Made by a program: the position numbers and the translations under genes | Notes under the pieces: model-generated | Told to the model about the DNA's origin: nothing | Database searches by the model: none | What the model saw: the letters and a program-made list of their open reading frames with translations, nothing else | Assembly: GCF_028023675.1 (NCBI RefSeq) | Contig: NZ_JAQIOZ010000003.1 | Location: 310,001 to 374,000 of the forward strand | Direction of reading: 5' to 3' | Source of the DNA: Primorskyibacter aestuariivivens | GTDB taxonomy: Bacteria > Pseudomonadota > Alphaproteobacteria > Rhodobacterales > Rhodobacteraceae | DNA length: 64,000 nucleotides | Shown: positions 1-64,000 of the stretch, one piece after another | Layout of the letters: each line of letters begins with the position of its first letter | How positions within the stretch are numbered: position 1 is the first letter of the stretch

Positions 1-1350
1 TCCATGCGCTGGAACAGCCGGATGCTGAACGCCAAGGCGGCATCGAAGAAATTCGTGGACAAGGTGCTTACCACTGAGACCAACGGTGTGACCACATTGA
101 ACGTGGTTCCTTATGCCGGGCACGTGAACCCGGGCAGCGAGATGTTCGAATATTTCCGTGGCGAACGCCCGGAAGTCATTGTGCCTGTCGATAACACCAC
201 GACAGAAACCAAGGACTATTTTGAAGAATGGCCGCAGGCGATTTCCAACATCGTGCTGTATTTCGACCAGAACGAGAACGGTGAATTCGACGACCGGACC
301 GATATTGCCTACAAGATCGAAGGCTGGCCCGAAGGTGCTCCGCGCGATATCGACACGATCATGAACGACCTTGTCGGTTTCGTCATCAAGAACAATCCCG
401 AACTGAACAATGGTGACGGCCTGCTTGGCATCTCGATCAAGGGTGGCGAGACATGGCCGAACAAGTACTACACTGTTTATGGCAATACCAACGGCTCAGA
501 ATCGGACCTTGGCCCGACCAACAACAAAGGCAAGGTGCCTGGCGGTGGTGACACCTATCAGTACAATGAAATCACATTTGGTTCGGACAGTACCTACTAC
601 CAGCCGAGCAACCAGGTGGTGACCGAGCGCAATGTGAACATGCCGTCTTCCTGCATCGAAATCTACGATAGTGAGTTCGATACCACCGCGCTGCCCACGT
701 CCGACGACTATGTCCCGCACTTCATGTACTGGGAGCAAGACGAAGACGTGATGGATTGGGGCTGGTGCCCCGAGGATGACACCGCGATCCAGTATTACTC
801 GGATGATGCCGTGGCGCTCAAAGCCTTCATCGACGATATCCGCATGCATGACGGCACCGGCGCGCAATATGGCATGAAATATGCCCTGTCCCTGCTGGAT
901 CCGAACACAAGCGCTGCGATCAGCCACATGATCACCGAAGGTGTGATCGACGCCAAGTTCGAAGGTCGCCCGATTGCTTGGGGTGACGCAGAGACTGAGA
1001 AATTCATCCTGCTTATGTCGGATGGCATGATCACGGATCAACACCGCCCCAATGATCCCTACGCGCCGGTCAATGGCGAGGTGGAACTGGAATTCCAGGG
1101 GGCCGAGTATCACTACAACTTCTCGGCCGCGTCCAAGAACGTCGAGAACCTGTACAAACAGTGTGACCTCGCCAAACAGAAGGGTGTGATCATCTTCACG
1201 GTCGCTTTCGAGACCAGCGATGATGCCGCGAACGTGCTCAAGAACTGTGCCTCTTCGCCAAGCCACTTCTTCCGGACCCAAGGCACCAACATCACCGACA
1301 CCTTTGATGTTATTGCCCGTCAAATCAACAACCTGAGGCTGATCCAATGA
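1..1350 (+). CDS. TadG-like pilus/surface protein with vWA-like domain (5' truncated)
   Basis: C-terminal 449 residues of a protein whose start lies before the window; the frame is already open at base 1. The sequence is acidic and rich in Asn, Asp and Tyr. The strand with LMSDGM (about residue 340), the helix GAQYGMKYALSLL and the final FDVIARQINNLRLIQ resemble the second half of a von Willebrand factor A fold. TadG-type proteins of the Tad (tight adherence) pilus machinery have an N-terminal membrane segment followed by such a domain; both that segment and the MIDAS DxSxS would be upstream and cannot be seen. It overlaps the next gene by ATGA (1347-1350) and sits before two TadE-like genes, which supports a Tad role. 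Family call is by architecture and context. Confidence 0.7.
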   Translation, partial: SMRWNSRMLNAKAASKKFVDKVLTTETNGVTTLNVVPYAGHVNPGSEMFEYFRGERPEVIVPVDNTTTETKDYFEEWPQAISNIVLYFDQNENGEFDDRTDIAYKIEGWPEGAPRDIDTIMNDLVGFVIKNNPELNNGDGLLGISIKGGETWPNKYYTVYGNTNGSESDLGPTNNKGKVPGGGDTYQYNEITFGSDSTYYQPSNQVVTERNVNMPSSCIEIYDSEFDTTALPTSDDYVPHFMYWEQDEDVMDWGWCPEDDTAIQYYSDDAVALKAFIDDIRMHDGTGAQYGMKYALSLLDPNTSAAISHMITEGVIDAKFEGRPIAWGDAETEKFILLMSDGMITDQHRPNDPYAPVNGEVELEFQGAEYHYNFSAASKNVENLYKQCDLAKQKGVIIFTVAFETSDDAANVLKNCASSPSHFFRTQGTNITDTFDVIARQINNLRLIQ

Positions 1351-1883
1351 AACGTTACCTGAAGAACTCGGTCGCCCGTTTCCGCCGGGAAGACAGCGGA
1401 TCGGTCACCATCGAATTCGTCATCCTGATGTCGGTCTTCGTGACCATCCTGGGGGCGGCGGTTGAACTGGGCTACATGAACCTGCGCCACGCGATGCTGG
1501 AACGGGGGCTTGATACAACGGCCCGGAATGTCCGACTGAACACCGGTGAAGTTCCGACCTATGATGATCTCAAGGTCTCGATCTGCGACACGGCGGCCAT
1601 CATCCCGAACTGCGTCAACAACCTGCGGCTGGAAATGAAGGTGGTGGATACCCGAGCCTTCAGCCCGATCCCCAGCACCGCGGATTGCCAGAACGCCGAG
1701 GAAGAGCCCAAGCCGCTGCGCGAATTCACCAATGGTCTCGACAATGACCTGATGCTGATGCGGGCCTGCCTGATGTTCAAACCGATCTTCCCGACGACAG
1801 GCATCGCAGCGAATCTGAACAAGGACGCCGAAGGCTATCTGGCGATGGTTTCCACGTCCGCCTTTGTCCAGGAACCGAGGTAA
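1347..1883 (+). CDS. TadE-like pilus assembly (pseudopilin) protein
   Basis: 178 residues. A short basic N-terminus (about 20 residues) precedes a hydrophobic helix starting SGSVTIEFVILMSVF. The Gly/Ser-x-x-x-x-Glu arrangement around E24 is typical of TadE/TadF pseudopilins processed by the TadV prepilin peptidase. The remainder is extracytoplasmic with cysteines at C73, C83, C116 and C136, compatible with disulfides. The start overlaps the upstream gene by 4 bases, implying translational coupling. TadE-type minor pseudopilins help assemble the Flp pilus. No flp, tadA, tadB or tadC is present, so the main tad operon is either upstream or elsewhere. Confidence 0.8.
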   Translation: MKRYLKNSVARFRREDSGSVTIEFVILMSVFVTILGAAVELGYMNLRHAMLERGLDTTARNVRLNTGEVPTYDDLKVSICDTAAIIPNCVNNLRLEMKVVDTRAFSPIPSTADCQNAEEEPKPLREFTNGLDNDLMLMRACLMFKPIFPTTGIAANLNKDAEGYLAMVSTSAFVQEPR

Positions 1884-1887
1884 CGCC

Positions 1888-2445
1888 ATGAAACGTCTGA
1901 TCCAGAACAAACTGCGCCATTTCGCGAGCGATGTCCGCGGAACGGCCACCATCGAACTGGCCATCTTTGTGCCCTTGCTTCTGTTCATGATCGCCGCGTC
2001 ATACGTCTACTACGATGCGTTTCGTCAGAAAGCGGTCAACACCAATGCGGCCTATACGATTTCCGATGCGCTGTCGCGCGAGACCGACGAGATCGACACG
2101 CTCTACATGGATGGGGCACATCAACTGCTCGAATTTCTGACGGCGGCGGATGGCCAGACCGGTCTGAGGGTCACCGTGGTGAAATGGAACGGCGATACCA
2201 TGGCTTACGAAGTCGACTGGTCCGAAAGCCGCGGCCCGCTTTATCCGCTGACCAATACCTCGCTTGAGGATGCGCTGGGCGGCAACCTTCCGGTGCTGCT
2301 GCACAATGAGCGGGTGATCGTGGTGGAAACCTCGTCGACCTATGTGCCGCCGCTCGCGTTGGCCGGATTGAACCAGCAGGAGCTGTACAATTTCGCCTTC
2401 ACCCGCCCGCGTTTCGCGCCCAAGCTGGTCTGGGCCGGGTCCTGA
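1888..2445 (+). CDS. TadE-like pilus assembly (pseudopilin) protein
   Basis: 185 residues from ATG 1888, chosen because GAGG at 1877-1880 has suitable spacing; an upstream TTG at 1864 lies inside the previous gene. After a basic leader (MKRLIQNKLRHFASDVRG) comes TATIELAIFVPLLLFMIAASYVYY, a single transmembrane helix with the conserved Glu of TadE pseudopilins. The rest is predicted periplasmic and ends with ARG/PRO-rich FTRPRFAPKLVWAGS. It follows the previous TadE-like gene by 4 bases and is closed by a hairpin terminator, so it is the last gene of this Tad cluster. Confidence 0.78.
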   Translation: MKRLIQNKLRHFASDVRGTATIELAIFVPLLLFMIAASYVYYDAFRQKAVNTNAAYTISDALSRETDEIDTLYMDGAHQLLEFLTAADGQTGLRVTVVKWNGDTMAYEVDWSESRGPLYPLTNTSLEDALGGNLPVLLHNERVIVVETSSTYVPPLALAGLNQQELYNFAFTRPRFAPKLVWAGS

Positions 2446-2490
2446 CGCTGCGGCGACCAAATCGGTCGCGAAAAGACAAGTCGATGTCGA

Positions 2491-2521
2491 AAAACATGGG
2501 GCGCCTCCGGGCGCCCCATTG
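2491..2521 (+). terminator. Terminator after the Tad genes
   Basis: Perfect 10-bp stem ATGGGGCGCC (2496-2505) / GGCGCCCCAT (2510-2519) with a 4-base TCCG loop, preceded by A4C. The T-run after it is minimal (TT), so termination efficiency is uncertain. It separates the TadE genes from soxB. Confidence 0.6.
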
Positions 2522-2573
2522 CACGTTGGCCCGGAGCTTGGTTCAGTGTGAACCGGATCACCGGGAGAACAAG

Positions 2574-3827
2574 ATGCGATTTTCGGGCCTGCGCGTTCTG
2601 AAAGAGGGGCTGACCGGCAACAAGGGCTGGCGCCCCCATTGGCGCGATCCCGAGCCGAAATCAGACTATGACATCGTCATCATCGGCGGCGGCGGGCACG
2701 GGCTATCCACGGCATATTATTTGGCCCGCGAGCACGGGCTGACCAATGTGGCCGTGCTGGAAAAGGGCTATATCGGTGGTGGCAATGTGGGGCGTAACAC
2801 GACCATCGTGCGCGCCAACTACTTTCTTGAGGGCAATTCGCAATTCTATTCCCACTCGCTGAAGCTCTGGGAAGGGCTGGAAGAAGACCTCAACTACAAT
2901 GTCATGCATTCGCAGCGCGGGCTGATCAACCTGTTCCATTCCGATGGCCAGCGCGACGCTTTTGCCCGGCGCGGCAACATGATGAATTCGCAGGGCGACG
3001 ACGCAATCCTGCTGGATCGCGAGGGCGTGCGCAAGGAACTGCCTTATCTCGATTTCGACAACCCGCGCTTTCCGGTCTATGGCGGGCTGTTCCATCCGCG
3101 CGGCGGCACGGCGCGCCATGACGCGGTGGCCTGGGGCTACGCGCGGGGCGCGGATCAACGCGGCGTGGACCTGATCCAGAATTGCGAAGTCACCGGCATC
3201 GACATCGAAAACGGCAAGGTGCGCGGTGTGCAGACCACGCGCGGCGCCATTCGCGCCAAAAAGGTCGGCATCGTGGTCGCGGGCCGCTCGGGTCAGGTGG
3301 CGGCGATGGCGGGCATGCGCCTGCCCATCGAAAGCCACATCCTCCAGGCCTTTGTGACCGAGGGGCTGAAACCCTGCATTCACCACGTGGTGAGTTTCGG
3401 CATGGGCCATTTTTATATGAGCCAGTCGGACAAGGGCGGGCTGGTTTTCGGCGGCGATCTGGATTTCTACGCCTCTTATGCGCAACGCGGCAATCTGCCG
3501 ATGAAAGAGCATGTGATGGAGGCGGGCATGGCGCTCATGCCGATGATCGGCAAGGCCAAGGTGCTGCGGTCATGGGGCGGGATCATGGACATGACGCCCG
3601 ATGGCTCACCCATCATCGACAAGACCGGCATCGACGGGCTCTATATCGACTGCGGCTGGTGCTATGGCGGGTTCAAGGCGGTGCCGGGCTCGGGCCATTG
3701 CTTTGCGCATCTGATTGCCCAGGACCGGCCGCACGCGGCGGCGGAGAAATACCGGCTCGACCGGTTCCGCACGGGTTACGGCCTGATGGATGAAGAGGGC
3801 ACCGGCCCTCAGCACAATCTGCACTGA
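2574..3827 (+). CDS. soxB: Sarcosine oxidase beta subunit
   Basis: 417 residues from ATG 2574 with GGGAG at 2563-2567; longer in-frame extension to 2484 overlaps the terminator and lacks a ribosome site. Beta subunit of the heterotetrameric cytoplasmic sarcosine oxidase, which demethylates sarcosine to glycine and passes the C1 unit to tetrahydrofolate. The Rossmann FAD motif IIGGGGHGLS lies at residues 36-45, and GGTARHDAVAWGYARG contains H182, in the region where the covalent FMN is known to attach in this family. It is a DAO-family flavoprotein of normal length. First gene of soxB-D-A-G; this is sarcosine Sox, unrelated to sulfur-oxidation SoxB. Confidence 0.95.
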   Translation: MRFSGLRVLKEGLTGNKGWRPHWRDPEPKSDYDIVIIGGGGHGLSTAYYLAREHGLTNVAVLEKGYIGGGNVGRNTTIVRANYFLEGNSQFYSHSLKLWEGLEEDLNYNVMHSQRGLINLFHSDGQRDAFARRGNMMNSQGDDAILLDREGVRKELPYLDFDNPRFPVYGGLFHPRGGTARHDAVAWGYARGADQRGVDLIQNCEVTGIDIENGKVRGVQTTRGAIRAKKVGIVVAGRSGQVAAMAGMRLPIESHILQAFVTEGLKPCIHHVVSFGMGHFYMSQSDKGGLVFGGDLDFYASYAQRGNLPMKEHVMEAGMALMPMIGKAKVLRSWGGIMDMTPDGSPIIDKTGIDGLYIDCGWCYGGFKAVPGSGHCFAHLIAQDRPHAAAEKYRLDRFRTGYGLMDEEGTGPQHNLH

Positions 3828-3869
3828 GGCGGGCATGTCCATTTGTCTGAGCTTTCCGCACGCCGTCAC

Positions 3870-3913
3870 GATTTCTTCAAAAGAAACCGGACCGAAATCT
3901 TTTGAAGATTTCG
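3870..3913. repeat. 44-base paired-hairpin repeat, copy 1
   Basis: Between soxB and soxD. 42 of 44 bases are identical to the copy at 8059-8102. The 3' half is a perfect hairpin, CGAAATCTT / AAGATTTCG with loop TTG. The 5' half contains TCTTCAAAAGA, the exact reverse complement of TCTTTTGAAGA in the 3' half, so the two halves can also pair with each other. The element sits inside an operon and could shape mRNA ends between soxB and soxD. Confidence 0.85.
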
Positions 3914-3950
3914 GAACTTGCCATATCCGACCGAGAGCGGAGATCACCCC

Positions 3951-4214
3951 ATGCGCATAACCTGTCCGATCTGCGGCGAACGCGACATTCGCGAATTCAC
4001 TTATCAGGGCGCGGCGGTGGCGCTCGACCGCCCTGATCCCGAGGCGGGCGACGAGGCATGGGATCATTACGTGCATTTGCGCGAAAATCCCGCCGGGCGC
4101 ACCCGTGATCTCTGGTATCACTCGGGCGGCTGCTCGGCCTGGGTCGTGGTGACTCGCGATACCGTCACCCATGAGGTCTTTGACACAGAGCTTGCCGAGG
4201 AGGCCAAGGCATGA
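3951..4214 (+). CDS. soxD: Sarcosine oxidase delta subunit
   Basis: 87 residues from ATG 3951, preceded by a GCGGAGAT ribosome site. Small zinc-binding subunit of heterotetrameric sarcosine oxidase. CPICGER at residues 4-10 supplies two Zn ligands; the others are expected in WYHSGGCSAWVVV (H and C near residues 59-63), as in known SoxD structures. Length matches the family (about 85-100). Its stop overlaps the soxA start as ATGA (4211-4214), so delta and alpha subunits are translationally coupled. The 123-base gap from soxB contains the paired-hairpin repeat. Confidence 0.93.
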   Translation: MRITCPICGERDIREFTYQGAAVALDRPDPEAGDEAWDHYVHLRENPAGRTRDLWYHSGGCSAWVVVTRDTVTHEVFDTELAEEAKA

Positions 4215-7135
4215 GGATTCCCGGCAAGGGCCTGATTGACGAAACCCAGGTTTCGTTCCGTTTCGATGGCCATGCCTATGAGGGGCGGGCGGGTGACACG
4301 CTGGCCTCGGCGCTTCTGGCCAATGACGTGCGGCTCATGGCGCGGAGCTTCAAATATCACCGTCCGCGCGGGCCACTGACCGCTGGCAGCGAAGAACCCA
4401 ATGCGCTGGTCACCGTTGGCGAAGGCGCGCGGCGTGACCCGAATGTGCGCGCCACGGTGCAAGAGGTCTATGACGGGTTGGTGGCCCGGTCACAGAACGC
4501 GTTCCCGTCGACCAGCTTTGACGTGATGGCTGTCAATGACCTGCTCTCACCCTTCCTCTCGGCGGGGTTCTATTACAAGACCTTCATGTGGCCGCGCGCC
4601 TTTTGGGAAAAGCTCTACGAGCCGGTGATCCGCCGCGCCGCGGGGCTTGGCGCGCTCTCGGGCGAGCCGGACCCGGACCAGTATGAGAAAGCCTTTGCCT
4701 TTTGTGACCTGCTGGTGATCGGGGCGGGGCCCACGGGCCTCATGGCGGCGCTGACCGCGGCGCGTGGCGGGGCCGATGTGATCCTGTGCGACGAAGACAA
4801 CCGCATGGGCGGGCGGCTTCTGGCGGAAAACGAAGAGATTGGCGGCATGCCCGGCCATGTCTGGGCCGAAGAGGTTCTGGACGAGCTGCGCGACATGGAG
4901 AATGTCCGCCTGATGACCCGCACCACCGTGACCGGGGCCTATGATCAGGGCACCTATGGCGCACTGGAGCGGGTCCGCCATCACCGCCCGCGGGGACCGC
5001 TGCCGAAAAGCTGTTTCTGGCGCATTGTGGCAAAGCGTGCCGTGCTGGCCGCAGGGGCGCTGGAACGCCCCGTCGCCTTCCGCAACAATGACCGCCCCGG
5101 CGTCATGACCGCCGGCGCAACCCGCGCCTATCTCAACCGTTGGGGCGTGGCGGCGGGCAAGTCGGTTGTCGTCTTCGGCAATACCGATGACACCCACCGC
5201 ACAGCGCGTGACCTGATCGCCGCAGGCGTGCATGTGCCCGTCGTGGTGGACAACCGCCATGACGCTGAGCCACAGGGCGATTACCGCGTGATTGCCGGTG
5301 GCCATGTGGTCAATTCCAGCGGGCGGCGCGGCGTCGAGGCGGTCGAGGTGGCCCATGCCAACGGCCGCCGCGAAAGCTTTGCCTGCGAGAGCCTCGCCAT
5401 GTCCGGCGGCTGGAACCCTTCGGTGCATCTGGCCTGCCACATGAATGGCCGCCCGGTCTGGAACGACGCCATTCAGGCCTTTGTCCCCAAGCCCGGCATG
5501 ATCCCCGGTATGACAGCGGCAGGGGCGGCGAATGGCACCTTCAGCACCCATGGCTGCCTGGAAGACGGGCAGCAGGCGGCGCTGGACGCGCTCTCTGACC
5601 TGGGTCGCAAGGCAGAGGCCGACACGCTGCCACCGGCCGGAGATGCGCCCTATCGCATCCGTCCGCTCTGGGCCGTGCCGGGCAGGGGACGCGCCTGGCT
5701 GGATTTCCAGAACGACGTGACGGTCAAGGATGTGAAGCTGGCCGCGCAAGAGAATTTCCGCTCCGTCGAGCATATGAAGCGCTACACCACGCAGGGCATG
5801 GCCACCGATCAGGGCAAGAATTCCAACGTGGCCGCTTTGGCCGTGCTGGCCGACGCCACGGGCCGCGCCATCGAGGAAACCGGGACAACCACCTTCCGCC
5901 CGCCCTATACCCCGGTGCCGATTGCGGCGATGGGCGCGGGCGGCGGGGGCATTGGCTTTGCGCCGCAGCGGTTCACAACCTCGGATGCCGCCGCCCGCCA
6001 ATCCGGCGCGCCGATGATCGAGGCCGGGCTGTGGTACAGGCCATCCTATTTCCCCAAACCGGGTGAAACCACCTGGCGGCAATCCTGCGACCGCGAGGTG
6101 CGCATGGTGCGCGACGCGGTGGGCATCTGCGATGTCTCGACACTGGGCAAGATCGACATTCAGGGCCCGGATGCCGGGGCTTTCCTCGATTTCGTCTACA
6201 CCAACATGTTCTCCACGCTGAAGGTTGGCCGCACCCGTTACGGGCTGATGCTGCGCGAGGACGGGCATGTGATGGATGACGGCACCACCGCGCGGTTGGG
6301 CGCGCATCATTACCTGATGACCACCACCACCGCCGCCGCCGGTAACGTCATGAAACATCTCGATTTCGTGTCCCAGGCGTTGCGCCCGGATCTGGATGTG
6401 CGCTTTACCTCCGTCACCGAGCAATGGGCGCAGTTTGCCGTGGCGGGGCCGAAATCGCGCGAGCTTTTGCAAGGGTTACTCGATGCGTTCACGCCCGAGG
6501 ATTGGCCCTTCATGGCCTGTGGCGACATCTCTGTCATGGGCGTCAAAGGCCGCCTGTTCCGCATCTCTTTCTCTGGCGAACACGCCTATGAAATCGCCGT
6601 GCCCTCGCGCTATGGCGACAGCCTCTACCGCGAACTCATTGCCCGGGCCGAAACGCTGGGCGGCGGGGCTTACGGCATGGAGGCGCTCAATGTCATGCGG
6701 ATTGAGAAAGGGTTTATCACCCATGCGGAAATCCATGGCCGCACCACCGCATTCGACATCGGCATGGAGCGGATGGTGTCGGACAAGAAGGACTGTATCG
6801 GCAAGACCATGTCGGAACGTCCGGGCCTGATGGACCCGATGCGTGAACAGCTTGTGGGCCTCAAACCCGTGGGCGCGGTGAAACAGCTCACCGCCGGGGC
6901 GCATCTTTATAACGCAGGGGAAGAGCCGGTACGTGAAAACGATCAGGGCTATATCACCTCGAACTGCTATTCGCCGACGCTCGACACGGTTCTGGCGCTG
7001 GGTTTCCTGAAAAATGGCCGTGCGCGTCACGGCGAAAAGATCCGCATGGTCGACAGCCTGCGCGGGCTGGATGCGCTCTGCGAGGTGTGTGACCCGGTAT
7101 TCCTGGACCCCAAAGGGGAGAAGATGCGTGGCTGA
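4211..7135 (+). CDS. soxA: Sarcosine oxidase alpha subunit
   Basis: 974 residues, the normal length for the alpha chain. The N-terminal 2Fe-2S-ferredoxin-like fold (about residues 12-95) includes YEGRAGDTLASALLANDV. A pyridine-nucleotide/FAD-type Rossmann segment with GAGPTG at 171-176 follows, and the C-terminal third (about 600-970) is an aminomethyltransferase/GcvT-like tetrahydrofolate domain starting near WYRPSYFPKPGE. The alpha chain binds NAD and THF and produces 5,10-methylene-THF. It overlaps soxD by 4 bases and soxG by 8 bases (GTGGCTGA), so the four-subunit complex is made from a tightly coupled transcript. Confidence 0.96.
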   Translation: MRIPGKGLIDETQVSFRFDGHAYEGRAGDTLASALLANDVRLMARSFKYHRPRGPLTAGSEEPNALVTVGEGARRDPNVRATVQEVYDGLVARSQNAFPSTSFDVMAVNDLLSPFLSAGFYYKTFMWPRAFWEKLYEPVIRRAAGLGALSGEPDPDQYEKAFAFCDLLVIGAGPTGLMAALTAARGGADVILCDEDNRMGGRLLAENEEIGGMPGHVWAEEVLDELRDMENVRLMTRTTVTGAYDQGTYGALERVRHHRPRGPLPKSCFWRIVAKRAVLAAGALERPVAFRNNDRPGVMTAGATRAYLNRWGVAAGKSVVVFGNTDDTHRTARDLIAAGVHVPVVVDNRHDAEPQGDYRVIAGGHVVNSSGRRGVEAVEVAHANGRRESFACESLAMSGGWNPSVHLACHMNGRPVWNDAIQAFVPKPGMIPGMTAAGAANGTFSTHGCLEDGQQAALDALSDLGRKAEADTLPPAGDAPYRIRPLWAVPGRGRAWLDFQNDVTVKDVKLAAQENFRSVEHMKRYTTQGMATDQGKNSNVAALAVLADATGRAIEETGTTTFRPPYTPVPIAAMGAGGGGIGFAPQRFTTSDAAARQSGAPMIEAGLWYRPSYFPKPGETTWRQSCDREVRMVRDAVGICDVSTLGKIDIQGPDAGAFLDFVYTNMFSTLKVGRTRYGLMLREDGHVMDDGTTARLGAHHYLMTTTTAAAGNVMKHLDFVSQALRPDLDVRFTSVTEQWAQFAVAGPKSRELLQGLLDAFTPEDWPFMACGDISVMGVKGRLFRISFSGEHAYEIAVPSRYGDSLYRELIARAETLGGGAYGMEALNVMRIEKGFITHAEIHGRTTAFDIGMERMVSDKKDCIGKTMSERPGLMDPMREQLVGLKPVGAVKQLTAGAHLYNAGEEPVRENDQGYITSNCYSPTLDTVLALGFLKNGRARHGEKIRMVDSLRGLDALCEVCDPVFLDPKGEKMRG

Positions 7136-7712
7136 GCTCAAGGCAAAAACCCCGTATGAAACCGTCACCGGCGGGGCCTCTGGCCCCGAACGGATGGAGG
7201 TCACGCCCTTTGTCGCGGTCGAGGTCGATCCCGGCGCGCTCACCTCGCTTGCCCCCTACAAGGGGCAGGCGAAGGCGCTGTCGACGGCGCTGGAGGCGGC
7301 GCATGGCATGGGATTGCCGAAACCGAACCGCATGACCGGCAAGCAAAGCGCGCAGGCGCTGTGGTTTGGTCGCGACATGGCGCTGTTGATCGGCCCTGCG
7401 CCGGATGCATCGCTGGCTGCGCATGCTGCCGTGACCGATCAATCCGACGCCTGGAGCGTTGTTGAGCTGAGCGGGCCGGGGGTGGACGAGGTGCTGGCCC
7501 GGCTGGTGCCGGTTGACCTGCGCGGACATGTGTTCAAACGCGGTCACACCGCGCGCACGCTGGTCGGCCACATGTCGGCCTCGGTGACGCGCACCGGCGC
7601 GGACAGCTTCCGCATCATGGTCTTCCGCTCCATGGTCAAGACGCTGTTCCGCGAGTTGCACCACGCCATGATCGGCGTTTCCGCGCGCAGAGAGGCGGCG
7701 GGGGCTGGATGA
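7128..7712 (+). CDS. soxG: Sarcosine oxidase gamma subunit
   Basis: 194 residues from GTG 7128, chosen because GGGGAG (7115-7120) precedes it and the 8-base overlap with soxA implies coupling. The protein has the SoxG pattern with LWFGRDMALLIGPAPDASLAA and the central WSVVELSGPGVDEVLARLVPVDLR, related to the THF-binding aminomethyltransferase fold. Length is typical (180-205). It completes the soxBDAG set. purU, folD or glyA, which often follow in other bacteria, are not in this interval, so the C1-THF product must be used by enzymes encoded elsewhere. Confidence 0.93.
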   Translation: MAELKAKTPYETVTGGASGPERMEVTPFVAVEVDPGALTSLAPYKGQAKALSTALEAAHGMGLPKPNRMTGKQSAQALWFGRDMALLIGPAPDASLAAHAAVTDQSDAWSVVELSGPGVDEVLARLVPVDLRGHVFKRGHTARTLVGHMSASVTRTGADSFRIMVFRSMVKTLFRELHHAMIGVSARREAAGAG

Positions 7713-7759
7713 AGCGGCGCTGATGGCCTATCTCCCCCAGACAACCGAGGGAGTCGCCA

Positions 7760-8047
7760 ATGCGTTTTGTACTTGTCACCTGTTTTGCCCTGTTGCCCGC
7801 CGCCGGGATGGCGGCCAATGCCGATTGTGCCGTGCTGGGGGATATCGTCACCTCCGTGGCGCTGGAGCGCGCGGGCGGCGCGGAGATGAATGACGCCATG
7901 ATTGCCGTTGCGGAAAGCTATACGGGCGACAAGGAGCGGTTTGTTCCGGCGATCCCTCTGCTGGCCGATTGGGTCTATACCCTGCCGGAGGACCAGCTTA
8001 CCGCCGAGGCGGGCACGGCCTATCAAAAAGCCTGCGAAGCGCAGTGA
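7760..8047 (+). CDS. Small secreted protein of unknown function
   Basis: 95 residues. A typical Sec signal peptide (MRFVLVTCFALLPAAGMAA, cleavage likely after AMAA-type residues near 18-20) leaves a mature chain of about 75 residues with two cysteines (C23 and C92), which could form one disulfide in the periplasm. No family recognised. It lies 47 bases after soxG on the same strand and is followed by the second copy of the paired-hairpin repeat, so it may be the last gene of the sarcosine oxidase transcript. Function unknown. Confidence 0.65.
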   Translation: MRFVLVTCFALLPAAGMAANADCAVLGDIVTSVALERAGGAEMNDAMIAVAESYTGDKERFVPAIPLLADWVYTLPEDQLTAEAGTAYQKACEAQ

Positions 8048-8058
8048 TGCAATGCGCC

Positions 8059-8102
8059 GATTTCTTCAAAGGAAATCGGACCGAAATCTTTTGAAGATTT
8101 CG
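8059..8102. repeat. 44-base paired-hairpin repeat, copy 2
   Basis: Same element as 3870-3913 with two substitutions (positions 13 and 18). In this copy the 5' half also folds perfectly (GATTTC / GAAATC). It lies 11 bases after the stop of the small secreted protein, so it could act as the end of the sox transcript. Confidence 0.85.
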
Positions 8103-8116
8103 TTAGTGCGTGGCGG

Positions 8117-8126
8117 GACTCGACTC
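8117..8126. promoter_or_regulatory. Tandem GANTC (CcrM-type) sites before dnaG
   Basis: GACTCGACTC is two abutting GANTC motifs, 29-38 bases before the dnaG ATG. GANTC is the target of the cell-cycle methyltransferase CcrM of alphaproteobacteria. The motif is seen directly; methylation and regulation are inferred. Confidence 0.5.
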
Positions 8127-8154
8127 TGACCTTGGCTGGCCCAATATAGGTGTC

Positions 8155-10119
8155 ATGAGCTTGCCCCCCGGATTCCTTGATGAGTTGCGCAACCGTGTGT
8201 CCCTGTCGGACGTGGTCGGCCGCAAGGTCATGTGGGACGCCCGCAAGAGCAATCAGGGCAAGGGCGACATGTGGGCGCCTTGCCCCTTTCACCACGAAAA
8301 AACCGCGTCTTTTCACGTAGATGACCGCAAGGGCTTCTACTATTGCTTTGGTTGTCATGCCAAGGGGGATGCCATTTCCTTTATCAAGGACACGGAAAAC
8401 GTGGGCTTCATGGAGGCGGTGGAAATCCTCGCCGGTGAGGCCGGGATGGAAATGCCCGCCCGCGACCCGCAGGCCCAGCAAAAGTCCGACCGCCGCACCC
8501 AGTTGACCGAGGTGATGGATCACGCAGTTCAATTCTTCCGCCTGCAACTCAAGACTGGTGCCGCCGCAGAGGCGCGGACCTATCTGCAAAAACGCGGGCT
8601 GAAACCTGAAACGCTGGAGCGGTTCGAGATCGGCTTTGCTCCCGATCTGTGGCAGGGGCTTTGGGATCACCTGATCGCCAAGAACATTGCGCCCGACCTG
8701 ATCCTCGCCTGTGGATTGGCGCGGGAAAAGGGCGACCGGCGCTATGATGTGTTTCGCAACCGCATCATGTTCCCGATCCGCGATGCGCGCGGGCGTTGCA
8801 TCGCTTTTGGCGGGCGGGCGATGGACCCGAATGACAATGCCAAATACCTGAATTCGCCGGAAACCGAGCTTTTTGACAAAAGCTGGAACCTCTACAATCA
8901 CGGCCCCGCCCGCGAGGCTGCGGGTAAGGGCCTGCCGCTGATCGTGGCTGAGGGCTATATGGATGTGATCGCGCTGGCCGAGGGTGGTTTTCCCGCCGCC
9001 GTCGCGCCGCTTGGCACCGCCGTCACCGAGCATCAGCTGCAGATGATGTGGCGCATCGCCGATGAGCCGATCATCGCGCTGGATGGCGATACGGCGGGGC
9101 TGCGCGCCGCGCATCGGGTGATCGATCTTGCGCTGCCGCTGCTGACCGCCGGTAAATCGCTGCGCTTTGCGCTCATGCCACAGGGGATGGATCCCGATGA
9201 CCTGCTGCGCGCCAAGGGGGCGGGGGCGGTTCAAAAGCTTCTGGATGAGGCGCTGCCCATGGTGCAGCTGCTCTGGCGGCGCGAGACGGAAGGCAAAGTC
9301 CTGGACAGCCCCGAACGCAAGGCCGCTCTGGACAAGGCGCTGCGCGAGGTGATTGGCCGTATTCAGGATCCGTCGATCCGTGGCCATTACGGGCAGGAAA
9401 TCAAGGACCTGCGCTGGCAGCTGTTTCGCGGCAACCGCCAGCCTGCGCAAAACCGCCGCCCAATGGGCGCGCGGGGGCAGGGCGGGCGCGGCCAATGGCA
9501 GGCACCACCGGTGCCCATGCCGGACACCAAGGCGTCCTTTCTGGCCGCCGCCGATGAGCATGTGTTCATTCGATTGCGCGAAGCGGTGATCCTTGCCACC
9601 GCTGTCACCGCGCCGGAACTGGTGGCGGAATTTGAACACGCGATCGAACTTTTGGAGTGCGCGGACCCGGAACGCGCCGTGCTGCGCGACCTGATTCTGC
9701 GCCATGCCGATCAGGGAAAAGAGGCGTTGCATAGCGAAATTGAGCGCGCGATGGGGGGGCAGGCCCTTGAAAATCTGCTTGGCGCGCGCCATGTCGCCAT
9801 CATCCCTTGTATTCGCAATCCCGGCGATCCCGATATGGCCCGCGCCACGCTGGCCGAAGAAATCGCAAAACTGACCACATACAAGGGGTTGCAAGCCGAG
9901 GTTCAGGAGGCGGAGGAGGACCTTGATCATCTGGCCGACGAGACGGTGACATGGCGGCTTGGACAGGCGGCTCAGGCGCGCAACCGCGCCCAGCATGGCA
10001 GCCAGGAAGACAAGACCGAATATGAGACCGGACCGAACGGCGCCCTCTTGAGCCGAAGAGAACGCAGCGCACTGGATGCGTTGCTGGAACAGATCAACAC
10101 CACCAAGCCAAAGCGCTAA
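8155..10119 (+). CDS. dnaG: DNA primase
   Basis: 654 residues from ATG 8155. Synthesises RNA primers at the replication fork with DnaB. The N-terminal CHC2 zinc ribbon has C43, H46, C64 and C67. The TOPRIM catalytic core has E266 in VAEGYMDV and the acidic pair D310/D312 in LDGDTAG, as required for metal binding. The DnaB-interacting C-terminal region follows a Gln/Arg/Gly-rich linker around residues 425-460. It is followed by rpoD, the alphaproteobacterial remnant of the macromolecular synthesis operon; rpsU is not present. The upstream region carries the paired-hairpin repeat and two GANTC sites. Confidence 0.97.
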   Translation: MSLPPGFLDELRNRVSLSDVVGRKVMWDARKSNQGKGDMWAPCPFHHEKTASFHVDDRKGFYYCFGCHAKGDAISFIKDTENVGFMEAVEILAGEAGMEMPARDPQAQQKSDRRTQLTEVMDHAVQFFRLQLKTGAAAEARTYLQKRGLKPETLERFEIGFAPDLWQGLWDHLIAKNIAPDLILACGLAREKGDRRYDVFRNRIMFPIRDARGRCIAFGGRAMDPNDNAKYLNSPETELFDKSWNLYNHGPAREAAGKGLPLIVAEGYMDVIALAEGGFPAAVAPLGTAVTEHQLQMMWRIADEPIIALDGDTAGLRAAHRVIDLALPLLTAGKSLRFALMPQGMDPDDLLRAKGAGAVQKLLDEALPMVQLLWRRETEGKVLDSPERKAALDKALREVIGRIQDPSIRGHYGQEIKDLRWQLFRGNRQPAQNRRPMGARGQGGRGQWQAPPVPMPDTKASFLAAADEHVFIRLREAVILATAVTAPELVAEFEHAIELLECADPERAVLRDLILRHADQGKEALHSEIERAMGGQALENLLGARHVAIIPCIRNPGDPDMARATLAEEIAKLTTYKGLQAEVQEAEEDLDHLADETVTWRLGQAAQARNRAQHGSQEDKTEYETGPNGALLSRRERSALDALLEQINTTKPKR

Positions 10120-10169
10120 TTCGACTTTTGGTGAGGAATTGGTAAAGAAAAAAGGGTAAACGGGTGCGC

Positions 10170-10207
10170 GAATCACTCAGATTCGTTAATGATTCGAAAT
10201 CCGAATC
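10170..10207. promoter_or_regulatory. Cluster of four GANTC sites before rpoD
   Basis: GANTC motifs at 10170-10174, 10180-10184, 10191-10195 and 10203-10207 (GAATC, GATTC, GATTC, GAATC), spaced 10, 11 and 12 bases. The array is an alternating set of CGAATC/GATTCG arms separated by 5-base spacers, so adjacent arms form inverted repeats. It ends 26 bases before the rpoD ATG, in a 113-base intergenic region with an A-rich stretch (10141-10160). Confidence 0.75.
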
Positions 10208-10232
10208 ACCCGCCCCGGACGAGGAGCATCGC

Positions 10233-12218
10233 ATGGCCGCCAAAGACACCGACGATCAGAAGAATGACGCCAACGAAGATGTCTCGCTCGATATGAGCCA
10301 GACTGCAGTCAAGAAGATGATCGCCGAGGCGCGCGAGCGTGGCTACATCACCTACGATCAGCTCAACCAGGTGCTGCCCCCCGATCAGGTCAGTTCCGAC
10401 CAGATCGAGGATGTGATGTCCATGCTCTCGGAGATGGGTATTCAGGTCACCGAAGAGGAAGAGGACGGCGACGAGGACGAGAACAAAGGCTCGACCGAGC
10501 TTGTGGATGCGTCTTCGAACAAGGAGGTTGCGCTCTCTTCCGGCACGGCCGAGAAGCTGGACCGCACCGATGATCCGGTGCGCATGTACCTGCGCGAAAT
10601 GGGCTCTGTTGAACTGCTGAGCCGCGAGGGCGAGATCGCCATCGCCAAGCGGATCGAGGCCGGGCGCAACACGATGATCGCGGGGCTCTGCGAAAGCCCG
10701 CTGACCTTTCAGGCGATCACCATCTGGCGCGACGAACTTTTGTCCGAAGACATTCTGCTGCGCGATGTGATCGATCTGGAAACCACCTTTTCCGGTCAGA
10801 TGGACGAGGATGGTGCGGTCGGCGAGCCGGTGGTCGAAGCCGCGAACGTGACCAGCGCGCCGAAACAGGATCAGGGCCCCGAGCTTGACGCCGACGGCAA
10901 CCCGATTGCCAAGGACGATGACGACGACGATGACGATGAACAGGCCAACATGTCGCTTGCCGCGATGGAGGCCGCGCTCAAGCCGCAGGTGCTTGAGATG
11001 CTCGACCGCATCGCCGAGGATTACGTGCAACTCTCCGAGATGCAGGACAGCCGAATTTCCGCCACGCTGAACGAGGACGGTTCGTTCTCGGCGGCGCAGG
11101 AGGAAATTTACCAGAAACTGCGCGGTGAGATCGTCGAACTGGTGAACGAGCTTCACCTGCATAACAACCGGATCGAGGCGCTGATCGACCAGCTTTACGG
11201 CATCAACCGCCGGATCATGTCGATTGACAGCTCCATCGTGAAACTGGCCGACCAGGCACGCATCAACCGCCGCGAATTTGTCGATGCCTATCGCGGTCGC
11301 GAGCTTGATCCCAACTGGCTTGACGAGATGGCGCAAAAGCCCGGTCGTGGCTGGCAGATGTTCATCGAACGCTCCACCGACAAAGTTGAGGAGTTGCGCT
11401 CTGACATGGCCCAGGTAGGGCAGTATGTGGGTCTCGATATCTCGGAATTCCGCCGCATCGTGCAACAGGTGCAAAAGGGCGAGAAAGAGGCGCGGCAGGC
11501 CAAGAAGGAAATGGTCGAGGCCAACCTGCGTCTGGTGATTTCGATTGCCAAGAAATACACCAACCGCGGGTTGCAATTCCTTGATCTCATTCAGGAAGGT
11601 AACATCGGGTTGATGAAGGCGGTGGACAAATTCGAATATCGCCGCGGCTATAAATTCTCGACCTACGCGACATGGTGGATCCGTCAGGCGATCACCCGGT
11701 CCATCGCGGATCAGGCGCGCACCATCCGTATCCCGGTACATATGATCGAAACGATCAACAAGCTGGTGCGCACCGGCCGTCAGATGCTGCACGAGATCGG
11801 CCGCGAACCCACGCCCGAGGAACTGGCCGAAAAGCTGCAAATGCCGCTGGAAAAGGTCCGTAAGGTGATGAAGATCGCCAAGGAGCCGATTTCGCTGGAA
11901 ACCCCCATCGGCGACGAGGAAGACAGCCAGCTGGGCGATTTCATCGAGGATAAGAACGCCGTCCTGCCGCTGGATTCGGCCATTCAGGAGAACCTGAAGG
12001 AAACCACCACCCGCGTGCTGTCGTCGCTCACGCCGCGCGAAGAACGCGTGCTGCGCATGCGCTTCGGCATCGGCATGAACACCGACCACACGCTTGAGGA
12101 AGTGGGCCAGCAGTTCAGCGTGACCCGCGAACGTATCCGCCAGATCGAGGCGAAGGCGCTGCGCAAGCTCAAGCACCCGTCGCGGAGCCGGAAGCTGCGG
12201 TCGTTCTTGGATCAGTGA
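10233..12218 (+). CDS. rpoD: RNA polymerase primary sigma factor RpoD
   Basis: 661 residues from ATG 10233 with GAGGAG at 10221-10226. Housekeeping sigma70 factor. Region 1.1 ([20 protein letters not shown]) is near the N-terminus and region 1.2 is [13 protein letters not shown] long non-conserved insert contains an eight-Asp run (about residues 228-236). Regions 2.1-2.4 include [17 protein letters not shown] and the -10-recognising [14 protein letters not shown]. The region 4.2 helix-turn-helix is [20 protein letters not shown]. All expected regions are intact. Likely has its own promoter between 10120 and 10232, where the GANTC cluster sits. Confidence 0.98.
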
Positions 12219-12228
12219 GGGAATAGAA

Positions 12229-12606
12229 TTGCCGCGCCAACCGGAGACGGACGAGAACTCAAGGTTCCATTGGCAAGAAGGAATGAAGTACGCGCACGAG
12301 GGCATCAAATCCTTGATGCTTTTGAATGGCGTTTCCACCATTTCCGTTCTCACTTTCGTGGGAAATACAAGCAACGGTGACGACGTGCTTGTCTACGCAA
12401 TGTTTTGTTTTGCGTTAGGTGCACTATCCGGCCCGATGGCCTTTCTTTTCGCTTACTTGACGCAGCTTCAGTATGGAAATGAAAATTTCGACCTCGCTCT
12501 TAGGTTTCATAATAGCACTTACGCTTGCATTGCTTTCGGCGTGGTGTTGTTCCTTTTCGGAATAGCTTTGGCCGGGTGCTCATTTATACAGCTTGGGCAA
12601 CAATGA
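12229..12606 (+). CDS. Small membrane protein of unknown function
   Basis: 125 residues from TTG 12229 (GAGGGA at 12216-12221 is well placed); an internal ATG at 12283 is the alternative. Three hydrophobic segments are visible, about 33-48, 56-80 and 98-120, after a charged N-terminus with FHWQEGMKYAHEG. No family recognised, though the pattern resembles small phage- or island-borne membrane proteins. Its GC content and codon choice are clearly lower (many TTT, AAT, AGG) than in flanking genes, suggesting recent acquisition. It starts 10 bases after rpoD and could be co-transcribed with it. Followed by the toxin-antitoxin pair. Confidence 0.6.
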   Translation: MPRQPETDENSRFHWQEGMKYAHEGIKSLMLLNGVSTISVLTFVGNTSNGDDVLVYAMFCFALGALSGPMAFLFAYLTQLQYGNENFDLALRFHNSTYACIAFGVVLFLFGIALAGCSFIQLGQQ

Positions 12607-12663
12607 GCTAAAGATGCTACAGGCGAACGTTTTATAGCGGCAAAACGCCGTCGCTCAAGGCCA

Positions 12664-12688
12664 GTAGGGTGAGCATTTTTGCCCACCA
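12664..12688. repeat. GTAGGGTG hairpin repeat, copy 1
   Basis: GTAGGGTGAGCA then T5 then GCCCACCA: a stem-loop with one mismatch (GGTGAGCA against TGCCCACC). The same pattern with a perfect stem occurs at 38236-38262. It lies between the membrane protein and the toxin-antitoxin promoter and may act as a weak terminator. Confidence 0.6.
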
Positions 12689-12692
12689 CCTC

Positions 12693-12725
12693 TTGCATGA
12701 ATGTACCCCATTGCGTACATTCATG
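12693..12725 (+). promoter_or_regulatory. yefM-yoeB promoter with overlapping operator palindrome
   Basis: A perfect 11-bp inverted repeat, CATGAATGTAC (12696-12706) and GTACATTCATG (12715-12725), has an 8-base spacer. It overlaps a sigma70-like promoter, TTGCAT (12693-12698), 17 bases, TACATT (12716-12721). E. coli YefM is known to repress its operon through palindromes with a TGTACA core, and both arms here contain GTAC. The predicted transcription start falls at about 12728, the antitoxin ATG itself. Confidence 0.72.
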
Positions 12726-12727
12726 CC

Positions 12728-12982
12728 ATGAAACACACGTCCTCTACCGACCTGCGCAAAAACCTCTCGGCCATGATGGACCGTGTCACAGCGGATCATG
12801 AGCCGCTGCTTGTCACCCGTGTGGGCGGTGAGCCTGTGGTGATGATCTCGCTTGAGGATTACGAGGCGATGGACGAGACCAGCTATCTTTTGTCCAATCC
12901 GGCCAATGCACGAATGCTTCGCGAAGGCATCGCACGCTTGAACAACGGCGAGTTTATTGAGCGCGAACTGATTGAAGAATGA
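12728..12982 (+). CDS. yefM: Antitoxin YefM (Phd/YefM family)
   Basis: 84 residues from ATG 12728, matching the E. coli length of 83; an in-frame ATG at 12701 lies within the operator and is less likely. The N-terminal dimerisation/DNA-binding half shows the family pattern STDLRKNLSAMMDRV and PLLVTRVGGEPVVMISLEDY. The acidic C-terminus (NNGEFIERELIEE) would wrap the toxin. It neutralises YoeB and autorepresses the operon. It overlaps the toxin gene by ATGA (12979-12982), the usual antitoxin-first coupled layout. Confidence 0.92.
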   Translation: MKHTSSTDLRKNLSAMMDRVTADHEPLLVTRVGGEPVVMISLEDYEAMDETSYLLSNPANARMLREGIARLNNGEFIERELIEE

Positions 12983-13236
12983 GGCTGGCTTGGGACCCGG
13001 TTGGCTGGGATCATTACCTTTACTGGCAAAAAACTGACAAGAAAATTCTGAGCAAGATCAACGCCCTGATCAAGGAATGCCAGCGCCACCCTTTTGAAGG
13101 CACGGGCAAGCCCGAGCCTCTGCGTGGTGACCTTTCCGGCTTCTGGTCGCGCCGGTTCACCCATGAGCATCGCTTGGTCTATCGGGTTCGCGACGGGGTG
13201 CTTGAGATTGTCGCCTGCAGGTATCACTATTCCTGA
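12979..13236 (+). CDS. yoeB: Toxin YoeB (ribosome-dependent mRNA interferase)
   Basis: 85 residues, RelE/YoeB fold. The catalytic residues known from E. coli YoeB fall at the same numbers here: E46 (GKPEPL), R65 (HEHRLVYRV) and the C-terminal H83-Y84 (CRYHYS). The toxin is therefore predicted to be active: it would cleave mRNA in the ribosomal A site when the antitoxin is degraded. It lies in a small accessory patch between rpoD and the HlyU-like gene. Confidence 0.94.
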   Translation: MRLAWDPVGWDHYLYWQKTDKKILSKINALIKECQRHPFEGTGKPEPLRGDLSGFWSRRFTHEHRLVYRVRDGVLEIVACRYHYS

Positions 13237-13293
13237 CAACCAGGGCAGGGCCGATCACCTGCCACGACCGACAATGCGTGAGGGAGTAAATTT

Positions 13294-13566
13294 ATGTCCA
13301 TATTGAAACGCCTGTTTGGCGGCGGCGGTTCTGCCAAAACACCCGAGGCCAAGGCCGAAGACTATAACGGCTTTCGCATCATCCCCGAACCGATCAACGA
13401 GGGCGGGCAATATCGTCTTGCCGCCCGGATCGAAAACGCCGACGGCTCCAAATCCCATCACCTGATCCGCGCTGATATGATCCGCGACTATGATGATGCA
13501 GTCGAGGCCGCCAGCGCCAAGGCCCGCCAGATGATCGACCAGATGGGCGAGGGGGTCTTCGACTGA
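13294..13566 (+). CDS. HlyU family protein
   Basis: 90 residues from ATG 13294 with TGAGGGAG upstream. Begins MSILKRLFGGGGSAK, followed by the conserved YNGFRIIPEPINEGGQYRLAARIE and a helical C-terminus DDAVEAASAKARQMIDQMGEGVF. This matches the small alphaproteobacterial HlyU-type family (named after a Vibrio haemolysin regulator, but with a different fold from ArsR-type HlyU). A regulatory role is only suggested by the name; no DNA-binding motif is visible. The YjbQ gene follows 14 bases later and is probably co-transcribed. Confidence 0.8.
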   Translation: MSILKRLFGGGGSAKTPEAKAEDYNGFRIIPEPINEGGQYRLAARIENADGSKSHHLIRADMIRDYDDAVEAASAKARQMIDQMGEGVFD

Positions 13567-13580
13567 CCCGCGCGCATCCC

Positions 13581-13997
13581 ATGCAAACGACTTTCACCAT
13601 CACCACCCAAGGCCAGGGCCTCTTTGAGTTCACCAGCGATGTCCGCCATTGGACCGAGGGCACGGGGCAACGCGACGGGCTGCTCACGCTGTTTGTCCGC
13701 CATACCTCGGCCAGCCTGCTCATTCAGGAAAATGCCGACCCGGAGGTCCAGACCGACCTGCGCGCCTTTTTCCATCGGCTGGTCCCGCCCACGACGGACC
13801 CGTCCATGTCCTATCTCACCCATACCTATGAAGGCCCCGATGACATGCCCGCCCATATCAAGGCGGCGATGATGCCGGTGTCGCTTTCTATCCCGCTATG
13901 CGATGGGCGGCTGGCGCTGGGCACGTGGCAGGGGATCTACCTGTTTGAACACCGAACTGCCCCGCACCGCCGCGAAGTCGTGGCACATCTGGGCTGA
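13581..13997 (+). CDS. YjbQ family protein (UPF0047)
   Basis: 138 residues, standard length. It contains the family signatures LLTLFVRHTSASLLIQENAD (about residues 35-54) and LALGTWQGIYLFEHR (about 111-125), with conserved His residues that bind metal in solved structures. Members have weak thiamine-phosphate-synthase-like activity in vitro, but the physiological role is unsettled. It lies just after the HlyU-like gene and is followed by a 6-bp stem hairpin (14011-14026). Confidence 0.92.
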   Translation: MQTTFTITTQGQGLFEFTSDVRHWTEGTGQRDGLLTLFVRHTSASLLIQENADPEVQTDLRAFFHRLVPPTTDPSMSYLTHTYEGPDDMPAHIKAAMMPVSLSIPLCDGRLALGTWQGIYLFEHRTAPHRREVVAHLG

Positions 13998-14010
13998 GAG
14001 CGGGGCGGAG

Positions 14011-14026
14011 GTCCGGTTTCCCGGAC
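14011..14026 (+). terminator. Small hairpin after the YjbQ gene
   Basis: GTCCGG / CCGGAC with a TTTC loop, followed by TTGT. A short stem, so only a weak terminator candidate. Just downstream TTGTAA (14027-14032) and TATAAT (14039-14044) may form part of the promoter of the next gene. Confidence 0.4.
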
Positions 14027-14091
14027 TTGTAAGGTCGGTATAATTTGCTAGGCTCAGGGCCTTCAGCCCCAACCATACCGGAGCCCGCCCC

Positions 14092-14838
14092 ATGCCCGAC
14101 GCAACCGCCAGTCCCGGCCGAACACGGCTCTGGATCGCGGGCGGAGCCGTGGCAGTGGCGCTAGGGCTTGGTGCGCGCGCCCTGATGATGCAGCCCGCCG
14201 AGGTGGCTGAGGCGAGTTGCCTCAACCGCAATGAGGATGAAGGCACTTGCGTATTTATCGGCGCGCCGCTGGAGATCGAGGGGCAGCCGGTCTTCCTGCC
14301 GCCCAAGCAACAGGCATTCTTTCCGCTCAAGGGGCAGCTGGCCTTTATCGATGCCGAGAAAAACATCTGGACCGCGCCGCCCAAGACGCTGACCGATGGG
14401 GCCACGATCCCGCGTCTTTTCGCACCGCTGATCGGGGATCGGCAGGCGCGTGAATACGTTCTGGCCGCGGCTTTGCACGATGCCTATTGCGGCATCGGCA
14501 ATGACGGTCTTGAGACCTTTCATACCCGCCCATGGCATGACGTGCACCGCATGTTCTACGAGGCGCTTCTGGTCGGCGGCACCCCCCCGCACAAGGCCAA
14601 GATCATGTTCGCCGCCGTCTATCTGGGCGGCCCGCGCTGGGACGACCCCGACCGTTCGCTGGATCACGTGAGCGAAGAGGCCCTGTTGCGCGAAATGGAA
14701 TGGTGCCTGATCTGGATTGACCGGGAGGAGCCCACAATCGAACAGATCGAGGCGTGGATGCAAAACCGCGAGGCCGGGTTGATCAATGGCACGCAGGCGG
14801 AACCGGATTGGGAGACATTGTTCAGCACCCGCGCGTAA
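14092..14838 (+). CDS. DUF1353 domain protein with N-terminal membrane anchor
   Basis: 248 residues. One hydrophobic helix near residues 14-32 (LWIAGGAVAVALGLGARAL) anchors the protein, and the rest is probably periplasmic with C43, C52 and C143. The central DUF1353 signature is present: LTDGATIPRLF, LAAALHDAYC and MFYEALLVGG, with the conserved Asp, Gly, His and Asp residues. DUF1353 is related to phage tail-associated and cell-wall-active proteins, but no activity is established. It stands alone between the YjbQ and M20 genes with an AT-rich TATAAT-containing upstream region. Confidence 0.82.
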   Translation: MPDATASPGRTRLWIAGGAVAVALGLGARALMMQPAEVAEASCLNRNEDEGTCVFIGAPLEIEGQPVFLPPKQQAFFPLKGQLAFIDAEKNIWTAPPKTLTDGATIPRLFAPLIGDRQAREYVLAAALHDAYCGIGNDGLETFHTRPWHDVHRMFYEALLVGGTPPHKAKIMFAAVYLGGPRWDDPDRSLDHVSEEALLREMEWCLIWIDREEPTIEQIEAWMQNREAGLINGTQAEPDWETLFSTRA

Positions 14839-14895
14839 CCCGCTTGCCATGGGTCGCATGCGCGCGGCACTCTTGCGGCGCAACAGGAGGCGCGC

Positions 14896-16455
14896 ATGCA
14901 GGACGATCCCATCATTCAGACAGCCATGACCACCGTGGACGGCTTGGCCCCGCGCCTGTCGGAATGGTGCGCGCAGATCTTTGATTTCGCTGAACCGGCC
15001 TGGCGTGAATACCGCTCTGCCGCGTGGTATGTGGCGCGGCTGCGCGAAGAGGGGTTCGAGGTCGAGGAAGGCTCGGGCGGCATGCCCACGGCCTTTTGCG
15101 CAGAATGGCGCAATGGTGATGGGCCGATGGTGGGCATGTATGCCGAATACGACGCTGTCCCCGCCAATAATCAGGCCGCCCGCCCGGAACAGGCCCCCCG
15201 CGATGGCATCAGCCCATTGGCGGCGGGCCATACCGATCCGCATTCCGCGCTGGGCATGGGGAGCCTTGGTGGGCTCTTGGCGACCAAGGCGGCGATGCAG
15301 GCGCACGGCATCAAGGGCGGGCTTCGGTTCACCGGCGAACCGGCCGAAAAGGTGCGCGGCTCCAAACCCATTCATGCCGCCCATGGCTATTACGACGGGT
15401 TGGACGCGATGCTGTCCTTTCACCCGTTCTACATGCTGCCGCTTTGCAATACCGTGCGCTGGGACACCCAATGCGGCGCGGCCTATTCGATGATTTTCCG
15501 CTTTCGCTGTGACGCGCCCGAAACATGGGGCGCGCGCGATGGCGCGCCGATCCCGCAAAGCCATTCCGATATCCGCGCGCCGGGGGCCAATGATGCGTTG
15601 ATGCTGATGTATCAGAACGCCCGCAGCCTGCGCGACGCCATGCTGCCCCATCGCGGCGGCTGGTCCGTGTCCGAGGCGATCCTCGCCACCGGGCAGGCCA
15701 CGGCGGACAATCTGCCCGCGTTGCAGGCGGATATCCAATACATGATCCGCGTGCCGGATCTGGACATGGCCGAACAGATCACCGCGCAACTGACCCGCGT
15801 GGCGGAGCAGGCGGCGGCGTTGACCGGGTGCACTGTCGAACGCCATTGGGTCTGCAAATCCCGTCCCGGCCTGACCAATCATGTGATGGCGGATGTGGTC
15901 TGGGAGGCGCTGCAGGCCGTAGGGCCGCCGGTTTGGGATGAGGACGCGCTGGAGATCGCCCGGCAGGTCCAGCGCGCCTCCGGCGGGGCGGGGGACCCTG
16001 ATCCGCTCATCCCGGACTGCACCGCGCTCATCCCGCCTCAGGAGGCCGAGGCGATCCTGCGCCGTGATCTGCCGCCCGCGCAGATGAACAGCACCTCGGA
16101 CGATTACACCGACATGACATGGCATTGCCCCACGGCGCGGTTCTACATCGCGCGGCCCGCCTTGCGTGGTGGGCCATATCCACCCTGGGCGATGAACGCG
16201 CTGGGCGGTATTCCGGCGACCATTGATCCCACCGTGGTCACCGCCGCCAAGGTGCTGGCGCGCGCCGCGCTTCGGGTTCTGACGGATGAGACAACGCGCG
16301 CAACGGCTTGGGAAGAATTCAATAATCGCACAGGAGGTGGCGTCGGCGGGACGGATCACATTCCGCCGCTCTGCGACTATCCCGCGCCCACGGGCTTTGC
16401 CTGGCCGGAATATGTGGAGACGCCGCGCGGGCGTGACTGGCATTTGCCGGGGTAG
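14896..16455 (+). CDS. M20 family amidohydrolase (AbgB-like)
   Basis: 519 residues from ATG 14896 with AGGAGG upstream. A zinc-dependent M20/M25/M40 peptidase-like amidohydrolase resembling the aminobenzoyl-glutamate hydrolase AbgB. Seen features: the metal-binding strand GPMVGMYAEYDAVP, GHTDPHSALGMGSLGGLLATKAAM in place of the usual G-H-D/N motif, and a conserved LRFTGEPAEKVRGSKPIHAAHGYYDGLDAML dimerisation-type region given here only in outline. Cytoplasmic, no signal peptide. The substrate (N-acyl or p-aminobenzoyl-glutamate-like) cannot be read from sequence. Convergent with ileS, with a shared hairpin between them. Confidence 0.85.
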   Translation: MQDDPIIQTAMTTVDGLAPRLSEWCAQIFDFAEPAWREYRSAAWYVARLREEGFEVEEGSGGMPTAFCAEWRNGDGPMVGMYAEYDAVPANNQAARPEQAPRDGISPLAAGHTDPHSALGMGSLGGLLATKAAMQAHGIKGGLRFTGEPAEKVRGSKPIHAAHGYYDGLDAMLSFHPFYMLPLCNTVRWDTQCGAAYSMIFRFRCDAPETWGARDGAPIPQSHSDIRAPGANDALMLMYQNARSLRDAMLPHRGGWSVSEAILATGQATADNLPALQADIQYMIRVPDLDMAEQITAQLTRVAEQAAALTGCTVERHWVCKSRPGLTNHVMADVVWEALQAVGPPVWDEDALEIARQVQRASGGAGDPDPLIPDCTALIPPQEAEAILRRDLPPAQMNSTSDDYTDMTWHCPTARFYIARPALRGGPYPPWAMNALGGIPATIDPTVVTAAKVLARAALRVLTDETTRATAWEEFNNRTGGGVGGTDHIPPLCDYPAPTGFAWPEYVETPRGRDWHLPG

Positions 16456-16460
16456 GTTTC

Positions 16461-16482
16461 CCGGGCGGCGCGAACCGCCCGG
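16461..16482. terminator. Hairpin between convergent amidohydrolase and ileS genes
   Basis: Perfect 8-bp stem CCGGGCGG / CCGCCCGG with loop CGCGAA in the 42-base convergent gap. No T-run on either side. It is followed immediately by the palindrome TGTGATCACA (16488-16497) that abuts the ileS stop codon. Confidence 0.45.
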
Positions 16483-16497
16483 AAGCTTGTGATCACA

Positions 16498-19464
16498 TCA
16501 GCCCAGCGCGTCGTTGCAACGCTTGCAGGTGCCTGCATGCGCGTGCTGCCCCACATCGGGCAGGATTTTCCAGCAGCGCTGGCATTTCTCGCCTTCGGCC
16601 TTCTCGAACACCACCCCGACACCTTCGACCTCGGGCAGGCGGAACGCCTCGGAGGGCAGCGGATCGCCGGTCAGGTAGAGGCCCGAGGTGATGCAGATAT
16701 CGTCGAAATTGACCGATTTCAGCGCCGCCAGCATGTCCGCATCGCGCACATGCACCACCGGCGCGGCCTCAAGCGAGGCACCGATCACCTTGTCGGTCCG
16801 TTGTACTTCGAGCGCGGCGGTGACGACACGACGGGCACGGCGCACCATGGCCCATTTCGACGCCAGCGGCTCGTCCAGCCAATCGGCGGGGGTGGCGGGG
16901 ATATCGGTCAGATGGACCGAGCTCTCATCCCCCGGGAAGCGCTCCAGCCAGACCTCTTCCATGGTAAAGACCAGCACCGGCGCAAGCCATGTGGTCAGGC
17001 GGTGGAACAGGATATCCAGCACCGTGCGCGCGGCGCGGCGGCGGTCTGTGTCACCATCGCAATAGAGCGCGTCCTTGCGGATGTCGAAATAGAAGGCGCT
17101 GAGTTCCACGGTGGCAAAGTTGAACAGCTGCTGGAACACGCCCTGGAAATCATACTCGTCATAGCCCTTGCGCACCACATGGTCCAACTCGGCCAGACGA
17201 TGCAGCACCCAGCGCTCCAGTTCCGGCATCTCGGCCGGGTCCACCCGGTCACCCTCGTCAAAATGCGCCAGTGCCCCCAGCATGAAGCGCATGGTGTTGC
17301 GCAAGCGGCGATAGCTGTCGGCCACGCCTTTGAGGATCTCCGGCCCGATGCGCAGGTCGGCGGTGTAATCCGCCTGTGCCACCCAGAGCCGCAGGATATC
17401 CGCGCCGTATTGCTTGGTCACATCCTCCGGGGCCACGGTGTTGCCCAGCGATTTGGACATCTTGTTGCCCTTTTCGTCGAGCGTGAAGCCATGGGTCAGC
17501 ACGCCGCGATAGGGCGCGCGCCCCCGCGTGCCACAGGCCTGCAGCATCGAGGAATGGAACCAGCCGCGGTGCTGGTCGGTGCCTTCGAGGTAGAGATCGG
17601 CCAGCCCGTCCTCGGACCCATCCTCGCGATCGCGCAGGACAAAGGCATGGGTCGAGCCAGAGTCGAACCACACGTCGAGAATGTCGAACACCTGATCCCA
17701 TTCTTCCGGGTCATATTCATTGCCCAGGAACCGCGCCTTGGCCCCCGGCTTGTACCAGGCATCCGCGCCTTCTTCCTCAAAGGCGTTCAGAATACGGGCA
17801 TTGACCGCCTCGTCGCGCAGCAGGAAATCGGGATCGGTGGGCAGCGCGCCCTTTTTGGTGAAACAGGTGAGCGGCACACCCCAGGCCCGTTGACGTGACA
17901 GCACCCAGTCGGGCCGCGCCTCGATCATCGAATAGAGCCGGTTTCGCCCGGTCTGCGGCGTCCATTTCACCAGTTGGTCGATGGAATTGAGCGCGCGTTC
18001 GCGGATCGTTTTGCCGAACTCGTCCTGATCGTCACCCACTTCGCGGTCGATGGCGGCGAACCATTGCGGCGTGTTGCGGTAGATCACCGGGGCCTTGGAC
18101 CGCCAGCTGTGCGGGTAGCTGTGCGTCATGCGCCCACGGGCAAGCAGCCCGCCCATTTCGACCAGCTTGTCGATCACGGCGGTATTGGCCTTGTCTTCCT
18201 TGCCCTTGTGATTGAACACGCGCAGCCCGGCAAAGAACGGCACATGGGGCAGGAATTCGCTTTCCTCGCCCACATTATGGGTCATCCGGTCCATCCAGTT
18301 GCGGGCAACGAACGCCTCGTAGTCTTCCTGACCATGGGAGGGCGCGGTGTGCACGAAACCCGTACCTGCGTCGTCGGTGACGTGATCGCCGTCGATCATC
18401 GGGACCTCGTAGTCCCAGAACCCGTCGGCGCCATCCGCCCCATGGAACGGGTGCTTGAGCGTCAGCGCGGCCAGTTCTTCGGGCGTGACATCGCGCAAGC
18501 GGCGATACATGCCGTCTTCAAGCCGCGCTTTGGAGAGCGCGTCACCCGCCAGCGCATCGGCAAAGATATACTTGTCGCCGATCCGCGCCCAGCATTCCTC
18601 GGGCCGGCCCGTGACTTCATAAAGGCCGTAAGCGATGCCCTTGCCGAAAGCGACCGCCTTGTTTGACGGGAGGGTCCAGGGGGTCGTTGTCCAGATGACA
18701 ACCTTGGCAGACAGCAATCCTTCAACTTTTGACTTGAGTTCTGGAACGTCCACGATCTCATCCGGCCAAGAAAGTTCGTTTGCCGAGTTTGGATCCACCC
18801 GGAACGGCACCCAGATCGTGTGGCTCTTGTGGTCGTGATATTCCACCTCTGCCTCGGCCAGCGCGGTTTTCTCGACCGGTGACCACATGACCGGCTTGGA
18901 GCCCTGATAAAGCGTGCCGGTCATCAGGAATTTCTGGAACTCTTCCGCGATGATCCGCTCGGCGCGGTAATTCATCGTCAGATAGGGGTTCTCCCATGTG
19001 CCGGTGATGCCGAGGCGCTTGAACTCGTCGCGCTGGATGTCGATCCAGCCCTCGGCAAACTTGCGGCATTCCTGACGGAAGGTGACAACATCCACCTCGT
19101 CCTTGTTCTTGCCCTTGGCGCGGTATTGCTCCTCGATCTTCCATTCGATGGGCAGCCCGTGGCAGTCCCAGCCGGGGATATAGCGTGCATCGCGGCCCAT
19201 CATCTGCTGCGAGCGCACGACCATATCCTTGAGGATCTTGTTCAGGGCGTGACCGATATGCAGGTGGCCGTTTGCATAGGGGGGGCCGTCATGCAGGGTG
19301 AACGGTTTCCTGTCGCCTGCCTTCTCCCGCAGCCGGTCATAGATGCCGATCTTTTCCCAGCGCTCCAGCCATGCAGGCTCGCGCTTGGGCAGGCCCGCGC
19401 GCATCGGGAAATCGGTTTTGGGAAGGTTCAGCGTGTCTTTGTATTCAGGTGTGTCGGCGCACAT
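16498..19464 (-). CDS. ileS: Isoleucyl-tRNA synthetase
   Basis: 988 residues from ATG 19464-19462, with AAGGACG eight bases upstream; a longer open frame to 19587 has no ribosome site. Class I synthetase that charges tRNA-Ile and edits misactivated valine. HIGH is at residues 69-72 and KMSKS at 668-672. The editing insert and the C-terminal zinc finger with CQRCWK and CKRC pairs are present. This is the bacterial (Zn-finger) type. No second mupirocin-resistant copy is visible here. Monocistronic by layout; its upstream region is shared with a gene-free stretch before the LytTR gene. Confidence 0.97.
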   Translation of the reverse strand: MCADTPEYKDTLNLPKTDFPMRAGLPKREPAWLERWEKIGIYDRLREKAGDRKPFTLHDGPPYANGHLHIGHALNKILKDMVVRSQQMMGRDARYIPGWDCHGLPIEWKIEEQYRAKGKNKDEVDVVTFRQECRKFAEGWIDIQRDEFKRLGITGTWENPYLTMNYRAERIIAEEFQKFLMTGTLYQGSKPVMWSPVEKTALAEAEVEYHDHKSHTIWVPFRVDPNSANELSWPDEIVDVPELKSKVEGLLSAKVVIWTTTPWTLPSNKAVAFGKGIAYGLYEVTGRPEECWARIGDKYIFADALAGDALSKARLEDGMYRRLRDVTPEELAALTLKHPFHGADGADGFWDYEVPMIDGDHVTDDAGTGFVHTAPSHGQEDYEAFVARNWMDRMTHNVGEESEFLPHVPFFAGLRVFNHKGKEDKANTAVIDKLVEMGGLLARGRMTHSYPHSWRSKAPVIYRNTPQWFAAIDREVGDDQDEFGKTIRERALNSIDQLVKWTPQTGRNRLYSMIEARPDWVLSRQRAWGVPLTCFTKKGALPTDPDFLLRDEAVNARILNAFEEEGADAWYKPGAKARFLGNEYDPEEWDQVFDILDVWFDSGSTHAFVLRDREDGSEDGLADLYLEGTDQHRGWFHSSMLQACGTRGRAPYRGVLTHGFTLDEKGNKMSKSLGNTVAPEDVTKQYGADILRLWVAQADYTADLRIGPEILKGVADSYRRLRNTMRFMLGALAHFDEGDRVDPAEMPELERWVLHRLAELDHVVRKGYDEYDFQGVFQQLFNFATVELSAFYFDIRKDALYCDGDTDRRRAARTVLDILFHRLTTWLAPVLVFTMEEVWLERFPGDESSVHLTDIPATPADWLDEPLASKWAMVRRARRVVTAALEVQRTDKVIGASLEAAPVVHVRDADMLAALKSVNFDDICITSGLYLTGDPLPSEAFRLPEVEGVGVVFEKAEGEKCQRCWKILPDVGQHAHAGTCKRCNDALG

Positions 19465-19928
19465 ATCGGGCGTCCTTGTCAGGTCGTGTGATGTGGGAAA
19501 ATGTGGGCGGCGCGGTGGTCCATACGCCTTGTCCCGGCGGCTCGTGGTGTCAGAGCGCCGGGCATATAATTCGAATAATGATCGCAAAGCGTGTCATCTT
19601 GCCCGCCTTATAGGCGCGGGCGGGCAGGGCGTCCAGAGGGTGTGGCGATTGGCCAAATCACCCGGGAAACAGCGGCGGTGAGGACAAAAAAGGCTGGCAA
19701 AGACCGGATCACTCAGCCCGACCATTGCCAGCCATTTTTTTCAAATGCACCGGGGGACCCGGCAGCGCTCTGGTGATCGGGCATAGCCCAAATGCGAGCT
19801 GAAATATGACACGCCCCCAGAATACTTGTGACGTGATGTGAGATTGACTTGAGTCTACCTCCGCGCGCAAACTGGTTTTCGTTAACAATGCCTGAATTTC
19901 GTGAAATGGCGGGGGAGCAAGTTTCACG
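19465..19928. other. Gene-free region between ileS and LytTR gene
   Basis: 464 bases with no convincing protein gene. Contents: the ileS leader, an AT-rich stretch (19566-19590) likely to hold the ileS promoter on the minus strand, a 7-bp stem hairpin (GCCCGCC 19601-19607 / GGCGGGC 19619-19625), a long A/T-flanked hairpin at 19686-19741 (separate entry), one GANTC (GAGTC near 19852), and the LytTR leader with GGGGGAG near 19911. Confidence 0.6.
19686..19741. terminator. Bidirectional-looking terminator in a gene-free region
   Basis: Perfect 9-bp stem GGCTGGCAA (19692-19700) / TTGCCAGCC (19725-19733) with a 24-base loop, preceded by six A and followed by A then seven T. This is the best intrinsic terminator shape in the window, yet no protein gene ends here on either strand; the nearest upstream gene on the plus strand ends at 16455. 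It may end a small RNA. Confidence 0.6.
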
Positions 19929-20681
19929 ATGCGTCAAATTTTCGACCCTGTTCAGTGGGACCGGAAGATTCTGGTGTTCTTCGCCGGGGTGATCCTGCTC
20001 GCGGTTCTGGGGCCGTTCGGGACATATGAAAGTCTGGGGTTTGCGGAGCGGCTGGTCTATTGGGTGATCGTATTTTCCGGGGTCGGCTTTTTCATGCATG
20101 TGATCCTGACCACCTCGCTCAAGGCGCACTGGCTGGCCGCATTGCCTCCGATTGCACGGCTTGGCGTCGGCGCGGTGCTGGCCGGGCTGCCGGGCGCGGC
20201 GGTGGTGATCTTTGTGCATGGTGTCTTCCTGCCGCCGCTCATATCGGCCGATACACTGCCAGTGATCTGGGCGCAGGTGACGGCGATTGGCTGGATCGTA
20301 GGTGCGGTCGAGTTTCTGGATTGGGGTCGTACATCCGACGACACGCCGCAGCTCATCTGTACCCGGTTTCACAAACGCCTGCCGCCGGAGCTGGGTGACG
20401 ACATCATTTCGATCTCGATGCAGGATCACTATGCCGAGGTGACGACCACGCTCGGCACGCATATGGTGCTGATCCGGCTGGCGGACGCCATGGAGGAGTT
20501 GAGCGACGCGGAAGGCGTACAGCTTCACCGTTCGCATTTCGCGCTTGTGTCCCATCTGCGCGAGATCCGGCGTCACGGGGCCAAAATGCGCGTGGTCCTT
20601 TCCGATGGTCGGGAGCTTCCGGTCAGCACAACGCATGTTGACGAGGTGCGCAGCGTGCTGAAAAAGCGCAAGGCGCACTGA
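19929..20681 (+). CDS. Membrane-anchored LytTR-type transcription regulator
   Basis: 250 residues. Four hydrophobic helices fill about residues 14-130 (e.g. ILVFFAGVILLAVLGPFGTY), followed by a LytTR DNA-binding domain (about 145-245) with ISISMQDHYAEVTT, LHRSHFALVSHLREIRRHG and VLSDGRELPVS. Regulators of this membrane-LytTR class lack a receiver domain and act without a classical kinase; some are held by a small membrane partner. No obvious partner is adjacent. Its position 525 bases before acs makes the acetate genes possible targets, but this is only inferred. Confidence 0.88.
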   Translation: MRQIFDPVQWDRKILVFFAGVILLAVLGPFGTYESLGFAERLVYWVIVFSGVGFFMHVILTTSLKAHWLAALPPIARLGVGAVLAGLPGAAVVIFVHGVFLPPLISADTLPVIWAQVTAIGWIVGAVEFLDWGRTSDDTPQLICTRFHKRLPPELGDDIISISMQDHYAEVTTTLGTHMVLIRLADAMEELSDAEGVQLHRSHFALVSHLREIRRHGAKMRVVLSDGRELPVSTTHVDEVRSVLKKRKAH

Positions 20682-21206
20682 GGATGTGATCACAAATAAG
20701 CCTGTTTTTGGGCCTGTTCCGCCGGATTTCACGGTGCGCAGGGCGCTTTGATCCGTGGAGTCTTTGCGGGCAGGGCGATTATCGGGTTTTGCGCGCCGAT
20801 TTTCAGGACGTGATCACAAAAGACTCTGTGATTGCACGCCGCACGCCCCACGTGCCGATTCCGCCCAGATTTCTGTAAGTTTCCCTAAGGGCAGCGAATA
20901 TGTCGCAGCGCAGAAATCGGCTCGGTTTCAGGTTTCGGACCGCAAAAATTTACCTGTAGCGCTATCAGTAGTTCTGGGTAGTCAATGGGTAATGCGCTGA
21001 TAAAAAACAGATATTCTTTAAATTCAGGGGGAAATTTACAACTTTTCACTCAGTTTTGTGGATTTCTTTACAGAACCACACCCTGCGTCAGGGCGTCCAG
21101 CGGTATTTTCAAGGCAGCAAGTATAAAGTCTGCCTCGAGACTGAACCAATTCAGGCGGAGGAGTGCCGTCGGTTCGGAGAATATCGCGAGGAAAAGGGGG
21201 AGCTTC
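20682..21206 (+). promoter_or_regulatory. Long acs upstream regulatory region
   Basis: 525 bases without a convincing gene. It holds TGTGATCACA (20685-20694) and a second GTGATCACAAA (20810-20820; the first copy also continues AAA), 124 bases apart. Two GANTC sites (GAGTC near 20759, GACTC near 20822) are present. TAGCGCTATCA (20957-20967) matches the core of the LacI-type operator before the glycogen operon. An AT-rich stretch (about 20990-21075) probably contains the promoter. AAGGGGGAG (about 21193-21202) is the acs ribosome site. The length suggests several regulators act on acs. Confidence 0.6.
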
Positions 21207-23138
21207 ATGCCCAACGACCAAACCACCCGCCAGTACCACATCGACGCCGCCAAATACGACGAGATGTACGCGCAATCCGTGAACGACCCCGAAGCCTTCT
21301 GGGGTGAACATGGCAAGCGGATCGACTGGATCAAGCCCTATACCAAGGTAAAAGATGTCAGCTTTGCTCCCGGCGACATCCACATCAAGTGGTTTTACGA
21401 TGGCACCCTGAACGTCTCCGCCAACTGTATCGACCGCCACCTCGAAACCCGCGGCGACCAGACCGCGATCATCTGGGAACCGGATGAGCCGGGTGAAGAG
21501 ACGCTGCACATCACCTATGATGAGCTGTCGCGCCGCACCAACCGGATGGCCAACATCCTCAAGGACATGGGCGTCGGAAAAGGCGACCGCGTCATCATCT
21601 ACCTGCCGATGATCCCCGAAGCGGCCTATGCCATGCTGGCCTGTGCCCGTATCGGCGCCATTCACTCCATCGTTTTCGCCGGTTTCTCGCCCGACGCTCT
21701 GGCGGCCCGGATCAACGGTTGCGGCGCCAAGGTCGTGATCACCGCTGACGAAGCGCCGCGTGGCGGCCGTAAAACCGCGCTCAAGGCCAATGCCGACAAG
21801 GCGCTGGAAGGCTGTGGCGACGACGTCAAGGCTCTTGTCGTGCGCCGCACCCATGGCGATGTCGCCTGGAACGACGCCCGCGATTACGATTACAACGCGC
21901 TGGCTGTGAAAGCTTCCGAAGAATGCGCCCCCGAAGAGGTGAACGCCGAGGATCCGCTGTTCATTCTCTACACCTCGGGCTCCACCGGCCAGCCCAAGGG
22001 CGTTGTACACTGCTCGGGCGGCTATCTCGTCTATGCGGCGATGACCCACGAGCTGGTGTTTGATTACCATGATGGCGACGTCTACTGGTGTACCGCTGAC
22101 GTGGGCTGGGTCACCGGCCACTCCTATATCGTCTACGGCCCGCTGGCCAATGGCGGCACCACGCTGATGTTTGAAGGCGTGCCGACCTACCCGGATGCCT
22201 CGCGCTTCTGGCAGGTCTGCGAAAAGCACAAAGTGAACCAGTTCTACACCGCCCCGACCGCAATCCGTGCGCTGATGGGGCAGGGCACCGAGTATGTCGA
22301 GAAATGCGACCTGTCTTCGCTGCGTATCCTTGGCACCGTGGGTGAGCCGATCAACCCCGAGGCCTGGAACTGGTACAATGACGTGGTTGGCAAGGGCAAC
22401 TGCCCGATCGTCGACACATGGTGGCAGACCGAGACCGGCGGCCACATGATGACCCCGCTGCCCGGCGCCCACAAGCTCAAGCCCGGCGCGGCCCAGCGTC
22501 CGTTCTTTGGCATCCAGCCGCTGGTTCTGGAGCCCGCATCGGGCGAAGTGATCGAAGGCGACGATGTCGAGGGTGTTCTGGTTATCGCCGACAGCTGGCC
22601 GGGCCAGATGCGCACCGTCTGGGGCGACCACGAGCGTTTCGAGAAGACCTATTTCTCGGATTACAAGAACTACTACTTCTCCGGCGACGGCTGTAAGCGC
22701 GACGCGGATGGCGAATACTGGATCACCGGCCGTGTGGACGATGTGATCAACGTCTCCGGTCACCGTATGGGCACCGCGGAAGTGGAAAGCGCACTGGTGG
22801 CGCATCCCAAGGTCGCCGAGGCCGCTGTTGTGGGCTACCCGCACGAAATCAAGGGCCAGGGCATCTATTGCTACGTCACCCTGATGGCGGGCGAAGAGCC
22901 CTCGGATGAGCTGACTAAGGAGCTGCGCACCTGGGTACGTCAGGAAATCGGTCCGATCGCATCGCCCGACCTGATCCAGTGGGCCCCGGGCCTGCCGAAA
23001 ACCCGCTCGGGCAAGATCATGCGCCGCATCCTGCGCAAGATCGCCGAGAACGACTATGGCGCGCTGGGCGACACCTCGACCCTTGCTGATCCGTCGGTTG
23101 TCGATGATCTCATCGAAAACCGCATGAACCGGGCCTGA
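21207..23138 (+). CDS. acs: Acetyl-CoA synthetase
   Basis: 643 residues from ATG 21207 with GGGGGAG upstream. AMP-forming enzyme that turns acetate, ATP and CoA into acetyl-CoA. The adenylate-forming signature [12 protein letters not shown], the A5-type [16 protein letters not shown] and the C-terminal [13 protein letters not shown] are all present; the lysine in SGKIMRR is the one acetylated to inactivate Acs in other bacteria. Full family length. A 23-base gap leads to adk, which can recycle the AMP produced, and the symporter genes downstream fit acetate uptake. Confidence 0.97.
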
Positions 23139-23161
23139 GAGACATGGACGGAGCAACGACC

Positions 23162-23827
23162 ATGACAAGCCCCGCCGTTCTGATCCTTCTCGGCCCTCCG
23201 GGCGCCGGGAAGGGCACCCAGGCCCGCATGCTCGAAGACAAATTCGGGCTGGTCCAGCTGTCCACCGGGGACCTGCTGCGCGCAGCTGTTGCGGCGGGCA
23301 CCGAGGCCGGTAAACGCGCCAAGGCCGTGATGGAAGCCGGTGATCTGGTGTCTGACGACATCGTCATCGCCATCCTGCGCGACCGCCTGACTGAGGCCGA
23401 TTGCGCCAAGGGTGTGATCCTTGACGGTTTCCCGCGCACGACCGTGCAGGCCGAAGCGCTGGACACGCTGCTCGAAGAGAGCGGCCAGAAAATCAATGCC
23501 GCGATTTCCCTTGACGTGGAAGACGCGGCAATGGTGACCCGGATTTCGGGTCGTTTCACCTGTGGCAATTGTGGCGAAGGCTACCACGACACGTTCAAGG
23601 CTCCGGCCAAGGACGGCGTGTGCGACAAGTGCGGCGGCACCGAGATGAAACGCCGGGCAGACGATAACGCCGAAACGGTCGCCTCGCGGCTTGAGGCGTA
23701 TCACGCACAGACCGCCCCGCTCATCGCGTACTACGATGGCAAGGGCGTTTTGCAGCGCGTGGATGCAATGGGCGATATCGACGCCATTGCCAGCGCGCTG
23801 GGAGAGATCGTCGCCAAGGCTCAATAG
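23162..23827 (+). CDS. adk: Adenylate kinase (zinc-type LID)
   Basis: 221 residues from ATG 23162 with GGAG upstream; ATG 23144 is an in-frame alternative adding six residues. The P-loop GPPGAGKGT is at 11-19. The LID carries two CxxC pairs (C134/C137 and C154/C157), so it should bind a structural zinc. Converts AMP + ATP to 2 ADP. In most bacteria adk sits after secY in a ribosomal protein operon; a copy directly after acs suggests dedication to AMP recycling from acetate activation. Whether a second adk exists cannot be seen from this window. Confidence 0.93.
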   Translation: MTSPAVLILLGPPGAGKGTQARMLEDKFGLVQLSTGDLLRAAVAAGTEAGKRAKAVMEAGDLVSDDIVIAILRDRLTEADCAKGVILDGFPRTTVQAEALDTLLEESGQKINAAISLDVEDAAMVTRISGRFTCGNCGEGYHDTFKAPAKDGVCDKCGGTEMKRRADDNAETVASRLEAYHAQTAPLIAYYDGKGVLQRVDAMGDIDAIASALGEIVAKAQ

Positions 23828-23869
23828 GGCCGGACGCGCACGACATTCCAACCGGCAACGCGTTGGAGC

Positions 23870-23897
23870 CCGTGGGACGCATGCCAGCGCCCCACGG
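23870..23897 (+). terminator. Hairpin between adk and DUF4212 gene
   Basis: CCGTGGG (23870-23876) / CCCACGG (23891-23897), 7-bp stem with a 14-base loop and no T-run. It may mark a processing or attenuation point between acs-adk and the symporter genes. Confidence 0.35.
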
Positions 23898-23963
23898 TCA
23901 GGGAAGGTGCGTCCTGATCATGAGGGTCTGGACGCAAGAGAGTGAAACGAGGGGAGAACCGCT

Positions 23964-24221
23964 ATGTCGGAAAACTCTGATAACAACAGCTACTGGTCGG
24001 CGAATATTCGCCTGATCCAGATCTGTCTGGTGATTTGGGCACTTGTGTCCTTTGGGTTCGGCATCCTGCTGCGCCCGATGCTTTCGGGCATCGCAGTCGG
24101 TGGCACGGACCTGGGCTTCTGGTTTGCCCAGCAAGGCTCGATTCTGGTCTTTCTGGCGCTGATCTTTTTCTACGCCTGGCGGATGAACAAACTCGACGCC
24201 GAACACGGCGTTGAAGAGTAA
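23964..24221 (+). CDS. DUF4212 small symporter subunit
   Basis: 85 residues with two transmembrane helices (about 14-38 and 50-70). The N-terminal YWSANIRLIQICLVIW and central FGILLRPMLSGI are the DUF4212 signature. Genes of this family nearly always precede a VC_2705-type sodium:solute symporter and are believed to encode its small subunit, analogous to the DUF485-ActP arrangement. It sits 17 bases before the symporter, in the same transcript. A leader of 136 bases separates it from adk. Confidence 0.9.
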   Translation: MSENSDNNSYWSANIRLIQICLVIWALVSFGFGILLRPMLSGIAVGGTDLGFWFAQQGSILVFLALIFFYAWRMNKLDAEHGVEE

Positions 24222-24238
24222 TTGGGAGCACATGACTG

Positions 24239-26026
24239 ATGGACCAGTTTACCATTAACCTGCTGTTTGTGGGCGCGTCCTTTGCGCTTTACATCGGCAT
24301 CGCGATCTGGGCCCGCGCGGGCTCCACATCGGAATTCTACGCCGCCGGTCGCGGCGTTCACCCGGTCACCAACGGTATGGCGACGGCTGCTGACTGGATG
24401 TCGGCTGCATCGTTCATCTCGATGGCGGGCCTCATCGCCTTTACCGGCTACGACAACTCGACCTTCCTGATGGGTTGGACCGGTGGTTACGTGCTTCTGG
24501 CGCTGCTGCTTGCTCCTTACCTGCGTAAGTTCGGCAAGTTCACCGTTTCGGAATTCATCGGCGACCGTTTCTACAGCCCCACTGCACGTTTGGTGGCGGT
24601 GATCTGTCTGATCGTGGCGTCGGTGACCTACGTGATCGGTCAGATGACCGGCGTTGGCGTGGCCTTTGGCCGCTTCCTCGAAGTGTCGAACGAAACCGGC
24701 CTGTTCATCGGCGCCGGCGTTGTGTTCGCCTACGCCGTGTTCGGCGGCATGAAGGGTGTGACCTACACCCAGGTGGCTCAGTACTGCGTTCTGATCATGG
24801 CCTACACCATTCCGGCCATCTTCATCTCGCTGCAGCTGACCGGCAACCCGATCCCGGCCCTAGGCCTGTTTGGTGACCACGTTGCTTCCGGTGAGCCGCT
24901 TCTGGCCAAGCTGGACCAGATCGTGCGCGAACTGGGCTTCAACGAGTATACCGCACACCACGCGGATACGCTGAACATGGTGCTGTTCACCCTGTCGCTG
25001 ATGATCGGTACTGCCGGTCTGCCGCACGTGATCATGCGCTTCTTCACCGTTCCCAAAGTGTCCGACGCCCGTTGGTCCGCTGGCTGGACGCTGATCTTCA
25101 TCGCGCTGCTGTACCTCACCGCACCTGCGGTTGGCGCAATGGCCCGTCTGAACATCACCGAACAGTTCTGGCCGAATGGCACCTCCGGCGAAGCCGTGTC
25201 TGTCGAAACCATCGAAAACGATGAAGCCTATAAGTGGATGGGCACCTGGCAGAAAACCGGCCTGCTTGGCTGGGAAGACAAGAACGGCGACGGCAAGATC
25301 CAGTACTACAACGACGCCAATGCAGAGATGCAGGAAAAAGCGGCAGCCAATGGCTGGGAAGGCAACGAGCTGACCAACTTCAACCGCGACATCCTCGTTC
25401 TGGCCAACCCCGAGATTGCCAACCTGCCGGGTTGGGTCATCGGTCTGGTCGCTGCGGGTGGTCTTGCGGCTGCTCTGTCGACCGCGGCTGGTCTGCTGCT
25501 CGCGATCTCCTCGGCTGTGTCCCACGACCTTCTCAAAGGTCAGCTGACACCGAACATGTCTGAGAAGAACGAACTGCTGTCCGCACGGATTTCAATGGCG
25601 GTTGCCATTGCTGTGGCCACCTATCTGGGTCTCAATCCTCCGGGCTTTGCGGCGCAAACCGTGGCTCTGGCCTTTGGTCTTGCCGCTGCCTCGATCTTCC
25701 CGGCGCTGATGATGGGTATCTTCTCGAAGACCATCAACAACAAAGGTGCGGTCGCTGGTATGCTTGTCGGTCTGGTTGTCACCTTGGTCTACATCTTCCT
25801 GCACAAAGGTTGGTTGTTCATCCCGGATACAAACAGCTTCACCGATGCTGATCCGCTGCTTGGCACGATCAAATCCACCTCCTTCGGTGCCGTTGGCGCG
25901 CTGCTGAACTTCATCACGGCTTACTTCGTGTCGAAAGCAACCGCTCCGGTTCCGCAGGAAATCCAGGACCTGGTCGAAAGCGTCCGCATCCCCAAAGGTG
26001 CCGGTGCTGCCGTCGAAGGCCACTAA
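24239..26026 (+). CDS. Sodium:solute symporter, VC_2705 subfamily (probable acetate/monocarboxylate transporter)
   Basis: 595 residues, SSS family, about 13 membrane segments. The start GASFALYIGIAIWARAGST and the FYAAGRGVHPVTNGMATAADWMSAASF region (given in outline) match the ActP-like branch. Between membrane segments is an unusual hydrophilic insert (about residues 310-385) with D347-x-N349-x-D351-G-K-I, an EF-hand/dockerin-like calcium loop. Inner membrane. Its place after acs, adk and DUF4212 suggests acetate uptake. Substrate is inferred from context only. A strong terminator follows. Confidence 0.9.
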   Translation: MDQFTINLLFVGASFALYIGIAIWARAGSTSEFYAAGRGVHPVTNGMATAADWMSAASFISMAGLIAFTGYDNSTFLMGWTGGYVLLALLLAPYLRKFGKFTVSEFIGDRFYSPTARLVAVICLIVASVTYVIGQMTGVGVAFGRFLEVSNETGLFIGAGVVFAYAVFGGMKGVTYTQVAQYCVLIMAYTIPAIFISLQLTGNPIPALGLFGDHVASGEPLLAKLDQIVRELGFNEYTAHHADTLNMVLFTLSLMIGTAGLPHVIMRFFTVPKVSDARWSAGWTLIFIALLYLTAPAVGAMARLNITEQFWPNGTSGEAVSVETIENDEAYKWMGTWQKTGLLGWEDKNGDGKIQYYNDANAEMQEKAAANGWEGNELTNFNRDILVLANPEIANLPGWVIGLVAAGGLAAALSTAAGLLLAISSAVSHDLLKGQLTPNMSEKNELLSARISMAVAIAVATYLGLNPPGFAAQTVALAFGLAAASIFPALMMGIFSKTINNKGAVAGMLVGLVVTLVYIFLHKGWLFIPDTNSFTDADPLLGTIKSTSFGAVGALLNFITAYFVSKATAPVPQEIQDLVESVRIPKGAGAAVEGH

Positions 26027-26035
26027 GACATGATG

Positions 26036-26071
26036 CGGCCCGGTGTGATCACCACATCGGGCCGGGTTTTT
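26036..26071 (+). terminator. Rho-independent terminator after symporter
   Basis: CGGCCCG (26036-26042) / CGGGCCG (26058-26064) followed by GG and five T. The loop contains TGTGATCAC, a close relative of the palindromes before acs. It should separate the acs-adk-symporter transcript from the cNMP/CBS gene. Confidence 0.8.
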
Positions 26072-26197
26072 CGGCGCGCGGGGACATCCCCCGCGCGCCG
26101 TTTCAGTTTTCTTGTCCGGCTTGATCCAGAGCAAGGACAACGCAGCGTGCAAACCGCGAAAAGTGCCACAAGTTTCAAATGATTACACGAGGCCCTG

Positions 26198-28021
26198 ATG
26201 GGACATGATCTGACCGGCATTCGCAGTTTCCTGCAATCGGTGCACCCCTATGACAGCCTGTCCGAAGACACGCTCGACACCGTACTGGACGGTTTCCAGA
26301 TCCTGAATTTTCCCGCCGGTGAGCCGATCTACGATCTCGATGAGCAACTGGCCGGGCTTTACCTGATCGTCTCGGGCGAGGTGGCGATCACCGATCCCAA
26401 CGGCGTGCAGGTCTCGGCGCTGGGGCCGCGCAATTCCTTCGGTGAACGCGGGCTGCTGCGCGAGGGCCGTTCCGTCACAGCCGCGCGCGCCAGGACCGAA
26501 AGCAAGCTGCTGCTGCTGCCCGCAGACGTGTTTGAGCGGTTGATGGACAAGGAACGCGCCTTTGCCCGCTACTTTGACCGCGCCCGCCCCAAACGTGCCG
26601 GCACCGCCGATCTGGCGGAAATGCGCGTCTCTGACCTGATGGCCCCCAATCCCTTGTCCTGCCCGCCCGAAACATCGGTGCAGGCCGCCGCCGCCATGCT
26701 GCGCGATGCGCGGGTGTCGTCCATCGGGGTGGTCGAAGACACGCGGCTGGCCGGTATCCTGACCACCCGCGATTTCACGACCAAGGTTCTGGCCGAGGGT
26801 CTGCCGGGCGAGACGCCTGTGTCACAGGTCATGACCCGCGATCCGCATTCCCTTGGTCCCAACGACCTTGGCTCGGACGTGCTGCAGATGATGCTGGAAC
26901 GCAAGATCGGCCATGTGCCGATCACCGATAGCGGACGCTTCAAAGGTATCGTGACCCAGACCGACCTGACCCGGCATCAGGCGATCAGCTCTGCCGTGGT
27001 CATCGGCGACATCGCCCATGCCGAGACGGTTGAGGAACTGACCGGCTATACCAAGCTCATCCCGCAGGTGCTGGCGCAGCTTGTGGCCACGGGCAAACCC
27101 CATGACGTGGTGACCCGGTTGATCACCGATATCGGAGACGCCGTCACCCGACGCTTGCTGAAGATGGCCGAGGATGAGCTGGGCGCGCCGCCGGTGCCGT
27201 ATCTCTGGCTGGCCTGCGGCTCTCAGGGGCGGCGCGAACAGACCGGTGTGAGCGATCAGGACAATTGCCTGTTCCTGCATGATGATTTCCGCCCCGAACA
27301 TGACACCTATTTCGCCGCGCTGGCGAAATTCGTCTCGGATGGGCTGGATGCCTGTGGCTATTTCTATTGCCCCGGCGACATGATGGCTACGAACCCGCGC
27401 TGGCGGCAGCCGCTGCGCGTCTGGCGGGATTATTTCTCGGGCTGGGTGGCCAAGCCGGATAACGAGGCGCAGATGTTGGCCTCGGTCATGTTCGACCTGC
27501 GCCCGATCTCGGGCGATGACGACCTTTTCACCGGGCTACAGGCCGAGACGCTGGCCATGGCGTCGCGCAATTCGATCTTTGTCGGTCACATGGTGTCCAA
27601 CTCGCTCAAACATGTGCCCCCCTTGAGCCTGCTCAGAGGCTTTGCGACATTCCGCTCGGGCGAGCATAAAAACACCATCGACCTCAAGCATAACGGCGTT
27701 GTGCCGGTGGTCGATCTGGGCCGCATCTATGCGTTGCAGGGTCGGCTGGAGCCCGCAAACACACGCGCGCGTCTTCTGGCTGCGCGGGACCGGGGCGTGA
27801 TTTCCGAAACAGGGGCCAAGGACCTGATCGACGCCTATGACCTGATCGCGCATACTCGGCTGGAACATCAGGCCCACCAGATCAAGCACGGGCAAAAGCC
27901 CGACAACTTCATGGCCCCGACCTCGCTGTCGGATTTCGAACGCGGCCATCTGCGCGATGCTTTCGTTGTCGTGCGCACCATGCAATCCGCCATCGGCCAG
28001 GGCCGGGGCACATTGGGATAA
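26198..28021 (+). CDS. cNMP-binding/CBS/DUF294 nucleotidyltransferase-like protein
   Basis: 607 residues, cytoplasmic. Order: a cyclic-nucleotide-binding fold (about 15-125, FPAGEPIYDLDEQLAGLYLI, ALGPRNSFGERGLL); two CBS motifs (about 145-205 and 208-270); a DUF294 nucleotidyltransferase-like domain with GS at 341-342 and D353-x-D355 in GVSDQDN; and a helical DUF294 C-terminal domain. The G-S...D-x-D pattern is that of GlnD/GlnE-type nucleotidyltransferases, so it may nucleotidylate a partner in response to a nucleotide ligand. Such genes commonly accompany the DUF4212/symporter pair. Substrate unknown. Confidence 0.9.
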   Translation: MGHDLTGIRSFLQSVHPYDSLSEDTLDTVLDGFQILNFPAGEPIYDLDEQLAGLYLIVSGEVAITDPNGVQVSALGPRNSFGERGLLREGRSVTAARARTESKLLLLPADVFERLMDKERAFARYFDRARPKRAGTADLAEMRVSDLMAPNPLSCPPETSVQAAAAMLRDARVSSIGVVEDTRLAGILTTRDFTTKVLAEGLPGETPVSQVMTRDPHSLGPNDLGSDVLQMMLERKIGHVPITDSGRFKGIVTQTDLTRHQAISSAVVIGDIAHAETVEELTGYTKLIPQVLAQLVATGKPHDVVTRLITDIGDAVTRRLLKMAEDELGAPPVPYLWLACGSQGRREQTGVSDQDNCLFLHDDFRPEHDTYFAALAKFVSDGLDACGYFYCPGDMMATNPRWRQPLRVWRDYFSGWVAKPDNEAQMLASVMFDLRPISGDDDLFTGLQAETLAMASRNSIFVGHMVSNSLKHVPPLSLLRGFATFRSGEHKNTIDLKHNGVVPVVDLGRIYALQGRLEPANTRARLLAARDRGVISETGAKDLIDAYDLIAHTRLEHQAHQIKHGQKPDNFMAPTSLSDFERGHLRDAFVVVRTMQSAIGQGRGTLG

Positions 28022-28027
28022 TCACTC

Positions 28028-28540
28028 ATGTTCTATGAACTTCTCGCCACAGTTTTTGCCGGTTTCGCAGGCGGCGGTATCGCCTATCTGCTCAGCTGGA
28101 TCACGCGCGGGATGTTCCCGAAATCACTGGTTCTGGCGGGGGCCGCCGTGGCGATGATCGGGTTTTCCATTCTCAATGAATACAATTGGTACCCCCGCTC
28201 CGAGGCGCAATTGCCCGAGGGCGTCGTGGTGGTGGCCACCCATGAAAGCAAGGCCTGGTACCGTCCCTGGACCTATATCCAGCCCTTCGTGAACCGGTTC
28301 ATCGCGGTGGATACCGGATCGGTCCAGCGCAATGAGGATGTGCCCCAACAACGCATCGCCGATATCTACCTGATGGAGCGCTGGCGCGCGTCCCATGCGC
28401 TTAAGATTGCGGTGGATTGCGACCGCCCGGCACAGGCGCGGCTCTCGGACGTGACCTATGCCGAAGACGGCACGATGCAAAGCGACCGTTGGGAGGCGCT
28501 GAGCCCGGATGACCCGCTGACGAAAGCGGTCTGCGGTTGA
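28028..28540 (+). CDS. Small membrane protein of unknown function
   Basis: 170 residues. Two hydrophobic helices (about 5-25 and 34-50) precede a soluble domain that begins YNWYPRSEAQLPEGVVVVATHESKAWYRPW (in outline). It has two cysteines, C135 and C169. No family name recognised; it appears to be a conserved companion of the DUF294 gene, which ends six bases before. The following response regulator begins 31 bases later, so it is probably part of the same operon. The soluble domain is likely periplasmic, and a role in sensing is possible but unproven. Confidence 0.7.
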   Translation: MFYELLATVFAGFAGGGIAYLLSWITRGMFPKSLVLAGAAVAMIGFSILNEYNWYPRSEAQLPEGVVVVATHESKAWYRPWTYIQPFVNRFIAVDTGSVQRNEDVPQQRIADIYLMERWRASHALKIAVDCDRPAQARLSDVTYAEDGTMQSDRWEALSPDDPLTKAVCG

Positions 28541-28571
28541 CACAGACCACCCCTGAGGAGGAGGGGAGCCT

Positions 28572-28967
28572 ATGACGGAGGAGACCAAACCAGCCCGTAT
28601 TCTGCTGGTCGAAGACGAGGTGAATATCGCCCTTGCCCTGACATTCCTGATGCAGCGCATGGGCCATGACGTCACCCATATCGAAAACGGCCGCGAGGCG
28701 CGGGATGCGGTGGCCGACATGGCCCCCGATCTGGTGTTGCTGGATGTGACCCTGCCCGAAGTGTCGGGCTACGAGATCTGCCAGCATATCCGCCAGACCC
28801 CGGCGCTGGACGGCACAAGGGTGCTGGTGCTGACCGCGCGCGGCGCGGATGTGGAGCGGCGCAAGGCGCTGGCGCTGGGTGCGGACGGGTTCATGTCGAA
28901 ACCCTTCGAGACCGCGGAATTACAGGCCCGCGTTTCCGAGATGTTGTCCAAGCCTAGGGAGAGTTAA
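28572..28967 (+). CDS. Single-domain response regulator
   Basis: 131 residues: one CheY-like receiver and nothing else. The acidic pocket is E14-D15, the phosphoacceptor is D58 in LVLLDVTLPE, and the switch Thr and Lys lie in VLVLTARG and FMSKPF. It begins after a GAGGAGGGGAG ribosome site and ends two bases before the next gene, which has a sensor-kinase-like region. It lacks an output domain, so it must act by binding another protein, perhaps the exonuclease fusion or the DUF294 protein. A typical kinase is not encoded here. Confidence 0.93.
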   Translation: MTEETKPARILLVEDEVNIALALTFLMQRMGHDVTHIENGREARDAVADMAPDLVLLDVTLPEVSGYEICQHIRQTPALDGTRVLVLTARGADVERRKALALGADGFMSKPFETAELQARVSEMLSKPRES

Positions 28968-28969
28968 CC

Positions 28970-31021
28970 ATGTTTGCTGGCTGGTCGCTGCGTCTGCGTG
29001 TGTTTTTGTTTTTCGCGTTGCTGGGTCTGGCGTCTTTGGCGCTGATCGGGGCGGGGCTGTGGCTGGGCTATTCCCGGGCCGAAGGGCAACCGGACCTGGG
29101 TCCTTTCGTGCTGGGCGGTGCGGTGGCGGGCTTTGCGGTTCTGGGGCTGGTGACGTGGATCTGGCGTCTGTTCGACGAAAACCTCGCGCGACCGATGCAG
29201 GCGCTGGCGGCGCAGATGCGCGTGCTGGCCCAGTCGAACGAGGCCAAGCCGCTGAACGAAGAACAGACCAAATACCTTGGCGATCTGGCCCCTGCCGCCG
29301 CTTCCATTGCCGAGAAGCTCAGCCAGACGCGCAGCGACCTGACCCTTGCCATCCAGCGCGAAACCACCCGGCTCGCGGAAGAGAAAGAGCGGCTTGAAAC
29401 GCTTTTGGCGGATGTGAATGCCGGTATCCTGCTCTGTTCCCGCGACCATAACGTGGTCTTTTACAACTCGGTGGCCCGCAATCTCCTGCAAGAGGGCAAC
29501 GCGCCCCGTCTGAACCAGCCCGTCACCGGTTGTCTGCGCGAGGGGCCGCTCCTGCACGCTTACGAACGGCTCACGCTGGAAGGGTCGCAGCACACAGAGA
29601 CCCAGTTTCTGTGCTCGACACCGGACGGCACGGCCATGTTCACCGCCACCATGCGGCTTGTGCCGCAGGGTAATGAACGCGGCGGCGGCTATGCGCTGAC
29701 CTTGCGCGACGTGACCGCCGATATCGGGCTGCATGCCGAACGCGAGGCGCTGCTCAGTGACATGGTCGACGGGATGCGTCGCAAGGCCGCCAATCTCGAC
29801 ACATTGGTCAGCCTGCGCGAGGCGTCCGACGATCCCGTGGAACAGGCGCTGTTGCAGGAAACCCGCGACATGGCCCGCGCCGTGGACCGGTTCGGCCAGC
29901 GCTACAACGACACCACCGCAAGCTGGTGGCCGGTCGCTGATATCTCTTCGCGCGATTTGCTGGACTCTTTGCGCGCGCGGCTGCGCGGGGACGGTGTGAA
30001 ATTCACCGCCGAACATGCGCCGCTTTCCGTGGCCTGTGACGGCTTCATGATCGTGTCGCTGATGGCGCATCTGGCGGGCAAGCTGAAAGACAACGGTTAT
30101 CTGGAAGAGGTGGCCTTGAGCCTTGTCGAAGGGGACGAGGGCGAAGCGCTGATGCGGCTGGGATGGGAGGGCAACCCGCTGCCGCTGGGCGTGCTGGAGG
30201 GCTGGCTCGAGGAGCCGCTTGAGATGGGGCAGGCGGAACTGACCGGGCGCTATGTGCTGTCCCGCCACAGCACCGATATCTGGCCGGAATCCGAAGGCAT
30301 CTGCGCCGCGATCTGCCTGCCGCTTCCGCGCACAGAGGAACGCGGCGATCACGACCTGCGCGGCGCGGTCTATGATTTTTCGCTGTTTGAAAAATCCCGC
30401 GTGGCGCGGCTGGCCGATACGCCGCTGGAGGATCTCAGCTACGTGGTTTTCGACACGGAAACCACCGGGCTTTTGCCAAGCCAGGGCGACGAGATCGTGC
30501 AGATCGCCGCGCTGCGCGTGGTGGGCGGCAAGCTTCTGGAGGCGGAACGGCTCGACGTTCTGGTCGATCCACGCCGCAACATTCCCGAAGCCTCGACCAA
30601 GGTGCATGGCATCACCGAGGCGATGGTCAAGGGCGCGCCGGGCATCGAGGTGGCGGGCAAGGACCTGCATGACTTTGCCCAGGGGTCCGTTCTGGTGGCC
30701 CATAACGCGCCGTTTGACATGGCGTTTTTCCACAAGCACGCGGACCTGATCGGGCGCGAGTTCGACAACCCGGTGCTGGATACGGTGCTGCTCTCGGCAG
30801 TGATCTTTGGCATCACCGAGGTCCATACGCTCGACGCGCTTTGTGAACGGCTGGGCGTGGTGATCCCGGAAAAGGACCGTCATACGGCCATGGGGGACAC
30901 CTTGGCCACCGGCACGGTGTTCGTGCAGATGATGCAGATGCTCAAGGAGTTGGGTTACACCAGTTTCGGCGAAGTGCATGACGCGATGAAGAAACAGATG
31001 CGGCTTTACAAACGGAACTGA
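28970..31021 (+). CDS. Membrane sensor-like protein fused to DnaQ-type 3'-5' exonuclease
   Basis: 683 residues. Two membrane helices (about 10-30 and 46-66) are followed by a HAMP-like/coiled-coil stretch, a PAS-like domain (about 140-250) and a region laid out like a histidine kinase (about 255-470). The H-box has no phosphorylatable His in the expected place (LLSDMVDGMRRKAANL), and the N-box is replaced by SLMAHLAGKLKDNG. The C-terminal DEDDh exonuclease (about 485-665) is intact: D495 and E497 (FDTETTG), VHGIT, D583 (HNAPFD), H638 and D643 (HTAMGD). It looks like a membrane-held nuclease controlled by a degenerate kinase. Often annotated simply as DNA polymerase III epsilon-like. Confidence 0.88.
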   Translation: MFAGWSLRLRVFLFFALLGLASLALIGAGLWLGYSRAEGQPDLGPFVLGGAVAGFAVLGLVTWIWRLFDENLARPMQALAAQMRVLAQSNEAKPLNEEQTKYLGDLAPAAASIAEKLSQTRSDLTLAIQRETTRLAEEKERLETLLADVNAGILLCSRDHNVVFYNSVARNLLQEGNAPRLNQPVTGCLREGPLLHAYERLTLEGSQHTETQFLCSTPDGTAMFTATMRLVPQGNERGGGYALTLRDVTADIGLHAEREALLSDMVDGMRRKAANLDTLVSLREASDDPVEQALLQETRDMARAVDRFGQRYNDTTASWWPVADISSRDLLDSLRARLRGDGVKFTAEHAPLSVACDGFMIVSLMAHLAGKLKDNGYLEEVALSLVEGDEGEALMRLGWEGNPLPLGVLEGWLEEPLEMGQAELTGRYVLSRHSTDIWPESEGICAAICLPLPRTEERGDHDLRGAVYDFSLFEKSRVARLADTPLEDLSYVVFDTETTGLLPSQGDEIVQIAALRVVGGKLLEAERLDVLVDPRRNIPEASTKVHGITEAMVKGAPGIEVAGKDLHDFAQGSVLVAHNAPFDMAFFHKHADLIGREFDNPVLDTVLLSAVIFGITEVHTLDALCERLGVVIPEKDRHTAMGDTLATGTVFVQMMQMLKELGYTSFGEVHDAMKKQMRLYKRN

Positions 31022-31326
31022 CGGCAGGTTGGTTTTGAAAAAGCGCGCCCGCCGGGCGCACAGGTCGGTTTGCGTTCACGCCACGCAGGCGTTGGGGGAT
31101 GTCATCCCCCAAACCCCCTGAGGATATTTGTCAGCCAGAGAAATAACCGAGCGTTAAGGTTAATGCGCCATCGTGGCGATGCGGTACAGGCGGGGACGCC
31201 GATGACCGCAGCCGGAGAAGCCCCCTGTGTCCTGTCGGAACAGGGGGTGGACCCTGTCAGGTCCGCTGTTTCTCTGGCTTTTTAAATATCCCCGCCGGAG
31301 GTAAGAAAGTTCCGGCGGGACGTGGA
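31022..31326. other. Gene-free region with repeat fragments between convergent genes
   Basis: 305 bases, no gene seen. It contains a GCGCCC/GGGCGC hairpin (31045-31059), a 21-base sequence at 31151-31171 identical to 36664-36684, and an inverted repeat CCCCCTGT / ACAGGGGG (about 31220-31247). The fadJ-side hairpin CCCGCCGGA (31291-31299) / TCCGGCGGG (31311-31319) is probably the fadJ terminator. It resembles the dispersed intergenic repeat debris also present at 36519-36861. Confidence 0.6.
31291..31319 (-). terminator. Terminator candidate after fadJ
   Basis: Perfect 9-bp stem with an 11-base loop, 8 bases after the fadJ stop when read on the minus strand. The tail is GATATTT rather than a full T-run. 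Confidence 0.45.
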
Positions 31327-33513
31327 TCAGGCGGCCTGTGCCTTGGGACCGAAGCGACCATAGAAGCTCTGGGTTTTCGACGCCATCTCGCGCAGCAGAT
31401 CCGGGCAGGTGAAGCGCGCGCCATAGGCCTCGGTCAGCTGATCGCAGCGTTCGGCGGCATAGGGCGCGCCGATGATGTCGAGCCAGCTGAACGGGCCTCC
31501 GGACCAGGGCGCAAAGCCCCAGCCGAGGATCGCGCCCACATCGCCTTCGCGGATATCTTCCAGAACGCCCTCTTCCAGCGCGCGCACCGCTTCGAGCACT
31601 TGCGCGAAAAGCAGGCGGTGTTGCACTTCGATCAGGTCGGGTTGCTCTTTGGCAACCGGATATTGCGCGCGCAAGGCGCTGCTGATCCCGGTGCGTTTGC
31701 CCGCCTCGTCGTAGTCATAGAACCCGGCTTTGGCCTTGCGGCCCAGACGCCCCTGTTCCTCCATCCAGAAGATCACCGCGTCCACGGCGTCATCGGGGTA
31801 GGCATCCCCCATCGCGGCCTTGGTGGCGCGGGCGATCTTGGCGCCGAGGTCGATGGAGGTCTCATCAACAAGCTGCAGCGGCCCCAGCGGCATGCCGACC
31901 ATCTTGGCGGCGTTCTCGATCAGCGCCGGTTCCACCCCTTCGGCGACCATGCGGATGCCTTCGTTGATATAGGGGATGATGCAGCGGTTGGCGTAGAAGA
32001 AGCGCGCGTCATTGACCACGATGGGCGTCTTGCGGATCTGGCGCACATAGTCCAGCGCCTTGGCCACGGCGCGGTCGCCGGTTTCGCGGCCCTTGATGAT
32101 CTCGACCAGCATCATCTTTTCAACGGGTGAGAAGAAATGAATGCCGATGAACTGTTCCGGGCGTTTCGACGCCTTGGCCAGATCCGAGATCGGCAGGGTC
32201 GAGGTGTTGGTGGCAAAGATGCAGTCCTCGCCGATCACGGCCTCGACCTTTTGCGTGACCTCGGCCTTGATCTTCGGATCTTCGAACACCGCCTCGATGA
32301 TCAGGTCGCAGCCTTCAAGCGCGGCATAATCCGTCGTGGCGGTGATCAGCGACAGAACCTGCTCTTTCTTTTCTTCGGTGGCTTTCTTGCGCTTGATCCC
32401 CTTGTCCATGTAATCGGCAGTATAGGATTTGCCGCGATCCGCGGCCTCCTGTTTCTGGTCGATCAGCACCACTTCGATGCCCGCCATGGCCGAGACCAGC
32501 GTGATCCCCGCGCCCATCATGCCCGCGCCCAGGACACCGAGTTTTTTCACCCGTTGGTCGGGGGCGTCGGGGCGGTTCGCGCCCTTTTCCAGCGCCTGTT
32601 TGTTGACGAAAAGCGACCGGATCATGGCAGAAGAAGAGGGGTTCATCAGTACATGGGTAAACCAGCGCGCCTCGATCCTGAGCGCCGTGTCAAAGGGCAC
32701 CTGCGCCCCTTCATAGACCGCCGAGAGCAGCGCCTTGGCCGCCGGATAGACGCCCTTGGTCTTGCCGTTGACCATGGCGGATGCGCCCACAAAGGTCATG
32801 AAGCCCGCGGGGTGATAGGGCTCGCCGCCCGGCATCTTGTAGCCCTTTTCATCCCAGGGTTTGACGATCCTGGGCTCTGACAGGACCCATTCGCGCGCCG
32901 CAGAAACCGGATCGTCCACCACCTCGTCGATCAACCCGGCCATCTTGGCCTTTTTCGGATCGCTCAGCTTGCCCTCCAGCAGGAAGGGCGAGGCCGCCAT
33001 CGCGCCCATCTTGCGCACCAGCCGCGTGGTGCCGCCCGCGCCGGGGAAGATACCGACCATGATCTCGGGCAGGCCGATCTTGGCCTTGGGGTTGTCGGCG
33101 GCAAAGATCCGGTGGCAGGCCAGCGGCAGTTCCAGCCCGATCCCAAGCGCCGTACCGGGCAGGGCGGCGGCGATGGGTTTGCCGCCCTTGTTCTTGTCGT
33201 CCATGCCGGCGCGCTCGATCTTGCGCAGCATCCTGTGGCCGTTCATAGTGAAGTCGAACAGCGCCTGCGCGGGCTCATCCCCGGCCTCGGCCCGGATCGT
33301 GGCCAGCGTGTTGAGATCCATGCCGCCCGCGAAATCCGGCTTGCCAGAGGTGATCACGATCCCCTTGACCGCGTCATCGGCCAGCGCATCGTCGATCAGA
33401 TCATTGAGCAGCACCATCGACTCCCGGCTCATGACGTTCATGCTCTTGTCCGGCACGTCCCAGGTGATGATGGCAACGCCGTCGGCGTCCATGGTCATGG
33501 TGAAATCGGTCAT
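31327..33513 (-). CDS. fadJ: FadJ-type fatty acid oxidation complex alpha subunit
   Basis: 728 residues. Bifunctional enoyl-CoA hydratase / 3-hydroxyacyl-CoA dehydrogenase of beta-oxidation. The N-terminal crotonase domain (about 1-190) has the oxyanion-hole ALPGTALGIGLELPLACH and the catalytic-Glu region GLPEIMVGIFPGAGGT. The NAD-binding domain begins VKKLGVLGAGMMGAG (about residue 310). The dehydrogenase His-Glu pair is expected in IGIHFFSPVEKMMLVEI, and two C-terminal dehydrogenase repeats follow. Same strand as the thiolase and acyl-CoA dehydrogenases, so it is the last gene of a beta-oxidation island. Confidence 0.93.
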   Translation of the reverse strand: MTDFTMTMDADGVAIITWDVPDKSMNVMSRESMVLLNDLIDDALADDAVKGIVITSGKPDFAGGMDLNTLATIRAEAGDEPAQALFDFTMNGHRMLRKIERAGMDDKNKGGKPIAAALPGTALGIGLELPLACHRIFAADNPKAKIGLPEIMVGIFPGAGGTTRLVRKMGAMAASPFLLEGKLSDPKKAKMAGLIDEVVDDPVSAAREWVLSEPRIVKPWDEKGYKMPGGEPYHPAGFMTFVGASAMVNGKTKGVYPAAKALLSAVYEGAQVPFDTALRIEARWFTHVLMNPSSSAMIRSLFVNKQALEKGANRPDAPDQRVKKLGVLGAGMMGAGITLVSAMAGIEVVLIDQKQEAADRGKSYTADYMDKGIKRKKATEEKKEQVLSLITATTDYAALEGCDLIIEAVFEDPKIKAEVTQKVEAVIGEDCIFATNTSTLPISDLAKASKRPEQFIGIHFFSPVEKMMLVEIIKGRETGDRAVAKALDYVRQIRKTPIVVNDARFFYANRCIIPYINEGIRMVAEGVEPALIENAAKMVGMPLGPLQLVDETSIDLGAKIARATKAAMGDAYPDDAVDAVIFWMEEQGRLGRKAKAGFYDYDEAGKRTGISSALRAQYPVAKEQPDLIEVQHRLLFAQVLEAVRALEEGVLEDIREGDVGAILGWGFAPWSGGPFSWLDIIGAPYAAERCDQLTEAYGARFTCPDLLREMASKTQSFYGRFGPKAQAA

Positions 33514-33641
33514 GGTTCTCTCCGTTTCAGTCTGCGGTCGGGCATCGGCCCGGACGCAATTTGGGGCAGGGGCGTTGGGTGCCCCGGATGTGTGTGTCAG
33601 TCGTCTCGCGGTTCGGCAGCGCGGCGCAGGCCGCCGGATAA

Positions 33642-34136
33642 TCAGACATGGCGCTCGGCTCCGGGTGGTGGGGTCGGCAGTCCGGCGCGTGCCTGAACTG
33701 CCCGGGCGCGGAGCTGTTCAGGGCTGAGGATCGTGCAATCGGAATTGCGAACCTCGGCGCGGATCTCGATCCCGCGCCATACCCCGCCTTCGCGTACCAG
33801 AACCTGATGGTTGACATACGGTGCCAGCGCGAAACTGCCGCCGCGCAGGACATAGGTGTCATGGCTTCCGTCGATGCGGTTGTCATGTTGCGGATGCCAC
33901 CGGGCCTCGCGGGCAATCCGGTGAAATTCCTGTGCGCCCGAGCGGATCAGAAAGGCCCGGAAATCCTGGGCCGCCTTGATCACATCCTGCACCGTTTCCA
34001 GAAGGATCTCGGCATCCGTTGTGATCATGCGGTTCGGCACCGCAAGAAGATTGGCCAACGCGTCTTCATCAGCGGTCCAGACCGCCTGGCTTACCCGGTC
34101 AAGATGGTCCTGATAGATGGCCAATGCGTCGTCCAT
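33642..34136 (-). CDS. NTF2/SnoaL-like protein, paralogue A
   Basis: 164 residues from ATG 34136-34134; an in-frame ATG at 34154 gives six more. Predicted alpha+beta cone fold of the NTF2/SnoaL type: an N-terminal helix (ALAIYQDHLDRVSQAVWTAD), then paired strands ending GVWRGIEIRAEVRNSDCTIL. The C-terminus is Pro/Ala-rich. It is related to the next gene upstream (34211-34636): both share LDR near the N-terminus, a VP/LP-x-M-x-T strand and a W-R-x-I-x(5)-RNSD ending. No catalytic residues are evident. It lies between fadJ and the thiolase, suggesting a helper in acyl-CoA metabolism, but the function is unknown. Confidence 0.65.
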   Translation of the reverse strand: MDDALAIYQDHLDRVSQAVWTADEDALANLLAVPNRMITTDAEILLETVQDVIKAAQDFRAFLIRSGAQEFHRIAREARWHPQHDNRIDGSHDTYVLRGGSFALAPYVNHQVLVREGGVWRGIEIRAEVRNSDCTILSPEQLRARAVQARAGLPTPPPGAERHV

Positions 34137-34210
34137 GCTCTGTCTTTCCTTCATGTCCTGTCCGGTGCCGGACCCTGTTTGTGCCGGTTCTTCCGGCAGG
34201 GCGGGATCGC

Positions 34211-34636
34211 CTATTCCAATGCCGTGGCTGGCCTGTCGATGGGCCAGTCTGAATTGCGCAGACCGCTTGTCACGCTGATGCAGCGCCAGTCGTCGCCCTG
34301 CAGCCGCAACTGCATGGAGGATGAAAACGGCGGCACCACGCGGCTCGCATCGGCCCGCAGCAATTCGGTTTCATAGAACCCCGCCATCAGCCCATCACCC
34401 AGCATGGACACGTCCCGGGCACTGCGCACCATATGGGTGATCCCGTAGCCCTCGATCATCCCGACCCAGGCATCGAAGCCTTGCCGCAGCTTGTCATCGC
34501 TGTCGATCATGAGCGTCGAACTGCGCGTGACAAGCATCAGCGGCAGTTCGATCGCATCGCGATAGGTCGCGTAATCATTGGCGAAAAACGTATCACCAAT
34601 GCGGTCGAGCCAGGTCTGAAAGCACGGGGCGGGCAC
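34211..34636 (-). CDS. NTF2/SnoaL-like protein, paralogue B
   Basis: 141 residues, probably starting at ATG 34636. N-terminal FQTWLDRIGDTFFANDYATY and C-terminal DDWRCISVTSGLRNSDWPI align with paralogue A, indicating a tandem duplication that then diverged. The fold is probably NTF2-like. It starts three bases after the thiolase stop, so it is almost certainly co-translated with it. No active-site residues recognised. Might bind a hydrophobic acyl intermediate or act structurally, but that is speculation. Confidence 0.65.
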   Translation of the reverse strand: MPAPCFQTWLDRIGDTFFANDYATYRDAIELPLMLVTRSSTLMIDSDDKLRQGFDAWVGMIEGYGITHMVRSARDVSMLGDGLMAGFYETELLRADASRVVPPFSSSMQLRLQGDDWRCISVTSGLRNSDWPIDRPATALE

Positions 34637-34639
34637 GGG

Positions 34640-35851
34640 TCAGACCCTTTCGATGATCGTCGCGGCCCCCATGCCGGAGGCAATGCACAGGGTCGCAAGC
34701 CCGGTGCCCTTGCCGGTGCGCTCCAGCTCATCAAGCAACGTGCCGATGATGATCGCCCCCGTAGCACCCAGCGGGTGGCCCATGGCGATGGAGCCGCCAT
34801 TCACATTGACGACCGAGGGATCGACGTCAAAGGCCTGCTGGAAGCGCAGAACAACACTTGCAAACGCTTCGTTCACCTCGAACAGGTCGATATCCGAAAT
34901 CGCCATGCCGCTGTCTTTCAATGCCTTTTCCGTGGCAGGCACCGGTCCGGTCAGCATGATGGTCGGATCGGTCCCGATCTTGGTGGTCTGGCGGATGCGG
35001 GCGCGGGGCTTCAGGCCGTGTTTCTCGCCAAACTCCTTCGATCCGATCAGAACCGCCGCCGCGCCGTCGACGATGCCCGACGAGTTGCCCGCGTGGTGGA
35101 TATGATTGATCCGCTCCAGATGCGGGTATTTCATCAAGGCGACCTTGTCGAAACCGGGCATGGTCTCGCCCATGTCCTTGAAGGAGGCTTTGAGCGCGCC
35201 AAGGCTCTGCATATCGGTGCCGGGGCGCATATATTCGTCGCGGTCGAGAATGGGCAGCCCGTTCTGGTCGCGCACGGTGATGATGGATTTCTCGAACCGG
35301 TTGTCAGCCCAGGCTTCGGCCGCGCGGCGCTGGCTTTCGACGGCAAGCGCGTCGGCGTCGTCGCGGGTGAAACCGTATTCCGTGGCGATGATATCGGCGC
35401 TGATGCCTTGCGGCACGAAATAGGTCTCCATGGCAAGGCTCGGATCCACCGCAATCGCAGCGCCATCCGATCCCATGGCCACGCGGCCCATCATTTCCAC
35501 GCCACCGGCGATATAAGCCTCGCCCGCGCCGCCGCGCACCTGGTTGGCGGCGAGGTTCACGGCCTCCATGCCAGAGGCGCAGAAGCGGTTGATCGCCAGT
35601 CCGGGGATCGATTCATCAAGGTCAGAGGCCAGCACGGCAGAGCGCGCAAGGCACCCGCCCTGTTCCTTGACCTGGGTGACATTGCCCCAGATCACATCCT
35701 CCACCGCATGGCCCTCAAGCCCGTTGCGATCTTTGAGCGCGTTAAGCGTGAGCGCCGAGAGGCGCAGCGAGGTCACCTCGTGCAGCGCGCCATCCTTGCG
35801 GCCCTTGCCGCGCGGGGTGCGCACGGTGTCATAGATATAGGCGTCGGTCAT
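34640..35851 (-). CDS. fadA: Acetyl-CoA acyltransferase (thiolase)
   Basis: 403 residues. Thiolase cleaving 3-ketoacyl-CoA in the last step of beta-oxidation. The nucleophile is C91 in INRFCASGMEA; the HPLGATGA histidine and the second cysteine in LCIASGMGA complete the triad. NEAFA is present. Length is normal. Together with fadJ and the two acyl-CoA dehydrogenases it forms a full beta-oxidation spiral on the minus strand. It could equally work on short-chain acetoacetyl-CoA; the context favours FadA. Confidence 0.93.
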   Translation of the reverse strand: MTDAYIYDTVRTPRGKGRKDGALHEVTSLRLSALTLNALKDRNGLEGHAVEDVIWGNVTQVKEQGGCLARSAVLASDLDESIPGLAINRFCASGMEAVNLAANQVRGGAGEAYIAGGVEMMGRVAMGSDGAAIAVDPSLAMETYFVPQGISADIIATEYGFTRDDADALAVESQRRAAEAWADNRFEKSIITVRDQNGLPILDRDEYMRPGTDMQSLGALKASFKDMGETMPGFDKVALMKYPHLERINHIHHAGNSSGIVDGAAAVLIGSKEFGEKHGLKPRARIRQTTKIGTDPTIMLTGPVPATEKALKDSGMAISDIDLFEVNEAFASVVLRFQQAFDVDPSVVNVNGGSIAMGHPLGATGAIIIGTLLDELERTGKGTGLATLCIASGMGAATIIERV

Positions 35852-35879
35852 ACTGCCTCCGTTCGTGTCAGGCTTCGTA

Positions 35880-36518
35880 TTAGGCCCGGTCCGCAGGGGA
35901 GCCGGGCATCAGGTCATAAGGGTGTTTCCAGCCGTCCAGCGACTGGATGTTGGACAGCCAGCGGTCAATCTCGGGCCAGTCCGCGCGATCGAACCCGAAA
36001 GGCTCAGGGTAGAAGAGATAGCCGCAGCAGGAGAGATCGGCATTGGTGAGCGCATCACCAACGATCCAGTCGCGGCCCTGAAGATGTGCGTTCAAAACCG
36101 CATAGGCGGCCTTCAGTCGGCCCTGCAGAAAGCCGATCACCTCCGCCGGGCGTTTGTCCTCGGGCAGGAAATTCATCAGGAACCGGGTCATCCCAGCCTG
36201 TGAACTGAGCTTGTGATTGTCCCAGAACACCCAGCGCATCACCTCGCGCGCCTCCTCGGGAGTGGCCCCGCCGAACCGGCCGGATTTCTCGGTTACGTAG
36301 ATCTGGATCACGCCGGACTGGGTGAGCTTCACGTCACCATCCACCATGACCGGCGCTTCGCCCATCTCGTTGATCTCGCTGCGATAAGCCTCAGAGCGGG
36401 TCTCACCGCCAAAGAAATCCACCTTGACCGGTTCCCAGTCCAGCCCGCTGAGCTCAAGCGACAGCGCCGCCTTGTAGGCATTGCCGGATTCGCCGAAGCA
36501 GTAGAGTTGAATGGTCAT
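35880..36518 (-). CDS. Glutathione S-transferase family protein
   Basis: 212 residues from ATG 36518-36516, preceded by GGGGGG; a longer open frame to 36638 runs through hairpins and is not supported. The N-terminal thioredoxin-like half begins IQLYCFGESGNAYKAAL, and the EAPVMVDGDVKLTQSGVIQIY strand has the glutathione-binding Ser (QSG). The C-terminal helical half has DWIVGDALTNADLSCCGYLFY. Cytoplasmic. It stands 28 bases upstream of the thiolase on the same strand, so it is likely co-transcribed; role in acyl-CoA metabolism or detoxification unknown. Confidence 0.9.
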   Translation of the reverse strand: MTIQLYCFGESGNAYKAALSLELSGLDWEPVKVDFFGGETRSEAYRSEINEMGEAPVMVDGDVKLTQSGVIQIYVTEKSGRFGGATPEEAREVMRWVFWDNHKLSSQAGMTRFLMNFLPEDKRPAEVIGFLQGRLKAAYAVLNAHLQGRDWIVGDALTNADLSCCGYLFYPEPFGFDRADWPEIDRWLSNIQSLDGWKHPYDLMPGSPADRA

Positions 36519-36861
36519 TGAGACCCCCCGAATGTTGCACTGGCCTGAGACGACAGGAGATGGGGGGCCAGCCCCGCCGCCATTGGCGCTCGGACCAATG
36601 GCGCTTCCATGACGGCCCCGCCGGAGTTTTGAGGGCAAGATGAAATCAGAGCCGGTTCACGATGCGTTAAGGTTAATGCGCCATGCTCGTCCTTGCGTCG
36701 CAGACTGGAGAGTTGAGCGGCGTGCAAGGTGAAGCCCTGCCTCGCTCCGGATGCCAATTGGCCAGCGCTCGGGGCAGGGTGAGCCCCTGCTCCTTCATCT
36801 TGCCAAATAAACTCCCGCCGGAGGCATCCGACATCAGCCATAGGTGCTGAGGCCCGGATCA
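36519..36861. other. Gene-free region with MITE-like inverted repeats
   Basis: 343 bases between the GST start and the acyl-CoA dehydrogenase stop. CGCCATTGG (36578-36586) / CCAATGGCG (36595-36603) is a perfect 9-bp hairpin. Imperfect 22-base inverted repeats lie at 36623-36644 and 36794-36815 (18 of 22 matching; inner part GGCAAGATGAA), enclosing the 21-base sequence 36664-36684 also found at 31151-31171 and a CCCTGCC/GGCAGGG inverted pair. No open frame in the interval is convincing. Confidence 0.65.
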
Positions 36862-37995
36862 TCACAACCCCCTCGCAATCAGCTCTTTCATGATCTCGTT
36901 GGTGCCGCCATAGATCCGCTGCACCCGCGCGTCGGTCCACATCTCGGCCACCGCGTATTCCTGCATGAACCCATAGCCGCCATGCAGTTGCAGGCACTCG
37001 TCCAGAACTTCACCTTGGGTATCGGTCAGCCAGTATTTTGCCATCGCCGCCTTTTCGACGCTCAGCTTGCCTTCAAGGTGTTCCGCGATACAGGCATCGA
37101 GAAACGCCCGCGCCACGGTGGTCTTGGTCTGGCATTCCGCCAGCTTGAACCGGGTGTTCTGAAACTGTGTGAGCGGCCCGCCAAAGGCTTCGCGCTCCTT
37201 GCAATAGGCTATGGTGCGCTCCACCGCGCCTTCCATCGCGCCCACCGCGCCGCATCCGATGATCAGCCGTTCCTGCGGCAGCTGCTGCATCATCTGGTAG
37301 AAACCCCGGCCTTCCTCGCCGCCCAGCAGGTTCTCGGGCGGCAGTTCCACATTGTCGAAGAACAGCTCCGAGGTATCCGCCGCGTGGCAGCCGATTTTCT
37401 CAAGGTTGCGGCCACGCGCGAAACCTTCCGCGCCGTCGGTTTCCACCACCATGAGCGAGGTGCCTTTCGCGCCCTCGCTCGGGTCGGTCTTGGCCGCGAC
37501 GATGATCAGATTGGCGTGCTGGCCATTGGTGATAAAGGTCTTTTGCCCGGTGAGGCGATAGGCGTTGCCCTCGCGGATCGCGCGGGTCTTGATCGCCTGC
37601 ACGTCCGATCCCGCCGAGGGTTCGGTCATCGCCAAAGCGCCCACCAATTCCCCGGACACCATCTGGGGCAGCCAGCGTTTTTTCTGCTCTTCCGAGCCGT
37701 AGGCCAGGATGTAATGCGCGACGATGCCGGAATGGATGCCATTGCCCCAGGACGCCAGATTGCCGCGCGAGGCTTCCAGCAGGATCACCGCCTCATGGCC
37801 GAAATCGCCGCCCGCGCCGCCATATTCCTCGGGGATCGAGGGGCAGAGCAGTCCAAGCGCGCCGGCCTGAGCCCAGGTTTCGCGGTCCATCTCGCCCTGT
37901 TTGCGCCAGCGCTCGAACTGCGGTGCCCACTCCTCTGCGATGAACTTGCGGGTCATCTCGCTGAGCATCTGGTGCTCGTCTGTCATCCAGCTCAT
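36862..37995 (-). CDS. Acyl-CoA dehydrogenase
   Basis: 377 residues, standard length for a FAD-dependent acyl-CoA dehydrogenase tetramer subunit. Signatures: [18 protein letters not shown] (FAD/substrate loop), [22 protein letters not shown] (in outline), and the C-terminal [18 protein letters not shown], where the Glu of GGTNE is close to the family catalytic-base position. It catalyses the first dehydrogenation of beta-oxidation or branched-chain degradation; chain-length preference cannot be read. Followed on the minus strand by the repeat region, then GST; preceded by the small RHH-like gene. Confidence 0.94.
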
Positions 37996-38007
37996 GCTCT
38001 CTCTCCC

Positions 38008-38220
38008 TCAGCGCTTGCGCGCCTCCAACTCAGAGTTGAACAGACGCAAGCGGTGCGTCAACGCCTCGTCATCGGTGATGCTGTCGAAATGCTCAAAGAC
38101 AAAGGACAGTGCCTCGCCCTCGTCCAGCCCGGCCTCCTGCGCGAAGCGACGCAGGCGGCGATAGCCATCCTCGGTCATGGCTGCGTTGAACCGTCGGGTC
38201 AGGCGAAAACGTTTCGGCAT
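38008..38220 (-). CDS. Small RHH-like protein of unknown function
   Basis: 70 residues from ATG 38220-38218 with GGGAGG just upstream. Sequence MPKRFRLTRRFNAAMTEDGY begins with a basic strand followed by two helices (YRRLRRFAQEAGL and EGEALSFVFEHFDSI), a ribbon-helix-helix-like layout. The C-terminus is Arg-rich. It sits 12 bases before the 377-residue acyl-CoA dehydrogenase, in the same operon. It could be a small DNA-binding regulator or a structural companion; not recognised further. Confidence 0.6.
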   Translation of the reverse strand: MPKRFRLTRRFNAAMTEDGYRRLRRFAQEAGLDEGEALSFVFEHFDSITDDEALTHRLRLFNSELEARKR

Positions 38221-38235
38221 CACTCCTCCCAGAGC

Positions 38236-38262
38236 GTAGGGTGGGCATTTCTGCCCACCATG
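38236..38262. repeat. GTAGGGTG hairpin repeat, copy 2
   Basis: Perfect 8-bp stem GGTGGGCA (38240-38247) / TGCCCACC (38252-38259), loop TTTC, starting GTAGGGTG like the copy at 12664. It falls between two minus-strand genes and ends three bases before the stop of the 590-residue dehydrogenase. Confidence 0.65.
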
Positions 38263-38265
38263 GCT

Positions 38266-40038
38266 TCAGAAATTCGCCGCCTCCAGCGCCATCACCGGGT
38301 CTGCGCCCGACTGGATGCGTGCCAGATGCGTGGCGGTCATCGGAAGCTGACGTTGCATGTAATAGCGCGCCGTGGCCAGCTTTGTTTCATGGAACGCTGC
38401 GTCGCTGTCGCCCGCCGCCAGCGCATCGAGCGAAGCCCGCGCCATGCGCGCCCACATCAGGCCCAGACAGACATGGCCGAAAAGATGCATGAAGTCATAA
38501 GACCCCGCCAGCGCCGCATTGGGGTTCTTCATGCCGTTCTGCATGAAGAACATGCCCGCGGCCTGCAGGTCCTTGGACGCGGCTTTCAGCGGCTCGATGA
38601 AATCACTCATCTCCTCGCCGTCATTCTCCTTGCAGAAACCTTTCACCATCTCAAAGAACGCCATCACATGCTTGCCGCCATCCTGCGCCAGCTTTCGGCC
38701 CACAAGGTCCAGCGCCTGCACGCCGTTCGCGCCCTCGTAGATCATCGCAATCCGCGCATCGCGGGCAAATTGCGACATGCCCCATTCCTCGATATATCCA
38801 TGCCCGCCATAGACCTGTTGGGCGGCGGTGGCCATTTCGAACCCCTTGTCGGTCAGGAAGCCCTTGATCACCGGGGTCATGAGCGAGATCAGGCCGTCCG
38901 CCTCCGCATCCTCGTTGCGATGCGCGCGGTCAATCAGACTTGCGCCCCAGAAGGCAAAGGCGCGCGCGCCTTCGACGAAAGATTTCTGGTCCATCAGGTT
39001 GCGGCGGATATCGGGATGCACGATCAGCGGATCGGCCGGGCCATCGGGGTTTTTCGCGCCGGTCACGTCGCGCCCCTGCAGCCGGTCATTGGCGTATTCC
39101 AGAGCGTTCTGATAGGCGACCGAGGCCTGTGCATAGCCCTGCAGGCCCACGCCGATCCGCGCCTCGTTCATCATGGTGAACATGGCGCGCATGCCTTTGT
39201 GCTCTTCGCCCAGAAGATACCCCGTCGCCTCGTCATAGTTCATGACGCATGTGGAATTGCCGTGAATGCCCATCTTTTCTTCGATCTTGCCGACGGACAC
39301 CGCGTTGCGTTCGCCAAGGCTGCCATCCTCGTTCACAAGGAATTTGGGCACGATGAAGAGCGACACGCCCTTGATCCCCTCCGGTCCGCCGGGGATTTTC
39401 GCCAGTACAAGGTGAATGACATTCTCGCTCATGTCGTGGTCACCGGCAGAGATAAAGATCTTCTGCCCCGTCACCTTGTAGCTGCCATCATCCTGCGGTT
39501 CCGCCTTGGTCCGCATCAGCCCCAGATCGGTGCCGCAATGCGGTTCGGTCAGGTTCATGGTGCCGGTCCACTCGCAGCTGACCATCTTTGGCAGATAGGT
39601 CTCTTTCTGCGCGTCCGACCCATGCGCATGGATCGCGGAATAGGCCCCGTGGGTCAGGCCGGGATACATGTTGAACGCCATATTGGCCGAGGACATCATC
39701 TCGCCCACCGCCGTGGCCACCAGATAGGGCAGGCCCTGACCGCCATAATCCGGGTCACAATCCAGCGCCGTCCAGCCGCCCTCGCGCATCTGGTCAAAAG
39801 CCTCTTTGAACCCTTTGGGCGTGCGCACCACGCCGTTTTCCAGCACGCAGCCTTCGCTGTCGCCCACCGCATTAAGCGGCTGCAACACGTCGCGCGCGAT
39901 CTTGCCCGCTTCTTCCAGCACGGCCCCCGTGAAATCCCGGTCCAGCTCGTCATAGCCCGGCACATCCTGCTGAGGCGCTTTCAGCACGTCGTGCAGGATG
40001 AATTGCATATCCTTGGTCGGCGGCGTGTAACTCGGCAT
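38266..40038 (-). CDS. Acyl-CoA dehydrogenase, large C-terminal-domain type
   Basis: 590 residues, the size of the FadE5/DmdC-like branch. Features: [19 protein letters not shown] near the N-terminus, [20 protein letters not shown] (FAD loop), [19 protein letters not shown], and [18 protein letters not shown], typical of this branch; the terminal 150 residues form the extra domain. It may oxidise fatty acyl-CoA or, as in DmdC, methylmercaptopropionyl-CoA, since Roseobacters carry both; there is no dmdA, dmdB or dmdD nearby, so beta-oxidation is favoured. Starts 46 bases after the MerR gene on the minus strand. Confidence 0.92.
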
Positions 40039-40084
40039 TGAAATCTCCGTCAGAAGTCAAAAGACGCGGGCTTGGGGCAGGGGT

Positions 40085-40486
40085 TTATTCTGCCGCCCGC
40101 TTGGTGGCGTTCATGGAGGCAAGCATTTTTTCCCCCCATTTCATCTGTTCCTTGAGCTCGTCGATGGCCTCGTCCAGCTCGGCGCGCTGGCGTTCCATAT
40201 CGGCCAGACGGTCCTGGGCGATCTCATAGGTTTTTTTCAGCTGGGTCTGCTGCTGGTCGCCCAGGTGATACAGGTCGAGCAGCTGGCGGATTTCTTCCAG
40301 CGAAAAGCCAAAGCGCTTGCCGCGCAGGATCAGCTTGAGCCGCGCGCGGTCTCGTTTGGTGAAGAGACGCTTTTGCCCCTCGCGAATGGGAAACAGAAGC
40401 TCCTTGGCCTCGTAAAAGCGCAATGTGCGCGGTGTGACGTCATAAGCGTCGCACATTTCCCGAATGGTCATGGTTTTCTCAGTCAT
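40085..40486 (-). CDS. MerR family regulator (first of two)
   Basis: 133 residues from ATG 40486-40484 with GAGG upstream. N-terminal MerR helix-turn-helix: MTIREMCDAYDVTPRTLRFYEAKELL (in outline). The C-terminus is a coiled coil (QLKKTYEIAQDRLADMERQR). It lacks metal-binding cysteines, so it is not a metal sensor and more likely senses an acyl-CoA, like LiuR. It heads the acyl-CoA dehydrogenase genes, and its upstream region carries two ACGTTGACGTAA sites, so autoregulation and operon control are likely. Confidence 0.88.
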   Translation of the reverse strand: MTEKTMTIREMCDAYDVTPRTLRFYEAKELLFPIREGQKRLFTKRDRARLKLILRGKRFGFSLEEIRQLLDLYHLGDQQQTQLKKTYEIAQDRLADMERQRAELDEAIDELKEQMKWGEKMLASMNATKRAAE

Positions 40487-40554
40487 GGCTATACCTCAGT
40501 CCTGTGAGTGACTGGGGCAAAGTTGCGTATCCTGAGGCGACCCTACAATGGGAA

Positions 40555-40602
40555 TTTACGTTGACGTAACTCATACGCGACGTCACTTTAACGTTGACGT
40601 AA
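40555..40602. promoter_or_regulatory. Two LiuR/MerR-type operators before the MerR gene
   Basis: TTTACGTTGACGTAA (40555-40569) and TTAACGTTGACGTAA (40588-40602) share ACGTTGACGTAA with the same orientation, 33 bases apart (three helical turns). Each is a near-palindrome around ACGT-TGACGT. A partial third (CAACGTAAAC) lies near 40610. They resemble the palindromes reported for LiuR-type MerR regulators of branched-chain/acyl-CoA catabolism. Confidence 0.65.
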
Positions 40603-40685
40603 GATCAAGCAACGTAAACCCGGTGTTTGTGAAACTTTTGTAAAACAACCTGCGCGCTCAAAACGTTTTGAGGGTCAGGAACTCC

Positions 40686-41066
40686 TTACCCGGCCTTGTT
40701 TTCAAGCGTCCGCGCGGTCGAATCGCGCAATTCGCCAAGCTCCGAGATGGCCGCATCAAGCTGTTCTTTCTGCTCGGCCAGCGCCGCAAGCTGGCGGTCG
40801 GCCATTTCGATGAACACCTGCATCTGGGTTTCGGTGCCTTCGTGATCATAGATCAGCAACCACTGGCGCAGTTCTTCGAGCGAAAAGCCAAAACGCCGTC
40901 CGCGCATGATCAATTCCATGCGGGCAATCTCGCGGGCGTGGTAAAAGCGCGAACGACCTTCGCGTTCGGGCGAGAGCAGTTCGATATACTCGTAATACCG
41001 CAGCGTCCGGGGGGTGACATCGAACCGGGCGCACATTTCCTTGAAACTCAGCCTTGTGTCGCTCAT
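40686..41066 (-). CDS. MerR family regulator (second of two)
   Basis: 126 residues. The MerR helix-turn-helix FKEMCARFDVTPRTLRYYEYIELL (outline) resembles that of the other MerR gene (same TPRTLR-YYE core and RRFGFSLEE segment), and it too has no cysteine metal-binding loop and a coiled-coil C-terminus. Probably a duplicate with a diverged effector domain. It transcribes toward the other MerR gene across 199 bases that hold the two operators. Its own 5' region carries a paired hairpin. Confidence 0.88.
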   Translation of the reverse strand: MSDTRLSFKEMCARFDVTPRTLRYYEYIELLSPEREGRSRFYHAREIARMELIMRGRRFGFSLEELRQWLLIYDHEGTETQMQVFIEMADRQLAALAEQKEQLDAAISELGELRDSTARTLENKAG

Positions 41067-41104
41067 GCCATCCCCTCATGCGCGGACGTGCCCCCGGGTC
41101 GGGG

Positions 41105-41148
41105 CACGAATTTTCGAAAATTCGTGCAAAATTCATGGATGAATTTTG
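41105..41148. repeat. Paired perfect-palindrome element, 44 bases
   Basis: Two abutting perfect palindromes: 41105-41126 (CACGAATTTTC plus its complement) and 41127-41148 (CAAAATTCAT-GG-ATGAATTTTG). Total 44 bases, the same size and two-hairpin layout as the elements at 3870 and 8059, though the sequence differs. It lies in the divergent region between the second MerR gene and the thioesterase gene. Confidence 0.8.
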
Positions 41149-41260
41149 GTCGCTCCGGAACCAGACTAGGCAATGGCGATGGGCGGTGCAAGTTGCACCG
41201 GGCGGGTTGCCAATGGCCACCCGGCCAACGCATACAGTTCAGGACAGGAACGGAGGCCCC

Positions 41261-41692
41261 ATGGCGCATGACAAGAACGACTTCGCCCGCCAGTTCATCG
41301 AGGCGATCCCGCATTCCAAGGAATTGGGGATGAAGGTGACGCTGATCGAGAATGGCGAGGCCGAAATCACCATGCCTTATGACAAACGTTTCGTCGGCGA
41401 TCCCAAGACCGGCGTGATTCATGGCGGCGCGGTCTCGGCGCTGATGGATACTTGCGGCGGCACGGCGGTGATTTCGCATCCCGATGTGCCCGGACCCACC
41501 GCCACGATCGACCTGCGCATTGATTACATGCGCGCCGCCACGCCGGGTCAGGGGATCACCGCGCGCGCCACCTGTTATCATGTGACCCGCTCCGTCGCCT
41601 TTGTCCGCGCCACCGCCTATGACGAGGATTTCGACCGTCCCGTCGCCACCGCAACCGGTGCCTTTACCGTCGACCGTTCCAATAAATCGTAG
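41261..41692 (+). CDS. PaaI-type hotdog thioesterase
   Basis: 143 residues from ATG 41261 with GGAGG upstream. Hotdog fold acyl-CoA thioesterase of the PaaI/YbgC-like group: GVIHGGAVSALMDTCGG is the family HGG active-site region. TATIDLRIDYMRAATPGQG and ARATCYHVTRSVAFVRATAYDED strands follow. It hydrolyses small or aromatic acyl-CoAs; substrate unknown. It is divergent from the MerR gene and precedes a second thioesterase, so the two probably form an operon with the MATE gene. Confidence 0.92.
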   Translation: MAHDKNDFARQFIEAIPHSKELGMKVTLIENGEAEITMPYDKRFVGDPKTGVIHGGAVSALMDTCGGTAVISHPDVPGPTATIDLRIDYMRAATPGQGITARATCYHVTRSVAFVRATAYDEDFDRPVATATGAFTVDRSNKS

Positions 41693-41728
41693 GCGCGCGA
41701 TTTGCCCGCCAACCCGGAAGGCCATGCC

Positions 41729-42235
41729 ATGCCCCATCCCGCCCGCGAACCCCTGCAACAGGTCAAGCAACGCCGCGACGCCGCCCTGCGCGCCTTGGCC
41801 GATGGCATTCCCTACGCGCAATATCTCGGTATCAGCTTTGACCGGCGCGGCGATGAACTGACCGCTGTGCTGCCCTTTGATAACAAGCTGATCGGCAACC
41901 CGATGCTGCCCGCGCTGCATGGCGGTGTCACGGCGGCCTTTCTGGAGGTGGCGGCCATTGTCGGGCTGAGCTGGTCCTACCTGTGGGAAGATATGGAATC
42001 GGGTGCGCTCTCGCTTGAATCGCTGGAGGCCGGAGACCTGCCGCGCCTGCCCAAGACCATCGATTTCACCGTGGATTACCTGCGCTCCGGCCTGCCGCGC
42101 GACAGCTATGCACGGGCCAAGGTGACCCGCTCGGGTCGGCGCTACGCGTCGGTGCATGTAGAGGCCTGGCAGGACAACCGCGACCGGCCCCATGCCCAGG
42201 CCACCGGGCATTTCATGATGCCGGCCCGTGGCTGA
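41729..42235 (+). CDS. PaaI-type hotdog thioesterase, second
   Basis: 168 residues from ATG 41729 (GGAAGG at 41715-41720). Hotdog domain with PALHGGVTAAFLEVAAIVGL (HGG motif) and TIDFTVDYLRSGLPRDSYARAKV (outline). It differs from the preceding thioesterase by a longer N-terminus and a 15-20 residue insertion around WEDMESGALSLESLEAGD. It overlaps the MATE gene start by GTGGCTGA (42228-42235), an 8-base overlap. Confidence 0.88.
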   Translation: MPHPAREPLQQVKQRRDAALRALADGIPYAQYLGISFDRRGDELTAVLPFDNKLIGNPMLPALHGGVTAAFLEVAAIVGLSWSYLWEDMESGALSLESLEAGDLPRLPKTIDFTVDYLRSGLPRDSYARAKVTRSGRRYASVHVEAWQDNRDRPHAQATGHFMMPARG

Positions 42236-43547
42236 ACCGACCCCGCTGAGCCATGGGCGCGTGTTGAAAATCGCGCTTCCGATCCTGTTGGCCAGCGTCA
42301 CAACGCCGATCCTTGGCGTCGTGGATACCGGCGTCGTGGGCCAGATCCCCGAGCCAGAGCCCATCGCCGCGGTGGGTGTCGGTGCCGTCATCCTGTCGGC
42401 TGTCTACTGGGTGTTCGGCTTTCTGCGCATGGGCACCACCGGGCTGACGTCTCAGGCCGTGGGGCAGGGCAATCGCGCCGAGGTCGCGGCGCTGCTGACC
42501 CGGTCGCTCATGATCGGGCTGGCGGGCGGGGGTGTCTTTATCCTGATCCAGCCGCTGATCTACTGGGGCGCGTTGGAGGTCTCGCCCGCCTCCGCCGAAG
42601 TCGACGACATGGCCCGCGGCTACATGATGATCCGCATCTGGTCGGCCCCCGCCGTCATTTCGATCTATGGCATCACCGGCTGGCTCATCGCGCAGGAGCG
42701 TGGCCGCGCGGTGCTGGCGCTGCAGCTTTGGATGAACGGCGTGAATATCGTGCTCGATCTGGTCTTTGTGCTGGGCTTTGGCTGGGGCGTCGAAGGCGTG
42801 GCGATTGCCACCTTCATTGCAGAATGGTCGGGGCTCGCCATGGGGCTGTGGCTCTGCCGCGCGGCGTTTCGCCACCCGTGCTGGCGCGACTGGGCGCGGG
42901 TTTTTGACCGGGTGAAACTGAAACGCATGGCGGTGGTCAATACCGACATCATGATCCGCTCGCTGCTTTTGCAGGCGATCTTTGTCAGCTTCCTGCTCTA
43001 TGGTGGGCGGTATGGCGATGTGACGCTGGCCGCCAATCAGGTGCTGCTGCAATTCCTGCATGTGACGGGCTACGCGATGGACGGTTTCGCCTTCGCCGCC
43101 GAGGCGCTTGTGGGGCAGGCCTTTGGCGCGCGGGCGGTGGCGCGCCTGCGTCGCGCGGCACTTCTCGCAACCTTCTGGGCCATGGTCGCGGCGCTGATCA
43201 TGACGTTGGGCTTCTGGCTGCTCGGGCCATGGCTCATCGACACCATGACCCGCGCGCCCGAGGTCCGCGAAGCCGCGCGCACCTATCTGCCCTGGATGAT
43301 CGCCGCGCCGCTGATGCAGATCGGGCTGGTCATGTTGGACGGCATCTTTATCGGCGCGACCCGCTCGGCGGATATGCGCAACATGATGGCGCTGGCGGCG
43401 GCGTGTTACCTGCTGGCGGTCTGGCTGCTGACCCCGGCGCTGGGCAATCACGGGCTGTGGCTGGCGCTGCATGTGAGCTTTGCCGCCCGTGGCCTGAGCC
43501 TTTTGGCGCGCTACCCGTCATTGGAGCGCGCCGCGCTGCGGGTCTAG
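42228..43547 (+). CDS. MATE family efflux transporter
   Basis: 439 residues from GTG 42228, overlapping the preceding gene. Twelve hydrophobic segments with MATE signatures [38 protein letters not shown] and the symmetric second-half repeat with [16 protein letters not shown]. Belongs to the DinF-like branch. Exports cationic drugs or other metabolites by Na+ or H+ antiport; the substrate is unknown. Convergent with tpiA: the last four bases CTAG are shared by both stop codons. Confidence 0.93.
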
Positions 43548-44299
43548 TCGGCGCTTGCGTCAAGCGCGTCGATGATCGGACCGAAATCTTCCGGTTTCAG
43601 GCTGGCACCACCTACCAAAGCACCATCCACATTGGAGACCGCAAAGATCTCAGTCGCGTTGCCCGGCTTGACCGAGCCGCCATAAAGAATGCGCACCGAC
43701 CGGCCCACACCTGCGCCAAAGCGGCGTTCCAGACGCGCGCGGATAAAATCATGCACTTCGCCGATCTGATCGGTGGTCGGGACCTTGCCGGTGCCGATGG
43801 CCCAGATCGGTTCATAAGCGATCACCAGCGTATGACCGGTGACCCCATCCGGGATCGATCCTGCCAACTGCCCGCCGATGATGTCCAGCGTGTTGGCGGC
43901 CTCGCGCTCGCCAAGGCTTTCGCCCACACAGATCACCGCGACCAGCCCCGCATCCAGCGCCGCGCGCGCCTTGTTGCGCACGTCCTCGTCGCTCTCGCCA
44001 TGGTCCTCGCGCCGCTCAGAGTGGCCGATGATCACAAACTCCGCGCCCGCGTCCTTGAGCATCTGTGCCGAGACATCTCCGGTATGTGCGCCCGAGACCT
44101 CGGCATGGCAATCCTGGCCGCCCACGGCAATGGCGCTGCCTGCCACGGTATCGGCGGCGCGGCTCAAAAGGGTTGCCGGAGGGCAGATCAGAACTTCGCT
44201 TTTGGCCGCACCGTGGTTTTGGGCCAAGGTGGCGAGTCGCTCAAGCTCGGCCGAAGTTCCGTTCATTTTCCAGTTGCCTGCGGCGAGCTTGCGTCTCAT
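43544..44299 (-). CDS. tpiA: Triosephosphate isomerase
   Basis: 251 residues from ATG 44299-44297 with GAGG upstream; an in-frame start at 44347 is less likely. Converts glyceraldehyde-3-phosphate and dihydroxyacetone phosphate. NWKMNG near the N-terminus (K13 by the family position), H in IIGHSERRE, and the catalytic Glu in [12 protein letters not shown] are all there, plus [11 protein letters not shown] for phosphate binding. Normal length. Convergent with the MATE gene with overlapping stop codons and divergent from the dioxygenase gene. Confidence 0.97.
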
Positions 44300-44424
44300 G
44301 TCACGTCCTCTTGAAAAGTTTGCGCTATCATTGCCGGGACGGACCAAAGGTCAACCCCGCTTGCGCGCCGGCCCGCTTGCACCCCAAACTGAGCCAGATA
44401 TACGGGGCGGCAAGGAGAGCCGCC

Positions 44425-45336
44425 ATGATCCCGATGATTGATGCCCGTGCGCTTGCCGCCGGTGACCCGGAGACGCTGACCCGTCTGCGCGACGCTGCCC
44501 ATGATGTGGGCTTTCTCACCCTGAGCAACACCGCGCTGACCCGCGCGCGCGTCGAGGAGGTGATTGCCGCCTATCGCCGGTTCTTTCAATATCCGCTGGC
44601 CGAGAAAGAGGCGGTCGACATGGCCCGCACCGGGGCCAATCGCGGCTGGGGCGCGCCGCAGAGCGAACAGGTCGATCCGGACGCCAATCCCGATTACAAA
44701 CAGGTCTTCGACTGCGGTTTCGAACTGGCCTCCGATGATCCGCTGCGCGCCGAAGGCCTGGCCGTCTATGCCGACAATCTCTGGCCTGAGGGGCACGAGA
44801 ATTTCCGCCGCGAGGTGCAGGCCTATTACCGCGACGCGCTGGGCGTTTCGATGGAGATGCTGCGAGCCATCGCCCGGGCCATTGGCGCGCCGTCCGATTA
44901 CTTCGACGACAAATTCACCCGGCCCATGGCGTTGCTCAGGGGCAATTATTACCCGGAACGTCCCGATTGGGCCGGCGACAAGGATTTCGGCATTGCGGCG
45001 CATACCGACTATGGCTGCCTGACGCTGCTGGCCACGGACGGCGTGCCGGGGCTTGAGGTGCTGGGCCGGGATGGCGGGTGGATTCCGGTGACGGCCGAGC
45101 CCGGAACCTTTGTGATCAATTTCGGCGAAATGCTGGAAATGTGGACCGAGGGGCGCGTGAAGGCGACGCTGCACCGGGTGCGCGGTTCGGCGCAGGAACG
45201 CATCTCGGTGCCGATGTTCTTCAATCCCAATCACGATGCCAATGTCGCCCCGCACGGGTCTGACAAGGTGATCCGGGCGGGGGACCATTTGGCGAAACGG
45301 TTCCGGGAAACCTATGTCCACCTGAAAACGTCCTAG
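44425..45336 (+). CDS. Isopenicillin N synthase family Fe(II)/2-oxoglutarate dioxygenase
   Basis: 303 residues from ATG 44425 with AAGGAGAG upstream. Double-stranded beta-helix dioxygenase: H193-x-D195 (AAHTDYG) and H250 (TLHRVR) are the iron ligands, and R259-x-S261 (QERISVPMF) binds 2-oxoglutarate. The N-terminal DIOX_N domain begins MIPMIDARALAAGDPETL. The family is large, and there is no evidence for beta-lactam synthesis here; substrate unknown. It sits alone between tpiA and the glycogen region. Confidence 0.92.
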   Translation: MIPMIDARALAAGDPETLTRLRDAAHDVGFLTLSNTALTRARVEEVIAAYRRFFQYPLAEKEAVDMARTGANRGWGAPQSEQVDPDANPDYKQVFDCGFELASDDPLRAEGLAVYADNLWPEGHENFRREVQAYYRDALGVSMEMLRAIARAIGAPSDYFDDKFTRPMALLRGNYYPERPDWAGDKDFGIAAHTDYGCLTLLATDGVPGLEVLGRDGGWIPVTAEPGTFVINFGEMLEMWTEGRVKATLHRVRGSAQERISVPMFFNPNHDANVAPHGSDKVIRAGDHLAKRFRETYVHLKTS

Positions 45337-45482
45337 CGGCCAAACCGGCGCGATTCTGGTTCTGCGGGCATGGTACGGCGCATGTCTCGAAGTCTCGAAC
45401 GTTTCCCCGTGGTCGTGAGACCCCGCCTGTGTCGGGCGGCGCATGGATCAATTCTGTAGTCATTACAACAGCTCAGCGGCAG

Positions 45483-45510
45483 CGTGATGCGTGGATGCAT
45501 CACGGCTTTT
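45483..45510 (+). terminator. Terminator before the glycogen operon promoter
   Basis: CGTGATGC (45483-45490) / GCATCACG (45497-45504), 8-bp perfect stem, 6-base loop, followed by GCTTTT. It lies 147 bases after the dioxygenase gene and just before the glycogen promoter. Confidence 0.6.
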
Positions 45511-45529
45511 GCGGCCCTGTTCCGAACTG

Positions 45530-45570
45530 TTGTGCATTCGCAGAAACGACCGTATATGTTAGCGCTATCA
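45530..45570 (+). promoter_or_regulatory. Glycogen operon promoter with LacI-type operator
   Basis: TTGTGC (45530-45535), 17 bases, TATATG (45553-45558) form a sigma70-like promoter. TGTTAGCGCTATCA (45557-45570) is a near-perfect palindrome centred on CG, the standard LacI/GalR-family operator shape, and it overlaps the -10 and expected start. Repression by a sugar-responsive LacI-family regulator is likely; no such regulator gene is in the window. The promoter lies about 50 bases before the DUF2934 gene. Confidence 0.72.
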
Positions 45571-45609
45571 ATTCAAGGCATTTATATGCCCCCGAACCGA
45601 GGACGTGAC

Positions 45610-45906
45610 ATGACGCAAACACATCTGGATGAAGCGCAGATCCGCGAAGCCGCCTATTATTTCTGGCTCGAAGACGGCCAGCCCGAAGGCATGGATCAGG
45701 CGCATTGGCTCAAGGCCATTGACGCGCTGACCCCGGCCAAACCCAAGCGTAAGGCCGCAACCAAAGCGGCCCCGAAGGCCAAAGCGGCCGCAAAACCAGC
45801 GGCCAAGAGCAAAGCCAAAGCGGCCCCCAAGACCGCGACTGCCGATAAAGCCAAATCCGCGCCGAAACGCGCCAGCCGCGCCAAGGCGAAAACCGCGGCC
45901 AAGTAA
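45610..45906 (+). CDS. DUF2934 protein with Ala/Lys-rich tail
   Basis: 98 residues from ATG 45610 with GAGGA six bases upstream; an in-frame ATG at 45586 would add eight residues. The N-terminal DUF2934 segment EAQIREAAYYFWLEDGQPEG continues with HWLKAIDALTP. The last about 55 residues are repeats of Ala, Lys and Pro (KAAPKAKAAAKPAAKSKAK and similar), like a histone H1-type tail, strongly basic and likely disordered. It is the first gene after the glycogen promoter. A DNA- or polymer-binding role is plausible but unproven. Confidence 0.85.
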   Translation: MTQTHLDEAQIREAAYYFWLEDGQPEGMDQAHWLKAIDALTPAKPKRKAATKAAPKAKAAAKPAAKSKAKAAPKTATADKAKSAPKRASRAKAKTAAK

Positions 45907-45923
45907 ACCCTGTGAACCGATAT

Positions 45924-45967
45924 CGAAACCGGATGCGTGCCCGCCCGCATGCATCAGGTTTCGTTTA
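45924..45967 (+). terminator. Hairpin between DUF2934 gene and glgP
   Basis: CGAAACC (45924-45930) / GGTTTCG (45957-45963) with an inner ATGCG/CGCAT pair, followed by TTTAAGG. It could act as a partial terminator or attenuator that reduces read-through from the DUF2934 gene into glgP. Confidence 0.45.
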
Positions 45968-46059
45968 AGGCCGGGGCGCTTCGGCTTGCACCTTTGGCTC
46001 AAGTGATATCCAGTATCCGTTCTTACACGGCGTTCACGCGCGCAACGAAAAAGAGTGAC

Positions 46060-48459
46060 ATGATCGAACCGAACCAGTCCATGATGCAGGCCGACGCGCT
46101 GCAATCCGATATCTCCCGGCACCTGAAGTTCTCGCTCGGCAAGGATGCCGAACATGCGAGCCTTTATGACTGGCGCGTGTCCGTGTCACTGGCCCTGCGT
46201 GACCGGGTTGTCGAGCCGTGGTTTGCCTCCACCCGCAAGACCTATGAGGGCAAGCACAAGCGCGTGTGCTACCTGTCGATGGAGTTTCTGATCGGGCGGC
46301 TGATCGAAGACGTCATGATCAATCTCGGCGTTCAGGATCAGGTGCGCGAGGCGCTTTCTGCGCTGGGTCAGGATTATGACGCGGTTGTTGCCGATGAGCC
46401 CGACGCGGCGCTGGGCAATGGCGGGCTGGGCCGGTTGGCCGCGTGTTTCATGGACAGTCTTTCGACGCTGGAAATCCCGGCCTATGGCTACGGGATCCGC
46501 TATGAACACGGGCTGTTCGAGCAGCATTTCAGCGATGGGCAGCAGATGGAGATTGCCGAACGCTGGCTGGAGCAGCGCCATGTCTGGGAGTTTGAGCGCC
46601 CCGAAGTGGCCTATGAGATCGGCTTTGGCGGTCATGTGAGCGAAGAGGGTGGCAAACCCGTCTGGACCCCGGGTGAACGGGTGCTGGCCACGGCCTTTGA
46701 CACCCCCACCGTGGGCTGGAAGGGCAAATGGGCCAACACGCTGCGCCTGTGGGATGCAAGGCCCGTGGATGTCTTCGATCTGGCCAGCTTCAACCGTGGC
46801 GACTATGTCGCGGCCAACACGCCCGAGCGGCTGGCGCGCACGATCACCCGCGTGCTCTATCCCGATGACACCACCGAAAGCGGCAAGGAACTGCGCCTGA
46901 AACAGGAGTATTTCTTTACCGCCGCCTCAATTCAGGACCTGTTGCGCCGCTTCCTGTCCGAGGGCTATGATATCGCGGAACTGCCCGACCACGTGGCGAT
47001 CCAGCTCAATGATACACATCCGGCCATCGCCGGTCCGGAACTGGTGCGGCTCTTGGTGGATACCCACGGGCTGGAGATGGATGCGGCGATTGATCTGGCG
47101 CGCGAGACGCTGGCCTATACCAACCACACGCTGTTGCCCGAAGCGCTGGAAGCCTGGCCCGAGGATCTGTTCGGTCGCATCCTGCCGCGCCATCTCGACA
47201 TCATCCGCGCCATTCAGGACCGCCACCTGCGCGACACCGGGTCGGATATCCGCATTCTGGACCACGGCAATGTGCGTATGGGCGAACTGGCCTTTATCAT
47301 GGCACACAAGGTCAACGGGGTCTCGGCGCTGCATTCGGGGCTGGTCAGGGAGACGGTCTTTGCCGATCTCGACAAACTCTATCCCGACCGCATCGTGAAC
47401 CAGACCAACGGCATCACGCCGCGCCGCTGGCTCTATTCCTGCAACCCGGCGCTGCGCGATCTGATCACGGACACCATCGGCACGAAATGGCATCAGGATC
47501 TGGCCCATCTGGCCGATCTGGAGCCGCATCTGGACGATGCCGGGTTTCAGGAAGCGTTCCGCGCGGCCAAAACCGCCAACAAGGACCGGCTTGCCGCGTG
47601 GCTCAAGGCGCGCCATGACGTGAGCATCGACACCTCGGCGCTGTTTGATGTGCAGATCAAGCGCATCCACGAATACAAGCGCCAGCATCTGAACATTCTT
47701 GAGACCATCGCGCTCTGGGCCGAAATCCGTGACAACCCGAACGGGGACTGGACCCCGCGCGTCAAGCTGTTCGGCGGCAAGGCCGCGCCCGGCTATGTCT
47801 TTGCCAAGTCGATCATCCGCCTGATCAATGATGTGGCCCGCACCATCAACGCAGACCCGGTCACCCGCGAACTTTTGCAGGTGGTCTATCCGGAAAACTA
47901 CAATGTCTCGATGGCGGAACTGCTGATCCCGGCCTCTGACCTGTCGGAACAAATCTCGACCGCAGGCAAGGAAGCGTCAGGGACGGGCAACATGAAACTG
48001 TCACTGAACGGCAGCCCGACCATCGGCACGCTGGACGGGGCCAATGTGGAAATCCGCGACCATGTGGGCGAAGACAACTTCTTCCTGTTTGGCCTGACCG
48101 CGGCCGAGGCACAGGCGACGCGCGAAGAGCCGGGTTTCTCACACCGCGCCATCGCCGCCAGCCCGCGTTTGCAACGCGCGCTGGGTCTGATTGCGCAAGG
48201 CGTGTTCTCGGACGGCGACACGCATCGCTACGACGACATCCTGCATAACCTGCATGAACATGACTATTTCCTCGTGACCTGCGATTTCGACGATTATTTC
48301 GCAAAACAGCGGGAAGTTGATAGGGTCTATCAGGACACCACTCTTTGGACCCGCATGGCGGCGGCCAACACGGCGCGCATGGGGTGGTTTTCGTCGGATC
48401 GGACGATTGCCGGATATGCGCGCGACATCTGGAACGTGGAATCAGTCAACAAAGCCTGA
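46060..48459 (+). CDS. glgP: Glycogen/starch phosphorylase
   Basis: 799 residues from ATG 46060 (an upstream in-frame start at 45937 lies in the hairpin and has no ribosome site). PLP-dependent GT35 phosphorylase releasing glucose-1-phosphate from glycogen. The PLP lysine is K646 in EASGTGNMKLSLNG. N-terminal RVCYLSMEFLIGRL and GNGGLGRLAACFMDS are family signatures. Size is typical. First enzyme gene of the glycogen operon; it degrades glycogen, while glgB, glgC and glgA downstream build it. Confidence 0.97.
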   Translation: MIEPNQSMMQADALQSDISRHLKFSLGKDAEHASLYDWRVSVSLALRDRVVEPWFASTRKTYEGKHKRVCYLSMEFLIGRLIEDVMINLGVQDQVREALSALGQDYDAVVADEPDAALGNGGLGRLAACFMDSLSTLEIPAYGYGIRYEHGLFEQHFSDGQQMEIAERWLEQRHVWEFERPEVAYEIGFGGHVSEEGGKPVWTPGERVLATAFDTPTVGWKGKWANTLRLWDARPVDVFDLASFNRGDYVAANTPERLARTITRVLYPDDTTESGKELRLKQEYFFTAASIQDLLRRFLSEGYDIAELPDHVAIQLNDTHPAIAGPELVRLLVDTHGLEMDAAIDLARETLAYTNHTLLPEALEAWPEDLFGRILPRHLDIIRAIQDRHLRDTGSDIRILDHGNVRMGELAFIMAHKVNGVSALHSGLVRETVFADLDKLYPDRIVNQTNGITPRRWLYSCNPALRDLITDTIGTKWHQDLAHLADLEPHLDDAGFQEAFRAAKTANKDRLAAWLKARHDVSIDTSALFDVQIKRIHEYKRQHLNILETIALWAEIRDNPNGDWTPRVKLFGGKAAPGYVFAKSIIRLINDVARTINADPVTRELLQVVYPENYNVSMAELLIPASDLSEQISTAGKEASGTGNMKLSLNGSPTIGTLDGANVEIRDHVGEDNFFLFGLTAAEAQATREEPGFSHRAIAASPRLQRALGLIAQGVFSDGDTHRYDDILHNLHEHDYFLVTCDFDDYFAKQREVDRVYQDTTLWTRMAAANTARMGWFSSDRTIAGYARDIWNVESVNKA

Positions 48460-48503
48460 CACCGGGTCAAAACCGGGGCAGGGGATAAACGGGGGGCTTA
48501 GGC

Positions 48504-50702
<2,199 letters not shown>

Positions 50703-50740
50703 CGCCGGATGGGCAAACAGACTGCTTGGGAGGAGTAGAC

Positions 50741-52000
50741 ATGGACAGAGAATCTCAGCGCCTTGCGCAAAACACGATGGCGTTCGTGCTGGCCGGGGGA
50801 CGCGGCAGCCGATTGCACGAGCTGACCGACATCCGCGCCAAACCGGCGATGTATTTCGGTGGCAAGACCCGGATCATCGACTTTGCGCTGTCCAACGCGG
50901 TCAATTCCGGCATTCGCCGCATCGGCGTGGCCACCCAGTACAAGGCGCATTCGCTGATCCGCCACCTGCAACGGGGCTGGAGCTTCTTTCGCGCCGAACG
51001 CAATGAATCGCTGGATATCCTGCCCGCCTCGCAACAGCTCAACAATGAGAACTGGTACAAGGGCACAGCGGATGCCGTGACCCAGAATATCGACATCATT
51101 CGCGGCTATGGCCCGAAATACATCATCATCCTCGCCGGTGATCACATCTATAAACAGGACTATTCGCTGATGCTCCGCCATCACGTGGATAGCGGCGCCG
51201 ATGTGACCGTGGGCTGTATCGAGGTGCCGCGCCAAGAGGCCACGGCCTTTGGCGTGATGAAGGTGGACGAAAGCGACCGGATTCTGGATTTCGTCGAAAA
51301 GCCCGCCGATCCGCCCGCCATGCCGGGCCACCCCGATCAGGCCCTGGCCAGCATGGGCATCTACGTGTTCGAGGCCGAATACCTGTATGACCTGCTGCGC
51401 AAGGATGCCGCCAATCCCGACTCCAGGAACGATTTCGGCGGCGATATCATTCCGGCGATCGTGCGTGATGGCAAAGCCGTGGCGCATCCCTTCAGCCGTT
51501 CCTGCGTGCGCTCGGGGCTTGAGGAAGAGGCCTATTGGCGCGATGTGGGCACGGTGGATGCCTTCTGGCAGGCCAATGTGGACCTGACCGATTTCAAGCC
51601 GGAACTGGACCTCTATGATAACACATGGCCGATCTGGACCTATTCGGAACTGACGCCCCCGGCCAAGTTCATCCACAACGAAGAGGGCCGCAAGGGTCAC
51701 GCCGTGTCGTCCATGGTGTCGGGCGGCTGCATCATCTCCGGCTCGAAACTGGACCGCTGCCTGCTCTTTACCGGGGTCAGGACGCGCTCCTTTGCCGAGC
51801 TCGAAGGCGTGGTGGCCATGCCCTATGTCGAGATCGGGCGGAATGCGCGGATCAAGAACGCGGTGATCGACCGGGGCGTGAAGATCCCCGAAGGTCTGGT
51901 TGTCGGCGAAGACGCCAAGGCCGATGCCGCACGCTTCCGGCGCACCGACAATGGCATCTGCCTGATCACCCAACCGATGATCGACAAGCTGGACGGTTGA
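50741..52000 (+). CDS. glgC: Glucose-1-phosphate adenylyltransferase (ADP-glucose pyrophosphorylase)
   Basis: 419 residues from ATG 50741 with GGGAGGAG five bases upstream; GTG 50699 is an in-frame alternative without a ribosome site. Makes ADP-glucose from glucose-1-phosphate and ATP, the controlled step of glycogen synthesis. N-terminal nucleotide motif [15 protein letters not shown], substrate lysine in [19 protein letters not shown], and the beta-helix C-terminal half with [16 protein letters not shown]. Bacterial homotetramer type, likely allosterically activated by fructose-6-phosphate or pyruvate as known for alphaproteobacteria (Class). Last base before glgA leaves a one-base gap. Confidence 0.97.
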
Positions 52001-52001
52001 C

Positions 52002-53441
52002 ATGAACCTGCTCTTCGTCGCCTCGGAATGCGCGCCTTTCGTCAAGACCGGCGGGCTGGCCGATGTCATCGGCGCGGTGCCCAAGGCGCTGGGCGCGCAA
52101 GGCGCCAGCGTGCGGGTGCTGATCCCGGCCTACCCGGCGCTTGCAAGCGTGGTCGAGGGCGCGCGCGAGGTCCTGCGTTTTGACGATCTGTTCGGCGGTC
52201 CGGCGCGCGTGGTTGCGGCGCATGCCGAGGGGCTGGACATGCTGCTGCTGGTTGCGCCGCATCTTTATGACCGGGCGGGCAGCATTTACCTTGGCCCGGA
52301 CGGGCAGGACTGGCCGGACAATGACCTGCGCTTTGCTGCCCTTTCGCTGGCGGGCGCGCGCGTGGCGGTGGACGGGATCGAAGGCTGGCAGCCGGACGTG
52401 ATCAACGCCCATGACTGGCAGGCCGGGCTGGTGCCCGCCTATCTGCGCCAGATGGACAACGCCACGCCGGTGGTGATGACCATCCACAATATCGCCTTTC
52501 AGGGCCTGTTCGATGCCACCCGCCTCGCGGCGCTTGGCCTGCGCTCGGACCTCTTTACGCCCGAGGGGATCGAATATTACGGCAGGATCGGCTTCCTGAA
52601 GGCGGGGCTTGCCCTGTCGGACAAGATTACCACCGTTTCGCCGACCTATGCCGCGGAACTGCTGACGCCGGAATTCGGCATGGGGTTGGAGGGACTGCTG
52701 GCCAGCCGTCAGGGTGACCTTGTGGGCATCCTGAACGGGATCGACCTGGACGCGTGGAACCCCGCCACCGATGGCGATCTGGTCGCCAATTACACAACCG
52801 AGGCGCTGGACGGAAAAGCGGCGAACAAGGCGGAAATCCAGTCGCGCTTTGCGCTGTCCCCAGGTAACGGGCCGTTGTTCTGCGTGGTCAGCCGCCTGAC
52901 GTCGCAAAAGGGGTTGGACATGCTGCTGGACTGCCTGCCCGGTCTGGTGGAACAGGGCGGCAGGCTGGCCCTACTTGGCTCGGGCGAACCGGGGCTGGAA
53001 CGCGCCTTTGTCGAGGCAACCCGGCAGTTCCCCGGCGCGGTAGGGTGCATCATCGGCTATGACGAAGCGCTTTCGCACCTGTTGCAGGGCGGCAGCGATG
53101 CGATCCTGATCCCGTCGCGCTTTGAACCTTGCGGGCTGACCCAGCTTTACGGGCTGCGCTATGGCACGCTGCCGGTGGTGGCGCGGACCGGCGGGCTGGC
53201 CGACACGGTGATCGACGCGAACGAAGCCGCGCTGCTGGCAGGTTGCGCCACCGGGGTACAGTTCGCCCCGGTCACCTCCACGATGCTGGGCCATGCGATT
53301 GCACGGACCTGCGCGCTTTATGCGCAGTCTGATACCTGGACCGGCATGATGCGCCGCGCAATGGGCCACCCGGTGGGCTGGGACCTGTCGGCGGCGGCCT
53401 ATCTGGACGTCTATCGATCCGCATTGCAGCGCCAGGGGTAA
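52002..53441 (+). CDS. glgA: Glycogen synthase (ADP-glucose dependent)
   Basis: 479 residues, GT5. MNLLFVASECAPFVKTGGLADV at the N-terminus (in outline) has the ADP-glucose-binding K15-x-G-G-L motif. The C-terminal Rossmann half has PSRFEPCGLTQLYGLRYG, the conserved E-x7-E region of retaining GT-B synthases. Extends alpha-1,4 chains from ADP-glucose. It starts one base after the glgC stop and ends three bases before glgX, so it is tightly coupled. Normal length. Confidence 0.97.
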   Translation: MNLLFVASECAPFVKTGGLADVIGAVPKALGAQGASVRVLIPAYPALASVVEGAREVLRFDDLFGGPARVVAAHAEGLDMLLLVAPHLYDRAGSIYLGPDGQDWPDNDLRFAALSLAGARVAVDGIEGWQPDVINAHDWQAGLVPAYLRQMDNATPVVMTIHNIAFQGLFDATRLAALGLRSDLFTPEGIEYYGRIGFLKAGLALSDKITTVSPTYAAELLTPEFGMGLEGLLASRQGDLVGILNGIDLDAWNPATDGDLVANYTTEALDGKAANKAEIQSRFALSPGNGPLFCVVSRLTSQKGLDMLLDCLPGLVEQGGRLALLGSGEPGLERAFVEATRQFPGAVGCIIGYDEALSHLLQGGSDAILIPSRFEPCGLTQLYGLRYGTLPVVARTGGLADTVIDANEAALLAGCATGVQFAPVTSTMLGHAIARTCALYAQSDTWTGMMRRAMGHPVGWDLSAAAYLDVYRSALQRQG

Positions 53442-53443
53442 GT

Positions 53444-55533
53444 ATGCAGACCTATCCGCTCTCGGGGGGCAGCCCGGACAGGCTTGGCGCGCATCACGAC
53501 GGCAATGGCGTGAATTTCGCGGTGTTTTCCGAGCACGCGGACAAGATCGAACTGTGCCTGTTTTCCGCCGATGGCAGCCGCGAAGAACAGCGCATTGCGC
53601 TGCCCGAACGCACCGGCCCCATCTGGCACGGCTATCTCGACGGGCTGCCCGTAGGCACGCTCTATGGCTACCGTGCGCATGGCACCTATGCGCCCGAACA
53701 GGGCCACAGGTTCAACCCGAACAAGCTGTTGCTGGACCCCTATACGCGTGAGATGCGCGGGCAATGGGTCAACCATCCGGCACTCTGCGGCTATGACGTG
53801 GATGCGCCCGAGGAAGACCTGTCTTTCGATCCGCGTGACAGCGCGCCCTTTGTGCCGAAATCCGTGGTGTCCGACCCGGCGCTGTTTCAGGGGCTTGCCG
53901 GGCGACACAGGACCGGCGGCGCGCGTGACCTGATCTATGAAGCGCATCCCAAGGGGTTGACCCAGGAGCATCCGGGCGTGCCCGAGGCGCTGCGCGGCAC
54001 CTATGAGGGGCTGGCCTCGGACGCGGTGATCGACCACCTCAAGGCTTTGGGCGTGCAGGCCATTGAGCTGTTGCCGGTGCATGGGTTCATCGACGACAAG
54101 TTCCTGCTGGAGCGGGGGTTGCGCAACTATTGGGGCTACAACTCCATCGCGTTTTTCGCGCCCGAGCCGCGCTATTTCGGCCCCGAGGGCCTGCACGGCT
54201 TCCGCGCCATGGTCGACCGGTTTCATGCCGCCGGGATCGAGGTGATCCTCGACGTGGTCTATAACCACACCGCCGAGGGTGATCAGCGCGGCCCGACGCT
54301 GAGCTTCCGGGGGCTGGACAACGCCTCCTATTACCGGCTGAGCGCCGGGCGGCCGCGTTTCTATGTCAACGATACCGGCTGCGGCAACACGGTGAACGTG
54401 GCGCATCCATATGTGCTGCGCATGGTGCTCGACAGCCTGCGGTTCTGGGTCGAGTGCATGGGAGTGGACGGGTTCCGCTTTGATCTGGCCACGACGCTGG
54501 GCCGCGAGGATCATGGGTTTGCCCCCAATGGCGGGTTTTTCGACGCGTTGCGGCAGGATCCGGTACTGGCCGGCGTGCGCCTGATCGCCGAGCCTTGGGA
54601 CATCGGTCCGGGCGGTTACCGGCTGGGCGAGTTCCCACACGTGTTTTCCGAGTGGAACGACAGCTACCGCGATACCCTGCGCCGCTACTGGCGCGGGGAT
54701 GCCCACAGCGCGCAGGAGCTTGGCGCGCGGCTTTTGGGCTCGGCGGATATGTTCGACCGGGGCGGGCGGCGGGCCTGGTCCTCGATCAATTTCATCGCCT
54801 CGCATGACGGGTTCACGCTGGCCGATGTGACGCGCTACAACCAGCGCCACAACCACGCCAATACCGAGAAGAACCGCGATGGCCACCACAGCAATTTCAG
54901 CGACAATTGCGGGGTTGAGGGCGATACCGACGATCCCGCATTCCGTGCCACCCGCGCGCGCCGTCAACGCAACATGCTGGCCACGCTCTTTCTGTCACAG
55001 GGCACGCCGATGCTGCTGGCGGGCGACGAAATCGGCAATTCGCAGGGCGGCAACAACAATGCCTATTGTCAGGACAACGAGATCGGCTGGATCAACTGGG
55101 ACAAGGCAGATGAGGCGCTTTTGTCTTTCGTGCAGCGGCTCTCAGAATTTCGGCAGGTCCATCCCAGCCTGCGGCAAAGCCGGTTCCTGCATGGCGGCAA
55201 GCGCGCGGCGGATGGCCTGCGGGATGTGGAATGGCGCGATTTTCAGGGCGAGCCGCTGGAATGGCGCGACCCCGGGCTTGCCGATCTCTGCGTGACCCTG
55301 CGCGGCTCCAGTTCCGCGCCGGAGTATGAGCCGCAGGATGACGCCGTGTTTCTCGTGTTCAACCGCAGCCCCGGCGAGGAAAAGGTCGTTCTGCCCGAAC
55401 CGCCCGTAGGTCAGCACTGGATACGCAAGATCGACACTGACCGTCCCGATCAGGACTCGCAGGCTGAAACCGGCACGGTGACGGTGGCCGGGCAATCCGT
55501 TGTCGCCTTCGCGCTGGGGCGGGGGACAGAGAC

Positions 55534-55537
<4 letters not shown>
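53444..55537 (+). CDS. glgX: Glycogen debranching enzyme GlgX
   Basis: 697 residues, GH13 subfamily 11. Hydrolyses alpha-1,6 branches of phosphorylase limit dextrins. N-terminal CBM48 with [20 protein letters not shown], the barrel nucleophile D347 ([12 protein letters not shown]), acid/base E383 (LIAEPWDIG), and [20 protein letters not shown] in the C-terminal half. Length matches the family. It overlaps malQ by four bases (55534-55537, ATGA). Confidence 0.96.
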
Positions 55538-59134
<3,597 letters not shown>

Positions 59135-59145
59135 CATGACGGGGA

Positions 59146-59176
59146 TCGGGGCGGCGCTCAGGCGCGCGCGCCCCGA
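59146..59176. terminator. Hairpin between pgm and the Fe-S carrier gene
   Basis: TCGGGGCG (59146-59153) / CGCCCCGA (59169-59176) with a 15-base GC-rich loop; no T-run. It is in the short gap between convergent genes and could end both transcripts. Confidence 0.45.
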
Positions 59177-59180
59177 AATC

Positions 59181-59576
59181 TTAGCTCAGCTTCGGAACAC
59201 CCTCGGGGAACTCTTCGGACAGTTCCTCGACATCCTTGAACTTGATCGATTCCCCGCAGCCGCAGGAATCGGCCACATTGGGGTTGCGGAACTTGAAGCC
59301 GCTTTCCAAAAGCGACACCTCATAGTCGATCTCGGTGCCGAACAGGAACATCTGCGCCATGGGCGCGATCATCACCCGCGCGCCATCCTGTTCGACCACC
59401 TCGTCATGGGTGTCGACCTCGTCCACGTAATCCATGGTGTATTCCATGCCCGCGCAGCCGCCTTTCTTGACGCCGATGCGCAGGCCCGCACGCCCGTCTT
59501 TCTCCATCAGTCTGGTGATCTGACGGATAGCGGCGGGGGTCATGCTAACAGCCTGTTTGCCGGGAATGCCGAACAT
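59181..59576 (-). CDS. sufA: A-type Fe-S carrier (HesB/SufA/IscA family)
   Basis: 131 residues from ATG 59576-59574 with GGAGAGG upstream. The three cluster-ligating cysteines are C41 (KKGGCAGMEY) and C105/C107 (DSCGCGESI). It accepts Fe-S clusters from a scaffold and hands them to targets. The N-terminal extension of about 12 residues is longer than E. coli SufA. It starts 17 bases after the SufT-like gene, so both are co-transcribed; sufB, sufC, sufD and sufS are not in this window, so the pair is apart from the main suf operon. Could be called erpA or sufA. Confidence 0.88.
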   Translation of the reverse strand: MFGIPGKQAVSMTPAAIRQITRLMEKDGRAGLRIGVKKGGCAGMEYTMDYVDEVDTHDEVVEQDGARVMIAPMAQMFLFGTEIDYEVSLLESGFKFRNPNVADSCGCGESIKFKDVEELSEEFPEGVPKLS

Positions 59577-59593
59577 TGTGCCTCTCCTCTGGC

Positions 59594-59956
59594 CTACATA
59601 AAGCCCAGTTCCAGCCGGGCCTCGTCGCTCATCATGTCCATACCCCAGGGCGGGTCCCAGGTGATCTCGACATTCACGTCCTTGACGCCCGCCACGGGTG
59701 AGATCGCATCGGCAATCCATCCCGGCATTTCACCGGCCACAGGACAGCCCGGCGCGGTCAGGGTCATGATGACCAGAACCTCGTTCTCTTCGCTGATCGA
59801 GATCGTGTAGATCAGGCCAAGATCATAGATATTCACCGGAATTTCCGGGTCATAGACCGAGCGGCACGCCTCGACGATACTGTCGAACAGCGGGTGGTCT
59901 GCGGTTGATGGCGCGATCAGGGGCGCGCCTTCCATGGGCGGGGTGGCGTCGTTCAT
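59594..59956 (-). CDS. sufT: SUF system DUF59 protein (SufT/MIP18 family)
   Basis: 120 residues from ATG 59956-59954; a GTG three bases earlier is possible. The DUF59 core starts IVEACRSVYDPEIPVNIYDLGLI, with the MTLTAPGCPVAGEMPGWIADA segment holding the conserved Thr/Ala-Pro-Gly-Cys-Pro. The family, also PaaD/CIA2-like, helps deliver Fe-S clusters to targets. The N-terminus is Asp/Pro-rich and probably flexible. Paired with the A-type carrier gene; probably the same pathway. Confidence 0.9.
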   Translation of the reverse strand: MNDATPPMEGAPLIAPSTADHPLFDSIVEACRSVYDPEIPVNIYDLGLIYTISISEENEVLVIMTLTAPGCPVAGEMPGWIADAISPVAGVKDVNVEITWDPPWGMDMMSDEARLELGFM

Positions 59957-60047
59957 CACGGGGCCTCGTGTTATTCCTTAGCAAACATATAGGAAATAGC
60001 CCCGGCTTCGTCCAGTGCCAGCGTTGCCGACTTTCCGGCAGGGCCGG

Positions 60048-60326
60048 TCAGTCGTTGATATCATGCTCGAAAGTTTTGACCTGCCCCTTGGGCAGGGCGA
60101 ACATCCTGCGCAGCACCAGCCACGCCGCCAGCGACAGCCCCGCAAAGATCAACAACAAAAGCGGCGGTGACAAAAGCGCCAGCGGACCCAACAGCGCCAA
60201 CCCCACCAGCGCCGCGCCGATCGCAAAGCCAAGGAAAAAGAACCCCGGCACCAGTGTTTCCACGATGGCCAGCACCAGCGCGAACGCCAGCCACGCCCAC
60301 CAGATCGACAAGTAATCCGCCATCAT
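60048..60326 (-). CDS. NfeD-family small membrane protein
   Basis: 92 residues, ATG 60326 (a second ATG at 60323 is 3 bases in). Two to three hydrophobic helices (WWAWLAFALVLAIVETLVPGFFF and the following ALLSPPLLLLIFAGLSLAAWL, in outline) then a short OB-like tail RRMFALPKGQVKTFEHDIND. This is the short NfeD type that accompanies stomatin/SPFH proteins. It overlaps the SPFH gene by ATGA (60323-60326). The short tail is truncated compared with typical NfeD (about 140 residues), so the OB domain may be incomplete. Confidence 0.85.
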   Translation of the reverse strand: MMADYLSIWWAWLAFALVLAIVETLVPGFFFLGFAIGAALVGLALLGPLALLSPPLLLLIFAGLSLAAWLVLRRMFALPKGQVKTFEHDIND

Positions 60327-61210
60327 CCGCGCCCTTTCAGCATCTTGAACGCGTCGCCAAAGGCTTCCAGCGCCTGAGCCGGGACAACGATGGTCTGGTT
60401 GCCCTGGCTCTGGCCCAGCGCGCCCATGGCCTCGACCTGTTTCAGCGCCACCTGGTATTGCGCGGCCTCCAGCCCGTTCTCGGCTATCGCCTTGGCTACA
60501 ACGCTTGTTGCATAGGCCTCGGCATCCGCCTCGATGCGGCGCGCCTTGGCGGTCTGTTCGGCGGCATACAGCTCGGCATCGGCGTTCAGTTCGACGGCCC
60601 GGCGCGCGCCCTCGGCGCGGGTCACCTGTGCCCGGCGTTCGCGTTCGGCGTTGAGCTGCTGCAGCATCGCTTCGCGGGTGGCCTGATCAAGGTTCACATC
60701 AAGGATCTCGGCCCGGGTCACTTCGATCCCCCAACTGTCCACCGCATCCTCGACGCTGGCTTTGATCGTTGTGATCAGCGCCGAGCGGTTGGATTGCACA
60801 TGGTCCAGCTCCATCTTGCCGATTTCGGCGCGCACGATGCCTGCGACTGTGGTCTCGATGGCGGCATCCACATCGCGGATCCGGTACACCGTCTTTTCCG
60901 GCTCGATAATGCGGTAAAAGACCGAGGTGTCGACCTGCACCAGCACGTTGTCCGAGGTGATCGCATCCTGGCTATGGGTGGGCAATTGGCGTTCGAGAAT
61001 GGAGATCTTGTGTGCCACGCGGTCCAGAAACGGCACGATGAAATTGATGCCCGGCCCAAGCACGGAATGCAGGCGTCCAAAGCGCTCGACAACAAATTTG
61101 TCCGATTGCGGGACGATCTTGACCCCCTTGAGAACAATAACAATCAGGAACAGGGCGGCCAGCAGGATCACGACGTTTTCCTGCAGGAGATCAAGCACCA
61201 ATTCTTCCAT
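60323..61210 (-). CDS. SPFH/stomatin-like membrane protease regulator (QmcA-type)
   Basis: 295 residues. An N-terminal membrane helix (ENVVILLAALFLIVIVLKGV) is followed by the SPFH domain, VVERFGRLHSVLGPGINFIVPFLDRV (outline) and DALTIDN-like SQDAITSDNVLVQVDTSVFY, then a coiled coil QLNAERERRAQVTRAEGARR. It forms oligomers on the membrane and often controls FtsH-type proteases. Pairing with NfeD is conserved. It starts 4 bases before the NfeD gene in a coupled pair. Function here inferred from family. Confidence 0.92.
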   Translation of the reverse strand: MEELVLDLLQENVVILLAALFLIVIVLKGVKIVPQSDKFVVERFGRLHSVLGPGINFIVPFLDRVAHKISILERQLPTHSQDAITSDNVLVQVDTSVFYRIIEPEKTVYRIRDVDAAIETTVAGIVRAEIGKMELDHVQSNRSALITTIKASVEDAVDSWGIEVTRAEILDVNLDQATREAMLQQLNAERERRAQVTRAEGARRAVELNADAELYAAEQTAKARRIEADAEAYATSVVAKAIAENGLEAAQYQVALKQVEAMGALGQSQGNQTIVVPAQALEAFGDAFKMLKGRG

Positions 61211-61295
61211 TCAAGCGCTCCAATATGGTATGCAATGGTATACATTTGGGCGCGACGGCCCGGTTTTTCAATATCTCGTGATCTGCAGCGGAGGT

Positions 61296-62681
61296 TTACT
61301 TGGTCTTGCGCCGCCGCACAGGCTGGGGCCGGACATGGGCCTCGATGTGATCATAGAGCATTCCGGCGATATTCTTGCCACTGGCTTTTTCGATACCCTC
61401 CAGGCCGGGCGAGGAATTCACTTCCAGCACCTTCGGCCCGGCCTCGGAGCGCAACAGGTCCACGCCCGCGAGTTTCAGCCCGAACACCTTGGCCGCACGC
61501 ACCGCCGCCTCGCGCTCCTCCTTGCTGATGCGCACCACCTTGGCCGAGCCGCCGCGATGCAGGTTCGAGCGGAAATCGCCCTCGGCCCCGGTGCGCTTCA
61601 TCGCCGCCACGACCTTGCCCCCCACGACAAGACAGCGGATATCCTCGCCCGCCGCCTCCTTGACGAATTGCTGGACAAGGAAATTCGCCTTGAGCCCCCG
61701 GAACGCGTCGATCACCGATTGCGCGGCCTTCTTGGTCTCGGCCAGCACCACGCCCTTGCCCTGCGTACTTTCCAGCAGCTTCACGATGAGCGGCGCGGTG
61801 CCCACCAGACCGATCAGGCTGTCGGTATCCTTGGGTGAGGCCGCAAAGGCGGTGTTGGGCATGCCGATCTTGTGCCGCGCCATGAGCTGATGGGCGAACA
61901 GCTTGTCCCGGCTGGACGCGATGCCCTCGGAGCCATTCACACAATAGGTGCCGATGGTCTCGAACTGCCGGATCACTGCCGTGCCGTAACTGGTGATCGA
62001 GGCACCAATGCGCGGCACCACAGCGTCGAACCGGGGCAGGCGCTTGCCATCGTAATGCACTTCGGGGGCCAGCGCGTTGATCGCCATGTAGCAGCGCGTT
62101 GTGTCGATCACCTCGACCACGTGCCCGCGGCTCTCGCCCTCGGCCACCAGCCGTGCAGTGGAATAATTCGCCTCGCGCGACAGCACCGCCACGCGCAGCG
62201 CCCGGTTCGGCGCCAGCTTGCGCACGCGGGTGGAGTGATAGACCTCAAAGCTCAGTTCGGGCTGCTGGAACTTCTCGGACGGCACCACGGTGACATTCTC
62301 GTTCAGCGCCTGCCGCCCCAGCAGCATATGGTTCGACATGCCCCGCCTGTCGGTGAGCGTGATCTCGATGGGCCAGCGCTGCCCCGCCACTTCCAGATTG
62401 GTACGGATCACATAGCGCGTCTCGGTCTCGCCATTGGAGCTTGTCACCTCGCGCCGGTCCAGCACCTCCGCCGAACAGGGGATCGACAGGTCATCGCGCC
62501 CCGGGATCGGATGCACGGCAAAGCGCACCTTGGGTTTCGAGGCCGGGCCGAACCGCTCGATGTCATAGGCATGCAGGGCCGAGGTCCGCGCGCCCGTATC
62601 CACCTTGGCCCGGATCGCAGGCAATCCCAGGTCCGGCAAGGACACCCATTCTTCCCAGCCCAGTTTGATTTCATCTGTCAT
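61296..62681 (-). CDS. Retropepsin-like / RimK ATP-grasp fusion protein
   Basis: 461 residues from ATG 62681-62679 with GGGAGC upstream. The N-terminal part (about 1-150) is the COG4067/PF05618-type aspartic-protease-like domain with D28-T29-G30-A31 ([14 protein letters not shown]) and LLGRQALNE. The C-terminal part (about 160-455) is RimK-like ATP-grasp ligase with [33 protein letters not shown] and the [21 protein letters not shown] Mg-binding loop. RimK adds Glu to protein termini. The fusion suggests trimming and ligation of the same target; substrate unknown. The same fusion occurs in other alphaproteobacteria. Confidence 0.9.
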
Positions 62682-62788
62682 ATTTTGCTCCCGGTTGGCC
62701 CTTAGCGGTAGCAAGCGGGGCAGGGGGGATCAAGCGTCACGCGCTATGCGTCTCGACAACTACGCAGAAAACAGGCACATCGCGCCCC

Positions 62789-63919
62789 ATGACCCAGAGC
62801 ACCTCTTTCACGCTTCATGCCACCGATGGCCGCGCCCGGACCGGCACCATCGACACCCCGCGCGGCGAGATCCGTACACCCGCCTTCATGCCCGTCGGCA
62901 CCGCCGCCACGGTCAAGGCGATGTTGCCCGAGAATGTCCGCGCCACTGGGGCGGATATTCTGCTGGGCAATACTTACCATCTGATGCTGCGGCCCACGGC
63001 GGAGCGGATCGCGAGACTGGGGGGCTTGCACAGGTTCATGAACTGGGAGCGGCCCATTCTGACCGACAGCGGCGGCTTTCAAGTGATGAGCCTTGCCAGC
63101 CTGCGCAAGCTGACCGAGGAAGGGGTGACCTTCAAAAGCCATATCGACGGCTCGAAACATATGCTGTCGCCGGAGCGGTCGATGGAGATTCAGGAGCTTC
63201 TGGGTTCCGACATCGTCATGTGTTTCGACGAATGCCCCGCGCTGCCCGCCGACCGCGACGCGATAGCCAAGAGTATGGAGCTGTCGATGCGCTGGGCGAA
63301 ACGCTCGCGCGAGGCCTTTGGCGACCGTCCCGGCCATATGCTCTTTGGCATCCAGCAGGGCGGGTTGGAACAGGACTTGCGCGCCGCCTCGGCGCAGGCC
63401 CTGCGCGAGATCGGCTTTGACGGATACGCGGTGGGTGGTCTCGCCGTGGGCGAGGGGCAGGCGGCGATGTTTGCCTGTCTCGACTACGCGCCCGAACAAC
63501 TGCCCGGGGACAAGCCGCGCTACCTCATGGGGGTGGGCAAGCCCGACGATATTGTCGGTGCCGTGGCGCGCGGCATCGACATGATGGATTGCGTGTTGCC
63601 CTCACGCTCGGGCCGCACGGGGCAGGTCTTTACCCGGCACGGGCAATTGAACATCAAGAATGCCCGCCACCAGGATGACCCGCGCCCGTTGGATGAAAAC
63701 TGCTCTTGCCCGGCCTGCCGCAAGTATTCGCGCGCCTATTTGCACCACGTGTTCCGCAGCCAGGAGATCATTTCGTCCATGCTGCTCACATGGCACAACC
63801 TGCATTATTATCAGGATATCATGCAGGGCATGCGCGACGCGATTGCCGCAGGCACCTTTGACGCCTGGCAAACCGATTTCCATGCGGGCCGCGAACAGGG
63901 CGATATCGACCCTCTCTGA
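62789..63919 (+). CDS. tgt: Queuine tRNA-ribosyltransferase
   Basis: 376 residues. Exchanges G34 for preQ1 in tRNA with GUN anticodons. The nucleophile-type D93 is in [12 protein letters not shown], with VMPVG near the N-terminus and GGLAVGEGQ and [13 protein letters not shown] in the core. The zinc site C-x-C-x2-C is [16 protein letters not shown]. Length is normal. It is divergent from the RimK-fusion gene. queA is not visible. A sigma70-like promoter for a following gene lies at 63955-63982. Confidence 0.97.
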
Positions 63920-63954
63920 TCCCGGCGTGCCCGGCGTCGCGACAGCGATTTGTC

Positions 63955-63982
63955 TTGACAGAATTGCTCCATTTCCCCTATC
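63955..63982 (+). promoter_or_regulatory. Sigma70-like promoter for a gene beyond the window
   Basis: Perfect -35 TTGACA (63955-63960) then 16 bases and CCTATC (63977-63982, -10-like). The last 81 bases hold no other feature I can call. Confidence 0.5.
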
Positions 63983-64000
63983 GGCGGCTTGCTGCGCGGC

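Follow-up and report, generated by a model that had tools for sequence, protein, structure and literature searches.

A gene of Primorskyibacter aestuariivivens joins a membrane-anchored, histidine kinase-like region to a DnaQ-type exonuclease in one chain, and the gene of a CheY-like response regulator (RR) ends 2 bases before its start codon. What could such a region pass on to a nuclease, and what is the RR for? We examined this locus in the window, a stretch of 64,000 nucleotides, together with relatives of the fusion protein from other genomes. Our results point, with somewhat better than even confidence, to a repurposed pseudo-histidine kinase, which like DivL would read a phosphorylated single-domain RR and gate the attached DEDDh exonuclease. 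The features of the locus are listed in Table 1.

Table 1. Features of the locus, with positions in the window and the evidence for each.
Feature	Position	Strand	Evidence
Acetyl-CoA synthetase-like (Acs), start codon uncertain	20985..23138	+	ORF, name by sequence reading
Adenylate kinase-like (Adk)	23144..23827	+	ORF, name by sequence reading; homologue in 96/133 close loci
Small subunit of the sodium/substrate symporter, TIGR03647, 85 aa	23964..24221	+	profile
Sodium/solute symporter large subunit, VC_2705-family (TIGR03648)	24239..26026	+	profile
cNMP-binding / CBS / DUF294 / DUF294_C putative nucleotidyltransferase (P0004), 607 aa	26198..28021	+	Pfam, motif
Conserved P0003, 170 aa	28028..28540	+	homologue in 126/133 close loci
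CheY-like single-domain response regulator (RR; P0002), 131 aa, phospho-acceptor Asp 58	28572..28967	+	Response_reg E 6.6e-26, conserved residues
PAS / pseudo-histidine-kinase / DEDDh exonuclease fusion, membrane-anchored (P0001), 683 aa	28970..31021	+	ORF, Pfam, AlphaFold2, Foldseek, profile
Helix 7-36 of P0001 with transmembrane segment 1	28988..29077	+	model; hydropathy peak 11-29
Transmembrane segment 2, about residues 44-66	29099..29167	+	model; hydropathy peak 46-64
Two-helix connector, HAMP-like/coiled-coil (modelled), about residues 68-147	29171..29410	+	model
PAS domain, residues 150-247	29417..29710	+	weak PAS_9, fold pattern, WalK/VicK/LOV-FixL matches
HisKA-derived DHp hairpin of two helices, residues 249-319, with the phospho-His replaced	29714..29926	+	model, profile
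Codon 267, Asp, aligned with the phospho-accepting His	29768..29770	+	alignment of 76
Degenerate CA (HATPase-like) domain, residues 323-456	29936..30337	+	model, profile
DEDDh (PolC/DnaQ-type) exonuclease domain, residues 468-682	30371..31015	+	Pfam, structure match, alignment

The open reading frame of the fusion was confirmed as the sequence-only reading had given it. The two membrane helices proposed there correspond to two hydrophobic segments in the hydropathy profile (residues about 11–29 and 46–64), which lie in helices 7–36 and 44–88 of an AlphaFold2 model made from a 26-sequence alignment. The model also contains a helix at 97–147, a PAS-like fold at 152–247, a hairpin at 249–283/288–319, a CA-like fold at 323–455 and the exonuclease at 490–682. 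The mean pLDDT was 83 yet the pTM was 0.39, so that the domains are credible and their mutual arrangement is not. We read the modelled connector ahead of the PAS domain as HAMP-like; no profile match to HAMP was found in the fusion protein. The PAS match in Pfam was weak (PAS_9, E 0.0055), and the suggested PAS-like domain was borne out by the modelled pattern of strands and helices and by Foldseek. The top Foldseek matches in the PDB included WalK, VicK, LOV-FixL chimeras, PolC, DnaQ epsilon and ThkA. The VIA-align list was taken up by exonucleases and was uninformative on the kinase part, which Foldseek covers.

A sequencing error that joins two genes was considered as the origin of the fusion, and was ruled out by about 30 full-length relatives in 149 genomes of the family. 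Further full-length relatives were found at the order, class and phylum levels, and the fusion is real and widely conserved. In the phylum-level sample, 47 of 299 genomes matched at E<=1e-45, and many of these belong to other classes. The phylum search added 16 new loci (L213 and L215–L229), 14 of which came from other classes. In these loci, whose fetched flanks were only about 1.5 kb, the RR gene adjoins the fusion in 15 of 16, and a DUF294 gene lies upstream on the same strand in 11 of 16.

The catalytic site of the exonuclease domain is intact. Pfam placed RNase_T over residues 492–651 (E 1.6e-32), and the five DEDDh residues D495, E497, D583, H638 and D643, already noticed in the window protein, were invariant in all 150 aligned rows. 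By these residues and its modelled fold, the domain is predicted to be a DEDDh 3'-5' exonuclease, and since its site is kept throughout, the nuclease appears to be the constant output of the fusion. The fold is nearest to PolC (Z 23.8) and epsilon (Z 20.9), followed by RNase T and related exonucleases. It shares with DnaQ and PolC the fold and the five catalytic residues, but differs from them in carrying a sensory module and in having a nucleotidyltransferase, not a polymerase, as its neighbour; it also stands on a long, supported branch away from the DnaQ of its own genome. These fold matches are what an ordinary regulated RNase would show. Such an enzyme would trim mRNA of carbon metabolism, small RNA or nanoRNA at the membrane, with the RR and the pseudo-kinase adjusting its rate. 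mRNA degradation was also suggested for a described Pseudomonas putida exonuclease, PP_0353, in the available part of PMC9927547. We hold this to be a real possibility, but one somewhat short of likely, because it does not account for a nucleotidyltransferase being so constantly paired, and also fused, with the exonuclease (see below), unless that enzyme tails the 3' ends of RNA.

The middle region was next compared with histidine kinases. The window sequence of this region alone matched nothing among PDB sequences at E<=10, and in Pfam it gave no HisKA or HATPase match at E<=1; HisKA was recognised in 3 of 35 family members. In contrast to the single sequence, a profile of the DHp and CA parts (alignment A4, 35 rows) matched a histidine kinase in the PDB (4u7n, E 3.5e-10) and also ZraS, a VicK-like kinase and, as the third-best match, DivL (4q20, E 2.3e-8). 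Since single-sequence searches come up empty, the kinase origin is visible by profiles only. The sequence-only reading had derived this region from a kinase, and the profile agrees with it; of the HMM matches looked for, HATPase_c and HAMP were absent in the window sequence and only the kinase origin was recovered, through the family profile. Structure prediction likewise gave a DHp-type hairpin followed by a CA-like fold, and both are present by the model, by the Foldseek matches (WalK, VicK, ThkA) and by the profile.

The residues for phosphotransfer are missing from this region. Column 267, which is aligned with the phospho-accepting His, contained no His in 76 sequences; Glu stood there in 36, Asp in 31, Ala in 4, Ser in 2, and Thr, Val and Asn in 1 each. 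No His was seen at this position on reading the segments of the 16 further phylum-search loci either. An acidic residue was thus found in 67 of 76 sequences, which means that the acidic replacement is widespread and maintained, and an Arg follows three residues later in 73 of 76. The N-box Asn is not conserved: among the eight commonest letters of each of columns 358–373, Asn showed up at 362 (9 sequences) and at 366 (one sequence), and at no column was it the commonest. The missing His and N-box had been noticed in the window protein, and they are missing in the family too. Judged from these alignments, the kinase part looks dead.

The RR itself has no output domain (Pfam), and its phosphorylation residues are kept in 74 of 78 cases. 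We examined 156 loci including the window and kept 150; five were dropped because their exonuclease profile score was below 200 bits (L106–L108, L127 and L128) and one because its gene was split (L067). RR position was measured from the domain start; in L117, L138 and L142 the open frame overruns the RR gene, and the RR is directly upstream. Among 76 loci with DHp, CA and exonuclease, the RR was directly upstream in 75 (weakly matched in L115, 45 bits) and not found in one (L113). Among 19 loci with CA and exonuclease and no recognised DHp, 18 had no RR and one had a weak adjacent match (L136, 46 bits). The 51 short PAS-exonuclease forms had no RR in 49 cases and one about 1.7 kb downstream in two (L120 and L121), and none of the 4 exonucleases with little ahead of them was accompanied by a single-domain RR. 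By profile call, the RR was therefore found with 75 of 76 recognised hairpins versus 3 of 70 loci without one, counts which are not independent because many rows are mutual relatives. The suspected link to the neighbouring CheY-like protein is thus supported in evolutionary terms, as the RR is lost together with the DHp hairpin in relatives.

The co-occurrence was also compared with what had been expected for particular groups. Eight genomes with split matches were expected to have no RR; none was found in seven (L129–L135), and L136 has the weak adjacent match. The expectation that genus g24 and G628 would have neither DHp nor RR failed, as all 11 loci (L137–L147) carry a divergent DHp and an RR. 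Of 30 loci taken as full-length (L149–L178), 24 have DHp and RR, and six (L166, L167 and L169–L172) have neither a recognisable hairpin nor an RR. The short forms L179–L188 had no RR in any of 10 loci, as predicted. L148 is a second copy in one genome and lies outside the prediction. Besides L136, the exceptions are these: L113, L064 and L223 keep a segment of hairpin length with no RR in the fetched stretch, and in the short forms L120 and L121 the RR lies beyond the nucleotidyltransferase gene.

The co-loss of RR and DHp indicates a link and is silent on its direction. In the reverse flow, the pseudo-kinase would sequester or tune the RR, and the exonuclease would be passive or separate. We consider this very unlikely, since the RR has no output domain, the exonuclease site is invariant, and loci that have lost RR and DHp still have the exonuclease. 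For the same reasons, the exonuclease is better seen as the constant output, and the RR and DHp as an optional add-on.

Shared ancestry could produce the same pattern, if the RR gene and the DHp were inherited or lost together without any interaction. A quick tree was built from flanking segments (146 rows), in which L064, a member of the CA-exonuclease group with a segment of hairpin length, was scored as hairpin present and RR absent; after this recoding, the RR was found in 75 of 77 rows with the hairpin versus 3 of 69 without. Most short forms fall in one clade of this tree, and 46 of its 143 inner branches are open, both of which fit shared ancestry. The hairpin and the RR each changed at least 9 times. 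Parsimony gave six joint losses, three hairpin-only and three RR-only changes, and the Pagel test preferred dependent over independent change (LR 24.8, p 5e-5), a p value that is optimistic because the test drew on every branch of this quick tree, in which 46 forks are open. A stricter test by independent pairs on well-supported branches was underpowered with only 4–5 pairs, of which 3 went in the same and 0–1 in the opposite direction, and was not significant (median p 0.25). Against shared ancestry also stands one clade of 15 rows, which keeps the CA domain and exonuclease while its hairpin segment is shortened and its RR gene is absent. Taken together, inheritance without interaction is in our judgement improbable. 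In a model of one RR-less member that keeps the CA domain (mean pLDDT 70), the hairpin spans 251–277/282–301 and so falls short of the one modelled for the window protein by about 20 residues. Natural shortening of the hairpin together with absence of the RR points to the hairpin as the probable RR docking site. An analysis of mutual information, run on 74 RR-fusion sequence pairs (Neff 63), placed the DHp in only one of the top 20 pairs and so lent no support to docking there; the top pairs were mostly in the exonuclease and the TM/coil part, and this signal is probably dominated by phylogeny.

To our knowledge, few pseudo-histidine kinases that read an RR have been described, and DivL is the chief one. 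The available part of PMC4211667 describes DivL as a protein with a PAS part, a membrane anchor, a non-phosphorylatable residue at the His site and a single-domain RR partner, and the co-loss of RR and DHp-CA was used there for DivL and DivK in the same way as here. The fusion resembles it in all of these points. DivL has Tyr at the His site and keeps its N, G1, F and G2 boxes (same part of PMC4211667), whereas the fusion family mostly has D or E and no conserved N-box. By this column the fusion does not fit an orthologue of DivL, Tyr being found in 0 of 76 sequences. The outputs also differ: DivK~P on DivL gates the kinase CckA, as given in that part of PMC4211667, whereas the fusion protein has its attached DEDDh exonuclease. 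In the pseudo-kinase reading that we prefer, the RR would receive its phosphate from a different kinase or from a small phosphodonor, and the phospho-RR would then dock on the DHp hairpin in the way that DivK~P binds DivL. Docking, together with input from the PAS or membrane part, would alter the activity or exposure of the exonuclease. We infer the binding, its dependence on phosphorylation and the gating from the co-occurrence and the modelled domains. When the window symporter was used as query for an SLC5-type (CrbS-like) sensor kinase in its own genome, it matched only itself at E<=1e-3, so that no candidate kinase for the RR emerged.

The setting of the fusion gene suggests the process that may be controlled. 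The genes for acs, adk, the symporter pair, DUF294, P0003, the RR and the fusion follow in this order on one strand, and an Acs homologue was found in 111 of 133 close loci; the proposed acetate or organic-acid operon context is thereby upheld. P0003 had no match in Pfam or NCBIfam. The window symporter belongs to the VC_2705 family. Acetate is its likely but unproven substrate, because its scores were far below those that the models of true ActP require.

The sequence-only reading had not mentioned the CBS/DUF294 gene, whose putative GlnD-like nucleotidyltransferase product is, in the loci compared, the most constant partner of the exonuclease. Of 133 close loci, 132 had a homologue in the fetched stretch. 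So did 33 of the 39 distant loci; in the stretches of L110, L111, L114, L117, L196 and L200 it was not found. In 10 distant loci (L127, L128, L189–L195 and L197), the exonuclease and DUF294 share one chain, and Pfam confirmed RNase_T, CBS, DUF294 and DUF294_C in the seven that were scanned. A symporter homologue lies near 6 of these 10. The exonuclease domains of these chains score 120–168 bits on the exonuclease profile, under the 200-bit family line, and plain DnaQ was considered for them. It was provisionally rejected, because a 44-row tree with two outgroup rows only set them with the fusion family, on a branch of 100% SH-aLRT that parts all 10 from own-genome DnaQ and L196. No membrane segment was found ahead of the exonuclease in the single-chain fusions, and membrane tethering is thus not universal. 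In one further locus (L125), an exonuclease of this group is joined to an EamA transporter in one open reading frame. The nucleotidyltransferase signature of P0004 is GSQGRREQTGVSDQD; the strict motif GS..R.E...DxD was present in 125 of the 167 best DUF294 matches and a permissive pattern in 41 more, with neither in the split L067. P0004 resembles GlnD and GlnE in its sensing domains, its nucleotidyltransferase motif and the grouping of DUF294_C (PMC3710099, in the part available). It differs in that an HD domain, the removing domain, was absent among its Pfam matches; the candidate remover would be the DEDDh enzyme, either as a chain of its own or as part of the same one.

The single-chain fusions argue that the exonuclease and the nucleotidyltransferase act on the same thing. 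DUF294 may then write a nucleotide onto a putative target (a symporter subunit, another protein or RNA), and erasing it would fall to the DEDDh enzyme, in a cycle like that of the GlnD UTase/UR with DEDDh in place of HD, where the module of RR, PAS and pseudo-kinase would control removal. This cycle would provide an added substrate for the pseudo-kinase gating and is compatible with it. The near-constant pairing, the grouping of the fused exonucleases with the fusion family in the small tree and the classification of DUF294_C with the C-terminal domains of GlnD/GlnE (PMC3710099, available part) speak for it. However, DEDDh enzymes are familiar from nucleic-acid substrates, the fetched stretch shows no DUF294 gene at six of the 39 distant loci, and the fused exonucleases fall under the family line. 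We therefore consider such addition and removal rather unlikely. The specific version, in which a reversible nucleotidylation cycle by DUF294 and DEDDh switches the VC_2705-type symporter and the phospho-CheY on the dead kinase gates removal, is unlikely in our estimate. RNA 3'-end tailing by the nucleotidyltransferase would be another version of the same idea.

A pair of this kind has been described in Pseudomonas. According to the available passages of PMC9927547, PMC8402216 and PMC5715377, the P. putida operon PP_0354/PP_0353 encodes a CBS-domain protein and an RNase_T-type exonuclease in the MxtR/ErdR regulon, cAMP-binding, CBS and nucleotidyltransferase domains are ascribed to the P. fluorescens homologue, and in P. 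aeruginosa PAO1 and P. fluorescens NCTC10783 the enzyme pair lies beside actP/yjcH. Our locus, too, brings these two enzyme types together, PP_0353 being matched by description. In the available text of PMC9927547, PP_0353 goes no further than a putative exonuclease of RNase_T type and 'PAS domain' appears nowhere, and the passages from the three papers do not mention a CheY-like neighbour of PP_0353. In the same part of PMC9927547, pp_0353 and actP-I mutants grew poorly on pyruvate while the pp_0354 mutant was normal, neither pp_0353 nor pp_0354 mattered on 20 mM acetate, and the strains did not differ with added DNA, which counts against a role in DNA scavenging. The pyruvate pattern is as expected if the mark inhibits the transporter, because loss of the eraser would leave it in place. 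A common phenotype is no proof of a common target, and the authors favour mRNA degradation (PMC9927547, available part), which remains a serious rival to nucleotide removal.

Among the open-licence literature matches listed (subscription journals were outside the scope), there was no account of a kinase-exonuclease or exonuclease-DUF294 fusion. The parts and the pseudo-kinase principle are known, and their wiring to a nuclease and the partnership with a nucleotidyltransferase appear to be new. On the preferred reading, a pseudo-kinase with an enzymatic output other than a kinase seems to be conserved in more than one class of the phylum, and the natural co-loss of hairpin and RR maps the place where the RR would be expected to dock. 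The exonuclease and its neighbouring CBS/DUF294 nucleotidyltransferase may jointly control the uptake or activation of organic acids, and the exonuclease/DUF294 pair of the acetate/pyruvate regulon gains a concrete, testable mechanism. If the nucleotidylation cycle on the symporter is true, two-component signalling would set nutrient uptake post-translationally via a nuclease.

The exonuclease and DUF294 are carried on a single chain at ten distant loci (L127, L128, L189-L195 and L197). CBS was present in all seven of these proteins that were scanned, and no membrane segment was found N-terminal of the exonuclease in the single-chain proteins. The proteins of L107 and L108 cluster with them in the exonuclease tree, and may be two additional chains of this type.

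The 170-residue protein (see the table) had no match in Pfam or NCBIfam. Its homologues were found at 126 of the 133 close loci, usually with the DUF294 gene on one side and the response regulator and exonuclease on the other. The adenylate-kinase-like gene has a homologue at 96 of these 133 loci, and its product could recycle the AMP produced by Acs. The LytTR protein, encoded upstream of the operon, is a possible regulator.

Features in and near the acs/symporter operon
Feature	Window position	E-value	Location
LytTR DNA-binding protein	19929-20678	9.3e-12	upstream of acs/symporter operon
Adenylate-kinase-like gene	23144-23827		within acs/symporter operon
170-residue protein	28028-28540		

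The response regulator homologues at L049 and L168 lack some phosphorylation residues, with the DHp hairpin still kept; they are perhaps phospho-independent versions.

At L125, an EamA-type transporter and an RNase_T exonuclease from the window fusion's group are encoded together in one ORF (2980-4497), with a DUF294 gene nearby. This arrangement gives a further hint that transporters are targets of this exonuclease.
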